Shown one piece after another: positions 1 to 64,000 of a stretch of DNA of 64,000 nucleotides. The position numbers and the translations under genes were made by a program. The stretch lies in the NCBI GenBank assembly GCA_002215645.1, contig NGFI01000004.1:491244-555243 (forward strand), written 5' to 3'. The DNA comes from Gemmatimonadetes bacterium 2013_60CM_65_52. Its GTDB lineage: Bacteria > Gemmatimonadota > Gemmatimonadetes > Gemmatimonadales > Gemmatimonadaceae. The first letter of the stretch is position 1; each line of letters begins with the position of its first letter. The notes below the pieces were generated by a model. It was given only the letters and a program-made list of their open reading frames with translations, made no database searches and had not been told where the DNA came from.

Positions 1-1
1 T

Positions 2-130
2 GCCTTCTACAGCGGCGTGATGGCGCTCTCAATGGAGCCGAAAGGTTCCTATCGTGCGGACATATACTGGACCTCGAAGGCCTCGAACGGCACCAACGCC
101 CAGATGTTGTGTGCGAATTTGACACAGTAG
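2..130 (+). CDS. C-terminal fragment of an unknown protein, cut by window edge
   Basis: An open frame runs from the first full codon at position 2 to a TAG stop at 128-130, giving 42 residues that end in CANLTQ. No start is present, so this is the tail of a gene that begins outside the window. The fragment is rich in small and aromatic residues (FYSGVMALSMEPKGSY, then an IYWTSK stretch), as in an exported or surface protein, but no family can be named. The stop codon sits inside a short TAGGACAG-type repeat that recurs at other gene ends in this window. The reading frame is open throughout and the composition is protein-like, which is the only support. Confidence 0.45.
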   Translation, partial: AFYSGVMALSMEPKGSYRADIYWTSKASNGTNAQMLCANLTQ

Positions 131-136
131 GACAGT
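124..136. repeat. TAGGACAG-type 8-nt micro-repeat at a stop codon
   Basis: The sequence acagtaggacagt covers the TAG stop of the upstream partial gene. The same motif appears at the end of the M28 peptidase gene (36330-36345) and at the facing ends of gcvP and gcvH (50554-50583); a variant, cggtagga, is tandemly repeated before pdhB. Seen directly; function unknown. Confidence 0.5.
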
Positions 137-283
137 GAGGGTAGGGCGGAGCGCAACTGCGTGCGGCCATAAACGCATGTGTTCGCAGGCGGCCCGGGCT
201 GTCGTGGCCTCCGAATTGCCCCGTTCAGTGCGAGGCCTCCCAACTCCGGGTCGGCCGGGCTGGAGACGTGGGGGCGCGAGTCA

Positions 284-688
284 GTGCACACTGCCGAGTC
301 AGATCTGCCACCCATCCTCGTGGTGGACGACAATCATGACAACGCCGAGATCATTCGGCAGTACCTCGAGACCCGCGGATATCCCATCACCGTCGCACAT
401 GACGGCGACGAGGCGCTCGCGCTCTTCGAGACCGTGCGCCCCGCCATCGTGCTGCTCGACGTGATGATGCCCGGCCGCGATGGCTGGGAGGTCTGCCGGC
501 TCATGAAGCAGCACCCCGTGCTTGGCCGTACCGTGCGCGTCATCATGGTGACGGCGCTCGACGCATGGGAGGACAAACGCGAAGCGCTGCAGCTCGGCGC
601 GGACGACTACGTGGAGAAGCCCTTTGACCTTCCGACCCTGGCTAAAAAGGTCGAGCGCAACCTGGAGCAGCTGCGCGTCGCGTCGTAG
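284..688 (+). CDS. Single-domain response regulator (CheY-like receiver)
   Basis: A 134-residue protein made of one receiver domain and no output domain. The acidic pair D15-D16 follows the first strand (ILVVDDN), the phospho-acceptor aspartate is D59 in VLLDVMMPGRDG, the conserved Thr lies in IMVTAL and the conserved Lys in VEKPF, so the switch looks functional. The frame is open further upstream (to 179), but that extension is Gly/Pro/Arg-rich and unlike receivers; the GTG at 284 gives the normal length and has a purine-rich stretch before it. The next gene, 30 bases downstream on the same strand, is a c-di-GMP phosphodiesterase, so phosphorelay input to second-messenger control is plausible. 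No histidine kinase is in the window. Confidence 0.85.
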   Translation: MHTAESDLPPILVVDDNHDNAEIIRQYLETRGYPITVAHDGDEALALFETVRPAIVLLDVMMPGRDGWEVCRLMKQHPVLGRTVRVIMVTALDAWEDKREALQLGADDYVEKPFDLPTLAKKVERNLEQLRVAS

Positions 689-718
689 CGCGCTCGCGCG
701 CGGAGCCGATCGGAACGC

Positions 719-2356
719 GTGAGCGAATCGATCCTCCTGACGGATTCCACCGACCCGGCCATCGCCGCGGGCGTTGCACTGCTCGAGGGGTGGCGCGTGG
801 TGGTCCGCGCCGTCGCGGAGCTGCCGGCCGCTTCCGCCGAGACGAATGTCCGCGCGGTGCTGATCACGACGAGCGATCCCGTCGCGCTTCGGCTCGCCGC
901 CGAATCGGCGCGCGCACGCTCGACAGCCGTCATCGTGGGTTGCACCGACGAGGTCGCGCGCCGCAGGGCCATCGAGCTGCGCGCGGAGGAATGGGTGCTG
1001 CTCCCCGCGACGCCGCAGGAGATCGCGGCGCGCACATGGGCCGCCGTCGCCCGAAAGAGCATGAATGGCTCGATGGCAAACGAGAAGGCGGAGAAGGCGG
1101 AGTACGAGCAGATGCTGCACGACGCGCTCACCGGACTGCCGACGTTGCCGGTGGTCATCGAGCGGTCGCGGCAGCTCTTCAAGGAACGCGGCGAGCTGGT
1201 GGTGCTGTACCTCAACTTCGTGCGCTACTCGAAGATCGAGGAGATCTACGGGTGGGAGAAGCTCGACGCCGTGCTCGAGACGACCGCCAGCGCCGTGCGC
1301 GATTTTCTCGACGACGACGACCTCCGCGCGTCGCGCTTGATGGTCAGCTTCAGCAACGACGACGACTTCATCTTCTTCCACGTGCCCGCGAGAGGTGTCG
1401 CCGCGGCCACGGACGCGGAGATCACAGAGATGGTGACGCGGCTCCAGCGTCACGTCGCCGGCCAGATCGAAGCCGTGCACGGCGAGGACGTGGCCGCGCT
1501 GTTCGACATCTATGTCGGCCGGGCGCACCTCTACTACAATCCGAAGATCCGGCTGGAACGCGTCATCTACCGAGGGATTCGCGAGGCACAGAACGCGTCG
1601 AGGTCACTCGAGGAGCGCGAACGAGCGCGTCGCGTGAGCGACCTCAAAGCCGCCATCCGCGACCGGGCCGTGTACGTCGAGTATCACCCGATCGTCGTGT
1701 CCACCTCGCGCGAGATCTTCGGCTACGAGGCGCTCGCGCGCGGCACCATGCGGAGCCTGCGCAGCCCGGAGGTGATGTTCGACGTTGCAGCGGAGGCGGA
1801 CCTCATCTGGGAGTTGAGCCGACTCTGTCGCGACCGGGCACTCGAGGGCATGGGAACGCGTCTCGAGGCCGGCCAACTCCTCTTCCTGAACGTCGACCCG
1901 CACGATTTCAGCGATCCGGCATTCACGGAGAAGGGCGTGACCGATCCGTCGCGGGTGGTCATCGAGATCACGGAGCGGACCGCGATCAAGGATTATCCCA
2001 AGTTCCGCGAGCGACTCAAGGCCTTCCGCGAGCAAGGGTTCCGCTTCGCCGTGGACGACGCCGGGAGCGGCTACGCCGGACTCGGCTCGATCGCCAACCT
2101 CGAGCCGGACTTCATCAAGCTCGACATCTCGCTCATCACCGGCATCGACACGAACTTCATCAAGCAGAACCTCGTGCAGACGATGGTCCGTTTCGCCGAC
2201 GACCATGGCGCGATGGTGATCGCGGAAGGTGTGGAACGGGCGGAGGAGTTCCAGGCGGTGCAGGAGCTCGGCGTGCATCTCGTGCAGGGATTCTTCCTCC
2301 ATCGTCCGCAGCCGGCGTCGTCGCCGCTCGTGCACCTCGAGACGGTGGCCCGCTAG
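719..2356 (+). CDS. EAL-domain c-di-GMP phosphodiesterase with decayed GGDEF and receiver-like N-terminus
   Basis: This 545-residue protein has three parts. Residues 1-110 look like a receiver fold without obvious acidic residues. Residues 120-260 resemble GGDEF, starting with HDALTGLPTL, but the signature loop is SNDDDF (near residue 212), so cyclase activity is unlikely. Residues 315-540 are an EAL domain whose catalytic motifs are all visible: E337-A-L, the Asn in FLNVDP, EITER, VDDAGSGY, IKLD, AEGVE and VQGFF. It should therefore cleave c-di-GMP to pGpG in the cytoplasm; the decayed GGDEF may serve as a GTP sensor, as in known GGDEF-EAL hybrids. It starts at GTG shortly after the receiver gene. 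Its stop shares the palindrome CTAG with the stop of the converging waaA gene. Confidence 0.9.
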   Translation: MSESILLTDSTDPAIAAGVALLEGWRVVVRAVAELPAASAETNVRAVLITTSDPVALRLAAESARARSTAVIVGCTDEVARRRAIELRAEEWVLLPATPQEIAARTWAAVARKSMNGSMANEKAEKAEYEQMLHDALTGLPTLPVVIERSRQLFKERGELVVLYLNFVRYSKIEEIYGWEKLDAVLETTASAVRDFLDDDDLRASRLMVSFSNDDDFIFFHVPARGVAAATDAEITEMVTRLQRHVAGQIEAVHGEDVAALFDIYVGRAHLYYNPKIRLERVIYRGIREAQNASRSLEERERARRVSDLKAAIRDRAVYVEYHPIVVSTSREIFGYEALARGTMRSLRSPEVMFDVAAEADLIWELSRLCRDRALEGMGTRLEAGQLLFLNVDPHDFSDPAFTEKGVTDPSRVVIEITERTAIKDYPKFRERLKAFREQGFRFAVDDAGSGYAGLGSIANLEPDFIKLDISLITGIDTNFIKQNLVQTMVRFADDHGAMVIAEGVERAEEFQAVQELGVHLVQGFFLHRPQPASSPLVHLETVAR

Positions 2357-3624
2357 GCGATCAGCTCGCGCACGAGCGCATACGAGCGCTCGGCCGCGCC
2401 GAGTCCGCGCCGCACGACCGTCTGTGCCGCAGCCCCCGCGCGTTCCCGCTCCGCCGGCGATCCAAGCCATGTCTCGAGGGCGGACACCAGCTCGTCCGCG
2501 TCGCTCACACTCACTGCAGCGTCATCGTCGAGCAGCAGCCGTGCATCGCGGCTCGCGGCATGTCGCGGACCGAAGAGCACCGGTGCGCCGAATGCCGCGG
2601 GTTCGAGCACGGAGTGCAGTCCAGCGGAATGAAATCCGCCACCGACGAATGCGACGTCGGCGAGCGCATACAAGTCGCCGAGCACGCCCACGCGGTCCAC
2701 CACGATGACGTCGGCGGCGTCGGTATCGGGTGCGCCGAGACGCGCCGCCCGAAACCCGGCGGCATCGGCCCACGCGTCGATGGGATCGAGATGTGACACG
2801 GACGGTTCATGTGGTGCGATGATGAGCCGGGCCTCTCCGGGCCGCGTCCATCGCTCCCAGGCGGCGAGCAACACCGATTCGTCAGCGGGCCACGTTGACC
2901 CGGCAACCAGTGTCGGGCGCTCGCTCGCCAATGCGGCGAGCAAAGGCCCCTCGCGATCGAGGCGTTGCGCGCGCGCCCAGACCTGATCGAAACGCGTGTC
3001 GCCGGTGACGGTCACGCGCGATGCAGGAACGCCGAGGGAGACGAGCCGGTCGGCGTCCTCGGCGCTCACGGCGCCGACGCGGTCGAGCCAGCCGTATGCG
3101 TCGCGCAAGAGCGCCGCGGCGAGTCCCTTCCGACGCGTCGAATTGCGTGCGAGCGTCGCGCTGATGAGACCGAGCCGCGTTCCGCGCGTGGCTGCCTCGC
3201 GAGCCAGCGTTGGCCACACATCGAGCTTGCTGAAGACCAATGCGCGCGGCGACAGCGCGGCGAGCGCCCGCCGCATGGACGGTGTCGAGTCGAACGGCAG
3301 CGCGTCCTGAAAGTCCACCGGCAAGCCCGCCGCAAACTCGCGGGCGCTCGGCGAAAACCAGGTATAGGCAAGTTGCAGAGAGGGATGCCGCTCGCGCATC
3401 AGGTCGAGCACCGGCTTCGCCTGAAGACCTTCCCCCACACTCGGTGCGTGCACCCAGAGCAGATCGCGCGCCGTGTCGCGCGCGAAGGCGTCATATCGGT
3501 CGAGCAGACCGTGGCGCGCCGCCAGGCTGTCGAGAACTTTGTTCCGCCCTTCAGGGGCAATCCGCGACAACACGCCGGCGAAGCGCGCGGCCCCCTCGTA
3601 TGCGACGCGCAGTGCGCCGTTCAC
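2353..3624 (-). CDS. waaA: 3-deoxy-D-manno-octulosonic acid (Kdo) transferase
   Basis: At 423 residues this is the normal size of WaaA/KdtA, which adds Kdo from CMP-Kdo to lipid A precursor at the inner membrane. The family motif APSVGEG carries the putative catalytic Glu (E65); the LVFSKLDVWP region and the nucleotide-sugar part VGGGFHSAGLHSVLEPAAFG are also typical. The N-terminus is only weakly hydrophobic (VAYEGAARFAGVL). It starts at GTG, the first position consistent with family length. It predicts a Gram-negative envelope with Kdo-containing LPS. The gene converges on the EAL gene, and the two stop codons overlap by 4 bases. The DsbA-like gene lies 19 bases upstream on the same strand and may be co-transcribed. 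Confidence 0.9.
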   Translation of the reverse strand: MNGALRVAYEGAARFAGVLSRIAPEGRNKVLDSLAARHGLLDRYDAFARDTARDLLWVHAPSVGEGLQAKPVLDLMRERHPSLQLAYTWFSPSAREFAAGLPVDFQDALPFDSTPSMRRALAALSPRALVFSKLDVWPTLAREAATRGTRLGLISATLARNSTRRKGLAAALLRDAYGWLDRVGAVSAEDADRLVSLGVPASRVTVTGDTRFDQVWARAQRLDREGPLLAALASERPTLVAGSTWPADESVLLAAWERWTRPGEARLIIAPHEPSVSHLDPIDAWADAAGFRAARLGAPDTDAADVIVVDRVGVLGDLYALADVAFVGGGFHSAGLHSVLEPAAFGAPVLFGPRHAASRDARLLLDDDAAVSVSDADELVSALETWLGSPAERERAGAAAQTVVRRGLGAAERSYALVRELIA

Positions 3625-3643
3625 GGCGCGTGCCGAAGAAGGA

Positions 3644-4357
3644 TCAGGGCGACGCCTTGGCTTTTGCTTTGGCCAACTGCGTGTTGATCGCGAGACGGAA
3701 GGTGTCCAGCGGATAGGCGCCGAGGATCTTCTGGTCGCCCACGAAGAACGTTGGCGTGGATTGCACGCCCGCCTGCCGGCTGCGGTCGATGTCCGCGTCG
3801 ATCAGCGGCACGGTGGCATGCGTCGCCATGCACGCGCGCCAGCTTTTCGCGTCCACGCCCGCGGCCGTTGCGAGCGAATCCAGTTTTGGCATTGGATCCT
3901 TCTCGCTCGCCCACGACTGCTGCGTGATGAACAGCGATTCGTGCAGCGCCCAGAACTTTCCCTGGACCGACGCGCACATGGCGGCCTCGGATGCCACACG
4001 CGCATTCGGATGCAGCGACGGAATCGGATAATTGAGGTAGGCGAGCCGTACCTTGCCGGTCTTCACGAATTCGCTGTCGATGCCGGCATACGTATCGTCG
4101 TGCCATCGCTTGCAATAGGGGCACTGGAAGTCGCTGATCTCCACGAGCCAGATGGGCGCCGATTCCGCGCCGCGAATTCTTCCCTTGTCCGCGCGCGCGC
4201 TCACCGAATCCGTGAGGCCGGACAATCCGGTTGCGCCGCGGGCCGGCGCGACCTCACCGGAGGCCGTTTGGCGGGAGGTGGCTGGCTCGGAGCGCGTGCA
4301 GGCAGCGCTCACCAGCGCGATGCAGGCGACTATGACGATGAACGGAGAGCGCGGCAT
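3644..4357 (-). CDS. DsbA-family thioredoxin-fold protein, exported, CPYC active site
   Basis: A 237-residue exported thiol-disulfide protein. The N-terminus is a hydrophobic signal (FIVIVACIALVSAAC); a Cys follows it, but the -3 residue is Ser, so lipid anchoring is uncertain. The thioredoxin-like DSBA domain starts around residue 75 with the redox motif CPYC in DFQCPYCKRWHDD, followed by a helical insert and the strand STPTFFVGDQKILG with the expected cis-Pro. It probably oxidises or isomerises disulfides in periplasmic proteins. No DsbB or DsbD partner is nearby. It is likely in one transcript with waaA. The start is the ATG at 4357. Confidence 0.85.
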   Translation of the reverse strand: MPRSPFIVIVACIALVSAACTRSEPATSRQTASGEVAPARGATGLSGLTDSVSARADKGRIRGAESAPIWLVEISDFQCPYCKRWHDDTYAGIDSEFVKTGKVRLAYLNYPIPSLHPNARVASEAAMCASVQGKFWALHESLFITQQSWASEKDPMPKLDSLATAAGVDAKSWRACMATHATVPLIDADIDRSRQAGVQSTPTFFVGDQKILGAYPLDTFRLAINTQLAKAKAKASP

Positions 4358-4495
4358 GGTCGGGTGGATTTCAGGTTGAACGAAACCGATGAAACCTAAC
4401 AGCCGTTCCTATCTGGGGGCGAGGCACCAGGGCGGCGCTTGCGCCGCTGCTCACCCCGGCGTTTCCTACGGTGTGCCTGAATCCACGATGCCCGC

Positions 4496-5302
4496 ATGAC
4501 GTTCGGTCTGGCGGTACGCGCGTTGCTCGCGATGTCGCTCGCTCTCACCCAAGGCGCGCCGCCGATTCCTCCCCCGCGCGGCCTCGTGAACGATTTCGCC
4601 GGCGTGCTCACCCCGGAGGCGTCGGCGCGGATCGAGCGCATTGCGCAGAGCGTTCGCGACCGCACCGGCGGCGAGATGGCCGTCGTGACGATGCGCGACA
4701 TCGGGGACCGTGCGCCCAGCGACGTGGCGCTTCGCATCGGGCGCGAATGGAAGGTGGGTGCCATGGCGCCCATCGGCGATCGGAAGCGCAATGCGGGAGT
4801 CGTGATCCTGGTCGTCCCGAAGGAGACGTCCTCGGACGGCCACGGCCACTGCCGGATCGAGACGGGGCAGGGCGCCGAAGGCTTCATCACGGATGCCACA
4901 TCGGGCGACATCTGCCGCGCGGCGACCGACGCATTCAAGCGGCGTGACTACAGCGGCGGCGTCGAGCTCATCGCGTTCTATGTGGCGCAGCGCTTCGCGC
5001 AGGAGTTCAAGGTCTCCCTGGATTCGGGGTCGCAGGCTCCGGTGGTCCGCGCGCCGCCGCGCCAGACGCGCCAGCGCGGCGGCGGTGGAATCAATCCGTT
5101 CACGCTTCTCGTCATCCTGTTCGTCGTGCTCTCACTGTTGGGAGGACGGAGGCGCGGCTGCATTCCGATCTTCATTCCGTTCGGCGGATTCGGCGGCGGC
5201 GGTGGCGGGTGGAGCAGCGGTGGATTCGGAGGCGGCGGTGGATTCGGCGGCTTCGGTGGTGGCGGAGGATTCAGCGGCGGTGGCGGCGGCTCTGACTGGT
5301 GA
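4496..5302 (+). CDS. TPM-domain protein, exported and membrane-anchored (YgcG-like)
   Basis: A 268-residue protein with an N-terminal hydrophobic segment, a TPM domain (about residues 25-155, beginning with VNDFAGVLTPEASARIERIA), a transmembrane helix (FTLLVILFVVLSLLGG, near residues 200-216) and a Gly/Ser/Phe-rich tail of repeated GGGGFGG-type units. This is the usual plan of YgcG-like proteins; the TPM domain is known in some cases as a phosphatase or photosystem assembly factor, but the substrate here is unknown. It starts a three-gene operon: a nucleotidyltransferase-like gene follows after 4 bases and a LemA gene after that. TPM and LemA proteins commonly occur together. Confidence 0.8.
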   Translation: MTFGLAVRALLAMSLALTQGAPPIPPPRGLVNDFAGVLTPEASARIERIAQSVRDRTGGEMAVVTMRDIGDRAPSDVALRIGREWKVGAMAPIGDRKRNAGVVILVVPKETSSDGHGHCRIETGQGAEGFITDATSGDICRAATDAFKRRDYSGGVELIAFYVAQRFAQEFKVSLDSGSQAPVVRAPPRQTRQRGGGGINPFTLLVILFVVLSLLGGRRRGCIPIFIPFGGFGGGGGGWSSGGFGGGGGFGGFGGGGGFSGGGGGSDW

Positions 5303-5306
5303 CCAC

Positions 5307-6035
5307 ATGGCAACAATGACACTCGATGAGCTCGTGAAGCAACTGCACGCGGCATATGGACAGAATCTCGTGTCCGTGGTGTTGTACGGTTCTGCGGCCG
5401 CCGGCGAGCACGTGGCAAAGAAGTCGGACTACAACGTGCTCGTGCTGCTGAACCGTGTGGATGCCACGCATCTCGCCGCGGCATCGTCGGTCGCGCGCGC
5501 CTGGCGCGAGAGCGGCAACCCGCCGCCCATGACGATGACGGTCGACGAGTGGCGGCACTCCGCGGACGTCTTCCCGATGGAGTACGCGGACATCCTCGAG
5601 CGGCACCGTGTGCTTCATGGTGCGCCTCCATTCGAGGGCATCTCCGTTTCGAACGACGACCTGCGCCTTCAGCTCGAGTCGCAGGTGATGGGCAAGCTGT
5701 TGCAGCTCAGGCAGGGTGCGCTGCTGGCCGGCACCGACACAAAACGACAGATCGAGCTCATCGAGGCGAGCTTCAGCACCATCATGGTGCTGTTTCGCGC
5801 CGTGCTTCGCTTGAACGGAGAGAAGCCGCCGGTCGACAACGCGGCGCTCTCGGACGCCGCGGGCCGCCTCGTTGGATTCGACGCTGCGCCGTTCGTGCGC
5901 ATGGCACGCCACCATCGGGGAGACGCCCGCATCCCGGACGGCGACGCATCCGTCATCTTCTCGCACTATCTTGCCGGCGTCGAGCGGCTCGACGCGTATC
6001 TCGACACCTTCACACGTGAGGAACGGTCACCATGA
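5307..6035 (+). CDS. Nucleotidyltransferase-fold protein between TPM and LemA genes
   Basis: A 242-residue protein whose first 60 residues match a pol-beta-type nucleotidyltransferase: VVLYGSAAAGEHVAKKSDYN contains the GSxxxG loop and the start of the acidic motif. The second metal ligand, normally Asp in SDxD, is Asn (SDYN), so catalysis is doubtful. The rest is helical and resembles the HEPN-like helical halves of such proteins. The ATG at 5307 is 4 bases after the TPM stop, and the stop overlaps the LemA start (ATGA), so all three genes are probably translated together. Its role in a TPM/LemA operon is unknown. It could alternatively be an inactive nucleotide-binding regulator. Confidence 0.7.
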   Translation: MATMTLDELVKQLHAAYGQNLVSVVLYGSAAAGEHVAKKSDYNVLVLLNRVDATHLAAASSVARAWRESGNPPPMTMTVDEWRHSADVFPMEYADILERHRVLHGAPPFEGISVSNDDLRLQLESQVMGKLLQLRQGALLAGTDTKRQIELIEASFSTIMVLFRAVLRLNGEKPPVDNAALSDAAGRLVGFDAAPFVRMARHHRGDARIPDGDASVIFSHYLAGVERLDAYLDTFTREERSP

Positions 6036-6601
6036 AACGTTGGCTTGCGCTCATCCTGCCCTTCGCTCTCGCGGGGTGCGGATACAATACGATCCAATCG
6101 CTCGACGAGCAGGCGAGCGCGGCACAGGGACAGATCGAGGTCCAACTGCAGCGGCGCGCGGATCTGGTTCCAAGTCTGGTGAACACCGTCAAGGGAATGG
6201 CGAATCAGGAGCTCGCCGTCTTCGGCGAAGTCGCCCGGGCACGCGGTGGACTGCTCGGTGCAATTCAGACCAAGGATCCCGAGCAGATGGCAAACGCGAG
6301 CGCCACGTTCAACGGCGCGCTGGGTCGGCTCCTCGCGGTCTCGGAAGCCTATCCGCAGCTCAAGAGCGATCAGGGCTTTCTGCGCCTTCAGGACGAGCTG
6401 GCGGGCACGGAGAACCGCATCGCCGTCGCGCGGACGGACTACAACTCCGCCGTGCAGCAATACAATTCATACATCCGTCGATTCCCCGCGGTTCTCACGG
6501 CCAAGATGACGGGTGCGCACGAGCGGAAGTACTTCCAGGTGACGAACGCCGCGAATCGCGAGCCGCCGCCGGTGAACTTCGGTCCGCCGCCGAAGTCCTG
6601 A
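6032..6601 (+). CDS. lemA: LemA family lipoprotein
   Basis: A 189-residue LemA protein. The N-terminus MKRWLALILPFALAGCGYN is a lipoprotein signal with a good lipobox (LAGC). The long-helix LemA core follows, with the family motif RRADLVPSLVNTVKGMANQE and ENRIAVARTDYNSAVQQYN. The family is membrane-attached and mostly of unknown function, often encoded beside TPM proteins as here. The start overlaps the stop of the nucleotidyltransferase gene by 4 bases, pointing to translational coupling. Downstream lies the tandem CACAGAG duplication and then the converging metG. Confidence 0.85.
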   Translation: MKRWLALILPFALAGCGYNTIQSLDEQASAAQGQIEVQLQRRADLVPSLVNTVKGMANQELAVFGEVARARGGLLGAIQTKDPEQMANASATFNGALGRLLAVSEAYPQLKSDQGFLRLQDELAGTENRIAVARTDYNSAVQQYNSYIRRFPAVLTAKMTGAHERKYFQVTNAANREPPPVNFGPPPKS

Positions 6602-6664
6602 GTCCGGAAAGAACGGCAGCGGGTGAGTGGTCTTGTTGCAAAGAACGGGGACTACTTGAATGAG

Positions 6665-6731
6665 CCACAGAGGCCACAGAGAGCACAGAGCTACGACGTA
6701 AGAGTCTCTGTGCTCTCTGTGCGCTCTGTGG
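6665..6731. repeat. CACAGAG palindrome, copy 1
   Basis: Two 26-nt arms (6665-6690 and 6706-6731) are inverted copies matching at 24 of 26 positions around a 15-nt loop. Each arm is three CACAGAG-like units at 8-9 nt spacing, beginning with CCACAGAGG. It lies between the converging lemA and metG genes, so it could form a transcript hairpin in either direction, but there is no T-tract. Confidence 0.9.
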
Positions 6732-6841
6732 TAAATGTTTTCAAGCGTCCCGCGGAAAGAGGAGGCATCTCCCTTATGGACCTTTAAGAAAGGCAGCGAG
6801 AGAGTTGTCTTGTTGCAACGAACACGAACTACTTGAATGAG

Positions 6842-6908
6842 CCACAGAGGCCACAGAGAGCACAGAGCTACGACGTAAGAGTCTCTATGCTCTCTGTGTG
6901 CTCTGTGG
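6842..6908. repeat. CACAGAG palindrome, copy 2
   Basis: Arms at 6842-6867 and 6883-6908 repeat copy 1 at an offset of 177 with a few changes (for example ctctatg for ctctgtg in the right arm). It ends 10 bases before the metG stop codon. Confidence 0.9.
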
Positions 6909-6917
6909 CAAATGTTT

Positions 6918-8444
6918 TCAAGCGTCCCGCGGAAAGAGTGCGTCTCCCTTGTGCACCTTCCACCCCTCGGCGTCCAGATCTTTCAGGTGGTGGAATCGTT
7001 GATCGAGCACCGCGCCCGGTCCGCCGATCTGATCCCATAGCGCCTGGGCCCGCTCCGGCATGAATGGCGCGAGAAGCACGGCCTGCCGGGCGAGTTGCCG
7101 CATCAATGACGTGAGGACGGCATCGAGGGCCTCGTCGTCCCCCTTCTTCGCGAGCACCCATGGCGCGGCCGACTGCACGAACTCGTTGCCGCGCGTCACA
7201 CAGGCCATGGCGTGCCGCAGCGCCTCGTGCAGCAGATAGCCGCGCGAGCCATCCATCGCCGCGTGATACCTCGCGATATCCTCGGCGTCGGCAGCGTCGG
7301 CGGCGTCCGGCACCCCGTGCGGAACCGTACCCGCGCGGTACTTCTCGACCATCGCGATGACCCGACTTGCCAGGTTGCCCCACGCGTTGGCCAGATCCGC
7401 CTCGTACCGCTCGTCGAAACGCTCCCAGGTAAAGCTGCCGTCGCCGTCGAACGGAACCTCGCGCAGCAGAAAATACCGCAGCGCGTCGGCGCCATGCCGC
7501 GCGATGGCTTCATCGACGTCGAGTCGGACGCCCGCGGACTTGCTGAAGCGCTCGCCGCTGAAGAGAACGAACCCGTGACCCCACACCCGAGCGGGCAACG
7601 GCAGCTCCGCGGCCTCGAGCATCGCCGGCCAGATGATGGTATGAAAGCGGGTGATGTCCTTCCCCACGATGTGTAACTGCGCCGGCCAGACTGCCGGACC
7701 GCGCTGCTCCGGAAATCCCGTCGCCGTGAGGTAGTTCGGCAGCGCTTCGAACCACACGTACGTGGTCTGCTGCTCTCCCGAGCTGAGCGGCTTGGGAAAA
7801 GGAATGCCCCACGCGAGTCGCGAGCGGCTTGCCGAGACGTCCTCGAGCCCGCGATCGATGAGTGCCAGCATCTCGTTCCTGCGGCTCTCGGGCTGAAGAA
7901 ACTGTGGATTCCCGCTGAGCAGCCGGCGAAGAAAGTCCGTGTAGCGGCTCAGGCGGAAGAACCAGTTGCGCTCCTCTACCCATTCCAGCGTGCGGGTCGG
8001 GTGAAGCACGCATTTTCCATCGGCGATCTCGGCGTCCTGCTTGAACGCCTCGCACCCGACGCAGTACCACCCCTCGTACGCCTTCTCGTAGAAGTCGTCC
8101 GGGTTGCGATCGAGAATGCGCGTGATGAGTGCCTGCACGCCCCTGCGATGCATCGCGTCCGTCGTGCGAACGAACTGGTCGTAGGAGATGCCGAGCCGTT
8201 GCCACATGGCAGAGAAGCGATCGGCAAGCCGGTCCACGAGCGCTTGTGGAGCGATGCCCTCCTGTGCGGCGGTCTGTTCGACCTTTTGCCCGTGCTCATC
8301 CATCCCGATGAGGAAGTGGACGTCGTCGCCACGAAGGCGATGATACCGGGCAATCGCATCCGCACCGATCTTCTCGTACGCATGACCGATGTGGGGATCA
8401 CCGTTGGCATAGTCGATCGCCGTGGTGAGAAAAAAACGAGTCAA
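6918..8444 (-). CDS. metG: Methionyl-tRNA synthetase
   Basis: A 508-residue class I synthetase that charges tRNA-Met in the cytoplasm. HIGH is intact in DPHIGHAYEK near residue 18, and the KMSKS loop is present as RFSKSAG. A single zinc knuckle is visible, CVGC with a following CVLH, typical of the shorter MetRS type without the C-terminal dimer domain. The start is TTG at 8444, directly abutting the TAA stop of ricT, with GGTGGAG upstream as ribosome-binding site. It is the last gene of the dnaE-accA-ricT-metG operon. Its 3' end forms one edge of the 177-bp tandem duplication. Confidence 0.95.
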   Translation of the reverse strand: MTRFFLTTAIDYANGDPHIGHAYEKIGADAIARYHRLRGDDVHFLIGMDEHGQKVEQTAAQEGIAPQALVDRLADRFSAMWQRLGISYDQFVRTTDAMHRRGVQALITRILDRNPDDFYEKAYEGWYCVGCEAFKQDAEIADGKCVLHPTRTLEWVEERNWFFRLSRYTDFLRRLLSGNPQFLQPESRRNEMLALIDRGLEDVSASRSRLAWGIPFPKPLSSGEQQTTYVWFEALPNYLTATGFPEQRGPAVWPAQLHIVGKDITRFHTIIWPAMLEAAELPLPARVWGHGFVLFSGERFSKSAGVRLDVDEAIARHGADALRYFLLREVPFDGDGSFTWERFDERYEADLANAWGNLASRVIAMVEKYRAGTVPHGVPDAADAADAEDIARYHAAMDGSRGYLLHEALRHAMACVTRGNEFVQSAAPWVLAKKGDDEALDAVLTSLMRQLARQAVLLAPFMPERAQALWDQIGGPGAVLDQRFHHLKDLDAEGWKVHKGDALFPRDA

Positions 8445-9581
8445 TTACGCTCCACCGGGGACGCTTCCGTCCCCTCCAGTGTTGGCGTCGCCAGGCGCGC
8501 CGCCGGGCCGATTTCGCCTGCCGCCACGACGGCCGCGGCGGCGCTGGACGCGACGCTCGGAGCCAGGCGCGGGCGCGTCGACATCCTTGTCAGCCTTTGC
8601 CGCTGGCCGAGACTCTCGCCGTGTTGGCACGACAGGCGCTTCTTCGGCGAAGACTTCTCCCTCGCTCTCTTCAACCTCGATGGGCCGAGACGGAGCGGCG
8701 ACGGTCTCTCGCGCCGCAGCGGCCAGAGTGGCCGCCAGCAGATCACCAGCCGCCGACATTTCACCGAGCAAATCGGAGAGCGCGATGGTGCGAACGTCGC
8801 CGCCATCGACCGCACGCACCGTTACCCGCTCGCGAAAGATGTCGTTGGCCACGACCTTCTCCTCGCCGCGAGCCGTCAGCACGCTCTTCCCCTCCTTCGG
8901 ATACTTCCGGCGGCTGTGCACGTAGAATTCGTGCTCGTAACGCAGGCAACACATCAGGCGGCCGCACGCGCCGGAGATCTGAGAGGGATTGAGCGACAGC
9001 CGCTGATCCTTCGCGACGCCGAGGTTCACGGGTCGAAGCTCCGGCAGCCAGGACGCAGAGCAGTACTGCCGGCCGCATCGCCCGATGCCGTCGAGCCGCT
9101 TGGCCTCGTCGCGCACACCGATCTGCTTCAACTCGATGCGCGTGCGGAACATCGACGCCAGCTCCCGCACGAGCGTGCGAAAATCCACGCGCTTCTCGGC
9201 CGTGAAGTAGAACGTGAGCTTCTTCCGGTCCCACTGCCACTCGGCGTCCGTCACCTTCATCACGAGCGCGTTCGCCCGTACGCGGTCCATGGCTTTTCGG
9301 CGGGCGTCGTCGTCGCTTGCCCGGATCTCGGTGTGACGGCGCACTTCCTCGCTGCTGGCCAGCCGCCGTACGACGCGTGCAGGCGGAGCGCCGAACAGGC
9401 CGTGCGGCACCTTGGCGGAGCGTTGCTCGGCTTCCGCACCTACGGCGTGCACGTGACCGAGATCTTCCCCGCGGTCCGCGTCCACGACCACCGGCGCGCG
9501 GTGCGCGGGCGGCTCATCGGACTCCCAGAGGAAAAACTCCTTTCGATTGCCCTTGAACGCGATCTCGACGAGATGGGGCAC
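8445..9581 (-). CDS. ricT: PSP1-domain protein, RicT/YaaT family, with Arg-rich tail
   Basis: A 378-residue protein. Residues 90-255 contain the PSP1/RicT core: KKLTFYFTAEKRVDFRTLVR, then Cys-rich IGRCGRQYC and GACGRLMCCLRYEHEFY. In Bacillus these Cys residues belong to the RicA-RicF-RicT complex, which carries Fe-S clusters and promotes RNA maturation by RNase Y. That role is known for the family and inferred here. In Firmicutes the gene also sits near metG, as in this operon. The last 70 residues are basic and Pro/Gly-rich (RRGRRGGRRNRPGG), suggesting nucleic-acid binding. The GTG start at 9581 lies 2 bases after the accA stop. Confidence 0.85.
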   Translation of the reverse strand: MPHLVEIAFKGNRKEFFLWESDEPPAHRAPVVVDADRGEDLGHVHAVGAEAEQRSAKVPHGLFGAPPARVVRRLASSEEVRRHTEIRASDDDARRKAMDRVRANALVMKVTDAEWQWDRKKLTFYFTAEKRVDFRTLVRELASMFRTRIELKQIGVRDEAKRLDGIGRCGRQYCSASWLPELRPVNLGVAKDQRLSLNPSQISGACGRLMCCLRYEHEFYVHSRRKYPKEGKSVLTARGEEKVVANDIFRERVTVRAVDGGDVRTIALSDLLGEMSAAGDLLAATLAAAARETVAAPSRPIEVEESEGEVFAEEAPVVPTRRESRPAAKADKDVDAPAPGSERRVQRRRGRRGGRRNRPGGAPGDANTGGDGSVPGGA

Positions 9582-9583
9582 GG

Positions 9584-10549
9584 CTACTCCGCGTACTGCC
9601 CTATCCGCAAGAACTTCTCGCGGCGCCGCCGTACCAGCTTGTCGGGCTTGAGCCGGCGCAGCTCGTCAAGCTGCCGCACCAGCGTTTCCTGAACGCTCGC
9701 GGCCGTCGTTGCGTGATCTGCATGCGCGCCACCCGCCGGTTCAGGAATGATCTCATCGATGACCTTGAGCTCGAGGAGATCCGGCGCCGTGATGCGAAGC
9801 GCGGTGGCCGCCTTCTCACGCATCTCGGGGCTCTTGCCGTCCTTCCAGAGGATCGCGGCGCATCCCTCAACCGTAATCACGGAATAGACCGAGTTCTCGA
9901 GCATGTTGACGCGGTCGGCGACGCCGAGCGCAAGCGCGCCCCCCGAGCCGCCCTCGCCAATGACCGTCGCGATGATCGGCGTCTCGAGGCGGCTCATCTC
10001 GAAGAGATTTCGCGCGATGGCTTCGCTCTGCCCGCGCTCTTCCGCGCCCAGACCGGCCCAGGCGCCCGGCGTGTCGATGAAGGTGATCACCGGAACGTGA
10101 AATTTTTCCGCCAGCTTCATGAGGCGGAGCGCCTTCCGATATCCCTCGGGGTGCGCCATGCCGAAGTTGCGCCGGAGATTTTCCTTCGTGTCGCGCCCCC
10201 GCTCGTGACCGATGACCATCACGGTCTCTCCGTCGAGTCGCGCCCATCCACCCATGATGGCGGCGTCCTCGCGGAACGCGCGGTCGCCGTGCAGCTCGAT
10301 GAAATCGGTGAAGCACAGGCGAAGATAGTCGTCGGTGAGCGGACGCTTGTTGCTCCGCGCCACCTGCACGCGCTGAAGCGGCGTGAGGCTCCGATAGATG
10401 TCGGTCCGCAGCTCGACGAGCTTCTTCTCCAGCGGCGCGATCTCGTCGGTGACGTTCAGCGACTGTTCGCCCGCCAGCTTCTTCAGCTCGTCGATCTGCC
10501 GTTCCAGCTCGTAGATCGGCTTCTCGAACTCCATGGTCGCAGTCGCCAT
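9584..10549 (-). CDS. accA: Acetyl-CoA carboxylase, carboxyltransferase alpha subunit
   Basis: A 321-residue AccA. It moves CO2 from carboxybiotin-BCCP to acetyl-CoA, the first step of fatty acid synthesis, together with AccD (not in the window). The N-terminal helix (FEKPIYELERQIDELKKLA) and the core motifs DRAFREDAAIMGG, FIDTPGAWAGLGAEERGQSE and GEGGSGGALALGV are as in E. coli AccA. The ATG at 10549 is 5 bases after the dnaE stop and the stop is 2 bases before ricT, so it lies within one operon. The dnaE-accA neighbourhood is also known in proteobacteria. Confidence 0.96.
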   Translation of the reverse strand: MATATMEFEKPIYELERQIDELKKLAGEQSLNVTDEIAPLEKKLVELRTDIYRSLTPLQRVQVARSNKRPLTDDYLRLCFTDFIELHGDRAFREDAAIMGGWARLDGETVMVIGHERGRDTKENLRRNFGMAHPEGYRKALRLMKLAEKFHVPVITFIDTPGAWAGLGAEERGQSEAIARNLFEMSRLETPIIATVIGEGGSGGALALGVADRVNMLENSVYSVITVEGCAAILWKDGKSPEMREKAATALRITAPDLLELKVIDEIIPEPAGGAHADHATTAASVQETLVRQLDELRRLKPDKLVRRRREKFLRIGQYAE

Positions 10550-10554
10550 CCGGG

Positions 10555-13500
10555 TCAGCTCCCGCGCACGAGGCGGACGCGCTCGTCGCCGAGCAGAGCC
10601 CGCAAGTCTGTCAGCGCGGCCTGTGTCGCCGCCAGTCTCAGCGAACGCGACCGGAGCCGCGATCGCGCTCCATTGCCATCACTCCACGCCAGCTCCAGCG
10701 GCGGCGCACCGGAGTGCGACGTCGCATGCGCATCGATCACGGCGCGCACGTCGGCCATCGCGTCCGGCGACAACGACTCGCCCGCCGCCAATTCGATCGA
10801 CACCGACACCTGACCGTTCAGCCGCAACTCCGCAAACGGCGTCACGGACTCCACGATGAAGGTCGGCGCCTCCGCCTCCTGATCGCGCTTCGAGTAGCCG
10901 CCCTTCATCAGGACGGGGACGTCCACGCGAACACGATCCGCCAGGAGTCCCCAGGCCTCCGGGAACACCAGGACCTCGGAAGATCCCGAAAAATCCTCCA
11001 CTGTCAACCGCGCGAACTCCGCGCCTGACCGCTTGCTCACCTGCCGCTTGACGGCGGTCACGACCACTCCGAGCTGCATCGGCTCGCCTGTCCATGCGCC
11101 GAGCGCGCTCACGGTATGCGTGGCGAAGAGCTCGCACTCCATCCGGTAGGGCTCGAGCGGATGCCCGCTGATATAGAAGCCGAGGATCTCCTTCTCCCGC
11201 GTCAGCCGCTCCGACTCGGCCATGGGTGCCACGTTCGGAAGGACGCGCGCCGCGTGGGTTCCCGACGCGTCCGCGTCGGTTGGCCCGCCGAACAGCGATC
11301 CCTGACCCATCGCCTGCTCCTGCTGCTTCAGCGACGACTCCTGCATGGCGACGTCGAGCGCATGCCAGTACTGCGCGCGGTGGCCGCCGAGTCCATCCAG
11401 CGCACCCGCGGAGATCAACGCCTCGAAGACGCGGCGGTTGCAGCGCGTGAGATCCACGCGCTCCGTGAAATCGAAGAAATCGCTGAACGGTTTCTCACGT
11501 TTCGCGGCGAGAATCGATTCGATCGCCCCGCGGCCCACGTTGCGAATGGCGCCGAGGCCGAAGCGGATGCGCTTCTCGTCGAGCACCGTGAACTTGTAGT
11601 TGGACTCGTTGACGTCGGGCGGAAGCACCTCGATGCCCAACTCACGCGCTTCGTTGATGAACTTCACCACCGAGTCCGTATCCCCGATGCTGCTCGACAG
11701 AATCGCGGCGAGAAAGTCGGCGGGGTAATACGCCTTGAGCCAGGCCGTGTGGAACGACACCACCGAGTACGCCACCGAGTGCGACTTGTTGAAACCGTAG
11801 CGGCCGAACGTCTCGATCTGGCCAGCCAGCTCCTCGATGATCTTCCGATCGTAGCCGCGGGCAATGGACTTCTCGACGAACTTCCCGAGCTCGAGCTTGA
11901 TGAGGTCGGCGTCCTTCTTTCCCACCGCCTTGCGCAGCACGTCCGCTTCCGCCAGCGAGATGCCGGCAAGCGTCTGCGCGAGGCGCATCACCTGCTCCTG
12001 GTAGGTGATGACGCCGTACGTGGGCTCGAGGATCGGCTCGAGCTCGGGAAGGGCATAGCTGACAGGCTCCTCTCCCCGCTTGCGTCGCTGATACACCTTG
12101 TGCATGCCGGCGTCGAGCGGACCGGGCCGCATCAGTGCGTTGCTCGCTACCAGATCGTTGAACCGGTCGCACCGCATGGAGCGCAGCATGTCGGTCGCGA
12201 GCGCCGACTCGAACTGGAACACGCCGGTCGTGCGTCCCGCGCGCAGCATCCGGTACACGACCGGATCTTCCATGTCCACGGCGTTGAGATCGGGCCGCGT
12301 TGCCGTGCGCGCCTGGATGTTGTCCAGCGCATCGCGGATGACCGTGAGCGTGGTGAGGCCCAGGAAGTCCATCTTGAGCATGCCTGCCTTCTCGAGGCAG
12401 TTCATGTCGTACTGCGTCACGACGACATTCTCATCGGCGCCCGCACCCGCACCCTTGCTCGAGACGGTGGCGATCGGCACATAATCGTCGAGCGGGCCCG
12501 GCGCGATCACCACTCCAGCCGCATGCACGCCGGTGTGCCGCGACAACCCTTCCAGCGCAATGGCGTAGTCGAGCAACTGCGTATAACGCTCGTCGTTCTT
12601 GTAGTGCCTGGCTATTTCCGGCACGTCCTTCACCGCTTCCTTCACCGTCAGCGAATAGGCGGGACCATTCGGAATCAGCTTCGCCAGCGCGTCGGTCTCC
12701 GCCGGCGTGAACCCGAGTGTACGGCCGACGTCCTTGATGGCGGCGCGTGACTTCATAGTTCCGAACGTCACGATCTGGCCGACGGACTCGCGTCCGTACT
12801 TCTGCCGCACGTACTCGATCACCTCGCCGCGACGCTCGAAGCAGAAGTCCACGTCGATGTCGGGCATCGAGACGCGCTCCGGATTCAGGAAGCGCTCGAA
12901 CAGCAGGTCGTACTTGAGCGGACACACGTCGGTGATCCGGAGCGAGTACGCCACGATGGAGCCCGCCGCGGAGCCGCGCCCGGGACCCACGGGAATGTCG
13001 AGATCCCGCGCCGCGCGGATGAAGTCGTAGACGATCAGGAAGTAGCCGGCGTAGCCGGTCTTCGTGATCACGCCGAGCTCATATTCAAGCCGCTCCTTGA
13101 CCTCCGGCGGCAGCTCGGCGCCGTACCGCTCCTTCGCGCCAGCGGTGGCAAGCCGTACGAGCAGCTCGTTTTCCGTTTCCACCCCGGCGGGGAGTGGAAA
13201 CGAGGGCACATAGTATTTCTTCTCGAAGGCGAAGCCCGCCTCGTCCGCGATTCTCAGCGTGTTCTCGAGGACGTCGGCGCGATCCGGGAATCTCTCGGCA
13301 ATCTGGGGAGCGCTCTTGAAGTAGAGTCCTCGATCGTAGCGCATCCGCTGCTGATCGGAGCGGTCCTTGCCGAGCCCGATGCAGAGCAGCACGTCATGCG
13401 CATCGTGGTCGTCCTCGCGCAGGAAATGCGCGTCGTTCGTCGCGATCACGGGGAGGCTGAGCTCCCTGGCGAGAGCGAACACGTGCTCGTTGTGTTTCGA

Positions 13501-14049
13501 CTGCCCCTCGGAGTCGTGCGCCTGCACCTCGAGGTAGTACCGGTCGCGGAACACGCCGGCATACCACTCCGCGGCCTCGCGCGCGCCGGCCTCGTTGCCC
13601 GCGTCGAAATTGACCGCGATCTCGCCCGCCAGGCACGCCGAGCTCACGATAAGGCCTTCCGCATGTCTCGCGAGCAGCTCCCGGTCCACGCGAGGCTTGG
13701 AGTAGAACCCCTCGGTGTACGCGAGCGACGACAGCTTCACGAGGTTGCGGTAGCCGACCAGGTCGCGCGCAAGCAGCACCAGGTGGAAATACGGCTTCGC
13801 GCCCGGCGACGGCCGGCTCCGTGCCCGCCGATCACCCGGGGCGACATACGCCTCCATGCCGATGATCGGCTTCAGTCCCTTCTTCTTCGCCTTCTCCTGG
13901 AAGTCCCACGCCGCGTGGAGATTCCCGTGATCCGTGATGGCCAGCGCCGGCTGCTCGTACTCCAGCGCGCGGGCAATCAGGTCATCGATCCGGTTCGCGC
14001 CATCGAGGAGGGAATACTCCGAGTGGCAGTGAAGGTGAACGAAGGACAT
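10555..14049 (-). CDS. dnaE: DNA polymerase III alpha subunit
   Basis: A 1164-residue replicative polymerase of the DnaE1 type. The N-terminal PHP domain (residues 1 to about 270) starts HLHCHSEYSLLDG and keeps TDHGN and NDAHF motifs, so metal binding may persist. The palm carries MPDIDVDF near residues 396-402 with the catalytic aspartates. The beta-clamp and OB-fold region is at the C-terminus (AWTGEPMQLGVVVTAVKR onward). I chose ATG 14049 (MSFVHLH), the family's usual start; the frame also has an ATG at 14085 that would add 12 unusual residues. It is the first gene of the dnaE-accA-ricT-metG operon. A membrane peptidase gene starts divergently 54 bases away. Confidence 0.96.
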   Translation of the reverse strand: MSFVHLHCHSEYSLLDGANRIDDLIARALEYEQPALAITDHGNLHAAWDFQEKAKKKGLKPIIGMEAYVAPGDRRARSRPSPGAKPYFHLVLLARDLVGYRNLVKLSSLAYTEGFYSKPRVDRELLARHAEGLIVSSACLAGEIAVNFDAGNEAGAREAAEWYAGVFRDRYYLEVQAHDSEGQSKHNEHVFALARELSLPVIATNDAHFLREDDHDAHDVLLCIGLGKDRSDQQRMRYDRGLYFKSAPQIAERFPDRADVLENTLRIADEAGFAFEKKYYVPSFPLPAGVETENELLVRLATAGAKERYGAELPPEVKERLEYELGVITKTGYAGYFLIVYDFIRAARDLDIPVGPGRGSAAGSIVAYSLRITDVCPLKYDLLFERFLNPERVSMPDIDVDFCFERRGEVIEYVRQKYGRESVGQIVTFGTMKSRAAIKDVGRTLGFTPAETDALAKLIPNGPAYSLTVKEAVKDVPEIARHYKNDERYTQLLDYAIALEGLSRHTGVHAAGVVIAPGPLDDYVPIATVSSKGAGAGADENVVVTQYDMNCLEKAGMLKMDFLGLTTLTVIRDALDNIQARTATRPDLNAVDMEDPVVYRMLRAGRTTGVFQFESALATDMLRSMRCDRFNDLVASNALMRPGPLDAGMHKVYQRRKRGEEPVSYALPELEPILEPTYGVITYQEQVMRLAQTLAGISLAEADVLRKAVGKKDADLIKLELGKFVEKSIARGYDRKIIEELAGQIETFGRYGFNKSHSVAYSVVSFHTAWLKAYYPADFLAAILSSSIGDTDSVVKFINEARELGIEVLPPDVNESNYKFTVLDEKRIRFGLGAIRNVGRGAIESILAAKREKPFSDFFDFTERVDLTRCNRRVFEALISAGALDGLGGHRAQYWHALDVAMQESSLKQQEQAMGQGSLFGGPTDADASGTHAARVLPNVAPMAESERLTREKEILGFYISGHPLEPYRMECELFATHTVSALGAWTGEPMQLGVVVTAVKRQVSKRSGAEFARLTVEDFSGSSEVLVFPEAWGLLADRVRVDVPVLMKGGYSKRDQEAEAPTFIVESVTPFAELRLNGQVSVSIELAAGESLSPDAMADVRAVIDAHATSHSGAPPLELAWSDGNGARSRLRSRSLRLAATQAALTDLRALLGDERVRLVRGS

Positions 14050-14103
14050 CTTGAAAAGGATAGCGACCGCAGCCCCTCGCGTCAAAGGCGGTCATGGGGT
14101 GTG

Positions 14104-15216
14104 ATGACATCGGAACTAGTTGTCAGAAAAGGACTTAGGTGGGTCCGGCCAGCGTCTCGCGCGCTGGCCGCGCTGGTATTGTGCGGAGTGGCCGCATTCG
14201 CCCTCACCGCCGACGGACGCTACCTCGTGCGCGCCGGTTGGGAGGAGTCGAAGATCCTTGCGCGCCGGCGTCCGATAAGCGAATTGGTCACCGATCCGGC
14301 GACCTCCTCATCGGTACGCGAGCAGCTTCGAGTCGTGCAGGCTGCGCGATCCTTCGCCCACGATTCACTCGCCCTCTCGACCGGCCAAAGCTTCACGACC
14401 TTCAGCCGTCTCGACCGCGACACGTTGGTCCTCGTGCTGTCGGGAGCATACCGCGACCGCCTGAAGCCCCATACCTGGTGGTTCCCGGTCGTGGGGCGGG
14501 TGCCGTACAAGGGCTACTTCGATTTCGACGAAGCCCGCAGTCAGGCACGGCAACTCATCGCCCACGGATTCGACGCCAGGCTCGGCGCCGCCAGCGCCTT
14601 CAGCACGCTCGGATGGTTCAACGATCCTGTGCTGCCAACCACTCTCCGTGCCGATTCGCTGACGGTGGCCAACACGGTCATCCACGAGCTCACGCACAAC
14701 ACCTTTTACGCGCCCGGCAACGCGGTGTTCAACGAGAGCTTCGCCAACTTCGTCGGGTCACGCGGGGCAGAGCGGTTCTTCCGGTCGAGAGGCCAGCTCG
14801 GAGCGGCAGACGAAACCTCCGCGCGCTGGCAGGACGACAAGATCCTCGGCCGATTCTGGCAGGCGTTGTATGCGACCGTGGACTCGGTGTTCAATGCGCA
14901 TCCCGGCGATCAACCCGAGCGAGTTGCACAACGCATCGTGCTTCGCGACTCCATTTACAAGGTGGCGCTCGAAAGGCTGAAGCATGAGGTTGCGCCGCAG
15001 CTTCATACGATCAGCCCGCGAGCGCTGGAGCGCGTGCGGCTCGACAACGCCGTCTTGATGTCGCGTCGGATCTACGTGACGGGTCTCGACGAGTTCGATG
15101 CGGTCCTCGATCGCGACGGGGGCGATCTGCGTCGCGCGGTGCAGGATATCATCGCCGCGGTCAAGGGACGCGAGCGCGCGCCGTTCCGGGCATTGCATTC
15201 GCTCATCGCGCACTAA
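14104..15216 (+). CDS. Predicted membrane-anchored aminopeptidase (zinc, COG4324-like)
   Basis: A 370-residue protein with an N-terminal signal anchor (ALAALVLCGVAAFALTADG) and a periplasmic metallopeptidase-like domain. The zinc motif HELTHN (HExxH) is near residue 200, followed by the downstream Glu in FNESFANFVG, the arrangement of the predicted aminopeptidase family DUF2265. Other conserved blocks are VPYKGYFDFDEA and STLGWFNDPVLPT. Substrate and role are unknown. The ATG at 14104 is used; a GTG one codon earlier is equally possible. It is divergent from dnaE with a 54-base gap that must hold both promoters. A CACAGAG palindrome lies 63 bases downstream. Confidence 0.75.
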   Translation: MTSELVVRKGLRWVRPASRALAALVLCGVAAFALTADGRYLVRAGWEESKILARRRPISELVTDPATSSSVREQLRVVQAARSFAHDSLALSTGQSFTTFSRLDRDTLVLVLSGAYRDRLKPHTWWFPVVGRVPYKGYFDFDEARSQARQLIAHGFDARLGAASAFSTLGWFNDPVLPTTLRADSLTVANTVIHELTHNTFYAPGNAVFNESFANFVGSRGAERFFRSRGQLGAADETSARWQDDKILGRFWQALYATVDSVFNAHPGDQPERVAQRIVLRDSIYKVALERLKHEVAPQLHTISPRALERVRLDNAVLMSRRIYVTGLDEFDAVLDRDGGDLRRAVQDIIAAVKGRERAPFRALHSLIAH

Positions 15217-15278
15217 CCCGAGCATGCTTTCTGCGCCGGTCCCACTGTTGACTTGAGGGCAGCGAAGAAAAAATTGAA

Positions 15279-15351
15279 CCACAGAGCACACAGAGAGCAC
15301 AGAGAGGAAACAAAAAACCTGCGAATTCTCTGTGCCCTCTGTGTGCTCTGT
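15279..15351. repeat. CACAGAG palindrome, copy 3, upstream of the GxxExxY gene
   Basis: Arms at 15279-15304 and 15326-15351 are inverted and match at 25 of 26 positions; the loop is 21 nt and unrelated to copies 1 and 2. The arm is again three CACAGAG units beginning CCACAGAGCACAC. Translated on the minus strand it gives the low-complexity peptide NHRAHRGHRE...LCALCVLCG, which is a product of the repeat and not a gene. Confidence 0.9.
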
Positions 15352-15457
15352 GGTTCATTCGTCCGTCGCGTCTCTGTGGTTCTGTATCATTCTTGCGCTT
15401 CCGGATCTTTCTAGCTCGCCGACGAGACTCTCGTGACTTCGAGCAGCATGTTCGAGC

Positions 15458-15847
15458 ATGCCCAAAGCCGCCGGTTCCGAGCGCGATCCGCTCACCAACT
15501 CCATCCTCGGCGCCGCCATCGAAGTGCATCGCCACCTCGGGCCGGGCTTGCTGGAATCGATCTACGACGCCTGTCTGGCGTGGGAGCTGCGAGCCCGCGA
15601 TATCCGCATCGAGCGTCAGGTGCCGGTGCCTGTCATGTACAAGGGTCTGCAAGTCCCACTCGCCTATCGGCTCGATCTGGTTGTCGAGCAGTCGGTGATC
15701 GTGGAGGTCAAGGCCGTCGAGCGCCTGCACCCACTCGTCGATGCCCAGGTACTCACGTATCTCAGGCTGATGGGGATGCGGACCGCACTGATTCTCAACT
15801 TCAATGTGGGGCTGCTGCGGGATGGAGTGCGGAGACTGGTCCTCTAA
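15458..15847 (+). CDS. GxxExxY family protein (PD-(D/E)xK nuclease-like)
   Basis: A 129-residue protein with the family signature G30-LLE33-SIY36 inside HLGPGLLESIY. A nuclease-like core follows: D73 in YRLDLVV, then E83-V-K85 in IVEVKAVE, and Q97 in DAQVLTYL, which together match a PD-(D/E)xK active site. It probably cuts or binds nucleic acid, but no member that I know of has an established role. The gene stands alone. CACAGAG palindromes bracket it at 15279-15351 (106 bases upstream) and 15914-15986 (66 bases downstream). That bracket makes it a candidate for the enzyme acting on this repeat, by analogy with RAYT and REP pairs; this is an inference. Confidence 0.85.
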   Translation: MPKAAGSERDPLTNSILGAAIEVHRHLGPGLLESIYDACLAWELRARDIRIERQVPVPVMYKGLQVPLAYRLDLVVEQSVIVEVKAVERLHPLVDAQVLTYLRLMGMRTALILNFNVGLLRDGVRRLVL

Positions 15848-15913
15848 AAGTGAAAAGAGAGAGAGCTGGCGAAGGCGCGAGTAAAGAAACGTTACGAACG
15901 AACTTCCAATAAA

Positions 15914-15986
15914 CCACAGAGAACACAGAGCACACAGAGCACTGCGGCATCAAGGAAGAACTCTGTGCGCTCTGTGTCCTCTGTGG
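15914..15986. repeat. CACAGAG palindrome, copy 4, downstream of the GxxExxY gene
   Basis: Arms 15914-15939 and 15961-15986 are inverted and match at 24 of 26 positions, with a 21-nt loop. It lies between the GxxExxY stop and the stop of the converging membrane-protein gene. The arm order of spacer letters differs from copies 1-3, so copies have diverged in the spacers but kept pairing, which suggests that the pairing matters. Confidence 0.9.
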
Positions 15987-16013
15987 TCTATCGGGCTTGT
16001 GATCATTCTTTCA

Positions 16014-17975
16014 TCAGTTGAACGGAAGTAGTCGCACATCGATCTCTTCGCCGCGGCGCTCTACACGCGCGCCATACCACGCACGGTCGGGAAACCGCTG
16101 GCGAAGCACGCCATTGCGCGCTCCAAAATCTCGCGCGAATACCACGTCGCCATCCAGAACGCCCGATGCGTCAACGCGCTCGAACAGCATCAACTCCGCG
16201 AGGCTGGCTCCGTTGCCGCGCAACGTCTCGAGCTCGCGACCACACTCGGCATCGGGGGCGCGCGCCTGAACGAGCGCGATTTGCTCAGCGGGCGGAAGAT
16301 TCAACGGCATCGCCTCCACATCCGCGACCACAGCGCGCGCCACGACCTCGAGCTGCTGACCGGAGCGCGGATCGGGCATGATCTCGGCCTCGGCAATCGA
16401 GTGGATGAGCGTACATGCGTCGGCGTGCGACACGAGCTGCTCCGCCGCAAGCGGCCGCATGCCGAGCGCACCCAGCCGCGCGGTGAGCCGGCCGTGCAAC
16501 CCCTCCTGCACGAACACGACGGCGTGATGGATCTGCGCATCGCCGATCGCGCGCAAGATCGCTGGACCCACTGCGTGCATCCTGTACAACGACGCAAGTT
16601 GACGCACGCCGTACAACTGAAACTCCCGTATGGGCGCCGCCCAGGAGACGAGTAGCCACACGGGGACCAGCAGTGCCGCGGCGATCCGCGTCCTCAGAGT
16701 ACCGAGGCGGCTCATGAGGGTCATCGGAAATCGCGCCGTGTAGAGCACGAACACGGGAGCGAGCACAAAGAGAAATCGCGGGCCGACGAAGTAGTTCTCG
16801 GACCAGTAGCACGCGTACCCGAGGAGAAGGGCGGCCGCGAACCCGACGAGAAGCAGGTCCCATCTGGTGGCGCCTCGCAGTAGCCAGAGCCCGCCGGCAA
16901 CGAGAGCCATGGCAGGTACCGGCCATGCAAAGAGGCCGACGTCGAGCTTCATCAGGTACGCGGACGCCATGTACAGTGCACGCCGTGGCGTGTGCTCGAA
17001 GCCGAGCGGTGTCATATGGAAGCCGGGACGATGCTCCGGCCCGTTGAGAACGTCATACGCAAACGTGAAGGCGCTGCCGACCGTGGCGTGATTCGCATAG
17101 AGCAGGAGCGCCACCGGAATCGACATCGCCGCAAGCTCGACGAGCGGCGAGCGCCGGAGTGCCGGTCGAACAACGACTTCGCGAAGCTGAAACAGGCCGA
17201 TGCACGCCGCGGCAACCGCCGCGTCAAATGGCCGGATGGTTGCGGCGGCACCGAGGGAAAGACCGATCGCGGCAGCGGCGACGGCTCGCTGCCGTCCGGT
17301 GCCGGCTCCGCTCCATCGCGCGAGCGAGGCGAGCGCAATCCACACGAGAGCAAGAGCTCCCACGTGGTTCATCTCGCTCCCCGCCATCATCAGCACCCAC
17401 GGACACACGGCGAAGAGCAGGGCCGCGATGCGTGCCACACGTTCGTCGGTTGTGTGACTGAGGAAATCGTAGAAGGCCAGCGCCGCCACACCCGCCAGCA
17501 ACGGATTCACCAGCCACGCCGCGTGCGCAATGGCCCCCGCGGCGAGAAGTAGCGGACCGCCGATGGGGAACTGCGCGAACCATCGGCCGTTTACCGTGAG
17601 CGTCTCGACCGTGGAGAAGAACTCGGGATGCAGCTCCGCCCGTGCGCTGAGGTGTCCCGATGCGAGCAGCATCGCCTGCCAGCGCTGCGCGAACTCGTCG
17701 CCGACGACAGCGTGCAGGCCGAACAACCACCATCCCGTCGCGAGAGCGAGCCCCGTGGTCAGCAGTGCGACGAGCAGCGCAAATGTTCGTCGGGACGGTA
17801 GGAACAGGAGTCGATCCGCGGCCGCGAGGAATTGCTGCGTTGCCTCCGTCGCCAGACATGCTACGGCGATCGCCGCGGCTGGAACGATAACCGCCCAGGC
17901 CAACCATTGCCGCACCGCTGTGGACCACCATGGCAAACCCGTACCGGTGGTCACGAGATTCGCCGTCGGAATCAC
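16014..17975 (-). CDS. Polytopic membrane protein, GT-C glycosyltransferase-like
   Basis: A 653-residue protein with about 10-11 hydrophobic helices in its first 460 residues and a soluble C-terminal part. The first large loop carries Asp residues (VVGDEFAQRW) and a FPIGGPLLLA segment, as in GT-C mannosyl/arabinosyl transferases that use polyprenyl-linked sugars; GSEMNHVGALA and FVGPRFLFVLAP are further polar marks. The substrate cannot be inferred and it may be an unrelated membrane protein. The GTG at 17975 is the first standard start, but the frame stays open and hydrophobic upstream (KLFAAALTLLA), and a good AGGAG lies 6 nt before a CTG at 18038, so the true start may be that CTG. It follows the helicase gene on the same strand. 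Confidence 0.6.
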   Translation of the reverse strand: MIPTANLVTTGTGLPWWSTAVRQWLAWAVIVPAAAIAVACLATEATQQFLAAADRLLFLPSRRTFALLVALLTTGLALATGWWLFGLHAVVGDEFAQRWQAMLLASGHLSARAELHPEFFSTVETLTVNGRWFAQFPIGGPLLLAAGAIAHAAWLVNPLLAGVAALAFYDFLSHTTDERVARIAALLFAVCPWVLMMAGSEMNHVGALALVWIALASLARWSGAGTGRQRAVAAAAIGLSLGAAATIRPFDAAVAAACIGLFQLREVVVRPALRRSPLVELAAMSIPVALLLYANHATVGSAFTFAYDVLNGPEHRPGFHMTPLGFEHTPRRALYMASAYLMKLDVGLFAWPVPAMALVAGGLWLLRGATRWDLLLVGFAAALLLGYACYWSENYFVGPRFLFVLAPVFVLYTARFPMTLMSRLGTLRTRIAAALLVPVWLLVSWAAPIREFQLYGVRQLASLYRMHAVGPAILRAIGDAQIHHAVVFVQEGLHGRLTARLGALGMRPLAAEQLVSHADACTLIHSIAEAEIMPDPRSGQQLEVVARAVVADVEAMPLNLPPAEQIALVQARAPDAECGRELETLRGNGASLAELMLFERVDASGVLDGDVVFARDFGARNGVLRQRFPDRAWYGARVERRGEEIDVRLLPFN

Positions 17976-18048
17976 GGCGAGCAGCGTGAGCGCGGCGGCG
18001 AAGAGTTTGAGCGGAAGCGAGGAGTCTGACGCTTTCAGCCGCTTCTCC

Positions 18049-20139
18049 TTACGAAGTGCCGCCGAAGCGTCCCCGCATCAATGCGCGGAGGTCGATTTCG
18101 GGAGCTGTCGCCGCAGGCGCGGGAACCGCCGCCTCGGTGTCCTCCACGACGACGCGTTGCATCGTCGCGCGGACGCCGCGGTCGAGAAAGCGCGAGAGCT
18201 GATCGAAGGAGTAATCCGCGCTGCGCTTCGAGCCGTACACCTGCATCGGATAGACGACCGCCAACTCGTCCTTGGCGCGCGTGAGCGCCACGTACATGAG
18301 ACGACGCTCTTCCTCGAGCTCGTCCGGATCCTCGATCGAGCGCGATGCCGGAAACCATCCGTCAACCGCCCAGATGACGAAGACCGCCTTCCACTCCTTG
18401 CCTTTCGCCGAGTGCACCGTGCTGAGGACGAGCGTGTCGTTTTCCGATTCCGAGCCGCCGGCCAGGTCCTGGGTGCCGGAGGGCGGATCGAGGGCGAGAG
18501 CGGCCAGGAACGTGGTGCGCGAGGGATATCCGGTCGCGATGGTGCGGAGTTGATCGAGATCGGCCAATCGCGCTTCGGGACGATCGTACTTCTCAGTGAG
18601 AATGGCGTCGTAGAGTGCGCGCACTGCGGTGATGTCGCTCGCGACCTTCGCGCCGCCGCTTGCGTCGGCCGCGCCGATTCCGCGAAGCTGCCGCAACAGA
18701 TGCGCGAGCGACCGGTGCGCCTCCCGTGCCTTTGGCGGCGTCAGCAGGTGCGTAAAAGCGTCCGGGTCCCATGAGCGCTCCTGCATTGCGGCCATCATCG
18801 TGCGTGCCGTGGAATCGCCGATTCCGGGGAGGAGCATGAGGATGCGATACCAGCTCACCTCGTCGCGCGGATTCTCGCTCACACGAAGAAAGGCGAGGAC
18901 GTCCTTCACGTGCGCCGCCTCGAGGAACTTGAGCCCGCCCCATTTCTCGAAGGGGATCTTGCGGTTGGCGAGCTCGATCTCGAGGTCGGCGGACATGTAC
19001 CCCGCGCGGAAGAGCACGGCCATGTCGTGCAGCGGCACGCCTGACTCGTAAAGCTGAAGCACGCGGTCGGCGACGAAGCGTGTCTGTTGCGCCTCGTCCT
19101 TTGCCGTCACGAGCCAGGGACGCTCGCCCCCTTCGCGCTTGGTGAACAGGTCCTTCGTGTAGCGCTCCTCCGCGCGCGAGATGACCACGTTGGACAGATC
19201 CAGGATCGGCTGTGTCGACCGATAGTTTTGCGCGAGCGTGATCATCGTGGCGCCGGGAAAGTGGCGCGGAAAATCGAGGATGTTGCGGAAATGCGCGCCG
19301 CGGAACGCGTAGATGCTCTGCGCGTCGTCGCCAACGACGGTGAGCTTGCGATGTGCGGTGCACATCCCGCGGAGAATGCGTGCCTGGAGGAGGTTCGTGT
19401 CCTGGTACTCGTCCACGAGCACGTGATCGTAGAGTCCCGCAATGCGCGCTTGAAGCGAAGGCGACGCCTCGAGCATCAGCGCCCAGAAGAGCAGCAGATC
19501 GTCGTAGTCGACGAGATTGCGCTCCTGCTTTCGCAGCGTGTAATCGGCGAAGAGTGCGGTGATCTGCTCCTGGTACTCGAGGAACTGCGGCGTGTCGCGA
19601 TGGAGCAGCTCGTCGAGCGGCAGCTCGGTGTTGATGTGCCGCGAGTAGAGCCAGTGCAGCGTTTCCGTCTTGGGAAAGCGCTTGTTCGATTTCGCCAGGC
19701 CGAGGGCGCCGCGGCCGAGCTGCATGAGGTCCTGTGCGTCGCCCTGGTCCATGATGGTGAAGTCCGCCGGAAGTCCCGCCGCCGCGCCGAATTGCCGGAG
19801 CAGGCGGTGCCCGACGGAGTGGAACGTTCCGCCATGCACGCGGGCGCTGGCCGAGCCCACCAGCCGCTCCGCGCGCGCCAGCATCTCCGCGGCGGCTCGG
19901 CGCGTGAAGGTCAGGAGGAGAATTCGGTCGGCGGCGACGCCCCGCTCGATGAGGCCGGCAACGCGATGGATCAGCGTGCGCGTTTTGCCCGTGCCCGCTC
20001 CGGCGATGACGAGGAGTGGCGCGTCGCCGAAGGTGACGGCGCGGGCCTGGTCGGGGTTGAGCGCCGCGGTGAGGTCCCGATCGCCGGGATGGGGAACTGC
20101 CCGATCTCGTGGTCTATACAGTCGCGGCTCGTCGGCCAT
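18049..20139 (-). CDS. UvrD/PcrA-type superfamily 1 DNA helicase
   Basis: A 696-residue 3'-5' helicase. Walker A is IAGAGTGKTRT near residue 45; other SF1 motifs are LTFTRRAAAEM (Ia), VDEYQDTN (II), VGDDAQSIYAFRGA (III), NYRSTQPI (IV), STVHSAKGKEWKAVFV (V) and YVALTRAKDEL (VI). The order and size fit UvrD/PcrA, which acts in mismatch and excision repair and clears RecA or RNA polymerase. The C-terminus is short, without the usual RNA-polymerase-binding Tudor fold. I chose ATG 20139 (MADEPRLYRP); the frame runs on to 20265 but that part is Arg-rich and unlike the family. A TATACT box lies about 10 bases before this start. Confidence 0.9.
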   Translation of the reverse strand: MADEPRLYRPRDRAVPHPGDRDLTAALNPDQARAVTFGDAPLLVIAGAGTGKTRTLIHRVAGLIERGVAADRILLLTFTRRAAAEMLARAERLVGSASARVHGGTFHSVGHRLLRQFGAAAGLPADFTIMDQGDAQDLMQLGRGALGLAKSNKRFPKTETLHWLYSRHINTELPLDELLHRDTPQFLEYQEQITALFADYTLRKQERNLVDYDDLLLFWALMLEASPSLQARIAGLYDHVLVDEYQDTNLLQARILRGMCTAHRKLTVVGDDAQSIYAFRGAHFRNILDFPRHFPGATMITLAQNYRSTQPILDLSNVVISRAEERYTKDLFTKREGGERPWLVTAKDEAQQTRFVADRVLQLYESGVPLHDMAVLFRAGYMSADLEIELANRKIPFEKWGGLKFLEAAHVKDVLAFLRVSENPRDEVSWYRILMLLPGIGDSTARTMMAAMQERSWDPDAFTHLLTPPKAREAHRSLAHLLRQLRGIGAADASGGAKVASDITAVRALYDAILTEKYDRPEARLADLDQLRTIATGYPSRTTFLAALALDPPSGTQDLAGGSESENDTLVLSTVHSAKGKEWKAVFVIWAVDGWFPASRSIEDPDELEEERRLMYVALTRAKDELAVVYPMQVYGSKRSADYSFDQLSRFLDRGVRATMQRVVVEDTEAAVPAPAATAPEIDLRALMRGRFGGTS

Positions 20140-20635
20140 GACACATAGTATAGGGTGATGACCGAACGTCTGCCGAAGCCTCCCGATGCGGGTGTTGCGT
20201 GTGACGGGTTGACCGGTGGGGCGTCTTGAGACGGTTTCCAGAGCGGACAGAAGGGCCGAACGCACGATTCAGGCGGACGAATTGCCTGCATTGGCGAGTG
20301 GTTTGCAGCACGAGCCGTGACTCCAGTCACGGACACGAGAGCAGTGATGAGATATGGTCGTCGTCCTCGACGGCCCTTAGCGCCGATAGGGTGTTGGGAT
20401 GGGTGGGTCACTTGACCACCCTTTCCTGGCGCCGTATCTTCGGTCGATTGCGCGTCGAAGGCACGAAGTGTCTGCGGTTGAGGGGCCGGGTGGTTTCCCT
20501 CGTTGGTCCGCCGAGTGAGGCGCTTCTGTGTGAATGACTCCGCCGATGTGGGCGGTGTGGGACCAGGCGGGAATTCAGTGTCCGTAGTTCCAGTTTCGTA
20601 GTTGTATGTCCACGCACCATTCCTCAGGGGGAAGA
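20140..20635. other. Intergenic region between helicase and Ig-like lipoprotein genes
   Basis: These 496 bases lie between divergent genes and hold no convincing gene: short open frames on both strands are Arg/Pro-rich and lack ribosome-binding sites. One imperfect hairpin or operator-like element is seen at 20401-20421 (gggtgggtcac facing ttgaccaccc). The purine-rich site at 20626-20634 is the ribosome-binding site of the lipoprotein gene. I see no clear sigma-70 promoter. Confidence 0.5.
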
Positions 20636-23356
20636 ATGCAAAAGGTTTCTCGTTCGCTACTGCTCGCCGGTGTGCTGGCGTTCGGTACGCTCGTGGCGGC
20701 CTGCGGCGACAAGGTAGAAGTCGCTGCACCCGTTCCCGCGCAGACCGGCGTATTCAGCGTCACGGTATCGCCGTCCAACGCGACCATCAATGTCGGCGCG
20801 ACGATTCAGCTTGCTGTTTCGGTCACCGCCGATGCCACCACGGACAAGTCCGTGACGTGGAGCTCCAGCAGTCCCGCCGTTGCCACGGTCGATGCGGCCG
20901 GCAAAGTGACGGGTGTTACCGCCGGAACCGTGACCGTTACGGCCACGTCCAAGGCGGATGCCTCGAAGGCGAGCGCCGCGGCCATCACGGTGCAGGCGGT
21001 CTCGACGCCGATCACGGTGCCGCCGTCGATCGCGATCAACAGCGTCACGACGTCCGCGAGTGGCATTTCAGTCCCGGTGAACCTCAGCAACGTCGCTGGC
21101 CAGATCGACATCACGGTCAACACGTCGGGCGGCGGTCTCATCGAGGTGTTCCTCTCGGCGAGCTGCAGCACGAACACGATCAGCGCATCTGACGGTGCCG
21201 CGGTTGCGTCGCAGACGGCGACGTCCGCGCAGGCCGGCTCGATCACGCTGAGCGTGAACACGGCGCAGTTGACCTCGGCGAACGTTCCGCGTTTCCCGAA
21301 CGGCAACTACTGCGTCAAGGCGCGTCTGACCAATGGCGCCACGGTGGTTGTTGCGACGAACACCGTTCCGCTGACGCTGAACAACCTCAACGTCTTCAAG
21401 GCGACGCAGTCGTTCGCTTCGCAGACGGGCGGTCCGACCACGGCGGTCAGCTCGATCAACGGTCTGAACTACAACCAGGGCACGCTGACGGTGACGATCA
21501 CTCCGGTGATCTTCACGAGCTCCACGCAGGCGGCACTGATCTCCGGCTACTTCACGCGGAACGGTGAGCAGAACTCCGTGGCGCCGCCAACGGGCAACGC
21601 TGCATTCACGAACGTTGCGGTGACCAGCGGCACGGCCACCATCGCAATGACCGATACCGGCTCGTCCGCCGGCGTCCGGTCGATCTTCGCATATCAGTCG
21701 CTGCCTGCTGGCGACACGCTGTACATCACGTCCATCACGGACGCGTCGGGCAACCCGATCACCGTTACCCCGACGCCTGGCTTCCCGGCGTTCTCGGTCA
21801 TCGGTGTGCAGGGCGTTCGCATCGACAACGATGCGCCGACCCTTGCCGCGGCGTACGCGGTCACCGCTCCGAACGGCTACATCGGTGCGGCCTATTCGTT
21901 CGCGAGTGGCATCACCGCTCCGGCATCGTCCGACGTGAAGGCTGGCGTCGCCGGCGTCGGTGGCGTGACCACCACGTGGTATGTTGGTGCGGCTGGTGCG
22001 GCGGCGTTCGCGCCGGCCACCTCGTGCTCCACGACCGGCCTGACGGCCGCCGCGGTCGGCACGGACCTCGCCAACACGACGGCTACCAATGCCGATCAGG
22101 CGAAGGTCGTCGTCTCTGATGCGCTGGGCAACAAGATCTGCACGAACGTCGCGAGCACCTTCGCGGGCGGCCTGTTCGGTGTCGACAAGATTCCGCCTTC
22201 GGTCGTGTTCTCGACCAGCAACAACGGCGCGTCTGACCTGACGGGCTACAACGTGTCGAAGAACTGGAGCTTCATCTACAACGACACGATCTCCGGCTTC
22301 AACCCGGCGCTGCCGCTCAAGGGCACGCTGACGCGCAACTTCTTCACCGCAGGCTCGGGTGCAGCGGTTGATTGCGTCATCGGTACCTATGCCGCCACGC
22401 CGAAGACCTGCGCGGCTGCCGCGTTCGGACCGACCTCCACGTTCGGCACGCCGCCGACCGCTGGTGGATCGATCGAGTTCACGAACGGCACAGCAGTGGT
22501 TGGCTACTACCTGATGAGCGCATTCGCAGTGGATCAGGCTAGCAACGTGAGCCCGACGATCACGCGTCAGGCTGCGTTCGACAACGTTGCTCCGGCTGTC
22601 AGCGCCTTGACGCAGTCTCCGGCTGCGGTGGCCTCGCTCGGCACCGTGACGGTCAGCGGCACGGCGACGGACAACTTCGACCTCGCATCATCGAAGGGTA
22701 ACCTGCAGTATTCGCCTGCTGGCTACGTCCTCGTGACCGTTCCGTTCGCCAGTGTGGCGGGAACGTCCTTCGGTACGAAGTTCGTAGCAGCGAACATCGT
22801 GACGAGTGGCGCGGTATCGGTGGCGCTCTCGAACGTGTACCGTGGCCTCCAGGGCACGGACGCCGCCAACAATGTCCTCGCCGGTGGGTCGGCTCCTGCA
22901 GCCCAGGTTACCGTCACGGACGTTGGCACCAACACGGCGACATCAGCTCCGCTGACGATTGCTACATCGACGGCAAAGGCTGACATCCTGCTCACCAGCA
23001 ACACGTTCTCCGGCACGCCGACCAGTGCGGCTCCGGCGACGACGCAGGCGTCGACCACGATCACGATCCGCGTTGGCGGTCTGGTTGCCGATCCGGCCTT
23101 CCAGAGCCAGCCGTTCGCGCAGATCGACGTCTACAAGTGCACCAACACCTCGGCGAACTGCGCGACTGGTCAGCTTGCACTCGTTGCAAACACGACGCTC
23201 GCCGCAGTAACTGATATCGGTGCCAACCGCACGTACACGTACTCCGCCGGTGGTCTGGCCCTTACGGCCACCGCGGTGAACACGTTCTTCCTCGTCGGCC
23301 GCAATGCCGCAGGGGATGCGGTCATCTCGCAGCCGATCACCGTCACCAACCCGTAA
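20636..23356 (+). CDS. Large Ig-like (Big_2) surface lipoprotein
   Basis: A 906-residue secreted protein. The signal is LLLAGVLAFGTLVAACGD with lipobox VAAC. Residues about 40-120 form a bacterial Ig-like Big_2 domain (VSPSNATINVGATIQLAVSV, then VTWSSSSPAVATVDAAGKVT). The rest is Thr/Ser/Ala/Gly-rich beta-sandwich-like sequence with recurring phrases such as IDNDAPTLAAAY and FDNVAPAVSALTQSP, suggesting several more Ig-like modules. It probably sits on the outer membrane as an adhesin or structural protein; no ligand is evident. The start is ATG 20636 with ggggga upstream, rather than the ATG 10 codons earlier. It is monocistronic with a strong terminator at 23391. Few Lys and Arg residues, as usual for such surface proteins. 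Confidence 0.8.
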   Translation: MQKVSRSLLLAGVLAFGTLVAACGDKVEVAAPVPAQTGVFSVTVSPSNATINVGATIQLAVSVTADATTDKSVTWSSSSPAVATVDAAGKVTGVTAGTVTVTATSKADASKASAAAITVQAVSTPITVPPSIAINSVTTSASGISVPVNLSNVAGQIDITVNTSGGGLIEVFLSASCSTNTISASDGAAVASQTATSAQAGSITLSVNTAQLTSANVPRFPNGNYCVKARLTNGATVVVATNTVPLTLNNLNVFKATQSFASQTGGPTTAVSSINGLNYNQGTLTVTITPVIFTSSTQAALISGYFTRNGEQNSVAPPTGNAAFTNVAVTSGTATIAMTDTGSSAGVRSIFAYQSLPAGDTLYITSITDASGNPITVTPTPGFPAFSVIGVQGVRIDNDAPTLAAAYAVTAPNGYIGAAYSFASGITAPASSDVKAGVAGVGGVTTTWYVGAAGAAAFAPATSCSTTGLTAAAVGTDLANTTATNADQAKVVVSDALGNKICTNVASTFAGGLFGVDKIPPSVVFSTSNNGASDLTGYNVSKNWSFIYNDTISGFNPALPLKGTLTRNFFTAGSGAAVDCVIGTYAATPKTCAAAAFGPTSTFGTPPTAGGSIEFTNGTAVVGYYLMSAFAVDQASNVSPTITRQAAFDNVAPAVSALTQSPAAVASLGTVTVSGTATDNFDLASSKGNLQYSPAGYVLVTVPFASVAGTSFGTKFVAANIVTSGAVSVALSNVYRGLQGTDAANNVLAGGSAPAAQVTVTDVGTNTATSAPLTIATSTAKADILLTSNTFSGTPTSAAPATTQASTTITIRVGGLVADPAFQSQPFAQIDVYKCTNTSANCATGQLALVANTTLAAVTDIGANRTYTYSAGGLALTATAVNTFFLVGRNAAGDAVISQPITVTNP

Positions 23357-23390
23357 TTCTGGGTTGTAGTACGGGCAGCACGTAGAACAG

Positions 23391-23418
23391 GAAGGCCCCG
23401 TCGAAAGACGGGGCCTTC
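23391..23418 (+). terminator. Intrinsic terminator after the Ig-like lipoprotein gene
   Basis: A perfect 12-bp stem (23391-23402 with 23407-23418, gaaggccccgtc) closed by a GAAA tetraloop and followed by ttgtatt. It lies 35 bases past the stop codon. Confidence 0.9.
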
Positions 23419-23446
23419 TTGTATTCACGGCTCAAAGAACGAAAAA

Positions 23447-23478
23447 GCGGCGGGGACGCAGTTCTGCGTCCCCGCCGC
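23447..23478 (-). terminator. Intrinsic terminator for the small lipoprotein gene
   Basis: A perfect 14-bp stem (23447-23460 with 23465-23478) and 4-nt loop. Read on the minus strand it is followed by TTTTTC, so it ends the transcript of the lipoprotein gene whose stop is at 23514. The two opposed terminators separate the converging genes. Confidence 0.88.
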
Positions 23479-23513
23479 CTTTCCCTTCTCACTCTTTCGA
23501 AGAGCTATCCTGT

Positions 23514-23903
23514 TTATCGCTTCTTGACCGGAATCTTGTGCGACGTGTAGAGGCTGTCGATGTAGCTCCAGCCCTTGCCCACCACGCGACGATCGATCAT
23601 CGCAATCGGCGTCAGGTCCTTCCACGGGATCGTGTCCTTCTGCACTCCGATGAACGCATGGCGGCCCGTGGGGGAGAAGTACATGATCTCGTAGTTCTTG
23701 CCATCGATCAGATACCGCTCCTGCATGTAGACGTTGGGCAGCGAATCCACCCCCGGCGCCTCCTTGCCGATGACGGTGAGCAGGGAATCACGCGTGATCC
23801 CCGTGTCCACTCCCTTCACCCGCTTATCCGTACAGGCGCCGAGCAGCATCATGCCGCTGAGCGCCACGAGCGCGTGCCTTCGCCCTCTGACGAAACTGTT
23901 CAT
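23514..23903 (-). CDS. Small lipoprotein of unknown function
   Basis: A 129-residue protein with a lipoprotein signal (ALVALSGMMLLGACTDK, lipobox LGAC). The mature part has no family I recognise; it contains MYFSPTGRHAFIGVQKDTIPW and a basic end (KIPVKKR). The start is ATG 23903, preceded by aggag at good spacing; the open frame upstream is not likely coding. It is separate from the lipB operon, whose last gene ends 79 bases upstream of this start, and it has its own terminator at 23447-23478. Confidence 0.7.
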   Translation of the reverse strand: MNSFVRGRRHALVALSGMMLLGACTDKRVKGVDTGITRDSLLTVIGKEAPGVDSLPNVYMQERYLIDGKNYEIMYFSPTGRHAFIGVQKDTIPWKDLTPIAMIDRRVVGKGWSYIDSLYTSHKIPVKKR

Positions 23904-23981
23904 CGATGCTCCTGGTTGGTGGGGGCGAGGACGGCTTGGCGCAATGGTTGGCGGCCCGCCGATCGCTCGCACCCCCGAAAT

Positions 23982-24719
23982 CTAGACCGACCCGACGGAG
24001 GCTGCTACCCGCTCGAGGGCGGCTGGGTCCAGTGGCGTGACGTCGAGGGAAAAGACCTCGCCGAAGGCCTCTGCCACATGAGCACGCGCCAATCGGCCCA
24101 GATTGCCCTTTGGCGGCACATCGGTGTGGACCCCAGCCTCGGCCCCTCGCTCGAGCTCAGCGGCGATTGAGGTCATCGTAACGGCATCGATGCCGCACGG
24201 CACGATGAGGTCGAACCAGTCGAGGTCGGTGGTCACGTTGAGAGCGAACCCATGCCAGGTGACCCAGTCCCGCGCATGAACGCCGATGGACGCGATCTTC
24301 CGCCCGCCAGTCCAGACGCCGGTGTAGCCGGCGCTCCGTCCCGCTTCGATCCCCATCGGCACCAAGGCGCGAATCAGCGCCTCTTCGACCTGCCTGAGAT
24401 ACCAGTGCAGGTCCTGCCGATGGCGCTTGAGATCGATGATCGGATAGCCGACGAGCTGCCCGGGACCATGGAAGGTGACGTCTCCTCCGCGCTCCACCTC
24501 ATGGAGCTCCACGCCGCGCGCGGCGAGCAGCTCGGGAGACGCCAGCAGATGCTTCTCCTTCGACGATCGACCCAGGGTGACGACCGGCGGATGTTCGACG
24601 AGGAGCAACAAGTCCTCCTCGAACGCCCCGCTGATCCGTCCGCGAGCGGCGGCGCGCTGAAGCTCCAAGGCTTCCGCGTACGCCATGGTGCCCAGCTCGC
24701 AGACGGAAAGCCGGGGCAT
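23982..24719 (-). CDS. lipB: Lipoyl(octanoyl) transferase
   Basis: A 245-residue LipB that moves octanoyl from acyl carrier protein to lipoyl domains; LipA then inserts sulfur. Motifs visible are EHPPVVTLGR, RGGDVTFHGPGQLVGYP, the catalytic Lys in GGRKIASIGVHA and the active-site Cys in LIVPCGID. The target, the PDH E2, is encoded three genes upstream in this operon. Its ATG lies 1 base after the lpd stop, so the two are translationally coupled. It is the last gene of the lipA-pdhA-pdhB-pdhC-lpd-lipB cluster. Confidence 0.95.
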   Translation of the reverse strand: MPRLSVCELGTMAYAEALELQRAAARGRISGAFEEDLLLLVEHPPVVTLGRSSKEKHLLASPELLAARGVELHEVERGGDVTFHGPGQLVGYPIIDLKRHRQDLHWYLRQVEEALIRALVPMGIEAGRSAGYTGVWTGGRKIASIGVHARDWVTWHGFALNVTTDLDWFDLIVPCGIDAVTMTSIAAELERGAEAGVHTDVPPKGNLGRLARAHVAEAFGEVFSLDVTPLDPAALERVAASVGSV

Positions 24720-24720
24720 G

Positions 24721-26124
24721 TCAGGCGTGAATCATCCGTCCGAGCGAGTCGAGGGTAGCCTCGGCGATGGCCTCGGACAGCGTGGGGTGCGCGTGAATGG
24801 CGAGGTCGACTTCTTCGACGGTGAATTCGTTCGTCCGCGCGACGACGAGCTCATGGATCATCTCCGTGGCGTGCGCGCCGACGATGTGCGCGCCGAGGAT
24901 CTCTCCGTATTTCGCGCCGCGGATGATCTTGACGAATCCGTCGGTCTCGCCGGACGTGCGCGCGCGGCCGTTCGCGGAGAAGGGGAACTTGCCGACCTTG
25001 TAGTCGAGCTTCTTCTCCTTGCACGCCTGCTCGGTGAGGCCCACGGAGGCCACTTCCGGATGGCAGTAGGTGGCGCCGGGAACGTTCGAGTAGTCGAATA
25101 GGTGCGCGTGCTGTCCCGCGATCGTCTCTGCCGCGATGATGCCCTCGCGCTCGCCCTTGTGCGCGAGCATCGGCGGGCCGGCGACGTCGCCGATGGCATA
25201 GATGCCCTTGACGCTGGTCTCCATCTTCTCGCCGATGCGGATGAAACCGCGCTCCGTGAGCTGGATGCCCTGCTCCTTGAGCCCGATGTCCTCGACGTTG
25301 GGCGCGCGTCCAGCCGCGACGAGCACGATGTCGGCCTTGAGCTCCTTCTTCTCGCCTGCGGACTCGACCGTCATGGAGACGGAGTCCTTTCCGACCTTCA
25401 CGTTGGAGATCTTTGCGCCGGTAAGCACGTCGATCTTTCGCTTCTTGAAGGCACGCTCGACTTCCTTCGAGCAGTCGGTGTCCTCGACGGGGAGGATGTT
25501 CGGCAACACCTCGAGGAGAGAAACCTGCGAGCCGAACGCCGCGAAGACGTCGGCAAACTCGCAGCCCACCGCGCCTGCGCCGACGATGATGACGGACTTC
25601 GGCGCCTTCTCGAGGACAAGTGCCTCGTCGGACGAGATTACGGTCTTGCCATTCAGCTCGAGGCCGACCTGCGGAAGGCCCTTTACGCGCGAGCCGGTAG
25701 AGATGACGACGGCCTTCTTCGCATCGTACTTTTCTTCTTTTCCTTCCGCAGTCTTCACCGACACCGTGTTCTTGCCGGTCAGCTTGGCCGTCCCCTTGAT
25801 CCACGTGATCTTGTTCTTCTTGAAGAGGAACTCGACGCCCTTGGAATTCTGGGTGCTGACGCCGCGCGAGCGCTTCATGGCGACGCCGAAGTCGAGCTTC
25901 GCCTCGCCCACGTCCACGCCGAAGTCCTTCGCCTTCTTCACCTTCTCGGCGAGCGATGCCGCCTCGAGAAGGGCCTTGGCCGGAATGCAGCCCCAGAGGA
26001 CGCACGTGCCGCCGAGGCCTTCGCGCTCCACGACGGCGGTGTTGAGCCCCAACTGCGCGGCGCGGATGGCGCCGACATACCCGGCGGGACCGCCGCCGAG
26101 GAAGATGACATCGAATGAAGACAT
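24721..26124 (-). CDS. lpdA: Dihydrolipoamide dehydrogenase (E3)
   Basis: A 467-residue FAD disulfide oxidoreductase that reoxidises dihydrolipoamide with NAD+. The FAD site is LGGGPAGYVGAIRAAQLG, the redox pair is C41 and C46 in GGTCVLWGCIPAK, the NAD site is IIVGAGAVGCEFADVFAAFG, and the C-terminal catalytic dyad is HAHPTLSE. VLW inside the redox loop differs from the usual LNV/I, while the two Cys keep normal spacing. It serves PDH and probably also the glycine cleavage system encoded at 47-51 kb. It lies 39 bases after pdhC. Confidence 0.95.
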   Translation of the reverse strand: MSSFDVIFLGGGPAGYVGAIRAAQLGLNTAVVEREGLGGTCVLWGCIPAKALLEAASLAEKVKKAKDFGVDVGEAKLDFGVAMKRSRGVSTQNSKGVEFLFKKNKITWIKGTAKLTGKNTVSVKTAEGKEEKYDAKKAVVISTGSRVKGLPQVGLELNGKTVISSDEALVLEKAPKSVIIVGAGAVGCEFADVFAAFGSQVSLLEVLPNILPVEDTDCSKEVERAFKKRKIDVLTGAKISNVKVGKDSVSMTVESAGEKKELKADIVLVAAGRAPNVEDIGLKEQGIQLTERGFIRIGEKMETSVKGIYAIGDVAGPPMLAHKGEREGIIAAETIAGQHAHLFDYSNVPGATYCHPEVASVGLTEQACKEKKLDYKVGKFPFSANGRARTSGETDGFVKIIRGAKYGEILGAHIVGAHATEMIHELVVARTNEFTVEEVDLAIHAHPTLSEAIAEATLDSLGRMIHA

Positions 26125-26163
26125 GGCGGAGAAAATGTTAGAGCGATCGAGCGGTCATGTGTC

Positions 26164-27456
26164 TCAGTACACGAGCATCAGCGGGTTTTCAACCAGGCGC
26201 CCCAGCGTCTGGAGGAATTTCGCGCCGACGGCGCCGTCGATGACGCGGTGATCGCAGCTCATGGTGACGCGGACACGATTGCGAATGACGGTCTCTCCCT
26301 TCACGACCACGAGCTTTTCCTCGCTCCGGCCGATGGCGATGATGCCGGCCTCGGGCGGATTGATGATGGCGGTGAACTGGTCGATGCCGAACATGCCGAG
26401 GTTGCTCACGGAGAACGTCGAGCCGGTGAACTCCTCCGGCTTGAGCTTCCGTTCGCGCGCGCGCTTCGCGAGCTCCTTGGCGTCCCTCGAGATCTCGCTC
26501 AGGCGCTTGCCGTCGGCGTCCCAGATGACAGGGACGATGAGTCCATCGTCCGTCGCCACTGCCATGCCGAGGTGCACGCGGTTGAAGTAGCGGATGTGAT
26601 CGCCACCCCAGTGCGCGTTGACCTCCGGATGCTGCGACAGGGCGACGGCGATTGCCTTGAGCAGAACGTCGTTCACCGAGACCTTGAACTCCGGTCCCAT
26701 CTCGGTCATGGCCGCGCGCATCTCCATTACGCGCGTGAGGTCGAACTCCGCGGTGAGATAGAAGGTCGGAATGGGTCCGATGGACTCGGCAAGCCGCTTG
26801 GCGATGACCTTGCGAATGTTGGTGAGCGGAACGTCGGTGAAGTCGCCCTCGGCCTTCAGTGCGCTCGGCTGACGGGTTTGCGCGGCGGGAGCTGCGGTCG
26901 CCGCCGCTTCGATGTCCCGTTTGATGATCCGACCGTTTGGCCCGGATCCTTGCACGGAACCGAGATCGAGTCCGCGCTCCGTAGCCATGCGCCGCGCGAG
27001 CGGTGACGATCGCGTCGGTCCGGAGGGTGCCGCGGGTGTCGGTGGCGCCGCAGGCGTCGGCTTGGCGGGAGCGGCAGGAGCAACAGGTGCTTGAGGCGCC
27101 GGGGCCGGCGGAGGCGCTGACGGTGCGGGCGGAGCCGAGGGTGCCGGAGCGGCGGACGGAGCTGGTGCCGCCGCGGCGGGTGCTGATGCACTCGCGACGA
27201 GCGAATCGATGTTCTCGTCCGCCGCCGCGATTACGCCAACGAGCGTACCGACCGGCACCGAATCGCCCTCGTTGACGAGCCGCTTGCGAAGCACCCCGTC
27301 GCCGCGTGCGACGAGCTCCATGATGGCCTTGTCCGTCTCGACTTCGCCGAGCGGCTCGCCACTCTTTACGGCGTCGCCCTCGTTCTTGAGCCACTTGACC
27401 AGCTTTCCCTCCTCCATCGTGGGGGAAAGCGCTTCCATGAAGACTTTGGTTGCCAT
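26164..27456 (-). CDS. pdhC: Pyruvate dehydrogenase E2, dihydrolipoamide acetyltransferase
   Basis: A 430-residue E2. It has one N-terminal lipoyl domain with the modified Lys in VETDKAIME (near residue 43), a long Ala/Pro linker (about residues 85-140), a peripheral-subunit-binding domain ([27 protein letters not shown], about 150-185) and the catalytic core ending in [13 protein letters not shown] with the His and Asp of the acetyltransferase site. The E1 genes are directly upstream and E3 downstream. The lipoyl domain is the substrate of LipB and LipA from this operon. Starts at ATG 27456. Confidence 0.95.
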
Positions 27457-27469
27457 GGTGTGATTCGGC

Positions 27470-28450
27470 TCAGTCGAGATACATGACTTTACGGACGGCC
27501 GCGATTGTCTTCGGCAGGTCCGGTTTCGCGGCCTTCTCGAGGCTCTTGGTGTACGGCATCGGGACGTCTGCCTGATGGACGCGGATTACCGGCGCATCGA
27601 GGCTGTCGAAGCACTCGCGCTGGATATGGTCCACGACCTGTGCGCCGACGCCGCAGACCTCCCATCCTTCCTCGAGCACGACCGCCCGGTTCGTCTTGCG
27701 CACGGACGTGGTGATGGCCTCGACGTCCATCGGCCTGATGGTTCGCAGGTCAACGACGTCAATGGCGATTCCATCCTTCGCGAGCTGATCGGCCGCCTGC
27801 ATGGCCACGAGCACCATCTTGCCGTGCGTGATGATGGAGCAGGCGTCGCCCTCGCGCTTCAGGTCCGCCTTGCCGAGCGGAATGATGTACTCCTCGTCGG
27901 GGACGTCGCCCTTGGTGTTGTAGAGCATCTCGCCCTCGAGGAAGCACACCGGGTTGTCGTCGCGGATGGCGCTCTTGAGCAGGCCCTTGGCATCGTACGG
28001 CGTGCCCGGCGCGACGACCTTCAGTCCGGGGATGTGCGCGAGCCAGGACTCCCATGCCTGCGAATGCTGCGCGGAGAGCTGGAGCGCCGCGCCGTTCGGA
28101 CCGCGGAAGACGATAGGGATCTTGTACTGGCCGCCGGACATGTAGAGCATCTTGGCCGCGGCATTCACGACCTGGTCGAGCGCGAGAAGCGCGAAGTTCC
28201 AGGTCATGAACTCGATGACGGGACGCAGGCCGACCATCGCGGCGCCGACGCCCACGCCGGCAAATCCGAGCTCGGTGATGGGCGTGTCCACGACACGCAT
28301 CTCGCCGAACTCCTGAAGGAAGCCCTTGGAGACCTTGTACGCGCCATTGTAGACGCCGACTTCCTCGCCCATGAGGAAGACGCGGTCGTCGCGCTGCATC
28401 TCCTCGCGGATGGCGGCGCCGAGGGCATCTCTGTATGTGACTACAGGCAT
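27470..28450 (-). CDS. pdhB: Pyruvate dehydrogenase E1 component, beta subunit
   Basis: A 326-residue E1 beta that pairs with the E1 alpha encoded upstream to decarboxylate pyruvate with thiamine diphosphate. Typical blocks are [58 protein letters not shown] and [10 protein letters not shown]. The ATG at 28450 is preceded not by a ribosome-binding site but by four tandem 8-nt repeats (28452-28486), so initiation may depend on coupling or on another feature. The gap to pdhA is 64 bases. Confidence 0.94.
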
Positions 28451-28451
28451 A

Positions 28452-28486
28452 CGGTAGGACGGTAGGACGGTAGGTCGGTAGGCCGG
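28452..28486. repeat. Four tandem 8-nt repeats just before pdhB
   Basis: The units cggtagga, cggtagga, cggtaggt and cggtaggc follow one another from 28452 and end in cgg. They lie 1 base before the pdhB start codon on the minus strand, in the place of a ribosome-binding site. The unit is close to the TAGGACAG motif found at stop codons elsewhere in the window. A repeat-number change would alter the pdhA-pdhB spacing. Confidence 0.85.
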
Positions 28487-28514
28487 AGAACAAGAGCCAG
28501 AACAGTCATCGTTT

Positions 28515-29519
28515 TCAGGTGGTGGTATCGACGTAAACGTCCTCGTACAACGCCTCGAGGGGCAGCTCGGGGGAGGCGTCGGCGAAATCCCAGGCGTCCT
28601 GCACGACGGCCTTGATGTCCGCGTCCATCTTCTGCAACTGCTCTTCGTTGAGCGTGCCGTCTTTTTCCATCTTCGCGCGCAGGAGCGAGATGGGATCGCG
28701 CTTCATGTACTCCTCGAGCTCGGCCTTGGTGCGATAGGTGCCGCTCACGGCGTCGGACATCGAGTGCCCCATGAAGCGGTAGGTGCGAACCTCGAGCAGC
28801 GTGGGCTGCTGTTCCTTGCGGGCGCGCTCCACGGCTTCGCCGACGGCCTGGCGCACGGCGAAGATGTCCTGCCCGTCGCACTGCTGGCGCGCCATGTTGT
28901 ACGCCGCACCGCGCTCGTAGATGTCATGAATGGCCGACGCGCGCTCGAGCGACGTGCCCATGCCGTAGCGGTTGTTCTCGATGATGAACACGCACGGCAG
29001 CTTCCAGAGGGCGGCCATGTTGAGCGCCTCGTGGAATGCGCCGGTGTTCACGACGGACTCGCCCATGAAGCACACGATGACCTGGTCGCCGCCGCGGTAC
29101 TTGATGGCGAATCCGACACCGGTGGCGAGCGGCACGTGGCCGCCGACGATGCCGTGTCCGCCCAGGAAGTTGGTGTTCTGGTCGAACAGGTGCATCGAGC
29201 CGCCCTTGCCGCGCGAGCACCCATCCTGACGCCCGAACAGCTCGGCCATGACCGAGCGGGACGAGATGCCGCGGGCAAGCGCCTGGCCGTGATCGCGATA
29301 CGTGGTAATGATGTAGTCGTCGGCGCGGAGCATGCTCAGCGTGCCAGTGCTCACCGCCTCCTGGCCGATGTACAGGTGGCAGAACCCGCCGATCTTGCCG
29401 AGCGCGTACGCCTCGGCAACGCGCTCCTCGAAGCGGCGCTGGAGGAGCATGGAGTGCAGCAGCTCCGCGTCGTTGGCGGAGGATTTTGTTTCAGCGTCGG
29501 ACTTTTTCTTCGAGACCAT
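28515..29519 (-). CDS. pdhA: Pyruvate dehydrogenase E1 component, alpha subunit
   Basis: A 334-residue E1 alpha. The thiamine-diphosphate region is clear (GGHGIVGGHVPLATGVGFA, then GAFHEALNMAALWKLP and IIENNRYGMGT), and the phosphorylation-loop-like MGHSMSDAVSGTYR is present. The Mg-binding GDG is instead GES (FMGESVV), an Asp-to-Glu change that keeps the charge. The first 20 residues are Lys/Ser-rich and likely disordered. The start is ATG 29519, 39 bases after lipA. With PdhB it forms the alpha2-beta2 E1 that feeds acetyl groups to PdhC. Confidence 0.93.
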   Translation of the reverse strand: MVSKKKSDAETKSSANDAELLHSMLLQRRFEERVAEAYALGKIGGFCHLYIGQEAVSTGTLSMLRADDYIITTYRDHGQALARGISSRSVMAELFGRQDGCSRGKGGSMHLFDQNTNFLGGHGIVGGHVPLATGVGFAIKYRGGDQVIVCFMGESVVNTGAFHEALNMAALWKLPCVFIIENNRYGMGTSLERASAIHDIYERGAAYNMARQQCDGQDIFAVRQAVGEAVERARKEQQPTLLEVRTYRFMGHSMSDAVSGTYRTKAELEEYMKRDPISLLRAKMEKDGTLNEEQLQKMDADIKAVVQDAWDFADASPELPLEALYEDVYVDTTT

Positions 29520-29558
29520 AACGGACGGTGAATGGCGAACGGTTAAGACTGCACTGGC

Positions 29559-30467
29559 CTAAACGCCGGCGGCCTGGACCTGCTCCCAGGCGTGATAGCT
29601 GGAGCGCACCAGCGGGCCGCTCTCGACGTGCCGGAATCCCAACTCCATGCCGATCTCGCGGAACTGGCGGAACTCGTCAGGCGTGACGTAACGATCGAGC
29701 GCGATGTGGCCGTCGGACGGCCGGAGGTACTGGCCAAGGGTGAGGATGTCGACGTCCACCTTGCGGAGGTCCTTCATGACCTCCACGACTTCCTCGTTCG
29801 TCTCGCCCATGCCGAGGATGATTCCGGTCTTGGTCGGGATGTGCGGCGCAAGGCGCTTGGACGTGGTGAAGATGTTCATCACGCGCTCGTAGCGTCCGCC
29901 GGGCCGGCAGCGCTTGTAAAGGCGCGGGACGGTTTCCGTGTTGTGGTTGTAGATGTCGGGCTCCGCCTCGAGCACTTCGCGAATCGACGCCTCGCGCCCC
30001 TGGAAGTCGGGAACGAGCACTTCGACGGAGGTCTCCGGACTCCGCAGCTTGATCTGGCGGATGGTCTCTGCGAAGGCCCAGGCGCCGAAGTCGGGGAGGT
30101 CGTCGCGATCCACCGAGGTAAGGACCACGTGCTGGAGCGCCATCGTCGCCGCGGCCTCCGCGACGCGGTCCGGCTCGGATGGGTCGAACTTGGGCGGACG
30201 TCCATGCGCGACGGCGCAGTAGGCACAATTGCGCGTGCAGACGTCGCCCAGGATCATGAACGTGGCGGTGCCATGCTCCCAGCACTCGCCGACATTGGGA
30301 CAATGGGCCTCCTCACAGACGGTGTGGAGGTCGAGGTCGCGCATGAGCTGCTTCAGCCGGAGGTAGCCGGGCCCGCCGGGAGCCCTGACCTTGAGCCAGG
30401 ACGGCTTCCGCTCGGGGAGCGCGGGCGCCTGGTGGCGACCCATGATCTGGTAGAGAGTTTCGCTCAT
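29559..30467 (-). CDS. lipA: Lipoyl synthase (radical SAM)
   Basis: A 302-residue LipA that inserts two sulfurs into protein-bound octanoyl groups. The auxiliary cluster ligands are in CEEAHCPNVGEC, the radical-SAM cluster is CTRNCAYC, and the C-terminal RSSYHA supplies the conserved Ser ligand. I chose ATG 30467 (MSETLYQIMG) because the frame upstream to 30536 adds residues not seen in the family. It opens the lipA-pdhA-pdhB-pdhC-lpd-lipB cluster, so lipoate assembly and its main target are made together. The 148 bases between it and thiO could hold the promoter; I see no clear consensus. Confidence 0.95.
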   Translation of the reverse strand: MSETLYQIMGRHQAPALPERKPSWLKVRAPGGPGYLRLKQLMRDLDLHTVCEEAHCPNVGECWEHGTATFMILGDVCTRNCAYCAVAHGRPPKFDPSEPDRVAEAAATMALQHVVLTSVDRDDLPDFGAWAFAETIRQIKLRSPETSVEVLVPDFQGREASIREVLEAEPDIYNHNTETVPRLYKRCRPGGRYERVMNIFTTSKRLAPHIPTKTGIILGMGETNEEVVEVMKDLRKVDVDILTLGQYLRPSDGHIALDRYVTPDEFRQFREIGMELGFRHVESGPLVRSSYHAWEQVQAAGV

Positions 30468-30589
30468 GACGGCCGGTAAAGCGGTGGAATCGGTGGGGGT
30501 GAGTGCATTTCCGAACCCCGCGCCGGTGCCGCGCAACCCATTGCAGATGCGGAAGGTAGCGGGGGTGTGCGCAAGAGGAAAGTGGACGT

Positions 30590-30618
30590 TAACCCTCTAA
30601 AACTCACTTCGAGGGTTA
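30590..30618 (-). other. Hairpin at the thiO stop codon
   Basis: An 8-bp perfect stem (30590-30597 taaccctc with 30611-30618 gagggtta) and 13-nt loop covers the thiO TAA stop on the minus strand. There is no T-tract, so it is a weak or factor-assisted terminator at best, or an RNA-stabilising hairpin. Confidence 0.4.
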
Positions 30619-31689
30619 GTATCCATCGAAGCGGTTGACGCCGAAGGAATCGATCGACTTCCAGGTGCGTTCCGCGACGAGGCCGGCCGCGATACGCTCG
30701 GCCGCCCATGGCGCGAAGAGGATGCCGTTTCGGGAGAAACCGGCTGCGTAAACGAGCGACGGGCACGCTGGATCGGGGCCGAGAATGGGCATTCCATCGG
30801 GCGACACAGGGCGAAGACCGGCCCAGTGCGACAACACGGGAGCGGCAACGAGTGCTGGCGCGGCACGTCGCACGACGTCGAGAAGCCACTCTCGGCCAGC
30901 GGCCGAGATGTCGCAGGCTAGCCCGGTGTTCTCGCTCGTCGCGCCGACGATCAGTGCATTGCCGCGAGGGACGAGATAGCCGCCGGCAGGAGCATATGCG
31001 ACGTGGTGGAGCTCATTCGTCCCCAGACTCAACAACTGGCCCATGACGGGGCGCACAGGCAGGCGGCGTGGCAGGCCCGAGATTGCATCCGTCCAGCTTC
31101 CCGCCGCCAGCACGATCCAGGGTGCGGAATGTCGCACACTGCTGGCGCAGACGACCCGTGGCGTTTGCGAGAGCTCGATTGAAACAACCGTGTCCACGAC
31201 GCGACTGACATTGGCTGCCGCCTCGACCGCGGAATTCAGGGCGGACATGAGCGCAATGGTGTCCACGGCACCGTCACGTGGATGCAGCACTGCGCCTGCA
31301 TTCTGGCGAAGAGCCGGTTCGAGCGCGGCCAACTCCGAGGCGGAGAGTCGAGTGGCCGCGGGCGAACGTGCCACGAGCTCCTGGAGCACCCGATCGTCTT
31401 CCGCGAGCTCCAGAATGCCACGCCGGTCGAGCGGCACGTCCCAGCCACCGAGGTCGCGCAGCCTCTCGAGATAGCCGGGATAGAAGTCGCGCGCCGCGAC
31501 GGCGTGCTCGCGGGCGGCTGAAGGCAGTCCCTCGATCGATGGCGCGAGCAACCCGGCGGCGGCGCGGGAGGCGGCACCGGGCCGCGGTACGTCGATCACG
31601 ATGACGCGAAGTCCGCGATCTGCCGCGGCGAGCGCGGTCGTCAGCCCGGCGATTCCGCCGCCGATGACGACGAGATCCGCGGAGGTCAT
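30616..31689 (-). CDS. thiO: FAD-dependent oxidase, ThiO (glycine oxidase) type
   Basis: A 357-residue DAO-family flavoprotein. The FAD dinucleotide motif VVIGGGIAGLTTALAAADRG is at the N-terminus, followed by PGAASRAAAGLLAP, and the C-terminal GLRPVSPDGMPILGP with YAAGFSRNGILFAP is typical of ThiO. ThiO oxidises glycine to the imine for the thiazole of thiamine. That would fit PDH's need for thiamine diphosphate, encoded just downstream, but other D-amino acid or sarcosine-type oxidases share these motifs. No other thi genes and no TPP riboswitch were seen. Confidence 0.8.
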   Translation of the reverse strand: MTSADLVVIGGGIAGLTTALAAADRGLRVIVIDVPRPGAASRAAAGLLAPSIEGLPSAAREHAVAARDFYPGYLERLRDLGGWDVPLDRRGILELAEDDRVLQELVARSPAATRLSASELAALEPALRQNAGAVLHPRDGAVDTIALMSALNSAVEAAANVSRVVDTVVSIELSQTPRVVCASSVRHSAPWIVLAAGSWTDAISGLPRRLPVRPVMGQLLSLGTNELHHVAYAPAGGYLVPRGNALIVGATSENTGLACDISAAGREWLLDVVRRAAPALVAAPVLSHWAGLRPVSPDGMPILGPDPACPSLVYAAGFSRNGILFAPWAAERIAAGLVAERTWKSIDSFGVNRFDGY

Positions 31690-31847
31690 GACGGGCTTGG
31701 GGCTCGGCTCAGGATCTTGCGACGCGACCGGTCACGTCGCCAATGTGTGCGTAGCCGGCACCCGCTTGGGCGGCGCGGCGTGGAAATGATGAAACCGCCT
31801 CGTGAATCCAGCGTAGGGAACTCAGACCCGCACACAGAGACAGCACC

Positions 31848-32072
31848 ATGCTCCGCACCATCTTCATGATCGGCTCGTCCGCGCTGGCGGGGCTCTTCGT
31901 CCTCAAGCTGGTCTTTGGCGTGATCGTCGTCGGCTTCGGCATTCTGGGCTGGCTCTTCGGCCTGGCGATCAAGGCGGTCATCTTCGGAGCGCTGGTCTAT
32001 CTCGCCATCAGGATCTTCAGCCCGGACACCGCGAGAGGGCTGCGCGAGAAGTTCTCCGGCAAGCGGTACTAA
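31848..32072 (+). CDS. Small two-helix membrane protein
   Basis: A 74-residue protein with two hydrophobic stretches (SSALAGLFVLKLVFGVIVVGF and an ILGWLFGLAIKAVIFGALVY segment) and a basic cytoplasmic-type tail ending REKFSGKRY. No family recognised. It starts at ATG 31848 in the divergent gap with thiO and ends 28 bases before a long inverted repeat. Protein-like composition and an intact frame support it; the function is unknown. Confidence 0.6.
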   Translation: MLRTIFMIGSSALAGLFVLKLVFGVIVVGFGILGWLFGLAIKAVIFGALVYLAIRIFSPDTARGLREKFSGKRY

Positions 32073-32099
32073 GCGCGGAGCGAAAAACAGTATTAAGGA

Positions 32100-32170
32100 C
32101 AGTACCCGGTATCCGGCACTCGGTAGTAAGGACCGGGTACCGACTACGGAGTGCCGGATACCGGATACTG
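32100..32170. repeat. Inverted repeat with 27-nt arms
   Basis: The arms 32100-32126 and 32144-32170 match at about 25 of 27 positions around a 17-nt loop; the core is ccggtatccggcactc facing its complement. It lies between converging genes, but the right arm also encodes the last codons and TAG stop (32144-32146) of the deoxyhypusine-synthase-like gene. No T-tract follows, so it is not a classical terminator. Confidence 0.88.
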
Positions 32171-33115
32171 GTTTTCACTACTGCGGTTGGTCAATTCCTC
32201 GACGACGGCCCACGCCAAGAGAGGCACCATGATCTCGTGGTGCCCGGTAATCTCGTAGCCCTTGCCGCTCTGCAGCGTGGGACGCTGCACGACGTTCATG
32301 CGCGGGCGGTAGTGGCGCTGCATGTCGAGATCGACCGTCGTGAAGTGCTGGGGCCGGCCCGCATTCAGGTTGCGCGCGATGGTGAGGGCCTTGAGGAACA
32401 CCTCGGGCATGATCACCGCGCTGCCGAGATTGAGCACGACACCGCCGTCGTCGATCGATACGAGCGAGTGCGCCAGCCGGCGAAAGTCGCGGTGGCTCGT
32501 GTCGCCTATGGCGGCTCCGTTTGCAGCGGGATGCTGATGGATGATCTCGGCGCCGAGCGCCGCGTGGACCGTTGCGGGCACGCCGAGGGTGTACGCGGCG
32601 AGCAGGATGGAGAGCTCCGGATTTGCGAGGGCCGGCGTGCTCTCGAGCGCGGCGCCGAGTGTCTCTCCCATGCCTCGCTGATCCTTCATGCCCTGCACGA
32701 ACGCCGCGTTCATTTCGCGCCCCGTCTCGTCCGCCATGCCGAACGTGCCGTGCTCGAGGCCGGCGGCGACATCCTCGGACGTCGCGCCGAAGCGTGCGAC
32801 CTCGAAGTCGTGAATCGCGGCTGATCCATTCATGGCGACGTGGGTCGCCACGCCGCGGCGCATGAGATCGATGAGCACGGGTGCGAGCCCGGTCTTCACG
32901 ATATGTCCGCCGAGCATGAGCACGACGCCGCGGCGCCGGCGCGCTGCTGCGGCGATGGCCGCGACCACCGCCCTGAAGTCGCGCGCGACGAGGACGTCGG
33001 GTAACGCGCTCAGAAATGCGGCGAAGGAGCGGTCGTCTCCGGGCGGATGCGCGAAATCGCCGGCGCTCACCTTGTTGTGGCGCACGGCGACGGGGACGGT
33101 TCGCACGGCCTGCAA
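32144..33115 (-). CDS. Deoxyhypusine-synthase-like protein of unknown function
   Basis: A 323-residue protein with a Rossmann-type opening (GVVLMLGGHIVKTGLAPVLI) and the block VAMNGSAAIHDFEVARFG, both reminiscent of deoxyhypusine synthase, where the pattern is an NAD- and spermidine-binding core. The catalytic Lys region of true synthases is not obvious, and bacteria lack eIF5A, so a homospermidine-type or unrelated role is likelier. The TTG at 33115 has GAGG five bases upstream; a GTG three codons on is the alternative. The C-terminus QYPVSGTP is written by the inverted repeat at 32144-32170, so the natural end may have been replaced. It follows the DUF3108 gene by 38 bases. Confidence 0.5.
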   Translation of the reverse strand: MQAVRTVPVAVRHNKVSAGDFAHPPGDDRSFAAFLSALPDVLVARDFRAVVAAIAAAARRRRGVVLMLGGHIVKTGLAPVLIDLMRRGVATHVAMNGSAAIHDFEVARFGATSEDVAAGLEHGTFGMADETGREMNAAFVQGMKDQRGMGETLGAALESTPALANPELSILLAAYTLGVPATVHAALGAEIIHQHPAANGAAIGDTSHRDFRRLAHSLVSIDDGGVVLNLGSAVIMPEVFLKALTIARNLNAGRPQHFTTVDLDMQRHYRPRMNVVQRPTLQSGKGYEITGHHEIMVPLLAWAVVEELTNRSSENQYPVSGTP

Positions 33116-33153
33116 GTCCGCCTCGGGGAAGAGGCGGGCGGGTGCGGGCGTGT

Positions 33154-33933
33154 CTATGGGCTGGCGGTCGCGGCCGCCGTCGCTGGTCGGTACGATGTGA
33201 GAAAGAGGTTGATGGAACCGAACGAGAGACCCGATTTCATCTGCAGCATGATGCGGTTCCTGTCGTCCGAAAGCCAGACCTCCGCCCGGCCGTTCTCGCT
33301 GAAGATGCCGGGCGTCTTGATGATGGGCTGTATGACGATGGCGTCGAACTCGCCGGCCGGCACGCTGATGCGTTCTTTGCGCAGCACACGGATGGTGACG
33401 GGATTGCGATCGGGCTTGAAGTAGCGGTTGAACGAATACGTCTCGCCGACGGCAAGCGGGATGGTGCGGATGAAGTACAGGAAGGCGGCGTCATCGAGTG
33501 GCTCGTGGACGCTCACCTCGGCGGTGTCGCCGTCCTCGATGAAGATGCCGCGCTCGGGGAAGAAGTTGTAGATGCGCTCGACGTCGCGGCGTCCTTCATT
33601 CTGGTCCTTGCGGAAGCGGAGCGAGTTGCCGGTGCGGCGGTCGATCCAGCTCTCGAACGTGTCATCGACGCGATAGAGAAACCGCACGCCACCGTGGAGC
33701 TCGAAGGTGGTGTGCCACGTGTCGCGGCCGCGGACGTCCTGAACGTCGGCGACCTCCATGAAGCCGTTGCCGACCTTGAGCTTGCCGAAGTACACGGTGT
33801 ACTCCATGCGCTCGCCCACGGCGTAGGGGACGGACGCTGGTCCGTCGCGCGCCGTCTGTGCGAGGAGCGGCGTGCCGGCAAGCAACAAAAAAGGTGCGGC
33901 GGCGCGCAAGGCGTGGCGCACGAAGAGAGTCAT
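33154..33933 (-). CDS. DUF3108 family exported protein
   Basis: A 259-residue protein with a cleavable signal (ALRAAAPFLLLAGTPLLAQ) and a DUF3108-type beta-rich domain, with PYAVGERMEYTVYFGKLKVG at its start and PAGEFDAIVIQPIIK and VWLSDDRNRIMLQMK near the end. The family is periplasmic and of unknown biochemistry; the fold resembles lipid- or LPS-handling proteins. The ATG at 33933 overlaps the glycosyltransferase stop (ATGA), so the two are translated together, hinting at a role with glycan or lipid at the envelope. Confidence 0.75.
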   Translation of the reverse strand: MTLFVRHALRAAAPFLLLAGTPLLAQTARDGPASVPYAVGERMEYTVYFGKLKVGNGFMEVADVQDVRGRDTWHTTFELHGGVRFLYRVDDTFESWIDRRTGNSLRFRKDQNEGRRDVERIYNFFPERGIFIEDGDTAEVSVHEPLDDAAFLYFIRTIPLAVGETYSFNRYFKPDRNPVTIRVLRKERISVPAGEFDAIVIQPIIKTPGIFSENGRAEVWLSDDRNRIMLQMKSGLSFGSINLFLTSYRPATAAATASP

Positions 33934-34679
33934 GCCCGAGAGACGCGAACGCTCCGTCCGCGCGCTCCGCGCGCGAATCGAAAGAGGGTCATGGCATCGG
34001 CCCATGCGCGCACGCGGCTTTCACGAGCCCTGACGTCGTACCGCGGGGTGACCTCGACGGTCTCGATCCGGCGTGCATGTGCCGCCGCACGAAGCAACAG
34101 GTCCATGTTTGCGCTCCATCCGTCGGCCGTGAGGAGCGGCTCGGCACCGCGCTCCTTGATGACGTCGCGAATGACGGAGACGCGATACAGTCTCAGCGCG
34201 CCGAATGGATCGCGCACACCGTGCACGGAGACGAACGGATTGACCAGCCACTTCGCAACGCGCCGGAGCGTCCTCACCGGCTGCGGGACGACGAGTGAGT
34301 CGGCCGTTCGCTCACCGACCACGATGTCCGCGCCGCCGTCAAACCGCTTGACGAGCTCCGGAATGTTCTCGGGCTGATCGGTGAAATCCGCCTGAAGCAC
34401 GATGACGGCGTCACGCCTCGGGTAGCGCGTCCGCTTGGACGCCTCGCGAAGCAGTGCATCGACTGCGCGCGCGTAACCCACGTGCGTGCCGCCGAGTACC
34501 GTCAGGGGCATCACCTTGCGGTAGGGCTCGAGCGTGTCGGCAGTGGAGTCGGTGCTGCCGTCGTCGAACACGAGCACCTCGTACTCGCGTGGCTGCTCCT
34601 GGAAGACCTTGCGCAGGCGCCAGAGCAGAAGGCCGACCGTGGCCGACTCGTTGTAGCAGGGAATGGCGAAGTAGAGCAC
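33930..34679 (-). CDS. Family 2 glycosyltransferase (dolichyl-phosphate mannose synthase-like)
   Basis: A 249-residue GT-A enzyme. Nucleotide-sugar motifs are IPCYNESATV, FDDGSTDST and the metal-binding LQADFTDQPEN, with the downstream DPFGALRLYRVSVI. No transmembrane helices follow, so it resembles the soluble type that loads polyprenyl phosphate or transfers to a lipid. The acceptor is unknown. It is coupled to the DUF3108 gene by a 4-base overlap and is divergent from the M28 peptidase gene with a 92-base gap. Confidence 0.85.
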   Translation of the reverse strand: MLYFAIPCYNESATVGLLLWRLRKVFQEQPREYEVLVFDDGSTDSTADTLEPYRKVMPLTVLGGTHVGYARAVDALLREASKRTRYPRRDAVIVLQADFTDQPENIPELVKRFDGGADIVVGERTADSLVVPQPVRTLRRVAKWLVNPFVSVHGVRDPFGALRLYRVSVIRDVIKERGAEPLLTADGWSANMDLLLRAAAHARRIETVEVTPRYDVRARESRVRAWADAMTLFRFARGARGRSVRVSRA

Positions 34680-34771
34680 GAAGGAAAGGTAGACGCCGCT
34701 CGCGGGGGAGACTATGGGGCGCGGTTCGGCGGCGATTAGTGTTCTATCCCAGGCCTGATAAGGGAGTTCCG

Positions 34772-36340
34772 ATGCGTCGTCTTCATCCGCTGCTCGTGCT
34801 GGCGCTGAGCGCGTGTGCGCGTGCGCCTGGCGTGTCGTCCCCGACGCCCATGGAGGCGCCGCGAGGCGAGATCGGTGCGGCGGAGCTCCGGCGCGACCTG
34901 TTCGCGTTCGCGGCGGATTCCATGCGAGGGCGCGAGACCGGGACGGAGGACGCCGCGCGCGCTGCGCAATTTCTCACGGATCGAATCCAGCAGCTCGGTC
35001 TGGAGCCCGCGGGCGACAGCCTGTATCTGCAGCGCATCCCGCTCCAGCGCGAGCGGTTCACCGCGACATCCCGCATGGTCGTTACGGACGGAGGCCGCAC
35101 GGTCGCGCTCTCCATCGGGCGCGATCTCATCCCTTTGGTGAACCTGGGTCCTGGCGTTCCGCCGGCGCGGCGCGTGGCAGATGGACCTCTCGTGTTCGCC
35201 GGGTACGGAACGACGTTGGCTACGCCGCGCCGCGACGACTTTGCGGGCCTCGATCTCGAGGACAAGGTCGTGGTAGTGGTGAACGGCGCGCCGCCGGGCG
35301 TGGACAGCGCCACGCGTGCCAATCTGGAGTCGGAGTCGACCATCAGCGAACGGCTGGCTCGGATCCTTCCGGCGCGACCAGCGGCGGTGATCGTGCTGTT
35401 CACCGAGGGCAAGCGGCAGTTCTTCGATCAACTATCCTCGGAGCTGTCGCGCACCATCACCCGGCAAAGCATCAGCGACGATGTGCCTGACTCCGAGCGT
35501 CCGCTGCCGATGATCATGCTCGGCGTGGTACGAGCGGGATCGCCGCTGTTGCCCGTGAGATGGCCTGTGGACGACCGGGCACAGGTGCTCGAGGGACGGC
35601 GATTCGCCGCCCGCGTGTTTCAGCAGCGCGTTCCAGTGAGCGGCTTCAATGTCGTTGGCGTGGTGCGCGGGAGCGACCCTGTCCTGTCGCGGACATTCGT
35701 GGCGCTGGGCGCGCACTACGATCACCTCGGCATCGTGACGCCCGTACACGACGATTCGATTGCCAATGGCGCGGACGACGATGGCTCTGGCACCGTGGCG
35801 CTACTGGCAATCGCGCGAAATCTGCAGAGTGCGGCGGTGAAGCCGAGGCGGTCGGTGTTGTTCGTGTGGCACGTGGGCGAGGAGAAGGGGCTGCTGGGGT
35901 CGGCATGGTTCGTGGATCATCCGACGGTGCCGATCGACTCGATCGTGGCGCAGCTCAACGCGGACATGATCGGCCGGAACGCGCGGACCCTGCTGTATGT
36001 CGTGGGTCCGCGCGCGGCTCCGAATGGGCAGAGCAAGCGGCTGGGTGCCATCGTGGACAGCGTGAATGCTGCGGAGCGCGAACCGTTCGCAATCAACCGC
36101 GAATGGGATTCCGCGACGCATCCGGAGCACATCTACGAGCGGAGCGACCACTACAACTATGCGCGCAAGGGGATTCCGATCGCGTTCTTCACCACGGGGC
36201 TGCACGCGGACTACCACAAGCCGAGCGACGAAGCAGACAAGATCGATTACGAGAAGCTGGCGAGGGTGGCGCGGCTGATACGGGATGTGACAGTAGTTCT
36301 TGGGAACTCGAGCAGTCGACCAGGCACAATAGGACAGTAG
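34772..36340 (+). CDS. M28 family zinc aminopeptidase, lipoprotein
   Basis: A 522-residue exported peptidase. Signal LLVLALSACARAP has the lipobox LSAC. A PA-like insert lies around residues 125-250. The M28 di-zinc ligands are visible in order: GAHYDHLG, NGADDDGSG, VGEEKGLLGS (catalytic EE), LNADMIGR and the last His in LHADYHKPSDEAD. It would trim peptides at the cell surface, and the window also encodes an oligopeptide ABC transporter and a POT carrier for uptake. The ATG at 34772 has agggag upstream. The C-terminus ends in GTIGQ, where the TAG stop is part of a TAGGACAG repeat. Confidence 0.88.
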   Translation: MRRLHPLLVLALSACARAPGVSSPTPMEAPRGEIGAAELRRDLFAFAADSMRGRETGTEDAARAAQFLTDRIQQLGLEPAGDSLYLQRIPLQRERFTATSRMVVTDGGRTVALSIGRDLIPLVNLGPGVPPARRVADGPLVFAGYGTTLATPRRDDFAGLDLEDKVVVVVNGAPPGVDSATRANLESESTISERLARILPARPAAVIVLFTEGKRQFFDQLSSELSRTITRQSISDDVPDSERPLPMIMLGVVRAGSPLLPVRWPVDDRAQVLEGRRFAARVFQQRVPVSGFNVVGVVRGSDPVLSRTFVALGAHYDHLGIVTPVHDDSIANGADDDGSGTVALLAIARNLQSAAVKPRRSVLFVWHVGEEKGLLGSAWFVDHPTVPIDSIVAQLNADMIGRNARTLLYVVGPRAAPNGQSKRLGAIVDSVNAAEREPFAINREWDSATHPEHIYERSDHYNYARKGIPIAFFTTGLHADYHKPSDEADKIDYEKLARVARLIRDVTVVLGNSSSRPGTIGQ

Positions 36341-36345
36341 GACAG
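36330..36345. repeat. TAGGACAG-type micro-repeat at the M28 peptidase stop codon
   Basis: Two tandem copies of taggacag; the TAG at 36338-36340 is the stop codon. See also 124-136 and 50554-50583. Confidence 0.55.
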
Positions 36346-36349
36346 AGAG

Positions 36350-37075
36350 CTACAACGCAAATCTTTCGCGCGCAGCGGAGGCGAAGGCGGAGAACAGCTG
36401 TCGGTCCCATGGCTCTGCCGTCGCGATCATTTCCTCAGGATGCCACTGCACGCCGACGAGCCACCAGTCGTCCCCGGTCCATTCCGCGCCTTCGATGATG
36501 CCGTCGGGCGCATGTGCTGTGGCGACGAGGCCGGATCCGAGCTGCCCGACTGCCTGATGATGCACCGAGTTGACCCCGATCTCCTGCGCGTCGAGCAGCT
36601 TTGCCAGCCGCGATGACGGCGCGAGCAGAACGGTGTGCGTGCGTTGATCGCGCACGTTCTCGTGCGAGAGAGCGTCGGGCCATTCGCTCGGGATGTCCTG
36701 AACCAGCGTTCCGCCGAGCGCGACGTTGGCGATCTGGATACCCCGGCAGATGGCGAGCGTGGGCAGCTTTCGCTCACGGGCAGCGTGTACGAGCGCCATC
36801 TCGAACGCGTCGCGCTGCGAGTGAACGTCCTCCACGGTAGCGTGGCGCGCCGCTCCGTAGAGAGCGGGGTCGATGTCCTCGCCGCCGGTGAGCATCAGGC
36901 CATCCATGCCCTCGAGCATGTCGTCGGCGTCCCTGGGATCGAGCGGCGGCAGGATGTATGGCCTCATGCCGGCGGCGCGCGCTGCCTGCGTGTAGGCTTC
37001 GTTCGCGCGCACGCGAGGCACGTGGCGGATGAATTCCGTCGTCGACGTGATTGCGATGGCTGGAGGGCGCGACAC
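36350..37075 (-). CDS. Class I glutamine amidotransferase, gamma-glutamyl-GABA hydrolase family (C26)
   Basis: A 241-residue C26 hydrolase. The nucleophile is in LAICRGIQIANVALGG, and the His-Glu pair is in GVQWHPEEM; the family block LMLTGGEDIDPALYG is present. In E. coli PuuD, this family cleaves gamma-glutamyl-GABA in putrescine breakdown, but no other puu genes are nearby, so another gamma-glutamyl substrate is possible. It starts at GTG 37075. It converges on the M28 gene with only 9 bases between stops and is divergent from the coiled-coil gene. Confidence 0.85.
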   Translation of the reverse strand: MSRPPAIAITSTTEFIRHVPRVRANEAYTQAARAAGMRPYILPPLDPRDADDMLEGMDGLMLTGGEDIDPALYGAARHATVEDVHSQRDAFEMALVHAARERKLPTLAICRGIQIANVALGGTLVQDIPSEWPDALSHENVRDQRTHTVLLAPSSRLAKLLDAQEIGVNSVHHQAVGQLGSGLVATAHAPDGIIEGAEWTGDDWWLVGVQWHPEEMIATAEPWDRQLFSAFASAARERFAL

Positions 37076-37143
37076 GGGGTATCAGGTTGCGGGAGGAAGA
37101 GCGGCATCTGTATGCTAACACCCGAGCCAAGCCGGGATTCCGC

Positions 37144-37710
37144 ATGTTCGAGTCGTTTCGCAAGTCACTGGAAGATCTGATGGATCGCGCGACGCCCCCC
37201 GAGGAGCGGCGCGCCGGTCTCGCGCGCATGAAGGACACGCTGGTGCACGCGCGGATGGGGCTGGATGATCTTCGCGAAGGCGTGACGCAGACGCGGCAGC
37301 GGCTTGCGGTGGAGGAGCGCGAGCTCCAGACGATGCGCAGGCGCCGCGACGCCGCGCAGGCGATCAGTGACGCGGAGACCGTGGCGCTGTCCGAGAAATA
37401 CGAAGCCATTCACACGGAGCGCGCCGACATTTTGCGTCGCAAGCTCGACGCGCAGGAGGCGGAGCTTGCGCTGCTCGAGAAGGACGTCACGGAGATGACG
37501 GAGCAGTTGAAGCAAGCTGTCGCCGGAGTCGGCGGGCCAGGACGTCCGTCCATCGACGATGCCGCGCGAGCCGAGGCTGACGCGGTGCTCGACGATCGTG
37601 GAGGACTCGCGGACGAGCTGGATTCACTCGCGCGCGCCGGACGTCGCTCGGCACGCGAAGCGGAGGCGGAGCGGCAGCTCGCCGAGCTGAAGAAACGGAT
37701 GGGCAAATAG
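37144..37710 (+). CDS. Coiled-coil protein of unknown function
   Basis: A 188-residue, highly charged protein, almost entirely helical coiled coil (about residues 18-125 with continuous Glu/Arg/Lys/Leu heptads, for example ELQTMRRRRDAAQ). No catalytic motif or signal is seen. It resembles PspA-like or scaffold coiled coils only in general character. The next gene, an outer-membrane barrel, starts 7 bases downstream, so the pair is probably co-transcribed. The ATG at 37144 is the first plausible start. Confidence 0.6.
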   Translation: MFESFRKSLEDLMDRATPPEERRAGLARMKDTLVHARMGLDDLREGVTQTRQRLAVEERELQTMRRRRDAAQAISDAETVALSEKYEAIHTERADILRRKLDAQEAELALLEKDVTEMTEQLKQAVAGVGGPGRPSIDDAARAEADAVLDDRGGLADELDSLARAGRRSAREAEAERQLAELKKRMGK

Positions 37711-37717
37711 CAGTCTG

Positions 37718-39463
37718 GTGAAGACGCGCCTCACTGTGACGGCGCTGCTGTCTGCACTCGCGCCGATGACGGGCATCGCGGCGCAGCAACGTGCTGTGCC
37801 GCAGCGGCCGCAGTTCTCGCCATCGGGGCGCGCGACGACGCAATGCGCTGGGCAGCGCATCGATTCGATCTATGTCTTCTCGGATGCGCCGACCGTCCAG
37901 CGACTGCAGCGCGTCCCGGCATTGGCGCGCATCGCGCGCGACGTTCACGTCGTCACGCGGCCCGAGCTCATTCGGCGCTATCTCCTGCTGGAGCCGGGAG
38001 CGCCATGCACCGAGATCCGGCGCGCGGAGTCCGAGCGCATCCTCCGCGCACAGCCATTCATCGCAGAGGCCGACGTGGTAGCGGTCCCGAATGATGACGG
38101 TGGCGTGGATCTCGAGGTGCGGACCACCGACGAGACGTCGATGGTGCTCGGCGGCAGCTTTCGCGCGCGAGCACCCATGGTCAGCGCGTTGCTCCTGGGC
38201 AACGCAAACATTGCCGGAGGGGGCGTCTTCGGCGCGCTGTCGTGGCGCTATGGCGAGGGGCTGCGCGACGCCGTGGCGATGCGTGTCACGGACAATCAGT
38301 TCCTCGGCCAGGTGATGGTGAGCACGGTAGAGGGCGAGCGATCGGAACGTGGTGGCCGCTGGCGGGCGGACCTGCTGCGTCCCTATTACACGGACCTGCA
38401 GCGACTCGCGTGGCGCGCGCAAGCAGGTGCCTCGACGCAATACGCGGAGCTGCGGCGGCCGGACGACTTGCGGCCGAGTGTAGTGGTGCGGCGCAATTTC
38501 TTCGACGTCGGGAGCATTGCGCGCGTGGGGGCACCCGGCCGCCTTGGGCTGTTGGGCGCGTCCGTCACCGGAGTGGACGAGCAGACCGGTGATCGCCTGA
38601 CGACGGTGGACTCGGGAATCGTTTCAGATGTCGGAGCACTGCCGCGAAACTATCCTGCCCATCGCGTGGCCAGACTCAACTTGCTCGCCGGTGTTCGCTA
38701 CATCCAGTTCGTGCGCCGCACGGGACTCGACGCGCTCACCGCGACCGAGGACGTCCCCCTCGGCGTGCAGATCGGTACCCTGTTTGGACGGAGCGTACGG
38801 GCTTTCGGCTCGCGCGAAGACGATTTGTTCGCGTCCGCCGATCTGTACGCCGGCAGTACCTCCGGTGTCGGCGTGCTGCGGCTACAGGCGCGCGGCGAGG
38901 CGCGTCGCGTCACCACGAGCGACAATTGGGACGGCATTCTCACGAGCGCGCGACTGTCTCACGTCCTCCAATTCTCGGCAAGCCATCAGAATCAATTTCG
39001 GCTCGAGTGGAGCGGCACCTACCGGCAGCGAACGCCAATCCAACTGTTGTTCGGCATCATCGACGGCGGAGTGCGGGGATTCGAGGATTCACCGCTCGCG
39101 GGCGGCCAGCGGCTCGTCGGTCACGTTGACGAGCGGTTCCTCATGGGGCGGCCGTTCAACCTTGCGGACGTTGGCATCGCTGCGTTCGCAGATGCGGGAC
39201 GTCAGTGGGCCGGAGACGTGCCCTTCGGCGTGACGACCTCGATCAAGGGTTCCCTTGGTTTTGGACTGCTCGCCGCACTGCCGCCGAGATCGGGCCGTTT
39301 GTGGAGGGCGGATGTCGCGCTGCCGCTGGGCTCCGGCGCGAATTCGCGTTGGACGGTGTCGATCACGAACGCCGACCGGGTGGGCTTCGTCTACAGGGAA
39401 CCAGGAGACGTGGCGGATGCACGCGAGCCGACGGTGCCACGGTCGGTGTTTGCATGGCCGTGA
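37718..39463 (+). CDS. Outer-membrane beta-barrel protein, Omp85/TamA-like
   Basis: A 581-residue exported protein. The signal is LTVTALLSALAPMTGIAAQ. Residues about 40-130 look like one POTRA-like module (IDSIYVFSDAP, then IRRAESERILRAQPFIAEADV, and VDLEVRTTDE). The rest is amphipathic beta-strand sequence with barrel-like Gly and aromatic patterns, ending FAWP. One POTRA plus barrel fits TamA-like or other Omp85 relatives, so an outer-membrane assembly or transport role is likely but not proved. It starts at GTG, 7 bases after the coiled-coil gene. Confidence 0.65.
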   Translation: MKTRLTVTALLSALAPMTGIAAQQRAVPQRPQFSPSGRATTQCAGQRIDSIYVFSDAPTVQRLQRVPALARIARDVHVVTRPELIRRYLLLEPGAPCTEIRRAESERILRAQPFIAEADVVAVPNDDGGVDLEVRTTDETSMVLGGSFRARAPMVSALLLGNANIAGGGVFGALSWRYGEGLRDAVAMRVTDNQFLGQVMVSTVEGERSERGGRWRADLLRPYYTDLQRLAWRAQAGASTQYAELRRPDDLRPSVVVRRNFFDVGSIARVGAPGRLGLLGASVTGVDEQTGDRLTTVDSGIVSDVGALPRNYPAHRVARLNLLAGVRYIQFVRRTGLDALTATEDVPLGVQIGTLFGRSVRAFGSREDDLFASADLYAGSTSGVGVLRLQARGEARRVTTSDNWDGILTSARLSHVLQFSASHQNQFRLEWSGTYRQRTPIQLLFGIIDGGVRGFEDSPLAGGQRLVGHVDERFLMGRPFNLADVGIAAFADAGRQWAGDVPFGVTTSIKGSLGFGLLAALPPRSGRLWRADVALPLGSGANSRWTVSITNADRVGFVYREPGDVADAREPTVPRSVFAWP

Positions 39464-39480
39464 GGCGGAGCGTCGCCTCG

Positions 39481-41055
39481 TCAGGACTCCGCCGCCCGTT
39501 TTCGCATCATGCGGGAAATGGGTATCAAGAGCACGAGTAGCACGGCGGCGGCAACGAACAAGGAGACCGCAGTCCGCTGAAAGAGGGCGGGCATCTCGTT
39601 CAGCTTTTCGGGATCCACGTTACCACCGATGAGTCCCGCGATGAGGTTGCCGAGCGAGATGGAGGTGAACCAGACGCCCATCATCTGCCCGACGATGCGG
39701 CGCGGCGCCAGCGTCGTCATGGCACTCAGGCCAACAGGGCTCAGCGCAAGCTCGCCCCAGACCTGAAGCAGGTAGCTGCCTATGAGCCACCACATGGCAA
39801 CACGCGCTCCTGTGCCGCCGGCGATCACGTGGTTGGCTGCCGCGACCATGAGCAGGAAGCCGACGCCGGCGGCAGCGAGACCGAAGGTGAACTTTGCGGG
39901 GCTCGACGGGTTGGCGTTTCGTTTTCCGAGCACGGTCCAAACCGCGGCGAACACGGGCGCAAAGACGATGACGAAGAACGGTGGCACCGACTGGAGCATG
40001 CTGGTCGGCACTTCGTGCCCCATGACGTGACGGTCGGTGAAGTCGCGGGCAAAGAGGTTCAGCGACGTCGGCGCCTGCTCGTAGGCAGACCAGAAGATCA
40101 CTGAAAAAACGAAGAGCACGACGATGACGACCATGCCCTTCTTCTCGTTCGTCGTGAGTCCCGCAAACAGAAAGAGATAGATGAAGTAGAGCACGGCCGC
40201 GGTGAGGATGACATCCCGAACTTTCGTGGCGAGCGCCACCGGATTCACCGTGTACACGCCAAGCATTCCGAGCAGTACCACGACGGCGACGACAGCGCCC
40301 AGCGCAAGGGCGACGGTGCGCGCGCGCTTCTGGTCGCTCGCCGAGCCCGAGGCGGCGCTGCCGAGGGGGCCGAGTGTCGTGCCCGCGCGGATGCGGAACG
40401 TGATCAGCCCGATGAGCATCCCCAACCCGGCAGCGCCAAAGCCGAGATGCCAACCGACACGCTCGCCGAGCGGCCCACTGAAAAACGGCGCGATGAACGC
40501 GCCGAGGTTGATGCCCATGTAGAAGATCGAGAAGCCTGCGTCGCGCCGCGCGCCCCGATCGGTGTAGAGATCGCCGACGAGGGCGGAGATGTTCGGCTTG
40601 AGCAGTCCGGTTCCGATGATGATGAGAATCAGACCGAGGAAGAACATCTTCGATGAAAGGACCGCGGAGAGCGCGATGCTCAGGTGACCGAGTGCGATGA
40701 ACACGCCGCCGTACCAGATGGCGCGCTGCAAACCGAGCCAGCGGTCGGCGATCCAGCCACCGGGGAGCGAGGAGAGGTATACGGACGCAGCGTAGATGCC
40801 TGTGATGGCCGACGCCGTTTCACGCGTGAGGCCGAGCCCTCCGCTCATCAGCGCAGCCGTCATGAAGAGCACGAGCAGCGGACGGATCCCGTAATACGAG
40901 AACCGCTCCCACATCTCCATGAAGAAGAGGGTCGCGAGTCCGCGCGGATGCCCGAAGAACGCGCGATCGTCCGTAATGCCCTGCAAGCCGGAAGGCGCTT
41001 CGTCGTGTGTCAGCGTTGCGGCCTGCGGCTGTGAAAAGACGTCCTTGTTCGCCAT
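39481..41055 (-). CDS. POT/PTR2 family proton-dependent oligopeptide transporter
   Basis: A 524-residue polytopic carrier of the POT family (DtpT-like), with 13-14 helices. The proton-coupling motif ExxERFxYY is intact in EMWERFSYYG, and the family block FSIFYMGINLGAFIAP is present. It imports di- and tripeptides. The start is ATG 41055 (MANKDVF); the frame upstream adds implausible residues. It follows the peptide ABC ATPase gene by 7 bases, giving one operon with two independent peptide uptake routes. It converges on the Omp85-like gene with a 17-base gap. Confidence 0.92.
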   Translation of the reverse strand: MANKDVFSQPQAATLTHDEAPSGLQGITDDRAFFGHPRGLATLFFMEMWERFSYYGIRPLLVLFMTAALMSGGLGLTRETASAITGIYAASVYLSSLPGGWIADRWLGLQRAIWYGGVFIALGHLSIALSAVLSSKMFFLGLILIIIGTGLLKPNISALVGDLYTDRGARRDAGFSIFYMGINLGAFIAPFFSGPLGERVGWHLGFGAAGLGMLIGLITFRIRAGTTLGPLGSAASGSASDQKRARTVALALGAVVAVVVLLGMLGVYTVNPVALATKVRDVILTAAVLYFIYLFLFAGLTTNEKKGMVVIVVLFVFSVIFWSAYEQAPTSLNLFARDFTDRHVMGHEVPTSMLQSVPPFFVIVFAPVFAAVWTVLGKRNANPSSPAKFTFGLAAAGVGFLLMVAAANHVIAGGTGARVAMWWLIGSYLLQVWGELALSPVGLSAMTTLAPRRIVGQMMGVWFTSISLGNLIAGLIGGNVDPEKLNEMPALFQRTAVSLFVAAAVLLVLLIPISRMMRKRAAES

Positions 41056-41062
41056 GTCGGGT

Positions 41063-42130
41063 TCAGTAGGTGGCTGCGGCGAGGCTCGGGGGCACGAACA
41101 GTTCCGGTGGCTTTGTCCCACCAGCCGACTTCTGTTGCTCCCAGCTCACGGTGGTCGGCGTCTGCTTGATGCACGCCGCAAAATGTCCCGGCGCCTTCTC
41201 TTCCAGAGGCGGTACAATGCCCGCGCACGCCGCATCGCGCGCCGGATGCTGGCAGCGTGGATGGAACACGCAGCCAGAGGGAGGATTGGCTGGCGAGGGT
41301 ACGTCGCCGGCGAGCAGGATGCGCGAGTGCTTGAGGCCGGGCTCGGGTGCCGGCACGGCAGAGAGCAGCGCCTGCGTGTACGGCATGAGCGGTACGCTGA
41401 ACACGCGCTGCACGGGCGCCATCTCGACGATGTGGCCGAGATACATCACGGCGACACGATCGGCGATATGCTCGACGACCGAGAGATCGTGCGCGATGAA
41501 GAGGTACGAGAGGCCGCGATCGCGCTGGAGATCCTGAAGGAGATTGACGACCTGCGCCTGCACGCTCACGTCGAGCGCGCTCACGGGCTCGTCGCACACG
41601 ATGAAGCTGGGCTCGACGGAAAGCGCGCGCGCGATGCCGACGCGCTGCCGCTGCCCGCCTGAAAACTCGTGGGGATAGCGCGACGCGTACTCGGATCGAA
41701 GACCGACTTCCTCGAGAAGCTGTCGAACGCGTGCGTCCGCCGCGGCGCCCTCGGCAATGTGATGGATGATGAGTCCTTCGCGAACGATCGACCCGATGCT
41801 CATCCGTGGGTTGAGCGACGAAAAAGGATCCTGAAAGACGATCTGCATGCGACGTCGCAGCTTGCGCATGCGCGCGCCATCGAGCGCGAGGACGTCCTCG
41901 CCGTCGAAGGTCACGGAGCCCGACGTCGGCTCGATGAGACGCAGAATGGCGCGGCCGGTCGTGGACTTGCCGCATCCGGATTCGCCGACGAGCGCGAGCG
42001 TCTCCGCCGCACCGACGTGGAAGGACACACCGTCCACCGCGCGTACGTGACCAGTCACTCGACCGAACACGCCGCGTTTGATGGGGAAGTACCTCCTCAG
42101 ATCGCGAACGGCGAGCAGCGGTGTCGTCAT
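41063..42130 (-). CDS. Oligopeptide ABC transporter ATP-binding protein (OppF/DppF-like)
   Basis: A 355-residue ATPase. Walker A is [13 protein letters not shown], the signature is [15 protein letters not shown] and Walker B is [12 protein letters not shown]; the oligopeptide-specific C-terminal extension has [18 protein letters not shown] with Cys residues that may hold a Fe-S cluster. It energises uptake with the OppD-like partner. The ATG at 42130 overlaps the partner's stop (ATGA). The last 30 residues are Pro-rich. Confidence 0.93.
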
Positions 42131-43158
42131 GCCGCGCTCGCTCCGCGCTCCGCGGCCAGCGGAGGGTGAGGATGCGCCCGACGCTCGGGCTCCTCGGCGA
42201 GATGACAGCGCGAGACATGTGCAACGTCGATCTGATAGAGCGGCGGATGTTCGCGCTCGCAACGGTCCCAGGCGTACTGGCAGCGATCCCGAAAGCGACA
42301 GCCGACTGGCCACGCCGTTGGCGGAGGCACCGTACCTGGAATGGTGGCGAGCCGCTCGGCATGACGCCCAATTCGCGGCATCGCGCCGAGCAGGCCTTCG
42401 GTGTACGGATGATGGGCCGCGGAGAAGAGGCCGGTGGTGATCGTCTCCTCCACGACTTCACCGGCGTACATCACGATGACACGCGTGCAGTGTTCCGCCA
42501 CGACGCCGAGGTCGTGCGTGATGAGCAGGACGGAAGTCCCCAGACGGCGCGTGAGGTCCGCGAGCAGCTCGAGAATCTGCGCCTGAATGGTGACGTCGAG
42601 CGCCGTGGTCGGTTCGTCGGCGATCACGAGGGCCGGGTTCATCACGAGCGCCATCGCGATCACGACCCGCTGCCGCATGCCGCCCGAGAGCTGGTGCGGA
42701 TATTCGTTCGCGCGCTGCTCGGGGGCAGGAATCCCGACGAGTTTGAGCATCTCCACCGCCTTGGCGGCGGCGTCCCTCTTCGACATGCCGGCGTGGATGC
42801 GCGCGACCTCCGCGATCTGATCGCCGACCGTGAAAACGGGATTGAGCGCCGTCATCGGCTCCTGAAACACCATGGAGATGCGATTGCCGCGCACGCGCTG
42901 CACTTCTCGCTCGGTCATCTCGAGGAGGTTCTTGTCCTCGAAGCGGATGGCGCTTCCTGCCTCAATGCGGCCCGGCGGCAGAATGAGCCGCAAAATGGAA
43001 AGCGCGGTAACGCTCTTGCCGCATCCCGACTCGCCCACGACACCGACGGTCTCGCCAGCGTCGACGCGCAGTGACACGCCATCTACGGCGCGCGCGACGC
43101 CCGCATCGGTGTAGAAATACGTGCGAAGACTCTCAATCTCGAGCAGCGGAGCCGTCAT
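42127..43158 (-). CDS. Oligopeptide ABC transporter ATP-binding protein (OppD/DppD-like)
   Basis: A 343-residue ATPase. Walker A is [13 protein letters not shown], signature [15 protein letters not shown], Walker [13 protein letters not shown], and the C-terminal [14 protein letters not shown] cluster-like motif is present. It pairs with the downstream OppF-like ATPase. The ATG at 43158 overlaps the OppC stop (ATGA), and its own stop overlaps the OppF start, so subunit synthesis is coupled. Open frame upstream of 43158 is not needed. Confidence 0.93.
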
Positions 43159-44060
43159 GTCGCCTTGATGGGTGTGTCGTCGTCCGGCGCGGCCTGAAGC
43201 TGCCGTGGGTCGAGCGCGTCCCGCAAGGCATCGCCTAGGGCGTTGCACGCGAACACGGTGACGAGGATCGCGAGACCCGGAAAGAGCGTGAGCCACCAGA
43301 GATCGCTCACGCGCTCGGAGCCGTCCTGGATGATGCTGCCCCAGCTCGCGGTCGGCGGCCGGACGCCAATGCCCAGATATGAAAGCCCCGCCTCGAGAAG
43401 AATCACGTTTCCGACGGCGAGCGCGGCCGCAATGATCGCTGGCCCGACGACGTTGGGCAGCACGTGCTGGCCGAGCACGCGCCACGCGGGTACACCGAGC
43501 GCACGCGCCGCGACGACGAAGTCCGCATCGCGCATTGCGAGCGTCTCGGCGCGCACCAGACGACTGACGGTGAACCAACCGACGCTGGCGATGAGCAGCG
43601 TGAGGGCGGATGTGCTCACCTCGCCCCAGAGCGCGATCACGACGATGAGCAGAAGAAGGGTTGGAATCGAAAACGCGGCGTCCACGAGGCGCATGAGCAC
43701 GGCATCAATCGCGCCGCCAAGGTATCCCGCCACGGCGCCGATGAGCGTGCCGAATGACATGGCCAGCGCGACGGCGGTGAATGAAATCAGCAGTGAAATT
43801 CGTGCTCCATACAGGAGACGCGACAGCACGTCGCGACTGAATGGATCAGTGCCGAGCGGATGCGACCACGATGGTGCCTGACTCTGCAAGCGCGAGATGT
43901 CGAGCTGGGCGTTCGGATCAAATGGGGAGAGAATCGGCGCGAGGAGCGCGCATGTGGCGATGGTCAGCAATACACCGAGCGCAAAGGTCGCCCGGCGGTC
44001 GCGTCGGAGTCGCGAACGGATACCAGCAACGTCGGGCAGTGGCGGGACAACAGGCGGCAC
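43155..44060 (-). CDS. Oligopeptide ABC transporter permease (OppC/DppC-like)
   Basis: A 301-residue inner-membrane permease with an N-terminal helix ([19 protein letters not shown]), the OppC-specific segment [20 protein letters not shown], and the EAA loop [21 protein letters not shown] that contacts the ATPases. It forms the channel with the OppB-like subunit. It starts at GTG 44060, one base after the oppB stop. Confidence 0.93.
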
Positions 44061-44061
44061 G

Positions 44062-45033
44062 TCAGCTCAACCGCACGCGTGGATCCGCCGCAGCGACCGC
44101 GAGATCTGTTAGCACGGTGGCGATCACCACCATGACGCTCATCACCAGCACGCCCGCTGTGACGAGATGATAATCGCGCGCCGCGATCGCATTCACCGTC
44201 ACCAGCCCCATGCCCGGCCACGAGAACACTTTCTCGATGAACACCGTGCCCGCGGCAAAGGCGGGGAGCGACAGACCGAAGAGCGTGATCACGGGCAACA
44301 AGGCATTGCGTAGCGCGTGTCGCCGGACGGCCGAGCGCCAGCTCACGCCCTTTGCGAGCGCGGTTCGCATCCAGGCGCTCGGCAAGACGGACAGCAACGC
44401 GCCTCGTTGATACCGGGCGACAGAGGCGGCCGTGAGGAGCGTCAGCGTGATCACGGGAAGGACGAGATGCCGCAGGCGGTCTACGAGCTGCTCACGCGGC
44501 GACATGTAGTCATACAGCACCGGATCGGTGAGGCCGCCCGGAGGAAAAAGGCGCACGCGATAGGAGAAGAGCAGGAGAGCGACGAGGGCGAGCCAGAAGT
44601 CCGGCACCGAGTACAGTGCCAGTAACACGCGCCCGAGCCATCGGTCTCGCGCGGAACGTGGGCGTTCGGCCTGAAGGACGCCGACCGTGATGCCGAGTGC
44701 GAAGCTGAGAAGAAGCGCGGGCAGTGCAAGCACCAACGTTCTGGGCAGCGCGTCCCTCAGCACGTCGCTGACGGGCTGTCGCCGCGAGAAGCTATAGCCC
44801 AGTCGCCCGCGCGCGGCGTTAGCGACCCACTTTACGTACTGCTCGGCGATGGGGCGATCCAGCCCGAACTCGGCGCGCCATTGATTCCTCACGGTCTCGC
44901 TTACGCGCGATCCGCTCAGCGCCGCGGCGATGGGATCGCCGGGCGCGAGGTGGATCAATGCAAAGGAGAGCGTCGTCACGAACAGGACGACGCCGGCTGC
45001 CTGGAGAAGACGTCGCGCGAGATATCGGCGCAC
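44062..45033 (-). CDS. Oligopeptide ABC transporter permease (OppB/DppB-like)
   Basis: A 323-residue permease with about six helices. The N-terminus MRRYLARRLLQAAGVVLFVT and the FALIHLAPGDP motif are standard for OppB. The EAA-type loop is ALAKGVSWRSAVRRHALRNALLPV. It starts at GTG 45033, 3 bases after the oppA stop (at 45037). Confidence 0.93.
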   Translation of the reverse strand: MRRYLARRLLQAAGVVLFVTTLSFALIHLAPGDPIAAALSGSRVSETVRNQWRAEFGLDRPIAEQYVKWVANAARGRLGYSFSRRQPVSDVLRDALPRTLVLALPALLLSFALGITVGVLQAERPRSARDRWLGRVLLALYSVPDFWLALVALLLFSYRVRLFPPGGLTDPVLYDYMSPREQLVDRLRHLVLPVITLTLLTAASVARYQRGALLSVLPSAWMRTALAKGVSWRSAVRRHALRNALLPVITLFGLSLPAFAAGTVFIEKVFSWPGMGLVTVNAIAARDYHLVTAGVLVMSVMVVIATVLTDLAVAAADPRVRLS

Positions 45034-45036
45034 CGA

Positions 45037-46728
45037 TCAGCGCGCTTGCCTCAACCCGATCTTGTCCCGCGGACTCCGCATGCCCGATGGAATCCACCAT
45101 TCACCCAAGCCGGAGAGATACTGGTCGGCACGAAGCTTAGCGGTGCGAATTCTCTTGTGAATTCCGGCCAGCGTGGGAACCTCGTACAGCCAGATGGCCG
45201 GCGCGTCCTCGATGATGGTCTCGAACGCGCGTCGTGCATACGCACGCGTGCGCGCCGGATCGAACGACGTCGTGGCGCTGTCGAGTAGCGCATCGACGGT
45301 GGGATTGGAGTACGAGTAATGGTTCTGTCCATCCTTTCCGATGCCGGAAGTGGCCCAGATCTGCTTGAAGCCCGAGACACTCGGATCGGGATTGAAGCTG
45401 GCCATCTCCGTGTCGAAGGCGTGCGTCGTCAACTTCTGCATGTAGCCGGGGAAGTCGACTTCGTCGATCTTCGCGTCGGCGCCGATGCGGCGAAACGCAT
45501 CCTGCAAGAGCACGGCGTAGGCACGGCGTGCGGCACTGGAATTTGGCGTCGTGATGGAGAATGCCAATCGGCGTCCGCCCTTCGAGCGGATTCCATCGGA
45601 GCCCACTGTCCAACCGGCGGAGTCGAGGAGCGCCTTCGCCTTGGCGGTGTCATACCGAATCTGTGGAAGCGTCGTATCCGCCACGGGGAGTGCGTGGGGA
45701 AATGGGCCGTACGCGATGGACGCCATGGTGTCGAAGACGTTTCGAAGCATGGCGCGCCGGTCCACCGCCATCGTCAACGCGCGACGCACCGCGCGATCGC
45801 CGAAGATCGGATGTGGCTTGCCGGGCGCCGACGGGTCCACCGCGTTCATCGCCAGATAATTGAAAGCGAGACTCGGGAAACGTTGCACCCGGCGCGCGGT
45901 GTCACCGGCCAATTGCTTAACGTGCTCAGGGCGGAGGTACTCGAAGATGTCCGCGTCTCCAGAAAGGAACCGCGTCACCGCCCCGTTGAAGTCGGGTGCC
46001 ACAGTGAAGACCACGCGATCGAGCTTCGGGCGTCCCCGATAGTTCGCTGTGTCGGCGAGGAGCTCGATGCGAGAGCCGGCGTCCCAGCGCGCGAGCTTGA
46101 ATCGCCCGGAGCCGATACCACGGCGCGCAACCTCCGCTGTCTTGAGCTGGCCCGCGGGCGTGTTGGACAACACATGCTCCGGCACGATGAGCACCTGATA
46201 GGTCAGATCGTAGAACTGCTCCGGCAGGTGACGCTTGAACCACGCCACGGCCGTGAGCGAATCGCGCACGGAGACGGAATCGATGTTCGTGAGCAGCGGC
46301 GCGGCGGGCGACCCGAGCGCGGGATCGCGGACGAGGTTGAAGCTGTAGCGGACATCCGCGGCGCGCACCGGTTGGCCATCGTGCCATTTCGCGTGCGGAT
46401 TGATATGAAACACAATGGACAGCGAATCGGGTGCCCACTCCCACCGCTCTGCCAGCTGCGGTGTGAATCCATTGTCCCCGACGGTGTTGAGGTCCTGGCC
46501 GATGTCGGCGAGACGGTCGTAAACGAGGTCGGTGATCTCGCGGTCGAGCTGACCGGCAACGAGCGGCGGAAGAACTGTCCCTGCGTCCGTCGCCGAAGCG
46601 ACGACGATGGTTCCCCCAATGTCCGCCGGCCCGGCGCTCGTGCCGGATTGATCGGACCCGGTGCAGGCCGCCACCGCGAGTGAGGTGATGAGGAGGCCGA
46701 TCTGACGAAATCGCGCTGAACGGACCAT
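45037..46728 (-). CDS. Oligopeptide-binding lipoprotein (SBP_bac_5)
   Basis: A 563-residue extracellular solute-binding protein. Signal LLITSLAVAACTGS has the lipobox VAAC. Family blocks are WEWAPDSLSIVFHINPHAKWHDG, the VRRALTMAVDRRAML segment and, at the C-terminus, IWLYEVPTLAGI. It captures peptides for the OppBCDF permease encoded directly downstream. I chose ATG 46728, which places the signal at the start; the frame also has a TTG 11 codons earlier. It opens the transporter operon; the lipoate-ligase-like gene lies 83 bases upstream on the same strand. Confidence 0.92.
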   Translation of the reverse strand: MVRSARFRQIGLLITSLAVAACTGSDQSGTSAGPADIGGTIVVASATDAGTVLPPLVAGQLDREITDLVYDRLADIGQDLNTVGDNGFTPQLAERWEWAPDSLSIVFHINPHAKWHDGQPVRAADVRYSFNLVRDPALGSPAAPLLTNIDSVSVRDSLTAVAWFKRHLPEQFYDLTYQVLIVPEHVLSNTPAGQLKTAEVARRGIGSGRFKLARWDAGSRIELLADTANYRGRPKLDRVVFTVAPDFNGAVTRFLSGDADIFEYLRPEHVKQLAGDTARRVQRFPSLAFNYLAMNAVDPSAPGKPHPIFGDRAVRRALTMAVDRRAMLRNVFDTMASIAYGPFPHALPVADTTLPQIRYDTAKAKALLDSAGWTVGSDGIRSKGGRRLAFSITTPNSSAARRAYAVLLQDAFRRIGADAKIDEVDFPGYMQKLTTHAFDTEMASFNPDPSVSGFKQIWATSGIGKDGQNHYSYSNPTVDALLDSATTSFDPARTRAYARRAFETIIEDAPAIWLYEVPTLAGIHKRIRTAKLRADQYLSGLGEWWIPSGMRSPRDKIGLRQAR

Positions 46729-46811
46729 TGGGCGGCGTCTCTGAAGGTGAGGGCGGGTCAACGATGAACGGCTACCGTAGCCTGGTCAAGCGGAGCGGGG
46801 GATCGATCGCG

Positions 46812-47579
46812 TCACCGTCTCCATGTCCAGGAGGGGTCGGCGTAGTGCGCAACGAGCGCATCCACGCGGGGTCCGTCGTCCTCGAAGCCTTCCAGAGGCG
46901 AGATCTCGTCGCCCTTCGCTCGCACCGCCTCGACGAGCGCGTCAGCGACCTCTGCGGCCGTCGGTGCGCGGCCGAGGATGTCGCGAAGCGTGGCGGGGGC
47001 GGGTACCGGCGCTGGAGGTTCGTGCATCAGACTGGGGATGAGCGACTGATCGTCCTCGACGAGCATCGAGCCATGTTGCAGAGCGGTGCCGGCGTCACGC
47101 CACTGCGCGCTGCCGACCAGCTTCCTTCCGTCAACCACCAGCTCGCCCTTGGCCGGCTCGGCGAAGCAGGGACGCGGGCTCGGTGTTGCGGCCCGTTGTG
47201 AGGGCGCCGCGTTGGACACCCGCACTCCCAGCAGAGACAGCGCGGTTACAAGGAGGTCGTTGACGCGCCGATACATGGCCACGAGGCCTTCGCCAGTTGT
47301 GACGGGAGCCGCGACGGCGTAGGTAACCTCGCGATGATGAAGAAGGGCGCGTCCCCCCGTCGGACGGCGAACCACCTCGATTCCGCGTCGCTCGACGGCG
47401 GCGAGATCGTACACGCCTCGCGCCCGCTGGTTGACTCCGAGTGAAAGTACGGGGCGGCTCCACTCGTACACGCGCAGCACGGTGTGGCCGGTGAGACGCG
47501 CGTGCTCCATGAGCGCGTGGTCCACCGCCATGTTGTGGGCGCCCCATAGGGGCGGCGAGCGCAGCAAACGCCAGTGCAC
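46812..47579 (-). CDS. Lipoate-protein ligase / octanoyltransferase family protein (LplA- or LipM-like)
   Basis: A 255-residue protein of the biotin/lipoate ligase fold. It opens HWRLLRSPPLWGAHNMAVDHAL, has RRPTGGRALLHHREVTYAVA and the catalytic Lys in DGRKLVGSAQWR. It is shorter than full LplA and could be a scavenging ligase, an octanoyltransferase (LipM-like) or amidotransferase (LipL-like). Its position back to back with gcvP, and near gcvH, suggests it lipoylates the H protein, alongside the LipB of the PDH operon. The GTG at 47579 gives the family's usual N-terminus; the frame continues upstream to 47807 but that part is Arg-rich and lies inside gcvP. Confidence 0.75.
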   Translation of the reverse strand: MHWRLLRSPPLWGAHNMAVDHALMEHARLTGHTVLRVYEWSRPVLSLGVNQRARGVYDLAAVERRGIEVVRRPTGGRALLHHREVTYAVAAPVTTGEGLVAMYRRVNDLLVTALSLLGVRVSNAAPSQRAATPSPRPCFAEPAKGELVVDGRKLVGSAQWRDAGTALQHGSMLVEDDQSLIPSLMHEPPAPVPAPATLRDILGRAPTAAEVADALVEAVRAKGDEISPLEGFEDDGPRVDALVAHYADPSWTWRR

Positions 47580-47591
47580 GAGTCCGGTGAC

Positions 47592-47647
47592 TATAATGAA
47601 AGGCGTCCGCTCGCCTTGACCTGGAACATAACTTTGGTGCGAGCGGA
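47592..47647 (+). promoter_or_regulatory. Putative gcvP promoter -10 box and leader hairpin
   Basis: A perfect TATAAT is at 47592-47597, with TG two bases upstream of the usual extended -10 place; no good -35 is visible. A transcript starting about 7 bases on would have a leader of roughly 65 nt that folds a 9-bp stem (47606-47614 tccgctcgc with 47639-47647). It is too short and lacks the conserved parts of a glycine riboswitch. Confidence 0.4.
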
Positions 47648-47668
47648 TTCGATTTCCACAAAGACTCA

Positions 47669-50553
<2,885 letters not shown>

Positions 50554-50560
<7 letters not shown>

Positions 50561-50583
50561 TCCTACAGGCCTACTGTCCTACC
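50554..50583. repeat. TAGGACAG-type micro-repeats, inverted, at facing gcvP and gcvH stops
   Basis: acagTAG ends gcvP on the plus strand (50554-50560) and ggtaggacagTAG ends gcvH on the minus strand (50571-50583). The two convergent stop codons are thus both inside the same repeated motif. Confidence 0.5.
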
Positions 50584-50960
50584 TTCTTGCTGTACGCCGC
50601 TGCATCCAGGAGCGACGCTCTCTCGGCCTCATTACTTAACTTCACTTTCACCATCCAGCCGTCTCCGTACGGGCTGCTGTTCACGAGCGCGGGCTCGGCG
50701 TCCAGGCGGGCGTTGATCTCCACGATCTCGCCGCTCACGGGCGCATAGAGCTCGGAGACGGCCTTCACTGCCTCGATGGTGCCGAAAACATCGTGCTTGG
50801 AGAAGGTTGCGCCCACCTTGGGGAGCTCGACGAACACGACGTCGCCCAGCTCACCCTGCGCGTAGTCCGTGATGCCGATATACACCAGACCCGCCTCGGC
50901 GGCGGGCTTCAAGTATTCGTGATCTTCGGTATAGAGCAGGTCCTGCGGAATCTCTGACAC
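50571..50960 (-). CDS. gcvH: Glycine cleavage system H protein
   Basis: A 129-residue lipoyl carrier. The lipoylated Lys is K66 in FGTIEAVKAVSELY; other family blocks are YTEDHEYLKP, GITDYAQGELGD and VEINARLDAEPALVN. It shuttles the aminomethyl group from GcvP to GcvT and is recharged by Lpd (24721-26124). It starts at GTG 50960 and follows coaE by 35 bases on the same strand. It faces gcvP tail to tail, an unusual layout for P and H genes. Confidence 0.96.
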   Translation of the reverse strand: MSEIPQDLLYTEDHEYLKPAAEAGLVYIGITDYAQGELGDVVFVELPKVGATFSKHDVFGTIEAVKAVSELYAPVSGEIVEINARLDAEPALVNSSPYGDGWMVKVKLSNEAERASLLDAAAYSKKVGQ

Positions 50961-50995
50961 GCGTACGCTCCGGCGGATGATGTGCAGCGCGGAGT

Positions 50996-51652
50996 CTATC
51001 CGCGCATCGATACGTGGGCAAGCGGATCGTCGCTCACGGATTCACGCTCACCAGCCTCGGCGCGCAACGCACTCCATACGTCCGAGACGCGGGCGTCCAA
51101 TTTCGCCAGCGAGCCGTCGTTGTCGATGATGTGATCCGCGCGGGCGCGCTTGAGCTCCGCCGGCATCTGCGCGACGATCATGTCCATCGCTTCGGTTTCG
51201 CGCAGGCCGCGCTCACGCACCAGGCGATCCAGCCGCGTTGGACGCGGTGCGTCGACGAGGACGATCCGGTCGAACGCGTCCGTCATGCGTCCCTCGAAGA
51301 GGAGGGGAATGTCGCACACCACGAGGCGATCGCCGCGCTGGCGCGCGGCATCGATGAGGGCGGTCCGCATCCGCTCGACCTCCGGATGCACGATGGCATT
51401 CAACTGCTCCAGCTCCGCCGGATCGCCGAACACGATGCGGCGGAGCGCGGCACGGTCGATCCCGCTGCCGTCGGGGGACAGGATGGACGTCCCCCAGCGT
51501 TCCGCGATGGCGCGGTACGCGGCCGTGCCCGGTTCCACCGCCCGCCGCGCCAGAACGTCGGCGTCGATGATCGTGGCGCCATGCTCGCTCAGGAATTGCG
51601 CGACCGTGGACTTGCCGCTGCCGATGTTGCCCGTGAGCCCGACGAGGAGCAT
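50996..51652 (-). CDS. coaE: Dephospho-CoA kinase
   Basis: A 218-residue P-loop kinase for the last step of coenzyme A synthesis. Walker A is GLTGNIGSGKST, with IIDADVLARRAVEPG next and the lid region CDIPLLFEGRMTDAFD. The ATG at 51652 gives MLLVGLTG, the standard start; the longer open frame to 51910 is spurious. The C-terminus extends some 20 residues past the usual end. The gene probably shares a transcript with gcvH, tying CoA and glycine cleavage only by position. Confidence 0.93.
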   Translation of the reverse strand: MLLVGLTGNIGSGKSTVAQFLSEHGATIIDADVLARRAVEPGTAAYRAIAERWGTSILSPDGSGIDRAALRRIVFGDPAELEQLNAIVHPEVERMRTALIDAARQRGDRLVVCDIPLLFEGRMTDAFDRIVLVDAPRPTRLDRLVRERGLRETEAMDMIVAQMPAELKRARADHIIDNDGSLAKLDARVSDVWSALRAEAGERESVSDDPLAHVSMRG

Positions 51653-51749
51653 AGTCCCGACGAAGAGGGGTCGTGTGCCGGCAAGGTAGGGCGGGTGGCC
51701 GGGGGCGGCAAGCAGCAGACTCGTGTGTAAACACTTGTCTCGGCTGCGA

Positions 51750-52766
51750 CTAACTGTCCGGATCCACACGGGCCATGGAGCGCGCCGGTGTCGGGCGTTC
51801 CAACAGCAATCCGACCTCGCGCGCCTCGCGCTTTGCGCCAAGCTCCGTAAAAATGGTGAGTGCGCGTTGGAGCATCTTGATGCCGCCCGCGCGGTCGCCG
51901 CGAAGTCCACGGATCACGCCGAGGTCGCGCGCGGCCTCCGCCTCGAGCAGGCGAGCGCCCGCGCGCATGGCGATCTGCAGCGCCTCGAGCGCGTACGGCT
52001 CCGCGGCACTATGATCTCCGCCGCGCCCGAGCGCATGCGAGCGCCACCGGAGCGCTTCTCCGCGTCCGACCTCGTCGCCGACGACGGCGTAGATCTGCAG
52101 CGCGCGGTCACAGTGATCGACCGCCTCGGCAAGCTCGCCGCGCTCGACCAGCACCTCGGACCGATTCACGAGCGCCTTGGCGATCATCTCCTTATTGCCG
52201 AGCTCCGTCGCGATCTCGAGTGCGGCCAGGAAGGAACGATCTGCGTCGTTCCACCGTTGAAGATCCGCCTCGACCATGCCCTGATTGTGCAAGGCGAGCA
52301 TCGCACTCTCGGAGTCACCGCTTTCCGAGAACAGCTCGTAGGCGCGCTTGTAGTGCTCCCGTGCCGTTTCGAAGTTGCTCTCGATATTCTCGATGACGCC
52401 AAGGTTGAGAATCACCTTGCCGCGCATCGCGGGATCGCTCGTGCGCGCCTGCGCCGCCGCGTACGCACGGCGCGCTGCCGCGTAGTCACCGCGGGCATAA
52501 TGCACCGCGCCGACGCCGTTATCTGTTCGCGCCACGAGCTCGATGTCGCCGAGACGTTCGGCGAGCGCGCGGGCGTCCTCGAACGATTTGAGTGCCGCGT
52601 CGAAGCGGCCCTGCCGCCATTTTACGCGACCGAGGCAAAAATACGCCTGTACGGCGAGGCGCTCGTCCGGCACGGCGGCGACGGCAACATATGCCGCCAC
52701 CGCCGCGATGTAGTCGCCCGCGTTTTCTGCGCGCTGTCCCGCCGCAAGTTGCTCGGGACCTAGCAC
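51750..52766 (-). CDS. TPR-repeat protein
   Basis: A 338-residue protein of tandem tetratricopeptide repeats, at least six units of 40 or so residues; typical ones are AYFCLGRVKWRQGRFDAALK and LHNQGMVEADLQRWNDADRS. There is no signal, helix or catalytic motif, so it is likely a cytoplasmic protein-binding scaffold. It starts at GTG 52766; an in-frame stop lies just upstream, so the start cannot be much further back. The next gene upstream, an exported protein, ends 33 bases before. Confidence 0.75.
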   Translation of the reverse strand: MLGPEQLAAGQRAENAGDYIAAVAAYVAVAAVPDERLAVQAYFCLGRVKWRQGRFDAALKSFEDARALAERLGDIELVARTDNGVGAVHYARGDYAAARRAYAAAQARTSDPAMRGKVILNLGVIENIESNFETAREHYKRAYELFSESGDSESAMLALHNQGMVEADLQRWNDADRSFLAALEIATELGNKEMIAKALVNRSEVLVERGELAEAVDHCDRALQIYAVVGDEVGRGEALRWRSHALGRGGDHSAAEPYALEALQIAMRAGARLLEAEAARDLGVIRGLRGDRAGGIKMLQRALTIFTELGAKREAREVGLLLERPTPARSMARVDPDS

Positions 52767-52799
52767 GGCGGCCTGAAGTCGCTCGCCTTCACGCTCGAG

Positions 52800-53381
52800 T
52801 CAGAATGCGATTGCGTAGCCGGAGAAGTGATCGATCGGCGATGCGACCGTGTGCCAGTGGGGATCGTACACCGCATCGATGGTGTCGAGGATCTGGCCCG
52901 TCGGACTCAGGTAGACGATGGCCGGTGCGCTCGGATTGCTGAGTGTGCAATTCGTGGTGCCAAGGCTCAACCCAGCCGGCTTCGCGAATTGCAGTCCATG
53001 CGGTTGGAGCTCGACGCGCGACGTCGTGGTATCCAGAACGGTGGCGCTGATGGTGACCGTGTCGTGCAGCGCGCCGCCCGGGATGATGAGCATCGACCCA
53101 CCGAACGTGAGCGTGCCGCCTTGCGGACCGAAGACGGCCTTATAGGTGGCCACGCGTCTGCCAATGCACGACGCGATCTTGTAGTTCTCTCCGTTATTGG
53201 AGTTGTTGTTGGCCCCTGACGCCGCGGACTTCTGGCTTGCGTCCTTCGCCGAGACGTTGTCGGAGGCAGGCTCGGTTGGCGTGAGCGCACCGCGTGAGGT
53301 ATCGGGCGCGGCGCATGCGGCCACCGCACCGACGGCGAGCGCAAACGGCAGGCGGCGAAGAAACGGCGTGGCGAAAGACAT
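52800..53381 (-). CDS. ZU5-like lipoprotein
   Basis: A 193-residue exported protein. Signal FALAVGAVAACAAP has a lipobox (VAAC). After a Ser/Asn-rich linker (GANNNSNNGENY) comes a beta-rich domain that reads like ZU5: FGPQGGTLTFGGSMLIIPGGAL, then LQPHGLQFAKPAGLSL, ending DHFSGYAIAF. The ZU5-like assignment is by pattern only. It is likely at the outer membrane surface. Starts at ATG 53381. Confidence 0.65.
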   Translation of the reverse strand: MSFATPFLRRLPFALAVGAVAACAAPDTSRGALTPTEPASDNVSAKDASQKSAASGANNNSNNGENYKIASCIGRRVATYKAVFGPQGGTLTFGGSMLIIPGGALHDTVTISATVLDTTTSRVELQPHGLQFAKPAGLSLGTTNCTLSNPSAPAIVYLSPTGQILDTIDAVYDPHWHTVASPIDHFSGYAIAF

Positions 53382-53447
53382 GATCTATATCCGGTTGGTG
53401 TAAGAGTCGTTCATTGGGTGTTGAATCGACGGACATGACGTCGCGCG

Positions 53448-54275
53448 TCATATCGCGAGCGCGGGCGTTCTCGCCGGCGATCTCGACCGAGGTTCCGCGG
53501 CGCTGGTGACCCGCGAATGCACCTGGCGGAGCAGTGCGCGGACGACGTACGAAGCTCCTCCCCGCGCGCGGATCTGCCGCGGTGTTGCGTGCAGGTAGCG
53601 TTGACACGCGTTGCGAAATGCCGAGCCTGACGGGAAGTCGAGCGTGCTCGCAACGCGGTCGGCGCTGCGATGGCGATCCTCGAGCATGTGTGCGGCGACG
53701 ATGAGCCGTCCCCACGTGATGAGGCGTTGCGGGGCGGGAAAGCCCTCGGCCTCGAGCCGTTGGGTGACACCGCGCCTCGGTTGTGCGAGCAGCCGCGCGA
53801 GCCCTTGGGGGGAGAGCCGCTCGTGCGCGCGCGTGACGACGAGCAGCATCGCATCGGCGACGAGCGGGTCGATTCCGTCGAGAGATCGACGGACGAGCCC
53901 GCCGAGGCTCCTTGATTCGGCTCCCTCGATGAGGGCCAGCAGCGGCCGTGGCGCGTCGTCGCGCCCCACGATGACGAGCCCGTCGACGCCTGCGCGACCC
54001 GCATCGAACAGGTCGTGTGTCCGGTCGATCGTCGCTGTGACGTACGCGACAATCGTGAGTCGCGGGAGGCGCTGTTTGAGCTGTCGCACACCCTCGAAAT
54101 CCGGACTCTGGTTCCAGTAGAAGTCAACGACGGCGACGCGGACCGGCTCCCGGTCGCAGACACGTACGAACCCGGGCCAGTCCGCGCACTCGATCACCTC
54201 GTGCCGATCGCGTATGGCGGAGCGAAGCCGCTGAATCTGCGCGGAGTGCGGCAGCAGCGTGGCGATGACTCCCAT
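53448..54275 (-). CDS. AraC-type transcriptional regulator with receiver-like N-terminus
   Basis: A 275-residue protein. Residues 1-115 resemble a receiver fold (VAVVDFYWNQSPDFEGV) but the phosphorylation site is uncertain. Residues 175-245 form an AraC-type helix-turn-helix pair (SADRVASTLDFPSGSAFRNACQ, then YLHATPRQIR). The ATG at 54275 (GAG five bases upstream) is used instead of the GTG two codons earlier. It is divergent from the pseudopilin operon with a 193-base gap, so it is a candidate regulator of that operon. Confidence 0.75.
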   Translation of the reverse strand: MGVIATLLPHSAQIQRLRSAIRDRHEVIECADWPGFVRVCDREPVRVAVVDFYWNQSPDFEGVRQLKQRLPRLTIVAYVTATIDRTHDLFDAGRAGVDGLVIVGRDDAPRPLLALIEGAESRSLGGLVRRSLDGIDPLVADAMLLVVTRAHERLSPQGLARLLAQPRRGVTQRLEAEGFPAPQRLITWGRLIVAAHMLEDRHRSADRVASTLDFPSGSAFRNACQRYLHATPRQIRARGGASYVVRALLRQVHSRVTSAAEPRSRSPARTPALAI

Positions 54276-54468
54276 GCACACTCGTTGTGCGAGGCGGCTG
54301 GAACAGGTGCGAAACGCACGCTACGCCTTTGGCTGCATCACTGGCAAGGAGGACATGAGCACAACGTGACGTTCATGTCGTGGAATGTGATAGTCCCTCG
54401 TCCCCGCGGCCCTAGGCTCATTCGAGAAGAGGAACCGCCTCACACCGTAGTCTCGACTAGGAGGAGCT

Positions 54469-54960
54469 TTGCTGCGGCTCCAAAGGGCCGGACTCGAGCG
54501 CCCGCCGGGCTTCACGATGATCGAAATGCTGGTCGTGCTGGTGCTGGTTTCGGCAATCATGATGATAGCGTTGCGACCGTTGAATCGCTCCAGGCTGGCA
54601 ACCAACGCACGCTCGGCTCGCGTCGAGGCCTCGCAGGGGTTGGCGCTCGCGCGTACCGCGGCCGTTGCGCGCAACTGCCGCTCCGTCTTTCATCTGACGC
54701 GAGGGACCGTTGCCCCCATGTGGGTGACGTCATGCAAGGCCTCGACGATCGGCGCGGCCGGCACCACGGTCGATACGTTGGGACGCATCGACTCCCTGAG
54801 CGTGCGCTTTGGCGTCTCCGTTTCCGGGACGACCGACTCGGTCATCTTTGATTCCCGCGGGCTGAGTCAGGGCTACACCAGCGCCGCGTTCGGATTCCAG
54901 AGCGCCACCGGCGTGCGCGACACGCTGACGATCACCGCGGTGGGGCGTGTGGTCCAATGA
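54469..54960 (+). CDS. Type IV minor pseudopilin, GspH/FimT-like
   Basis: A 163-residue prepilin-like protein. The cleavage and methylation motif is PGFTMIEMLVVLVLVSAIMM: Gly before Phe, with Glu at +5, and a hydrophobic helix, as in type IV pilins and type II secretion pseudopilins. The TTG start at 54469 has ggagg upstream; no ATG fits the signal. First of four genes in a pseudopilin operon (54469-57459), overlapping the next by 4 bases. Confidence 0.85.
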   Translation: MLRLQRAGLERPPGFTMIEMLVVLVLVSAIMMIALRPLNRSRLATNARSARVEASQGLALARTAAVARNCRSVFHLTRGTVAPMWVTSCKASTIGAAGTTVDTLGRIDSLSVRFGVSVSGTTDSVIFDSRGLSQGYTSAAFGFQSATGVRDTLTITAVGRVVQ

Positions 54961-55367
54961 CGCGCGCGCGCACCGGTTTCACGATCGTCGAACTGCTCGT
55001 GGCGATCATGGTCCTCACCATCGGCCTCCTGGCCATGCTCGGCAGCTCGGCTTTCGATACGCGTTCCCTCATGCGAGAACGCAACATCGACCTTGCCGCG
55101 ATCTTCGCGCTGCGTCGACTCGAGGCACTTCGCGTGGACGCGTGCCGCCGGCACGTCGACAGCTCCGAGGTCCTGATAAAAGGCGCCGATACGCTCGCGA
55201 CCAATACCTGGACCTTCACAGCCGCACCGGGCGGAACTGGCTATCGCGTGTCGTTGACGAGCTGGTACCTCAAGGCGCCGACCATGAACAGCGGCAACGC
55301 CGCGGCGCGTCGTGCCTCGAACCATCGCACCGATACGTACGAGGCAGGGATTTCATGCGCGTTGTGA
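54957..55367 (+). CDS. Type IV minor pseudopilin, PilV-like
   Basis: A 136-residue prepilin-like protein. The motif TGFTIVELLVAIMVLTIGLLAML gives Gly/Phe cleavage and Glu at +5. The short globular part ends in a Cys. ATG 54957 overlaps the previous stop (ATGA), and its end overlaps the next gene by 13 bases, so the set is tightly coupled. Such minor pilins prime pilus assembly; the PilV label follows the order FimT-V-W-X. Confidence 0.8.
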   Translation: MTRARTGFTIVELLVAIMVLTIGLLAMLGSSAFDTRSLMRERNIDLAAIFALRRLEALRVDACRRHVDSSEVLIKGADTLATNTWTFTAAPGGTGYRVSLTSWYLKAPTMNSGNAAARRASNHRTDTYEAGISCAL

Positions 55368-56257
55368 GCAGAACCGGATCGCGGCGCCGCGGTGTGACGT
55401 TGGCGGAGCTCATCGTCGCACTGACGATGTTCGCGATCATCTTTGCCGCGATCATCAAGTCGCTCAGCACCGGCCAGCGTGCGTACGACGCGCAGGTCGC
55501 GCACACGGATCTCCAACAGAACGTCCGTCTCGCGTCGATCATGGTGCCCGGCGAGCTGCGCGAGCTGGATGCGAGCGACGGCGACATCATCACCATGGAC
55601 TCGGTGTCCATCAAGATGCGGTCGCTGCGGCAAATGGGCATCATCTGCACCTTGCCGGCCCTCGGCGGCTCGTTGACCGCGGTCACGTTCTCGGCCCGCG
55701 ACACGCTCATGTCGATGCGCTACTTCGCGGCCGGCGACTCGCTCCTGTTGTACTACGAGGGGAATCCGACGATTCGCACGGATGACAGCTGGATGCCCGC
55801 CGCGCTCACCTCGATCGGTGCGAACACCGCCTGCACCGATGGCTCCGGCAAGACCGGCAAGCTGTTCACCGCCGCGCTCAGGCTCGATGCCACCACGGTG
55901 CCGGCACAGACCAATACGGCGGGCGTCGTTCCCCTAGGGTCACCGATTCGCGGCTTTCAGGTCATCACGTTCAAGCGCTATTTCGCGTCCGACAGCAACT
56001 GGTACGTCGGAATGGATTCCGCCGGCACCACGCTGCCGCTCCTCGGGCCGCTCGCGGACTCGCTCGGCTTCAAGCTCACGTACTACGACTCGCTCTCCAA
56101 TCGCCTGGCGAACACGGCACAGCGTTCGGTCGCGCGCATCAACATCGCGCTTGCGCTGAAGACCGCGCGCGCCATTCGGAAGGAGACCGGCTCGCCCGCG
56201 GCCGATACCACGCGCGTTACGCTCGACGTCGCGCTGCGCAACAACAGGCGTTACTAG
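55355..56257 (+). CDS. Type IV minor pseudopilin, PilW-like
   Basis: A 300-residue protein with motif RRGVTLAELIVALTMFAIIFA: Gly before Val with Glu at +5, and a hydrophobic helix. The long beta-rich C-terminal part is typical for PilW. The ATG at 55355 has gcaggga upstream and sits inside the preceding gene by 13 bases. No catalytic motif is seen. Confidence 0.82.
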   Translation: MRVVSRTGSRRRGVTLAELIVALTMFAIIFAAIIKSLSTGQRAYDAQVAHTDLQQNVRLASIMVPGELRELDASDGDIITMDSVSIKMRSLRQMGIICTLPALGGSLTAVTFSARDTLMSMRYFAAGDSLLLYYEGNPTIRTDDSWMPAALTSIGANTACTDGSGKTGKLFTAALRLDATTVPAQTNTAGVVPLGSPIRGFQVITFKRYFASDSNWYVGMDSAGTTLPLLGPLADSLGFKLTYYDSLSNRLANTAQRSVARINIALALKTARAIRKETGSPAADTTRVTLDVALRNNRRY

Positions 56258-56265
56258 GAGGTTTC

Positions 56266-57459
56266 GTGACTCATCATGCCGACGCAACCCATTCGTTGTC
56301 TCCCCGCGCACCGCACACTCGTGCGCCGCGACGGAGGGGAGTCGCGCTCCCGGTCGCGCTGATGGCCATCGTGCTCATGGCGGCCATGGTGGCGGGAGCG
56401 TCGTATTTCGCGATGCAGAACGGCCGGCAGGCGGACAACACGCGGCGCGTCGAGAAATCGTTCGCGGTGGCGGAGGCGGCGACGGCGGAATTCGTCCGGA
56501 CGTGGACCCCGGCCACGTACAATCTCAAAGCCGTCGGCAGCAACACGCCGTTCTCGCAGGCCACGTCGCCACTCGGTGGAGGCACGTATCAGGGGAGTGT
56601 CACGAAGTTCACGCAGAAGACCTTCCTTCTCGATCTCACTGCGTGGGATTCGGTCAACACCAAGGCGCGTGGCGGCGGTGCCCGTCAGCGCGTTGGTACG
56701 CTCCTGCGGCTGGTGCCCATCAACGTGGACATCCAGTCCGCGCTCACGACGCTTGGTCCGGTGGCCTTTGGCGGCGGTAACGTCTTCATCGAGGGGAACG
56801 ACGCGCTGCCACCGACGTGGCCGAGCACGCAGTGCCCCCCGCTCGGAGCCAACCTGGCCGGCATCCGTTCGCAGAAGATCGGTGACCTTCCGTCCTCGCA
56901 GGGCCAATTTCACGGGGCGCCCGATTCACTCGTTTCGCCGGCACTCGACACGTCGGCGCTGACGCAGTTCGGCACGACGAACTACGTCACGCTTGCCGCG
57001 AGCCGCAACGTCAAGATCACCCCTGGCATGTACGCCACGGGTCCGAATCCCAATTCGGCGACAGGGCCCTGCGTGCCCGGCCAGACGAACTGGGGTGACG
57101 GGCAGACGCTGACCAACGCCTGCGGCAACTATTACCCGATCGTCTATGACTCGGGCGCCGGAACCACGACCATCAGCAGCGGTCAGGGTCAGGGCATCCT
57201 GCTCGTCGATGGCAACTTGACCATCTCCGGTAACTGGACGTTCTGGGGAGTGGTGATCGTGAAGGGCAAGTTGATGACGTCCGGCGCCGCGTCGCCGAAG
57301 ATCTACGGTGCGGTGCTGGCGGGCGGCATCGACTTCACCAGCACGTCGGGCAGCGGCAGCGCCGTGGTGAACTACTCGTCGTGCTCGGTGAGCCGCTCGC
57401 TGGACGCGAACGGCATGGCCACGCCCGTGCGATCACGAGGATTCATTCGGATGCAGTGA
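56266..57459 (+). CDS. PilX-like pilus assembly protein
   Basis: A 397-residue protein with an N-terminal basic stretch (RAPRRRGVALPVALMAIVLMAA) and a transmembrane helix, lacking the strict prepilin Glu at +5 but with the PilX-type layout. The C-terminal part has a beta-helix-like run (GILLVDGNLTISGNW, then FWGVVIVKGKLM), as in DUF7305-like or PilX C-terminal domains. GTG at 56266 has aggagg at good spacing, 8 bases after the PilW stop. Last gene of the pseudopilin operon. Confidence 0.75.
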   Translation: MTHHADATHSLSPRAPHTRAPRRRGVALPVALMAIVLMAAMVAGASYFAMQNGRQADNTRRVEKSFAVAEAATAEFVRTWTPATYNLKAVGSNTPFSQATSPLGGGTYQGSVTKFTQKTFLLDLTAWDSVNTKARGGGARQRVGTLLRLVPINVDIQSALTTLGPVAFGGGNVFIEGNDALPPTWPSTQCPPLGANLAGIRSQKIGDLPSSQGQFHGAPDSLVSPALDTSALTQFGTTNYVTLAASRNVKITPGMYATGPNPNSATGPCVPGQTNWGDGQTLTNACGNYYPIVYDSGAGTTTISSGQGQGILLVDGNLTISGNWTFWGVVIVKGKLMTSGAASPKIYGAVLAGGIDFTSTSGSGSAVVNYSSCSVSRSLDANGMATPVRSRGFIRMQ

Positions 57460-57487
57460 ACGGTGGACGGTCTGACGCCGCGGTTCG

Positions 57488-58108
57488 TCAGACCGTCAGC
57501 TCCACCTGGTCCTCGTCGCGCCTCGGCACCGTGTGACACGCGCGGCAACGCGCCTCGTAGCTTTCCTGGCCGCCGACCATGATCGTTGGCGAGTCCCAGC
57601 GGGCGGGCACTCCTTCGATGAGCCGCTGATTGCGGCTCGCGGGGTTGCCGCATTTCACGCAGATGGCGTGCAGCTTGTCCACCTGCTCCGCGACCGCGAG
57701 CAACTGCGGCATCGGCCCGAACGGCTCGCCGCGAAAGTCCGTATCGGCGCCGGCGAGAATCACGCGCCGGCCGCCCGCCGCGAGATCCGTGGCGAGTCGC
57801 ACGATGCCGGACGGCATGAACTGCGCCTCGTCAATAGCGACGACCTGCGTATCCGGAAGCAGCGCGCGCGCGATCTGCTCCGGTGAATCGACCGGCACGG
57901 CTTCCACCGTGCGGCCATCGTGGCTCGACACGTGGTAGAGGCCCGTGTAGCGCTCGTCGAGATGCGACTTGAACACCTGCACGCGCTTGCGGGCGATGAG
58001 CGCCCGCCGCACGCGACGAATGAGCTCCTCGCTCTTTCCGCTGAACATCACGCCGCAGATGACTTCGATCCACCCGCCGGCGCCCGCGGGGTACATGTCG
58101 CCGATCAC
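57488..58108 (-). CDS. tdk: Thymidine kinase
   Basis: A 206-residue class II thymidine kinase for pyrimidine salvage. Walker A is [14 protein letters not shown], the catalytic Glu is in IDEAQFMP, and the zinc ribbon has CVKC and CRAC. The GTG at 58108 overlaps the stop of the DEAD-like gene (GTGA), so the two are coupled; the ATG four codons on is a possible alternative. The C-terminal tail DEDQVELTV is short. It converges on the pilus operon with a 28-base gap. Confidence 0.93.
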
Positions 58109-59637
58109 GTTTCGTGTCGCGGCCCGCGTGGCCGCCCGGGCCGGTCGTTGCGATCGCGATTCGGGCGCTCGCGGTCATTCCGCCGCGCTCCGCCCTGTGG
58201 TGGACCACGCCGTGCGCCACGGTCGGACTTGTCGAATGGGCGAGGAGAGCGCTCGCCACGCGGTGCGCGTGCATCGCGCGGCTGGTCCATGCGAGCCTGC
58301 ACCTTTCGCCCACGCAGCGCGGCGCCCGTGAGCTTGCCGACGACGAGCTGCGCAGCGGCCTCCGCGACCTCGACGATGGAATGCGTGTCGCGCACCTCGA
58401 TGCGTCCGACCTGCGAGCCGGGTATGCCCGCCTCCGACGTGATCAGCGCAATGATCTCCTGCGCTCGCGCTCCGTCCCGCTCGCCAACGTTGACGAAGAG
58501 TTTCTGCATCGGAGCGGACGGCGTCGTGGCAGCGGCTGGCCTCGAGGGTCTCTGCTGCTCGAGCATCCGAAGTGTCGCGGCCGCGATCTCGATGCCGTCG
58601 AACTCGGCCAGCAGCGGCTCGAGTGTCAACAGCTCGCGATGCAGGTCGCCGGAGGACAACGTCTCGCGAATCGCGCCGCGCACCGCTGCATCCTTTCCGC
58701 GGGCGCGCTCCGTGGCCTCCAGCAGGGTCAACGGGCTCAGCGTCCCTCCGGACGTCAGGGCGCGCAGGCTTCCGAGTTGCGAGGGCGGCACCAACGCGTA
58801 GAGCTTGCGTCCCTTCGTTCCCGCCAGCGCACGGATTTCTTCCTTCGTGGTCGGCAGTTCAAGGAGAATGAGCGGATCCGTGCCCGCCTCCGCCGCCGGA
58901 TCCGCAAGCGCAACGGCATGCTTCGCGTATCCCAGCGCTCTCCCAACGCGAAGTGCCTCGTCGCGCAGTGCCTGCGACCGCGCAAAGATCTCCGCCCGTG
59001 GAAAATCCATGACGTCGAGCACTCTGCGCAGCATTTCCACGCGCGCCGCGGGCGTGGTGGTCACGTACTCCACCGACAGCGAAGCGCCCGGCTCCGCGGG
59101 TGTCTCCACGGCGCGTCGCGCGCGACGTGCATATCGCTCAATGAGCGTCTCATAGGCCGCATTGAGCTCGCCAGCCAGCACCACGCGCGCGCCCTCCTTG
59201 GGCAGCTCGCTCAACAGATTCTCGAGCGACGCGGCGTCCGGCGTGCCGAGGATGGGATCGAGCCACGCGAACAGCACGGCGCGAACGCCCTGCGGTTTCA
59301 GCGCAGAGCTCTGAAGCAGCGACACCAGATCCGCTGGGGCGCCGCTGACCACATGCGCAGGCGCCGAGCGCAACAGCCGCGAGGCTCGCGGACTGGCCGT
59401 GGCCGGAAGCACGCTGATGTCGCGGTCGCCGACGAGCGAGACGATGGCGTTGGACGCGGTCGTTGCGCCTTCCCCGTCGCTCGTGAGGACGATGAGCTGC
59501 GTTTCCGCGCGCGAGGGATCAATCCGGTCGAGGAGAGCCGCTACGACCGAGGATGCCGTGGACCAATCCATCGGCATCACGTGCACTGCGTTCTGTCCGC
59601 GGGTCACACCCGACGGCTCTTTTACGTCCACTTCCAC
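58105..59637 (-). CDS. Decayed DEAD-box-like protein with DbpA RNA-binding domain
   Basis: A 510-residue protein with the DEAD-box layout but the catalytic motifs gone. The Walker A place reads [17 protein letters not shown] is AWLD (124-127) in [13 protein letters not shown]; the SAT motif is AGEL; HRIGRTGR is missing. The DbpA RNA-binding domain at residues 377-451 looks intact ([20 protein letters not shown]). The end is an Arg-rich RGG-like tail. It may bind rRNA without ATP-driven unwinding. I chose GTG 59637, which has GGAG 6 bases before it and covers the helicase-like N-terminus; the ATG at 59577 would cut it. The longer frame to 60039 is spurious. Confidence 0.75.
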
Positions 59638-59811
59638 CGGAAACTCCGTGCGTGGGCCGGGCGGCACGCGGCGCGCCCTCGAGTTGTCAACGAGTCCGGA
59701 AGTTAGTTGCGGCGCGCGCTGCCGGCCACTCGATCGCTCCGCCCCTGTCTTGCCGTTGCCGGGCGCGGTATTGTTCCCGCGAAACCCGGCATCCCAACGG
59801 AGGGGCCGCTC

Positions 59812-60312
59812 GTGAACGTCGCCGTACAGGTCGAGCCCAATGCGGATGTGCCGCCGTCGGTTGAGTATCGCTGGGATGCCGACACCGACATCCTCATCGC
59901 GCGACTCGACGGCGACGGCGCGCATGGCGGCATGTCCGGCTCGGTCGAGCTGGAAGGGAACGACGGCTCGTGGCTCATCCTCGACGTGGCGTCCGGCCGC
60001 ATTCGGGCTGTGGAGGTGGCGGTCTGGCCAGCCATGCACAAGCGCGCGTCGCTCGCTCCTCCGTCGCCGGTGGAGGACGCACGCGTCGTCATTCCATCGC
60101 GCGTGTCGCAGCCCGGTATTGCGTCACTCGAGGTGGACACATCGCTCACCGCCGAATCCGATGACGGCGAGGCCACCATCCACTTCTGGCTTGGCAGCCG
60201 CCGGGGCGTGCGGACCGTCCGAATCGCGCGCGACCTGTTGCTCGACGTGGACCCGCAGAGCCGCATCGCCGGCCTGTGGATGCTGAACGTGCCGCCCTTT
60301 CCCTCCACCTGA
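59812..60312 (+). CDS. Conserved protein of unknown function
   Basis: A 166-residue, soluble, acidic protein with no signal or helix. The GTG at 59812 has ggagggg upstream. Sequence YRWDADTDILIARLDGD and LEGNDGSWLILDVASGRI are beta-rich; EATIHFWLGSRRGVRTVRI follows. I recognise no family. The AsnC-like gene follows after 7 bases on the same strand. The 174 bases between its start and the divergent DEAD-like gene are available for promoters. Confidence 0.6.
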   Translation: MNVAVQVEPNADVPPSVEYRWDADTDILIARLDGDGAHGGMSGSVELEGNDGSWLILDVASGRIRAVEVAVWPAMHKRASLAPPSPVEDARVVIPSRVSQPGIASLEVDTSLTAESDDGEATIHFWLGSRRGVRTVRIARDLLLDVDPQSRIAGLWMLNVPPFPST

Positions 60313-60319
60313 TGTCGCC

Positions 60320-60598
60320 GTGATCACCACCATCGTTCTCATTCGCGCCGAGCCCGCGTCCATTCCCGCGGCGGCGCAGTACATCGCGGAAATCGACGGA
60401 GTGACCGACGTCTACTCGGTGAGCGGCGATTGGGATCTCGTCGCGATCGTGCGCGTGCCGGAATACGATCAGATCGCGCGCGTCGTGACGGAGAAGTTTC
60501 CCCTCGTGCCCGGGCTGCAGCGGACGCAGACCCTCACGGCGTTTCGCGCCTACTCGAAGAAGGATCTTCAGCAGGCCTGGGACATCGGCGTCGAATAG
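60320..60598 (+). CDS. Stand-alone Lrp/AsnC ligand-binding (RAM) domain protein
   Basis: A 92-residue protein that is only the RAM domain: AYVLIRAEP-like opening (TIVLIRAEPASIPAAA), VSGDWDLVAIVRVPEYDQIA and RTQTLTAFRAY. There is no helix-turn-helix. Such short proteins form oligomers that bind amino acids and may modulate full-length Lrp-family regulators. GTG at 60320, 7 bases after the previous gene, so the two are likely in one transcript. Confidence 0.85.
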   Translation: MITTIVLIRAEPASIPAAAQYIAEIDGVTDVYSVSGDWDLVAIVRVPEYDQIARVVTEKFPLVPGLQRTQTLTAFRAYSKKDLQQAWDIGVE

Positions 60599-60672
60599 CG
60601 CGCGCCGTGCTTGTCGCCGCCTGAAGCGGCCATTAGGATGCGGGAAGTGACACGAGGTCCGGGGACAGCGCG

Positions 60673-61638
60673 ATGATGAGCGCGGAATCGCTGCGGCGCG
60701 AATTGGCGGCGCTCCTTCCCGGGGCGCGGGCGACGTCCGGTGACGCCACGCTGGAGTTGATGTCGTCGGCCATCGATCCGCCCCGCCTCATCGGAGCAGG
60801 TGTCGTGGAAGATCCCGCGATGATGGCGCATCGTATCAACGGAGCGCCGACCGGTGGCTTTCGTGCGTTCCTCGACGGCACGCAGAGAAGCCGTACCGTG
60901 TCCTACGTCGGCAACGTGCCCATCGTGCACGGTGTCGTTTCGGCGGTCGCGCGTGAGCGGCGCGGCCGGCGCCTGCACACGTGGAGCGTACCACTCGTGG
61001 AGGAGCGCATCTATGCTCCGCGGTCACTGCTCGGGAATGCCGCCTGGGACGCCCTGTGCACCCGCTTTCGCGACACACTGGTCGATTGCACGGAGCAGGA
61101 CGACAGCGCCGCGCATCCGTACGCAATGCGCGATGCCGCCTACCATAAAGTACAGGCTGACCGTGAGGTGCTCGAGCAACGTCTCGCGGAGCGGTGGTGC
61201 TCCCTCGAGAACGACGCGCTATTCGTCGATGGCAGCATCAGTGGCTCGGACACCGTAGCGAAATCCGCGTGTGCGGTTGGCGTCGTGAAGAGTCACCGCA
61301 CCATCTATGCGGCGGCTCGCGATCTATCCGTCGTGCTCGGCCTCCGCGCCGGAGAACGCACGAGCGTGTTTCGGGTGACATCGCAGAAACGCACCACCGT
61401 GGCGAGCTGGTATCTCCGCATGCGCGATCCGGCGGAGCACGACCCCATGTGGGGACTCGTGCGTGCGGAGATCGCGTACGCCGACGAACGGCTCGCCGAG
61501 CGGCTCGCCGAGCGCGCGAACGAAGTCTCCCGCTGGATTCTCGCCGAGACCTCGCCGCTCGCGCTGCCCGACGGACGGTGGGACACCATGGTCTATGGAA
61601 TCCGCGATTGTGAGGAATATCTGAGGGCGCTCGCATGA
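60673..61638 (+). CDS. NurA-domain nuclease, partner of HerA
   Basis: A 321-residue NurA-like protein. Two acidic metal-binding motifs typical of the NurA fold are visible: FLDGTQRS (D68) and LFVDGSISG (D186). NurA proteins are 5'-3' exonucleases that act with HerA in DNA-end resection in archaea and some bacteria. The next gene, a HerA-like ATPase, overlaps the stop by 4 bases (ATGA), a strong sign of one complex. An ATG pair starts at 60673, with GGGGA upstream. Whether the role is repair or phage defence is not shown. Confidence 0.75.
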   Translation: MMSAESLRRELAALLPGARATSGDATLELMSSAIDPPRLIGAGVVEDPAMMAHRINGAPTGGFRAFLDGTQRSRTVSYVGNVPIVHGVVSAVARERRGRRLHTWSVPLVEERIYAPRSLLGNAAWDALCTRFRDTLVDCTEQDDSAAHPYAMRDAAYHKVQADREVLEQRLAERWCSLENDALFVDGSISGSDTVAKSACAVGVVKSHRTIYAAARDLSVVLGLRAGERTSVFRVTSQKRTTVASWYLRMRDPAEHDPMWGLVRAEIAYADERLAERLAERANEVSRWILAETSPLALPDGRWDTMVYGIRDCEEYLRALA

Positions 61639-63596
61639 TCATGGGCAAACCGACCGCGCTCGGACGCGTCGTGGCCACGGAGCGGCGTCCCAATACGCCG
61701 CATGAATTCCATTTCTGGACGTCGCTCGATTCGCCGGTCGGCATCGGCACGATCGTGCGCGTGGAAGGCCGCGACGCCGTGAATGGCGTGGTGCCTCGTG
61801 TGTTCGGCATCGTCACCGAGGGCTTCAGCTGGACGGATCTCGCGTCACCCATGCACGACGTCATGGGACACGACGGCAATCCCGCGGACGACCCACCGTT
61901 CCAGACCACGCGATCCGAGATCCGGTTATACACGGCGGCGGTGCTGCGCCACATACCCGAAGAGCCGCTTCAGCCCGTGCCCATGGGCACCGTGTATCTC
62001 GCGGATGAAACCGACGTGGCCGTCGCGCTGCGTATGGACGGATACCTGAAGGAGGGGTCGCGCACGGGCATTCCGATCGGCGTCTATCGGGCCGGCGGTA
62101 CGGACTCGGTCATCTATCTCGACGCCGACTTCCTGCTCGGACCCGAAGCGGCGCACATGAACATCAGCGGCGTGTCGGGCCTGGCGACGAAGACGAGCGC
62201 GGTCGAGTGGCTCCTGCAATCCATCTTCGCGCATGCGCCGGCGCAGAAGGGGAGTGTGGCGGCCGTCTGCTTCAACGTGAAGGGGCCGGACCTCTGCTTC
62301 CTCGATCAACCGGGCGAGATCGACGAAGCCGATCGTCGGCTCTATGAGCAGTGCGGTGTGGCGCCGGAGCCGTTTCAGAACGCGCAGTACTACGCGCCGT
62401 ACAAGTCGGACGGCGTTTCCCTGAACACGCTGCGCAGCAACGAGCAACTCCTCGAGAATGTCTCGCCGCTGACGTGGGGCTTGCGCGAGGTCCTTCAGTA
62501 CGCCGAAGTCCTGTTGAACAAGGACGACGTGGACGCGAAGGCCGACGCGCTCATCGACTTCATCAAGGAGAACGTCCTCGACAAGCGCTTCGCCGACCCA
62601 ATGCTGGAGCGCTCGCACACGGTCGTGTCGTTCGCCGATCTCGACGCGTGGTTCAAGGACGTGCTGCGCAGCCTGGAGCGGAAGGACGACCAGAGCTGGC
62701 GCACGCATCACGTGGCGACCATCCGAAAGGTGCGGAATCGCCTCTCGAACATCTCGTTGCGCTGCAAAGGACTCGTCGCCGACGACGGAGCAGCGAGCGA
62801 CCTCCCGTTCGGGAGCTTTGAGGACCGCACGGTGTATGTGATCGACGTCGCCGGTCTGGAGGAAGACGCGCAGGATCTCGTCTTCGCGCGCGTCGTCACC
62901 AAGCTGCGCGAGCACCTGGAGAAGCACGACCTGGGTGTGCAGCAGGTGGTGGTGTTCGTGGACGAGCTGAACAAGTATGCGCCCGGAGACGGCACGGAGA
63001 CGTATGTCCGCAAGATGCTGCTCGACATCGCCGAACGTGGGCGCTACCTCGGGCTCGTGCTGTTCGGGGCGCAACAGTTCCGCTCACAGGTACACCGGCG
63101 CGTCGTCGGCAACTCGGGTACCGCGGTGTACGGCAGGATGGACGGCGACGAGCTGGCGACCCCGGGGTATTCGGTGTTGAGCCCGGCGATCAAGACGAAG
63201 CTCGCGACTCTCGAGAAGGGCCAGTTGATGGTGCGGCACCCGCATTTCACACAACCGATCTTCGTTCGCTTTCCGCGGCCGGCGATCATGCGCGGACGCG
63301 ATGGCGTACGACAGTATCCTCAGGCGCAGTCTCCATCGTTGCACGCCGCGGTGCTCCGCACGCTGAGGGTTCTCGACGCATCGCTCACGCTCGGCTGGTT
63401 GCAGGACGTGACCGCCCTCGCCACGGACGACGAGATTCTGCGCGCGCGCAACGATGTCGTGCGCACACGTCCCGGCGACGTTCGCAGGGCCTTCGCGGCG
63501 AACTTCCGCGCGACGGTCGCGCCGCGCTCGGCCTCTCGTTCGGAGTCGGTGACGCCGCTGCCGGCCGTGCCCGCCGACGATCCCTACGGATTCTGA
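61635..63596 (+). CDS. HerA-like hexameric ATPase (DUF87), non-canonical Walker A
   Basis: A 653-residue HerA/FtsK-superfamily ATPase. An N-terminal HAS-barrel-like part (GRVVATERRPNTPHEFHFW, VGIGTIVRVEG) precedes the motor. The P-loop at residues 179-188 is GVSGLATKTS, with one residue more between the first Gly and the Lys than the classical motif. Walker B is VVVFVDELNKYAP with D443-E444, and a sensor-like block GLVLFGAQQFRSQV follows. It would be a DNA translocase for the coupled NurA nuclease. The C-terminal 40 residues look disordered. ATG 61635 overlaps the nurA stop. Confidence 0.8.
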   Translation: MIMGKPTALGRVVATERRPNTPHEFHFWTSLDSPVGIGTIVRVEGRDAVNGVVPRVFGIVTEGFSWTDLASPMHDVMGHDGNPADDPPFQTTRSEIRLYTAAVLRHIPEEPLQPVPMGTVYLADETDVAVALRMDGYLKEGSRTGIPIGVYRAGGTDSVIYLDADFLLGPEAAHMNISGVSGLATKTSAVEWLLQSIFAHAPAQKGSVAAVCFNVKGPDLCFLDQPGEIDEADRRLYEQCGVAPEPFQNAQYYAPYKSDGVSLNTLRSNEQLLENVSPLTWGLREVLQYAEVLLNKDDVDAKADALIDFIKENVLDKRFADPMLERSHTVVSFADLDAWFKDVLRSLERKDDQSWRTHHVATIRKVRNRLSNISLRCKGLVADDGAASDLPFGSFEDRTVYVIDVAGLEEDAQDLVFARVVTKLREHLEKHDLGVQQVVVFVDELNKYAPGDGTETYVRKMLLDIAERGRYLGLVLFGAQQFRSQVHRRVVGNSGTAVYGRMDGDELATPGYSVLSPAIKTKLATLEKGQLMVRHPHFTQPIFVRFPRPAIMRGRDGVRQYPQAQSPSLHAAVLRTLRVLDASLTLGWLQDVTALATDDEILRARNDVVRTRPGDVRRAFAANFRATVAPRSASRSESVTPLPAVPADDPYGF

Positions 63597-63609
63597 CGGA
63601 ACCGTATCG

Positions 63610-64000
63610 ATGCGCTGGACCGCGACGTCTGCGGCTCTTTCGCTGGTGCTGGCCGCGGTGTCGCGCGCACAGGAGCCGGCGACCGTGCTGCTTCGTCTTC
63701 ACCCGCGGGTCGGAGACACGCTGCACATGGTGCTCGATCAACGGACAGAGGTAAATGCCGTGCCGGTTGCTGGCGCGCCCGCGTCGGCTCGGCCCGTGAG
63801 GACCGCCATCGCGATTCATTCGCAGACCATCGTGCGGTCGGTGCTTGGCGCGAGCACGGTGGTGGTCACCATCGTCGACTCCGTGCGACTCTCGAGCAGC
63901 GACGCACACGCTGCGGCGCGGGCGGCCGACACGCAGCGCGCCCTCGAGGGGCAGCAGATGGAGCTTCAGCTCGGAGCGGATGGCAGGGTGGAGAGCGCCC
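63610..64000 (+). CDS. N-terminal part of an exported protein, cut by window edge
   Basis: An open frame begins at ATG 63610, 13 bases after herA, and runs to the window end without a stop (130 residues). It has a signal peptide (SAALSLVLAAVSRAQEPA) and then a beta-rich start (VLLRLHPRVGDTLHMVLDQR, IHSQTIVRSVLGASTVVVTI). No family can be named. It may be an unrelated gene in the same transcript. Confidence 0.6.
   Translation, partial: MRWTATSAALSLVLAAVSRAQEPATVLLRLHPRVGDTLHMVLDQRTEVNAVPVAGAPASARPVRTAIAIHSQTIVRSVLGASTVVVTIVDSVRLSSSDAHAAARAADTQRALEGQQMELQLGADGRVESA

Follow-up and report, generated by a model that had tools for sequence, protein, structure and literature searches.

How did the 3′ end of metG, the gene for methionyl-tRNA synthetase, come to stand twice at the same locus, each time beside a strong hairpin? 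In the window, by which we mean the whole 64-kb stretch of DNA analysed, metG occupies 6918..8444 on the minus strand (profile match), and a LemA/MamQ-like gene (an open reading frame at 6032..6601, plus strand, matching NF040966 at 109 bits, below the cut-off of 250) converges on a direct repeat at 6609-6761 and 6786-6938, with a spacing of 177 and 93% identity. The repeat defines a left unit, U1 (6609..6785), and a right unit, U2 (6786..6963), which overlaps the true metG end; each is made up of a leader, a strong hairpin and a metG 3′ end. When aligned at an offset of 177 bp, the units agree at 142 of 153 ungapped bases, in keeping with the original prediction of tandem units that hold leader, palindrome and last metG codons. 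Identity amounts to 47/55 in the leader, 66/69 in the palindrome core, 8/8 in the right arm and 21/21 in the metG tail, the leader being less alike than core and tail, and the flanking tail being common to both units, as had been anticipated. Beyond a 2-nt gap the metG-like similarity continues to about 6780 and 6957, giving U1 a non-coding metG 3′-end copy of about 40 nt (6741..6780, minus strand). The bases immediately to the left of the unit do not match between the copies (4/29). Both hairpin cores fold strongly, that of U1 (6664..6732, arms 92% complementary) at -52.4 kcal/mol with z -9.2 and that of U2 (6841..6909, arms 89% complementary) at -47.8 kcal/mol with z -7.3. A chance origin of the repeat is excluded, and among the matches listed for the window there is no second direct repeat of this length. 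The divergence of 7% between the units (11 ungapped positions and one indel) does not bear out the earlier description of the duplication as recent.

The direction of copying can be read from related genomes. A metG orthologue is present in 7 of the 9 genus relatives searched, and these seven were compared; in all of them MetG ends in LFPK or LFPR followed by at least one residue, mostly with D or E first, and the window protein ends in LFPRDA. Since the MetG proteins of relatives end in LFPK/LFPR plus a few residues, CTCTTTCCGCGGGAC is native to metG, and since the tail is native, the tail in U1 is the copy. The right unit alone thus holds the real metG end, as had been proposed. That the metG-like tail is instead a component of the element, an idea first suggested by a third copy of the unit (U3, see below), was rejected because the relatives show the tail to be native and because element arms elsewhere lack it. 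The final GCTTGA of metG (Ala, stop) appears to be part of the element's outer arm, and several copies read TTGAA at this place in the arm profile; this arm may have replaced the native stop of metG. The CACAGAG hairpin is absent at metG from all seven relatives with an orthologue. One of them (G007, locus L102) carries a different hairpin, made of CGCAGAGG/CGCGGAGG units, at the same position 3′ of metG, and in two others (G009 and G002) other short repeats with inverted symmetry are seen by eye on the 3′ side of the gene. Because these three genomes carry other hairpins or repeats there, the site 3′ of metG may be a hot spot.

The earlier description of the duplication as local is incomplete, since the unit occurs a third time, with parts of its two flanks, on another contig, 3′ of argF. 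This copy, U3 (L003/L064), comprises leader, hairpin and tail and is 81% identical over 142 bases. It has the junction between U1 and U2 (TTATGGACSTTTAAGAA) as well as the tail CAAGSGTCCCGCGGAAAG, with at least 12 nt of the metG tail, so that host flank has been transferred along with the hairpin. Directly after argF, six of the 8 relatives with an argF orthologue have a peroxiredoxin-like gene and two have other sequence; the hairpin 3′ of argF is absent from all eight. In the simplest order, the element would first have inserted at metG and duplicated in tandem, after which a unit would have been copied to argF along with pieces of its two flanks.

The hairpins at metG belong to a family of about 40 copies dispersed through the genome, in which the pattern CCACAGAGN{6,14}CAGAG has 76 matches, against none for the reversed control. 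From the 37 stretches taken, 39 copies were parsed; locus L086 remained unparsed, and one further site, on contig C8, comes from the cross-genome motif count only. The copies have outer arms of about 26 nt and inner arms of CCACAGAG units separated by spacers of 1-2 nt; a profile of 78 arms has them reaching about 26 nt past the first CACAGAG and gives a weak consensus that ends AATgAAC. A plasmid search for the unit itself gave no match. At one locus (L063, G000:C2:382530-382708) one hairpin arm has expanded to a CTCTGTGG run, as if by slippage. Note also that the window has long inverted repeats at 32100-32170 and 23436-23489, 86% and 88% complementary, respectively, that are unrelated to the CACAGAG family.

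Tandem duplication near such hairpins is not confined to metG. Tandem Repeats Finder was run on the 37 stretches, 'near' meaning at most 60 bp from a hairpin (8.6 kb, the rest being 71.9 kb). Arrays with a period of at least 10 number 16 near hairpins and 7 elsewhere, and those with a score of at least 50 number 12 near hairpins, at 8 of the 37 loci, and none elsewhere; all 12 strong arrays hence fall within the 11% of the examined sequence that is near hairpins. The arm unit itself lies within some arrays, and two arrays overlap (L077). An additional 214-bp duplication at L065 is visible by alignment only, and L066 and L068, which are 12 kb apart, have flanks in common in inverted orientation. 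Duplications that include a hairpin were also found among 80 loci from other phyla, with lengths of 167 bp (98%), 181 bp (92%), 58 bp and 62 bp, and there the contrast between arrays near hairpins (11 in 47 kb) and far from them (10 in 176 kb) is weaker, three of the far ones being the same L168 hairpin array. These data support the palindromes of the family as hot spots for tandem duplication, and the earlier guess that the palindrome promotes amplification fits all 12 strong arrays.

The original prediction missed the dispersal of some 40 copies, the copy with metG flank elsewhere, and the bracketing of a gene by the same hairpins within the window. This gene (15458..15847, plus strand), the sole GxxExxY member found in the genome, is 8.5 kb from the metG hairpins and lies between two complete hairpins of the CACAGAG family, one upstream (15275..15357, arms 97% complementary, z -12.3) and one downstream (15910..15986, recognised by its inverted repeat and fold). 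Its protein belongs to the GxxExxY family, matching TIGR04256 at 140.8 bits against a curated cut-off of 35 and PF13366 at 2e-40. Of the PD-(D/E)XK residues, D73 and E83 are invariant across 76 sequences and K85 nearly so. The predicted structure is confident (pLDDT 92.3) and has 4ic1_G as its best structural match (Z 9.1, rmsd 3.2, 98 aligned), with Hjc 1gef_E at Z 6.9; Foldseek E-values are weak, the best being 0.014. The model has a PD-(D/E)XK nuclease fold, and the protein is a putative nuclease. Sequence searches returned no PDB relatives at E up to 10 and no phage match for the protein, and no transposase stood out among its top structural matches, which is no proof of absence. Neither a function nor a mobile-element context for GxxExxY was found in the PMC literature searched, a scope outside which most subscription journals and preprints lie; a passage of one paper has it as an annotation only (PMC8934634).

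Bracketing of this gene by inverted arms recurs across phyla. It was scored as the best ungapped inverted repeat between the 250-bp flanks, with a threshold of at least 14, in two non-random samples, namely the 80 loci from many phyla closest to the query and 30 loci from the phylum that were the best-scoring ones per genome. Inverted arms, made of short tandem units, bracket GxxExxY at 50 of 76 usable loci in the first sample, against 0/205 for outward-shifted controls, and at 16 of 29 in the second, against 0/76 for controls and 0/6 for a metG control; when flanks were paired across loci, 352 of 5700 pairs passed. GxxExxY also occurs in 8 plasmid records, and arms were recognised by eye in all four of those viewed (inverted-repeat scores 21, 32, 16 and 8). 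Orthologous sites without the cassette were found at three loci: the window locus, Sphingomonas fabD-fabG and Bacteroides radA. G007 lacks the window cassette, the corresponding neighbour genes being about 720 bp closer, and G008 and G004 are, by eye, likewise free of it in the sequence that follows the upstream gene. Two plasmid loci have cassette-free partners, namely Sphingomonas paeninsulae fabD-fabG and Parabacteroides distasonis radA, where an extra stretch of about 0.46 kb has the arms at its ends. At the window cassette site in G009 (L265), downstream of an aminopeptidase-like gene, a different hairpin of CACACGGAT units is present twice.

Among 298 genomes of the phylum, 21 have at least 5 matches to CCACAGAGN{1,10}CACAGAG, and GxxExxY is present in 20 of these 21 vs 76 of the 277 others (p 5e-10); for at least 10 matches to the looser motif CRCRRAGRCRCRRAGR the counts are 39/43 vs 57/255 (p 5e-18), p values and correlation alike being inflated by genome relatedness, and the reversed-pattern control being itself raised in repeat-rich genomes. 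In one test, the dispersed motif of a genome could be predicted from the arms of its own gene: CGCRAAGRCGCRAAG, expected to be frequent in G257, G278 and G290, occurs there 49, 162 and 14 times, and among the other 27 genomes 14 times in G097, 11 times in G289 and at most twice in the remainder.

A second kind of gene is bracketed in the same manner. Four-helix-bundle genes (TIGR02436, S23p-like) are present in 159 of the 298 genomes and lie between inverted arms, mostly of 7-bp tandem units, at 22 of 27 tested loci (30 fetched, L234-L263), with 0/78 in controls. By analogy, they recall free-standing relatives of the rRNA intervening sequence, an element of about 430 nt whose terminal inverted repeats form a stem and which has a small open reading frame inside (PMC4990558). 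The Coxiella intervening sequence and the GxxExxY element are alike in being inverted repeats around a small open reading frame (PMC4990558); they differ in that the former resides in 23S rRNA and encodes the four-helix bundle S23p, whereas the hairpins here are intergenic, that at metG lying between metG and the lemA-like gene, and the gene bracketed in the window is GxxExxY and not S23p. Repeats of 7 bp, TAACTGA, have been described (PMC4679880); neither S23 nor GxxExxY was found there.

On balance, we think it probable that the metG feature is a dispersed, non-autonomous hairpin element, duplicated together with host flank, and related, though without a gene of its own, to the hairpins around GxxExxY. 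Such an element would have entered at the stop codon of metG and then duplicated in tandem, taking along about 40 nt of metG. Its hairpin would extrude or stall replication and be cut, perhaps by the PD-(D/E)XK protein GxxExxY, the putative driver of mobilisation; repair or template switching would give new copies, and imprecise events would give tandem duplications that carry flank. Several observations were counted against this explanation: arm-spacer matching within copies is modest (16/58 vs 6.7 expected); the direct-orientation control is positive at 18/76 loci because arms recur on each side; 26 of the 76 many-phyla loci and 13 of the 29 phylum loci fail the arm test; a target-site duplication is not definable, the nearest relatives being too diverged; and 57 of the 96 GxxExxY genomes are not repeat-rich as judged by the motif tested, while 4 of the 43 repeat-rich genomes lack the gene (G182, G224, G250 and G057, all of which have TIGR02436 genes). 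These four genomes would fit an instability driven by the host, in which replication stalls at a passive palindrome, the tandem copies arise by slippage or break repair, and GxxExxY has no part in the spread. The clustering of arrays at hairpins, many of them short and slippage-like (19x8.1, 17x4.6), fits it too, but about 40 dispersed copies, the bracketing of GxxExxY across phyla and the cassette-free orthologous sites are left unexplained, and we regard it as rather unlikely. The mere difficulty of assembling hairpins could suggest an assembly artefact, which is very unlikely because U1 and U2 differ at 11 ungapped positions and an indel; a diverged third copy elsewhere and similar duplications in other assemblies argue in the same direction.

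Could the hairpins be structures kept at 3′ ends, where they would terminate transcription or stabilise mRNA between convergent genes? They are strong as RNA folds, and at the 14 of 37 sites where gene direction could be called with confidence, 9 are convergent, 5 codirectional and none divergent. Nevertheless we find this improbable: an intrinsic terminator was rejected for want of any terminator-like site, this hairpin is missing at metG from all seven relatives, at least one of which (G007) has a different one, and no Rfam family scored above its gathering score, the sub-threshold models being mostly plant and animal miRNAs, which plausibly match any long hairpin. Palindromes that are dispersed and that flank a gene on both sides also follow the logic of REP sequences and REPtrons (PMC3733652), and some copies here are in tandem, as in BIMEs. 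Mobilisation by an HUH tyrosine transposase (RAYT) is nonetheless hardly credible, as the genome (97% complete) has no Y1_Tnp match, the bracketed gene is a PD-(D/E)XK gene (PF13366), the arms consist of 7-10 bp tandem units, and no GTAG (or CGTC) tag marks the palindrome end in the profile of 78 arms. Short gene-less copies whose inverted arms are akin to the arms of a cassette with a gene are reminiscent of MITEs, from which the family differs in that no DDE transposase was identified.

Returning to the element reading, a wider proposal can be put forward tentatively: GxxExxY and inverted arms of short tandem units may together form a mobile element of about 0.5 kb across bacterial and archaeal phyla, whose protein would act on its own hairpin and spread gene-bearing and gene-less copies by break and repair, tandem duplications of the metG type being by-products; S23p genes would be a sister kind, and also the source of the rRNA intervening sequences. 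The hairpin family seems to be mobile DNA of a kind little described so far. GxxExxY is a widespread family, and locating its gene within a hairpin element provides a testable role for it; such an element would account for intergenic hairpin repeats of a class that is common in many phyla. At metG one sees what its by-products can look like: a hairpin inserted right where an essential gene ends, duplicating in place and taking host flank to another locus.

Follow-up and report, generated by a model that had tools for sequence, protein, structure and literature searches.

A GxxExxY-family predicted nuclease gene and its flanking periodic palindromes suggest a little-known selfish DNA system in many bacterial phyla

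Here we show that bacterial genes of the GxxExxY family, which encode a small predicted PD-(D/E)xK nuclease, are bracketed, much more often than chance predicts, by long palindromes with periodic arms, that these palindromes are dispersed in a genome-specific manner, and that gene and palindrome are present or absent at orthologous sites in related genomes. Protein and arm sequences have diversified together, and active-site residues are retained together with the arms. The data suggest that nuclease and repeat constitute a little-known selfish DNA system present in many bacterial phyla, in which the gene and its flanking palindrome are probably two parts of one element whose solo copies spread in trans.

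Results

A GxxExxY gene between two periodic palindromes

The window analysed here is a stretch of 64,000 nucleotides from a contig of Gemmatimonadetes bacterium 2013_60CM_65_52. Its GxxExxY gene (15458..15847, + strand, 129 amino acids) lies between two palindromes, to which, as to all palindromes below, no strand is assigned. The left one (15275..15357) has 31-nt arms (15275-15305 and 15327-15357) with 97% complementarity, each made of three CACAGAG heptamers at 9-nt spacing; the right one (15908..15989), located 3' of the gene, belongs to the same family and likewise has three CACAGAG heptamers per arm. A preliminary description of this DNA had reported two 73-nt palindromes around the gene, with 26-nt arms matching at 24-25 of 26 positions. 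The bracketing stands, and so do the arms, the outer 26 nt of which match at 25/26 positions in the left copy and 24/26 in the right; the uniform length does not, since the distance from CCACAGAG to CTCTGTGG spans 67-75 nt. GxxExxY is the only open reading frame recognised between the two palindromes, and no known transposase is found there. The element adjoins the 3' end of a conserved upstream neighbour (14137..15216, + strand), through which the orthologous site was located in ten congeneric genomes, and is followed by a convergent downstream neighbour (16014..17975, - strand).

Two solo palindromes without a gene, copies 3 and 4, are present at 6660..6733 and 6837..6910, about 8 kb away as first described, and the outer 26 nt of their arms (6665-6731 and 6842-6908) match at 24/26 and 23/26 positions. 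They are not independent copies, because both lie in one 177-bp tandem duplication, which takes in palindrome and flanking intergenic sequence (window 6600-6960). A similar tandem amplification of palindrome plus flank, with a unit of ~217 bp in four copies, was observed in a related genome (G296, contig C137, locus L295), while the site in G268 (L299) looks single-copy. Elsewhere in the window (23436-23489), a GC-rich hairpin with 26-nt arms (GCGGCGGGGACGCAG) sits between convergent open reading frames at 20606-23356 (+) and 23514-23972 (-); its sequence is unrelated to the CACAGAG palindromes and it is probably an ordinary bidirectional terminator.

The encoded protein is a predicted PD-(D/E)xK nuclease

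Profile searches bear out the assignment of the gene as GxxExxY-like: residues 12-127 of the protein match TIGR04256 (140.8 bits against a cut-off of 35, E 2.4e-41), and the only Pfam match above cut-off is PF13366 (PDDEXK_3; 138.2 bits against a cut-off of 22, E 2e-40). The family residues G28, G30, E33 and Y36 are intact, as are the active-site residues D73, E83xK85, Q97 and Y101 of a predicted PD-(D/E)xK nuclease; D73, K85 and Y101 are retained in 90/90 Gemmatimonadota GxxExxY copies. An AlphaFold2 model of the window protein (pLDDT 91.5) gave Cas4-, Hjc- and restriction-endonuclease-like structural matches, the best with VIA-align being Cas4 SSO0001 (Z 9.1, 98 residues, 3.3 A), with the archaeal Holliday-junction resolvase Hjc also matched (Z 6.9, 86 residues, 3.2 A). 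Foldseek with the same predicted model returned nothing at E below 0.001, and no solved structure homologous by sequence was found for GxxExxY. The Z score of 9.1 between the predicted model and Cas4 is evidence of fold and says nothing on function. Thus GxxExxY resembles the RecB/Cas4/Hjc nucleases in predicted fold and in the D...ExK...Q-x3-Y pattern, but is marginal to them by sequence: the Pfam Cas_Cas4 profile gives 11.5 bits against a cut-off of 22.7 (E 0.32), and the PADLOC Cas4 profile E 0.055. Identity as a phage or defence gene was considered and rejected, as PHROGs profiles gave no match to GxxExxY and PADLOC only marginal ones.

GxxExxY genes are often bracketed by inverted arms within and beyond the phylum

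Within the phylum, GxxExxY is patchily distributed, occurring in 96/298 genomes at 1-9 copies each. We scored bracketing by aligning the left flank of each gene to the reverse complement of its right flank. Of 87 GxxExxY genes, 47 reached an arm score of >=16 and 39 a score of >=20; among 464 dummy positions at the same loci, the proportions were 0.65% and 0/464. When real neighbouring open reading frames of Gemmatimonadota were used for comparison, inverted arms were found at 29/58 GxxExxY genes and at 6/225 neighbours (p 7e-18). Left flanks seldom match right flanks from elsewhere, which makes the arms locus-specific. A clear inverted arm pair is missing at roughly half of the Gemmatimonadota genes, and several of those inspected carry a whole palindrome on one side. 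A number of draft contigs (L112, L113, L068 and others) break off only tens of bases away from a GxxExxY gene, as would be expected if the flanking palindromes disrupt assembly, and numbers obtained from draft genomes are thus minimum values.

Arms of differing sequence also flank GxxExxY loci of Chloroflexi, Verrucomicrobia, Planctomycetota, Bacteroidales, Acidobacteria, Gammaproteobacteria and Parachlamydiales, and occur in Bacteroides, Bernardetia and Sphingomonas plasmid records. Enrichment of palindromes near GxxExxY genes, which the preliminary description had put forward as a check on the pairing, is thus seen both inside the phylum and outside it. A Treponema locus has an 11-nt pair only, and in Prevotella nigrescens (L336:2350-3000) the gene is flanked by direct-repeat-like ACAAATC units with no clear inverted arms.

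Arm units are conserved within genomes while spacers drift

The palindromes range in size from about 67 to 125 bp. Their arm units differ among loci (CACAGAG, CGCGGAG, CACGAAG, CGCAAAG, CACGGAA, CACGGAT, ACAGGAT) and share a period near 9 nt. Layouts also vary: the gene often occupies the loop, with a half-arm to its left and right; at other loci, such as that of the window, it has a whole palindrome on each side, and at still others on one side only. At one Gemmatimonadota locus (L130:4500-5900) the arms to either side of the gene have expanded into long tandem arrays (arm score 237), and at a Sphingomonas locus (L334:2489-2917), where the gene stands between fabD and fabG, the right arm is translated as a C-terminal tail of GxxExxY. 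An apparent inversion of the loop between the G268 and G296 copies was rejected, one contig merely being in reverse orientation.

Strong hairpins are predicted for the palindromes. Spacer letters had been described as changing jointly on both arms, which does not hold: the first spacers read GC versus CG in copy 3 and GC versus CA in copy 4, and across 14 copies in the same genome 8/28 spacer dinucleotides match, versus 5.2 expected and a shuffle maximum of 14. Eight copies in a second genome (G269) show no co-variation beyond the consensus. In both genomes the heptamers are preserved, with spacers changing independently of one another; base-pairing as the selective force was therefore rejected, given spacers that do not co-vary between arms inside a genome. 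One compensatory change was seen at an orthologous site in G296, and quasi-palindrome correction is equally able to produce it. Conservation of the repeated unit itself is thus better explained by a protein recognising the sequence, or by recent spread from a single source, than by pairing. In Rfam, the palindrome reaches no family at gathering score and has only sub-threshold matches to microRNA hairpins.

Palindromes are dispersed in genomes that carry the gene

The source genome (4.2 Mb, 14 contigs) contains exactly one GxxExxY gene and dozens of CACAGAG palindromes, with 107 raw, overlapping matches to the palindrome pattern versus 0 for a reversed-pattern control. To cover other arm types, we combined 17 palindromes lying next to GxxExxY genes, one from each genome (with a second copy from the same locus in two cases), into a composite query and searched it in the 17 source genomes and 13 gene-less ones, counting only places over 3 kb away from the gene of origin. 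Each palindrome proved largely particular to its own genome: at least 71 distant places lie in source genomes and at least 4 elsewhere, the latter confined to genomes of the same genus, and the 13 gene-less genomes have none among the matches listed.

Of the 96 genomes with the gene, 36 have three or more hits of a degenerate CRCRGAG palindrome pattern, against 5 of the 202 without it (p 2e-15, with genomes treated as independent); within the organism's own family the counts were 23/68 and 0/35. Five gene-less genomes nonetheless contain palindromes. The exact CACAGAG pattern was detected in 7/298 genomes, and the gene is present in 6 of these. These association tests, like the Mantel test below, are made on related genomes, with kinship corrected in part only; in the co-occurrence counts this is done by the family strata. 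The search for the arm sequence over genome and relatives that the preliminary description had proposed finds each palindrome dispersed almost only in the genome whose own GxxExxY gene carries it.

Orthologous sites are filled, empty or occupied by another palindrome

A GxxExxY gene was not found at the window junction in any of the nine further genomes that represent the genus, one of which (G299) has a contig ending before the junction. Three of the nine relatives have in its place an empty convergent spacer of 53-92 nt, across which the downstream neighbour follows the upstream gene directly; four show a different neighbouring gene and lack the element; and in G303 the junction holds a different, CACGGAT-type palindrome, which matches both sides of one of that genome's own GxxExxY genes. 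In a second genus (g4), some species have an orthologous GxxExxY gene with a palindrome at its 3' end, differing in sequence by species, and others have neither gene nor palindrome at the site.

Ten solo copies in G269, 113-123 bp long, have sharp ends (GAACTG...CAGTTC) and appear, judging from open reading frames, to lie between convergent genes; its congeners have the same gene junctions with the palindromes absent. No target-site duplication is evident at the ten copies, and the empty sites are too diverged to define an exact junction. A 90%-identical gene-less junction in G289 represents a deletion with a 14-nt scar, so that a precise empty site with target duplication was not obtained. 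Gain or loss at orthologous sites, another check proposed at the outset, is borne out by the filled, empty and other-palindrome states found. Separately, an orthologous solo palindrome in two close species (L290 and L291) is better conserved than the surrounding intergenic DNA, hinting at selection or gene conversion acting on solo copies.

Protein and arms diversify together

Similarity between GxxExxY proteins correlates with similarity between their arms (Mantel rho 0.23, p 0.0005; related genomes, kinship partly corrected). Protein class predicts both the period and the composition of the arms, the GPG class being associated with shorter-period, GAG-rich arms (p<0.001), and paralogues within one genome can have different arms (L128 versus L139 in G019; L086 versus L337 in Gemmatirosa). 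In Variovorax, 17 GxxExxY copies located between trpE-like and trpG-like genes (L044-L062 minus L047 and L048) have no periodic arms; Y101 is lost in 17/17 of them and D73 in 16/17, all representing a single clade at one locus. On this sequence evidence the trp-operon gene is apparently a domesticated, catalytically dead copy.

Discussion

We favour a model in which the palindrome arms, built of heptamer-like repeats with a period of about 9 nt, would act as recognition ends, with the gene placed between two half-arms or two whole palindromes. The PD-(D/E)xK nuclease would bind the repeated units and may cut at or near the palindrome, possibly when this is extruded as a hairpin or cruciform; repair could then move or copy the palindrome, often into 3'-3' intergenic spacers. 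Solo palindromes would be derivatives lacking the gene, mobilised in trans by the GxxExxY of the same genome in the way that RAYTs are thought to spread REPs. The proposal that GxxExxY is the processing or mobilising enzyme of this repeat family thus divides into two parts. Pairing of gene and repeat is well supported, because enrichment at the genes and gain or loss at sites were both found; cleavage and transposition by the protein are inferred.

Since transposition by GxxExxY belongs to the inferred part, a RAYT, an insertion sequence or host repair might instead move the palindromes, with GxxExxY hitch-hiking between copies that happen to arise close by, and the palindromes of the five gene-less genomes would fit such a passenger role. 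We regard this as unlikely, given that the gene recurs between arms of unrelated sequence in many phyla, that neighbouring open reading frames are almost never bracketed, that dispersal tracks the gene's own arm type, and that the Variovorax copies lose the active site along with the arms. Slightly less probable still is a homing process, in which GxxExxY cuts solo palindromes and repair through arm homology copies the gene into the loop, the palindromes themselves spreading by other means. Many loci do have the gene in the loop between half-arms, so that a solo palindrome looks like an empty site, and the predicted PD-(D/E)xK fold would suit such a role; homing leaves unexplained, however, both the expansion of the gene's own palindrome type in its genome and loci such as that of the window, with a whole palindrome on each side.

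Two further explanations appear highly improbable. The palindromes could be bidirectional terminators or mRNA-stability hairpins that GxxExxY tolerates or needs for expression, as the strong predicted hairpins and the apparently convergent setting of the ten G269 solo copies might imply. Yet the arms stand on both sides of the gene, and changes in their spacers go uncompensated, so that conservation does not bear on pairing; nor would terminators be expected to form genome-specific families or to be missing from orthologous sites. The suggestion that the repeat merely regulates GxxExxY is disfavoured as well. Least probable of all, by a small step, is a quality-control function, with GxxExxY removing or trimming palindromes in the manner of SbcCD and lying near them because they auto-regulate the gene. 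Structural similarity to Cas4 and to the archaeal Holliday-junction resolvase is compatible with it, as is the near-precise palindrome loss with a 14-nt scar in G289, but gene-carrying genomes have more palindromes rather than fewer, and dispersal fits the resident arm type.

Returning to the selfish-element reading, we lean by a modest margin of belief towards its broadest form, in which a widespread and so far undescribed class of mobile palindromes has GxxExxY proteins as its dedicated nucleases, each enzyme variant recognising its own ~9-nt-periodic arm, with gene-less copies mobilised in trans. If this is true, a single enzyme family serves repeats of the CACAGAG, GCAAAG, ACAGGAT and CACGGAT types, a large group of nucleases whose name reflects nothing but a motif gains a first concrete function, and there is an explanation of where the many periodic palindromes in genomes of environmental bacteria come from. 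It would also represent a second, independent solution to the job that RAYTs do for REPs, REP-like systems having arisen more than once with unrelated enzymes. These loci also offer a natural set of nuclease/target pairs: because the arm unit changes with the class of protein, sequence comparison could reveal how small PD-(D/E)xK proteins recognise DNA.

The pairing had been described as lacking an established account, and none was found in open papers. In those parts of the open literature that were accessible, mentions of GxxExxY did not concern repeats; neither TIGR04256 nor CACAGAGACACAGAG is mentioned in the open literature searched, PF13366 is mentioned rarely, and papers on palindromes and nucleases lead to RAYT, REP and MITE rather than to this pairing. 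Its novelty is likely rather than certain, because most subscription journals and all preprints lie outside the scope of the search.

Among known systems, MITEs and their parent insertion sequences are similar in that short, non-autonomous inverted-repeat elements exist beside gene-carrying relatives. They differ from GxxExxY elements, in which the repeats enclose no known transposase and the arms are internally periodic, the whole element being nearly one palindrome; the ten solo copies in G269 show no evident target-site duplication. TIRtrons, in which a RAYT-like enzyme (TIRYT) is flanked by long inverted repeats, some of them forming dispersed families (PMC3733652), share with GxxExxY an enzyme gene between inverted repeats of which some are dispersed; TIRYTs, however, keep the HUH motif and catalytic tyrosine, whereas GxxExxY is of another family and fold.

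The closest parallel is REP/RAYT. In these REPtrons an enzyme gene is flanked by palindromes that also form genome-specific families of solo copies in intergenic DNA, with several enzyme/palindrome pairs per genome and a patchy distribution (PMC2817692, PMC3733652, PMC3116915). GxxExxY genes likewise have at their flanks palindromes whose family is scattered through the genome that carries the gene, with several enzyme/palindrome pairs in some genomes and a patchy distribution. RAYTs are HUH (Y1) tyrosine transposases, in contrast to the ~130-amino-acid PD-(D/E)xK protein described here, and REPs measure 20-40 bp, many with a GTAG tag, as opposed to palindromes of about 67-125 bp with ~9-nt-periodic arms; a GTAG (or CGTC) tag is absent from the ends of the aligned GxxExxY palindrome copies. 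GxxExxY therefore appears to work like REP/RAYT without being a member of that group, because it has neither an HUH enzyme nor short tagged REPs, and the likeness first proposed is a fair one when taken as a functional analogy between enzymes that are unrelated.
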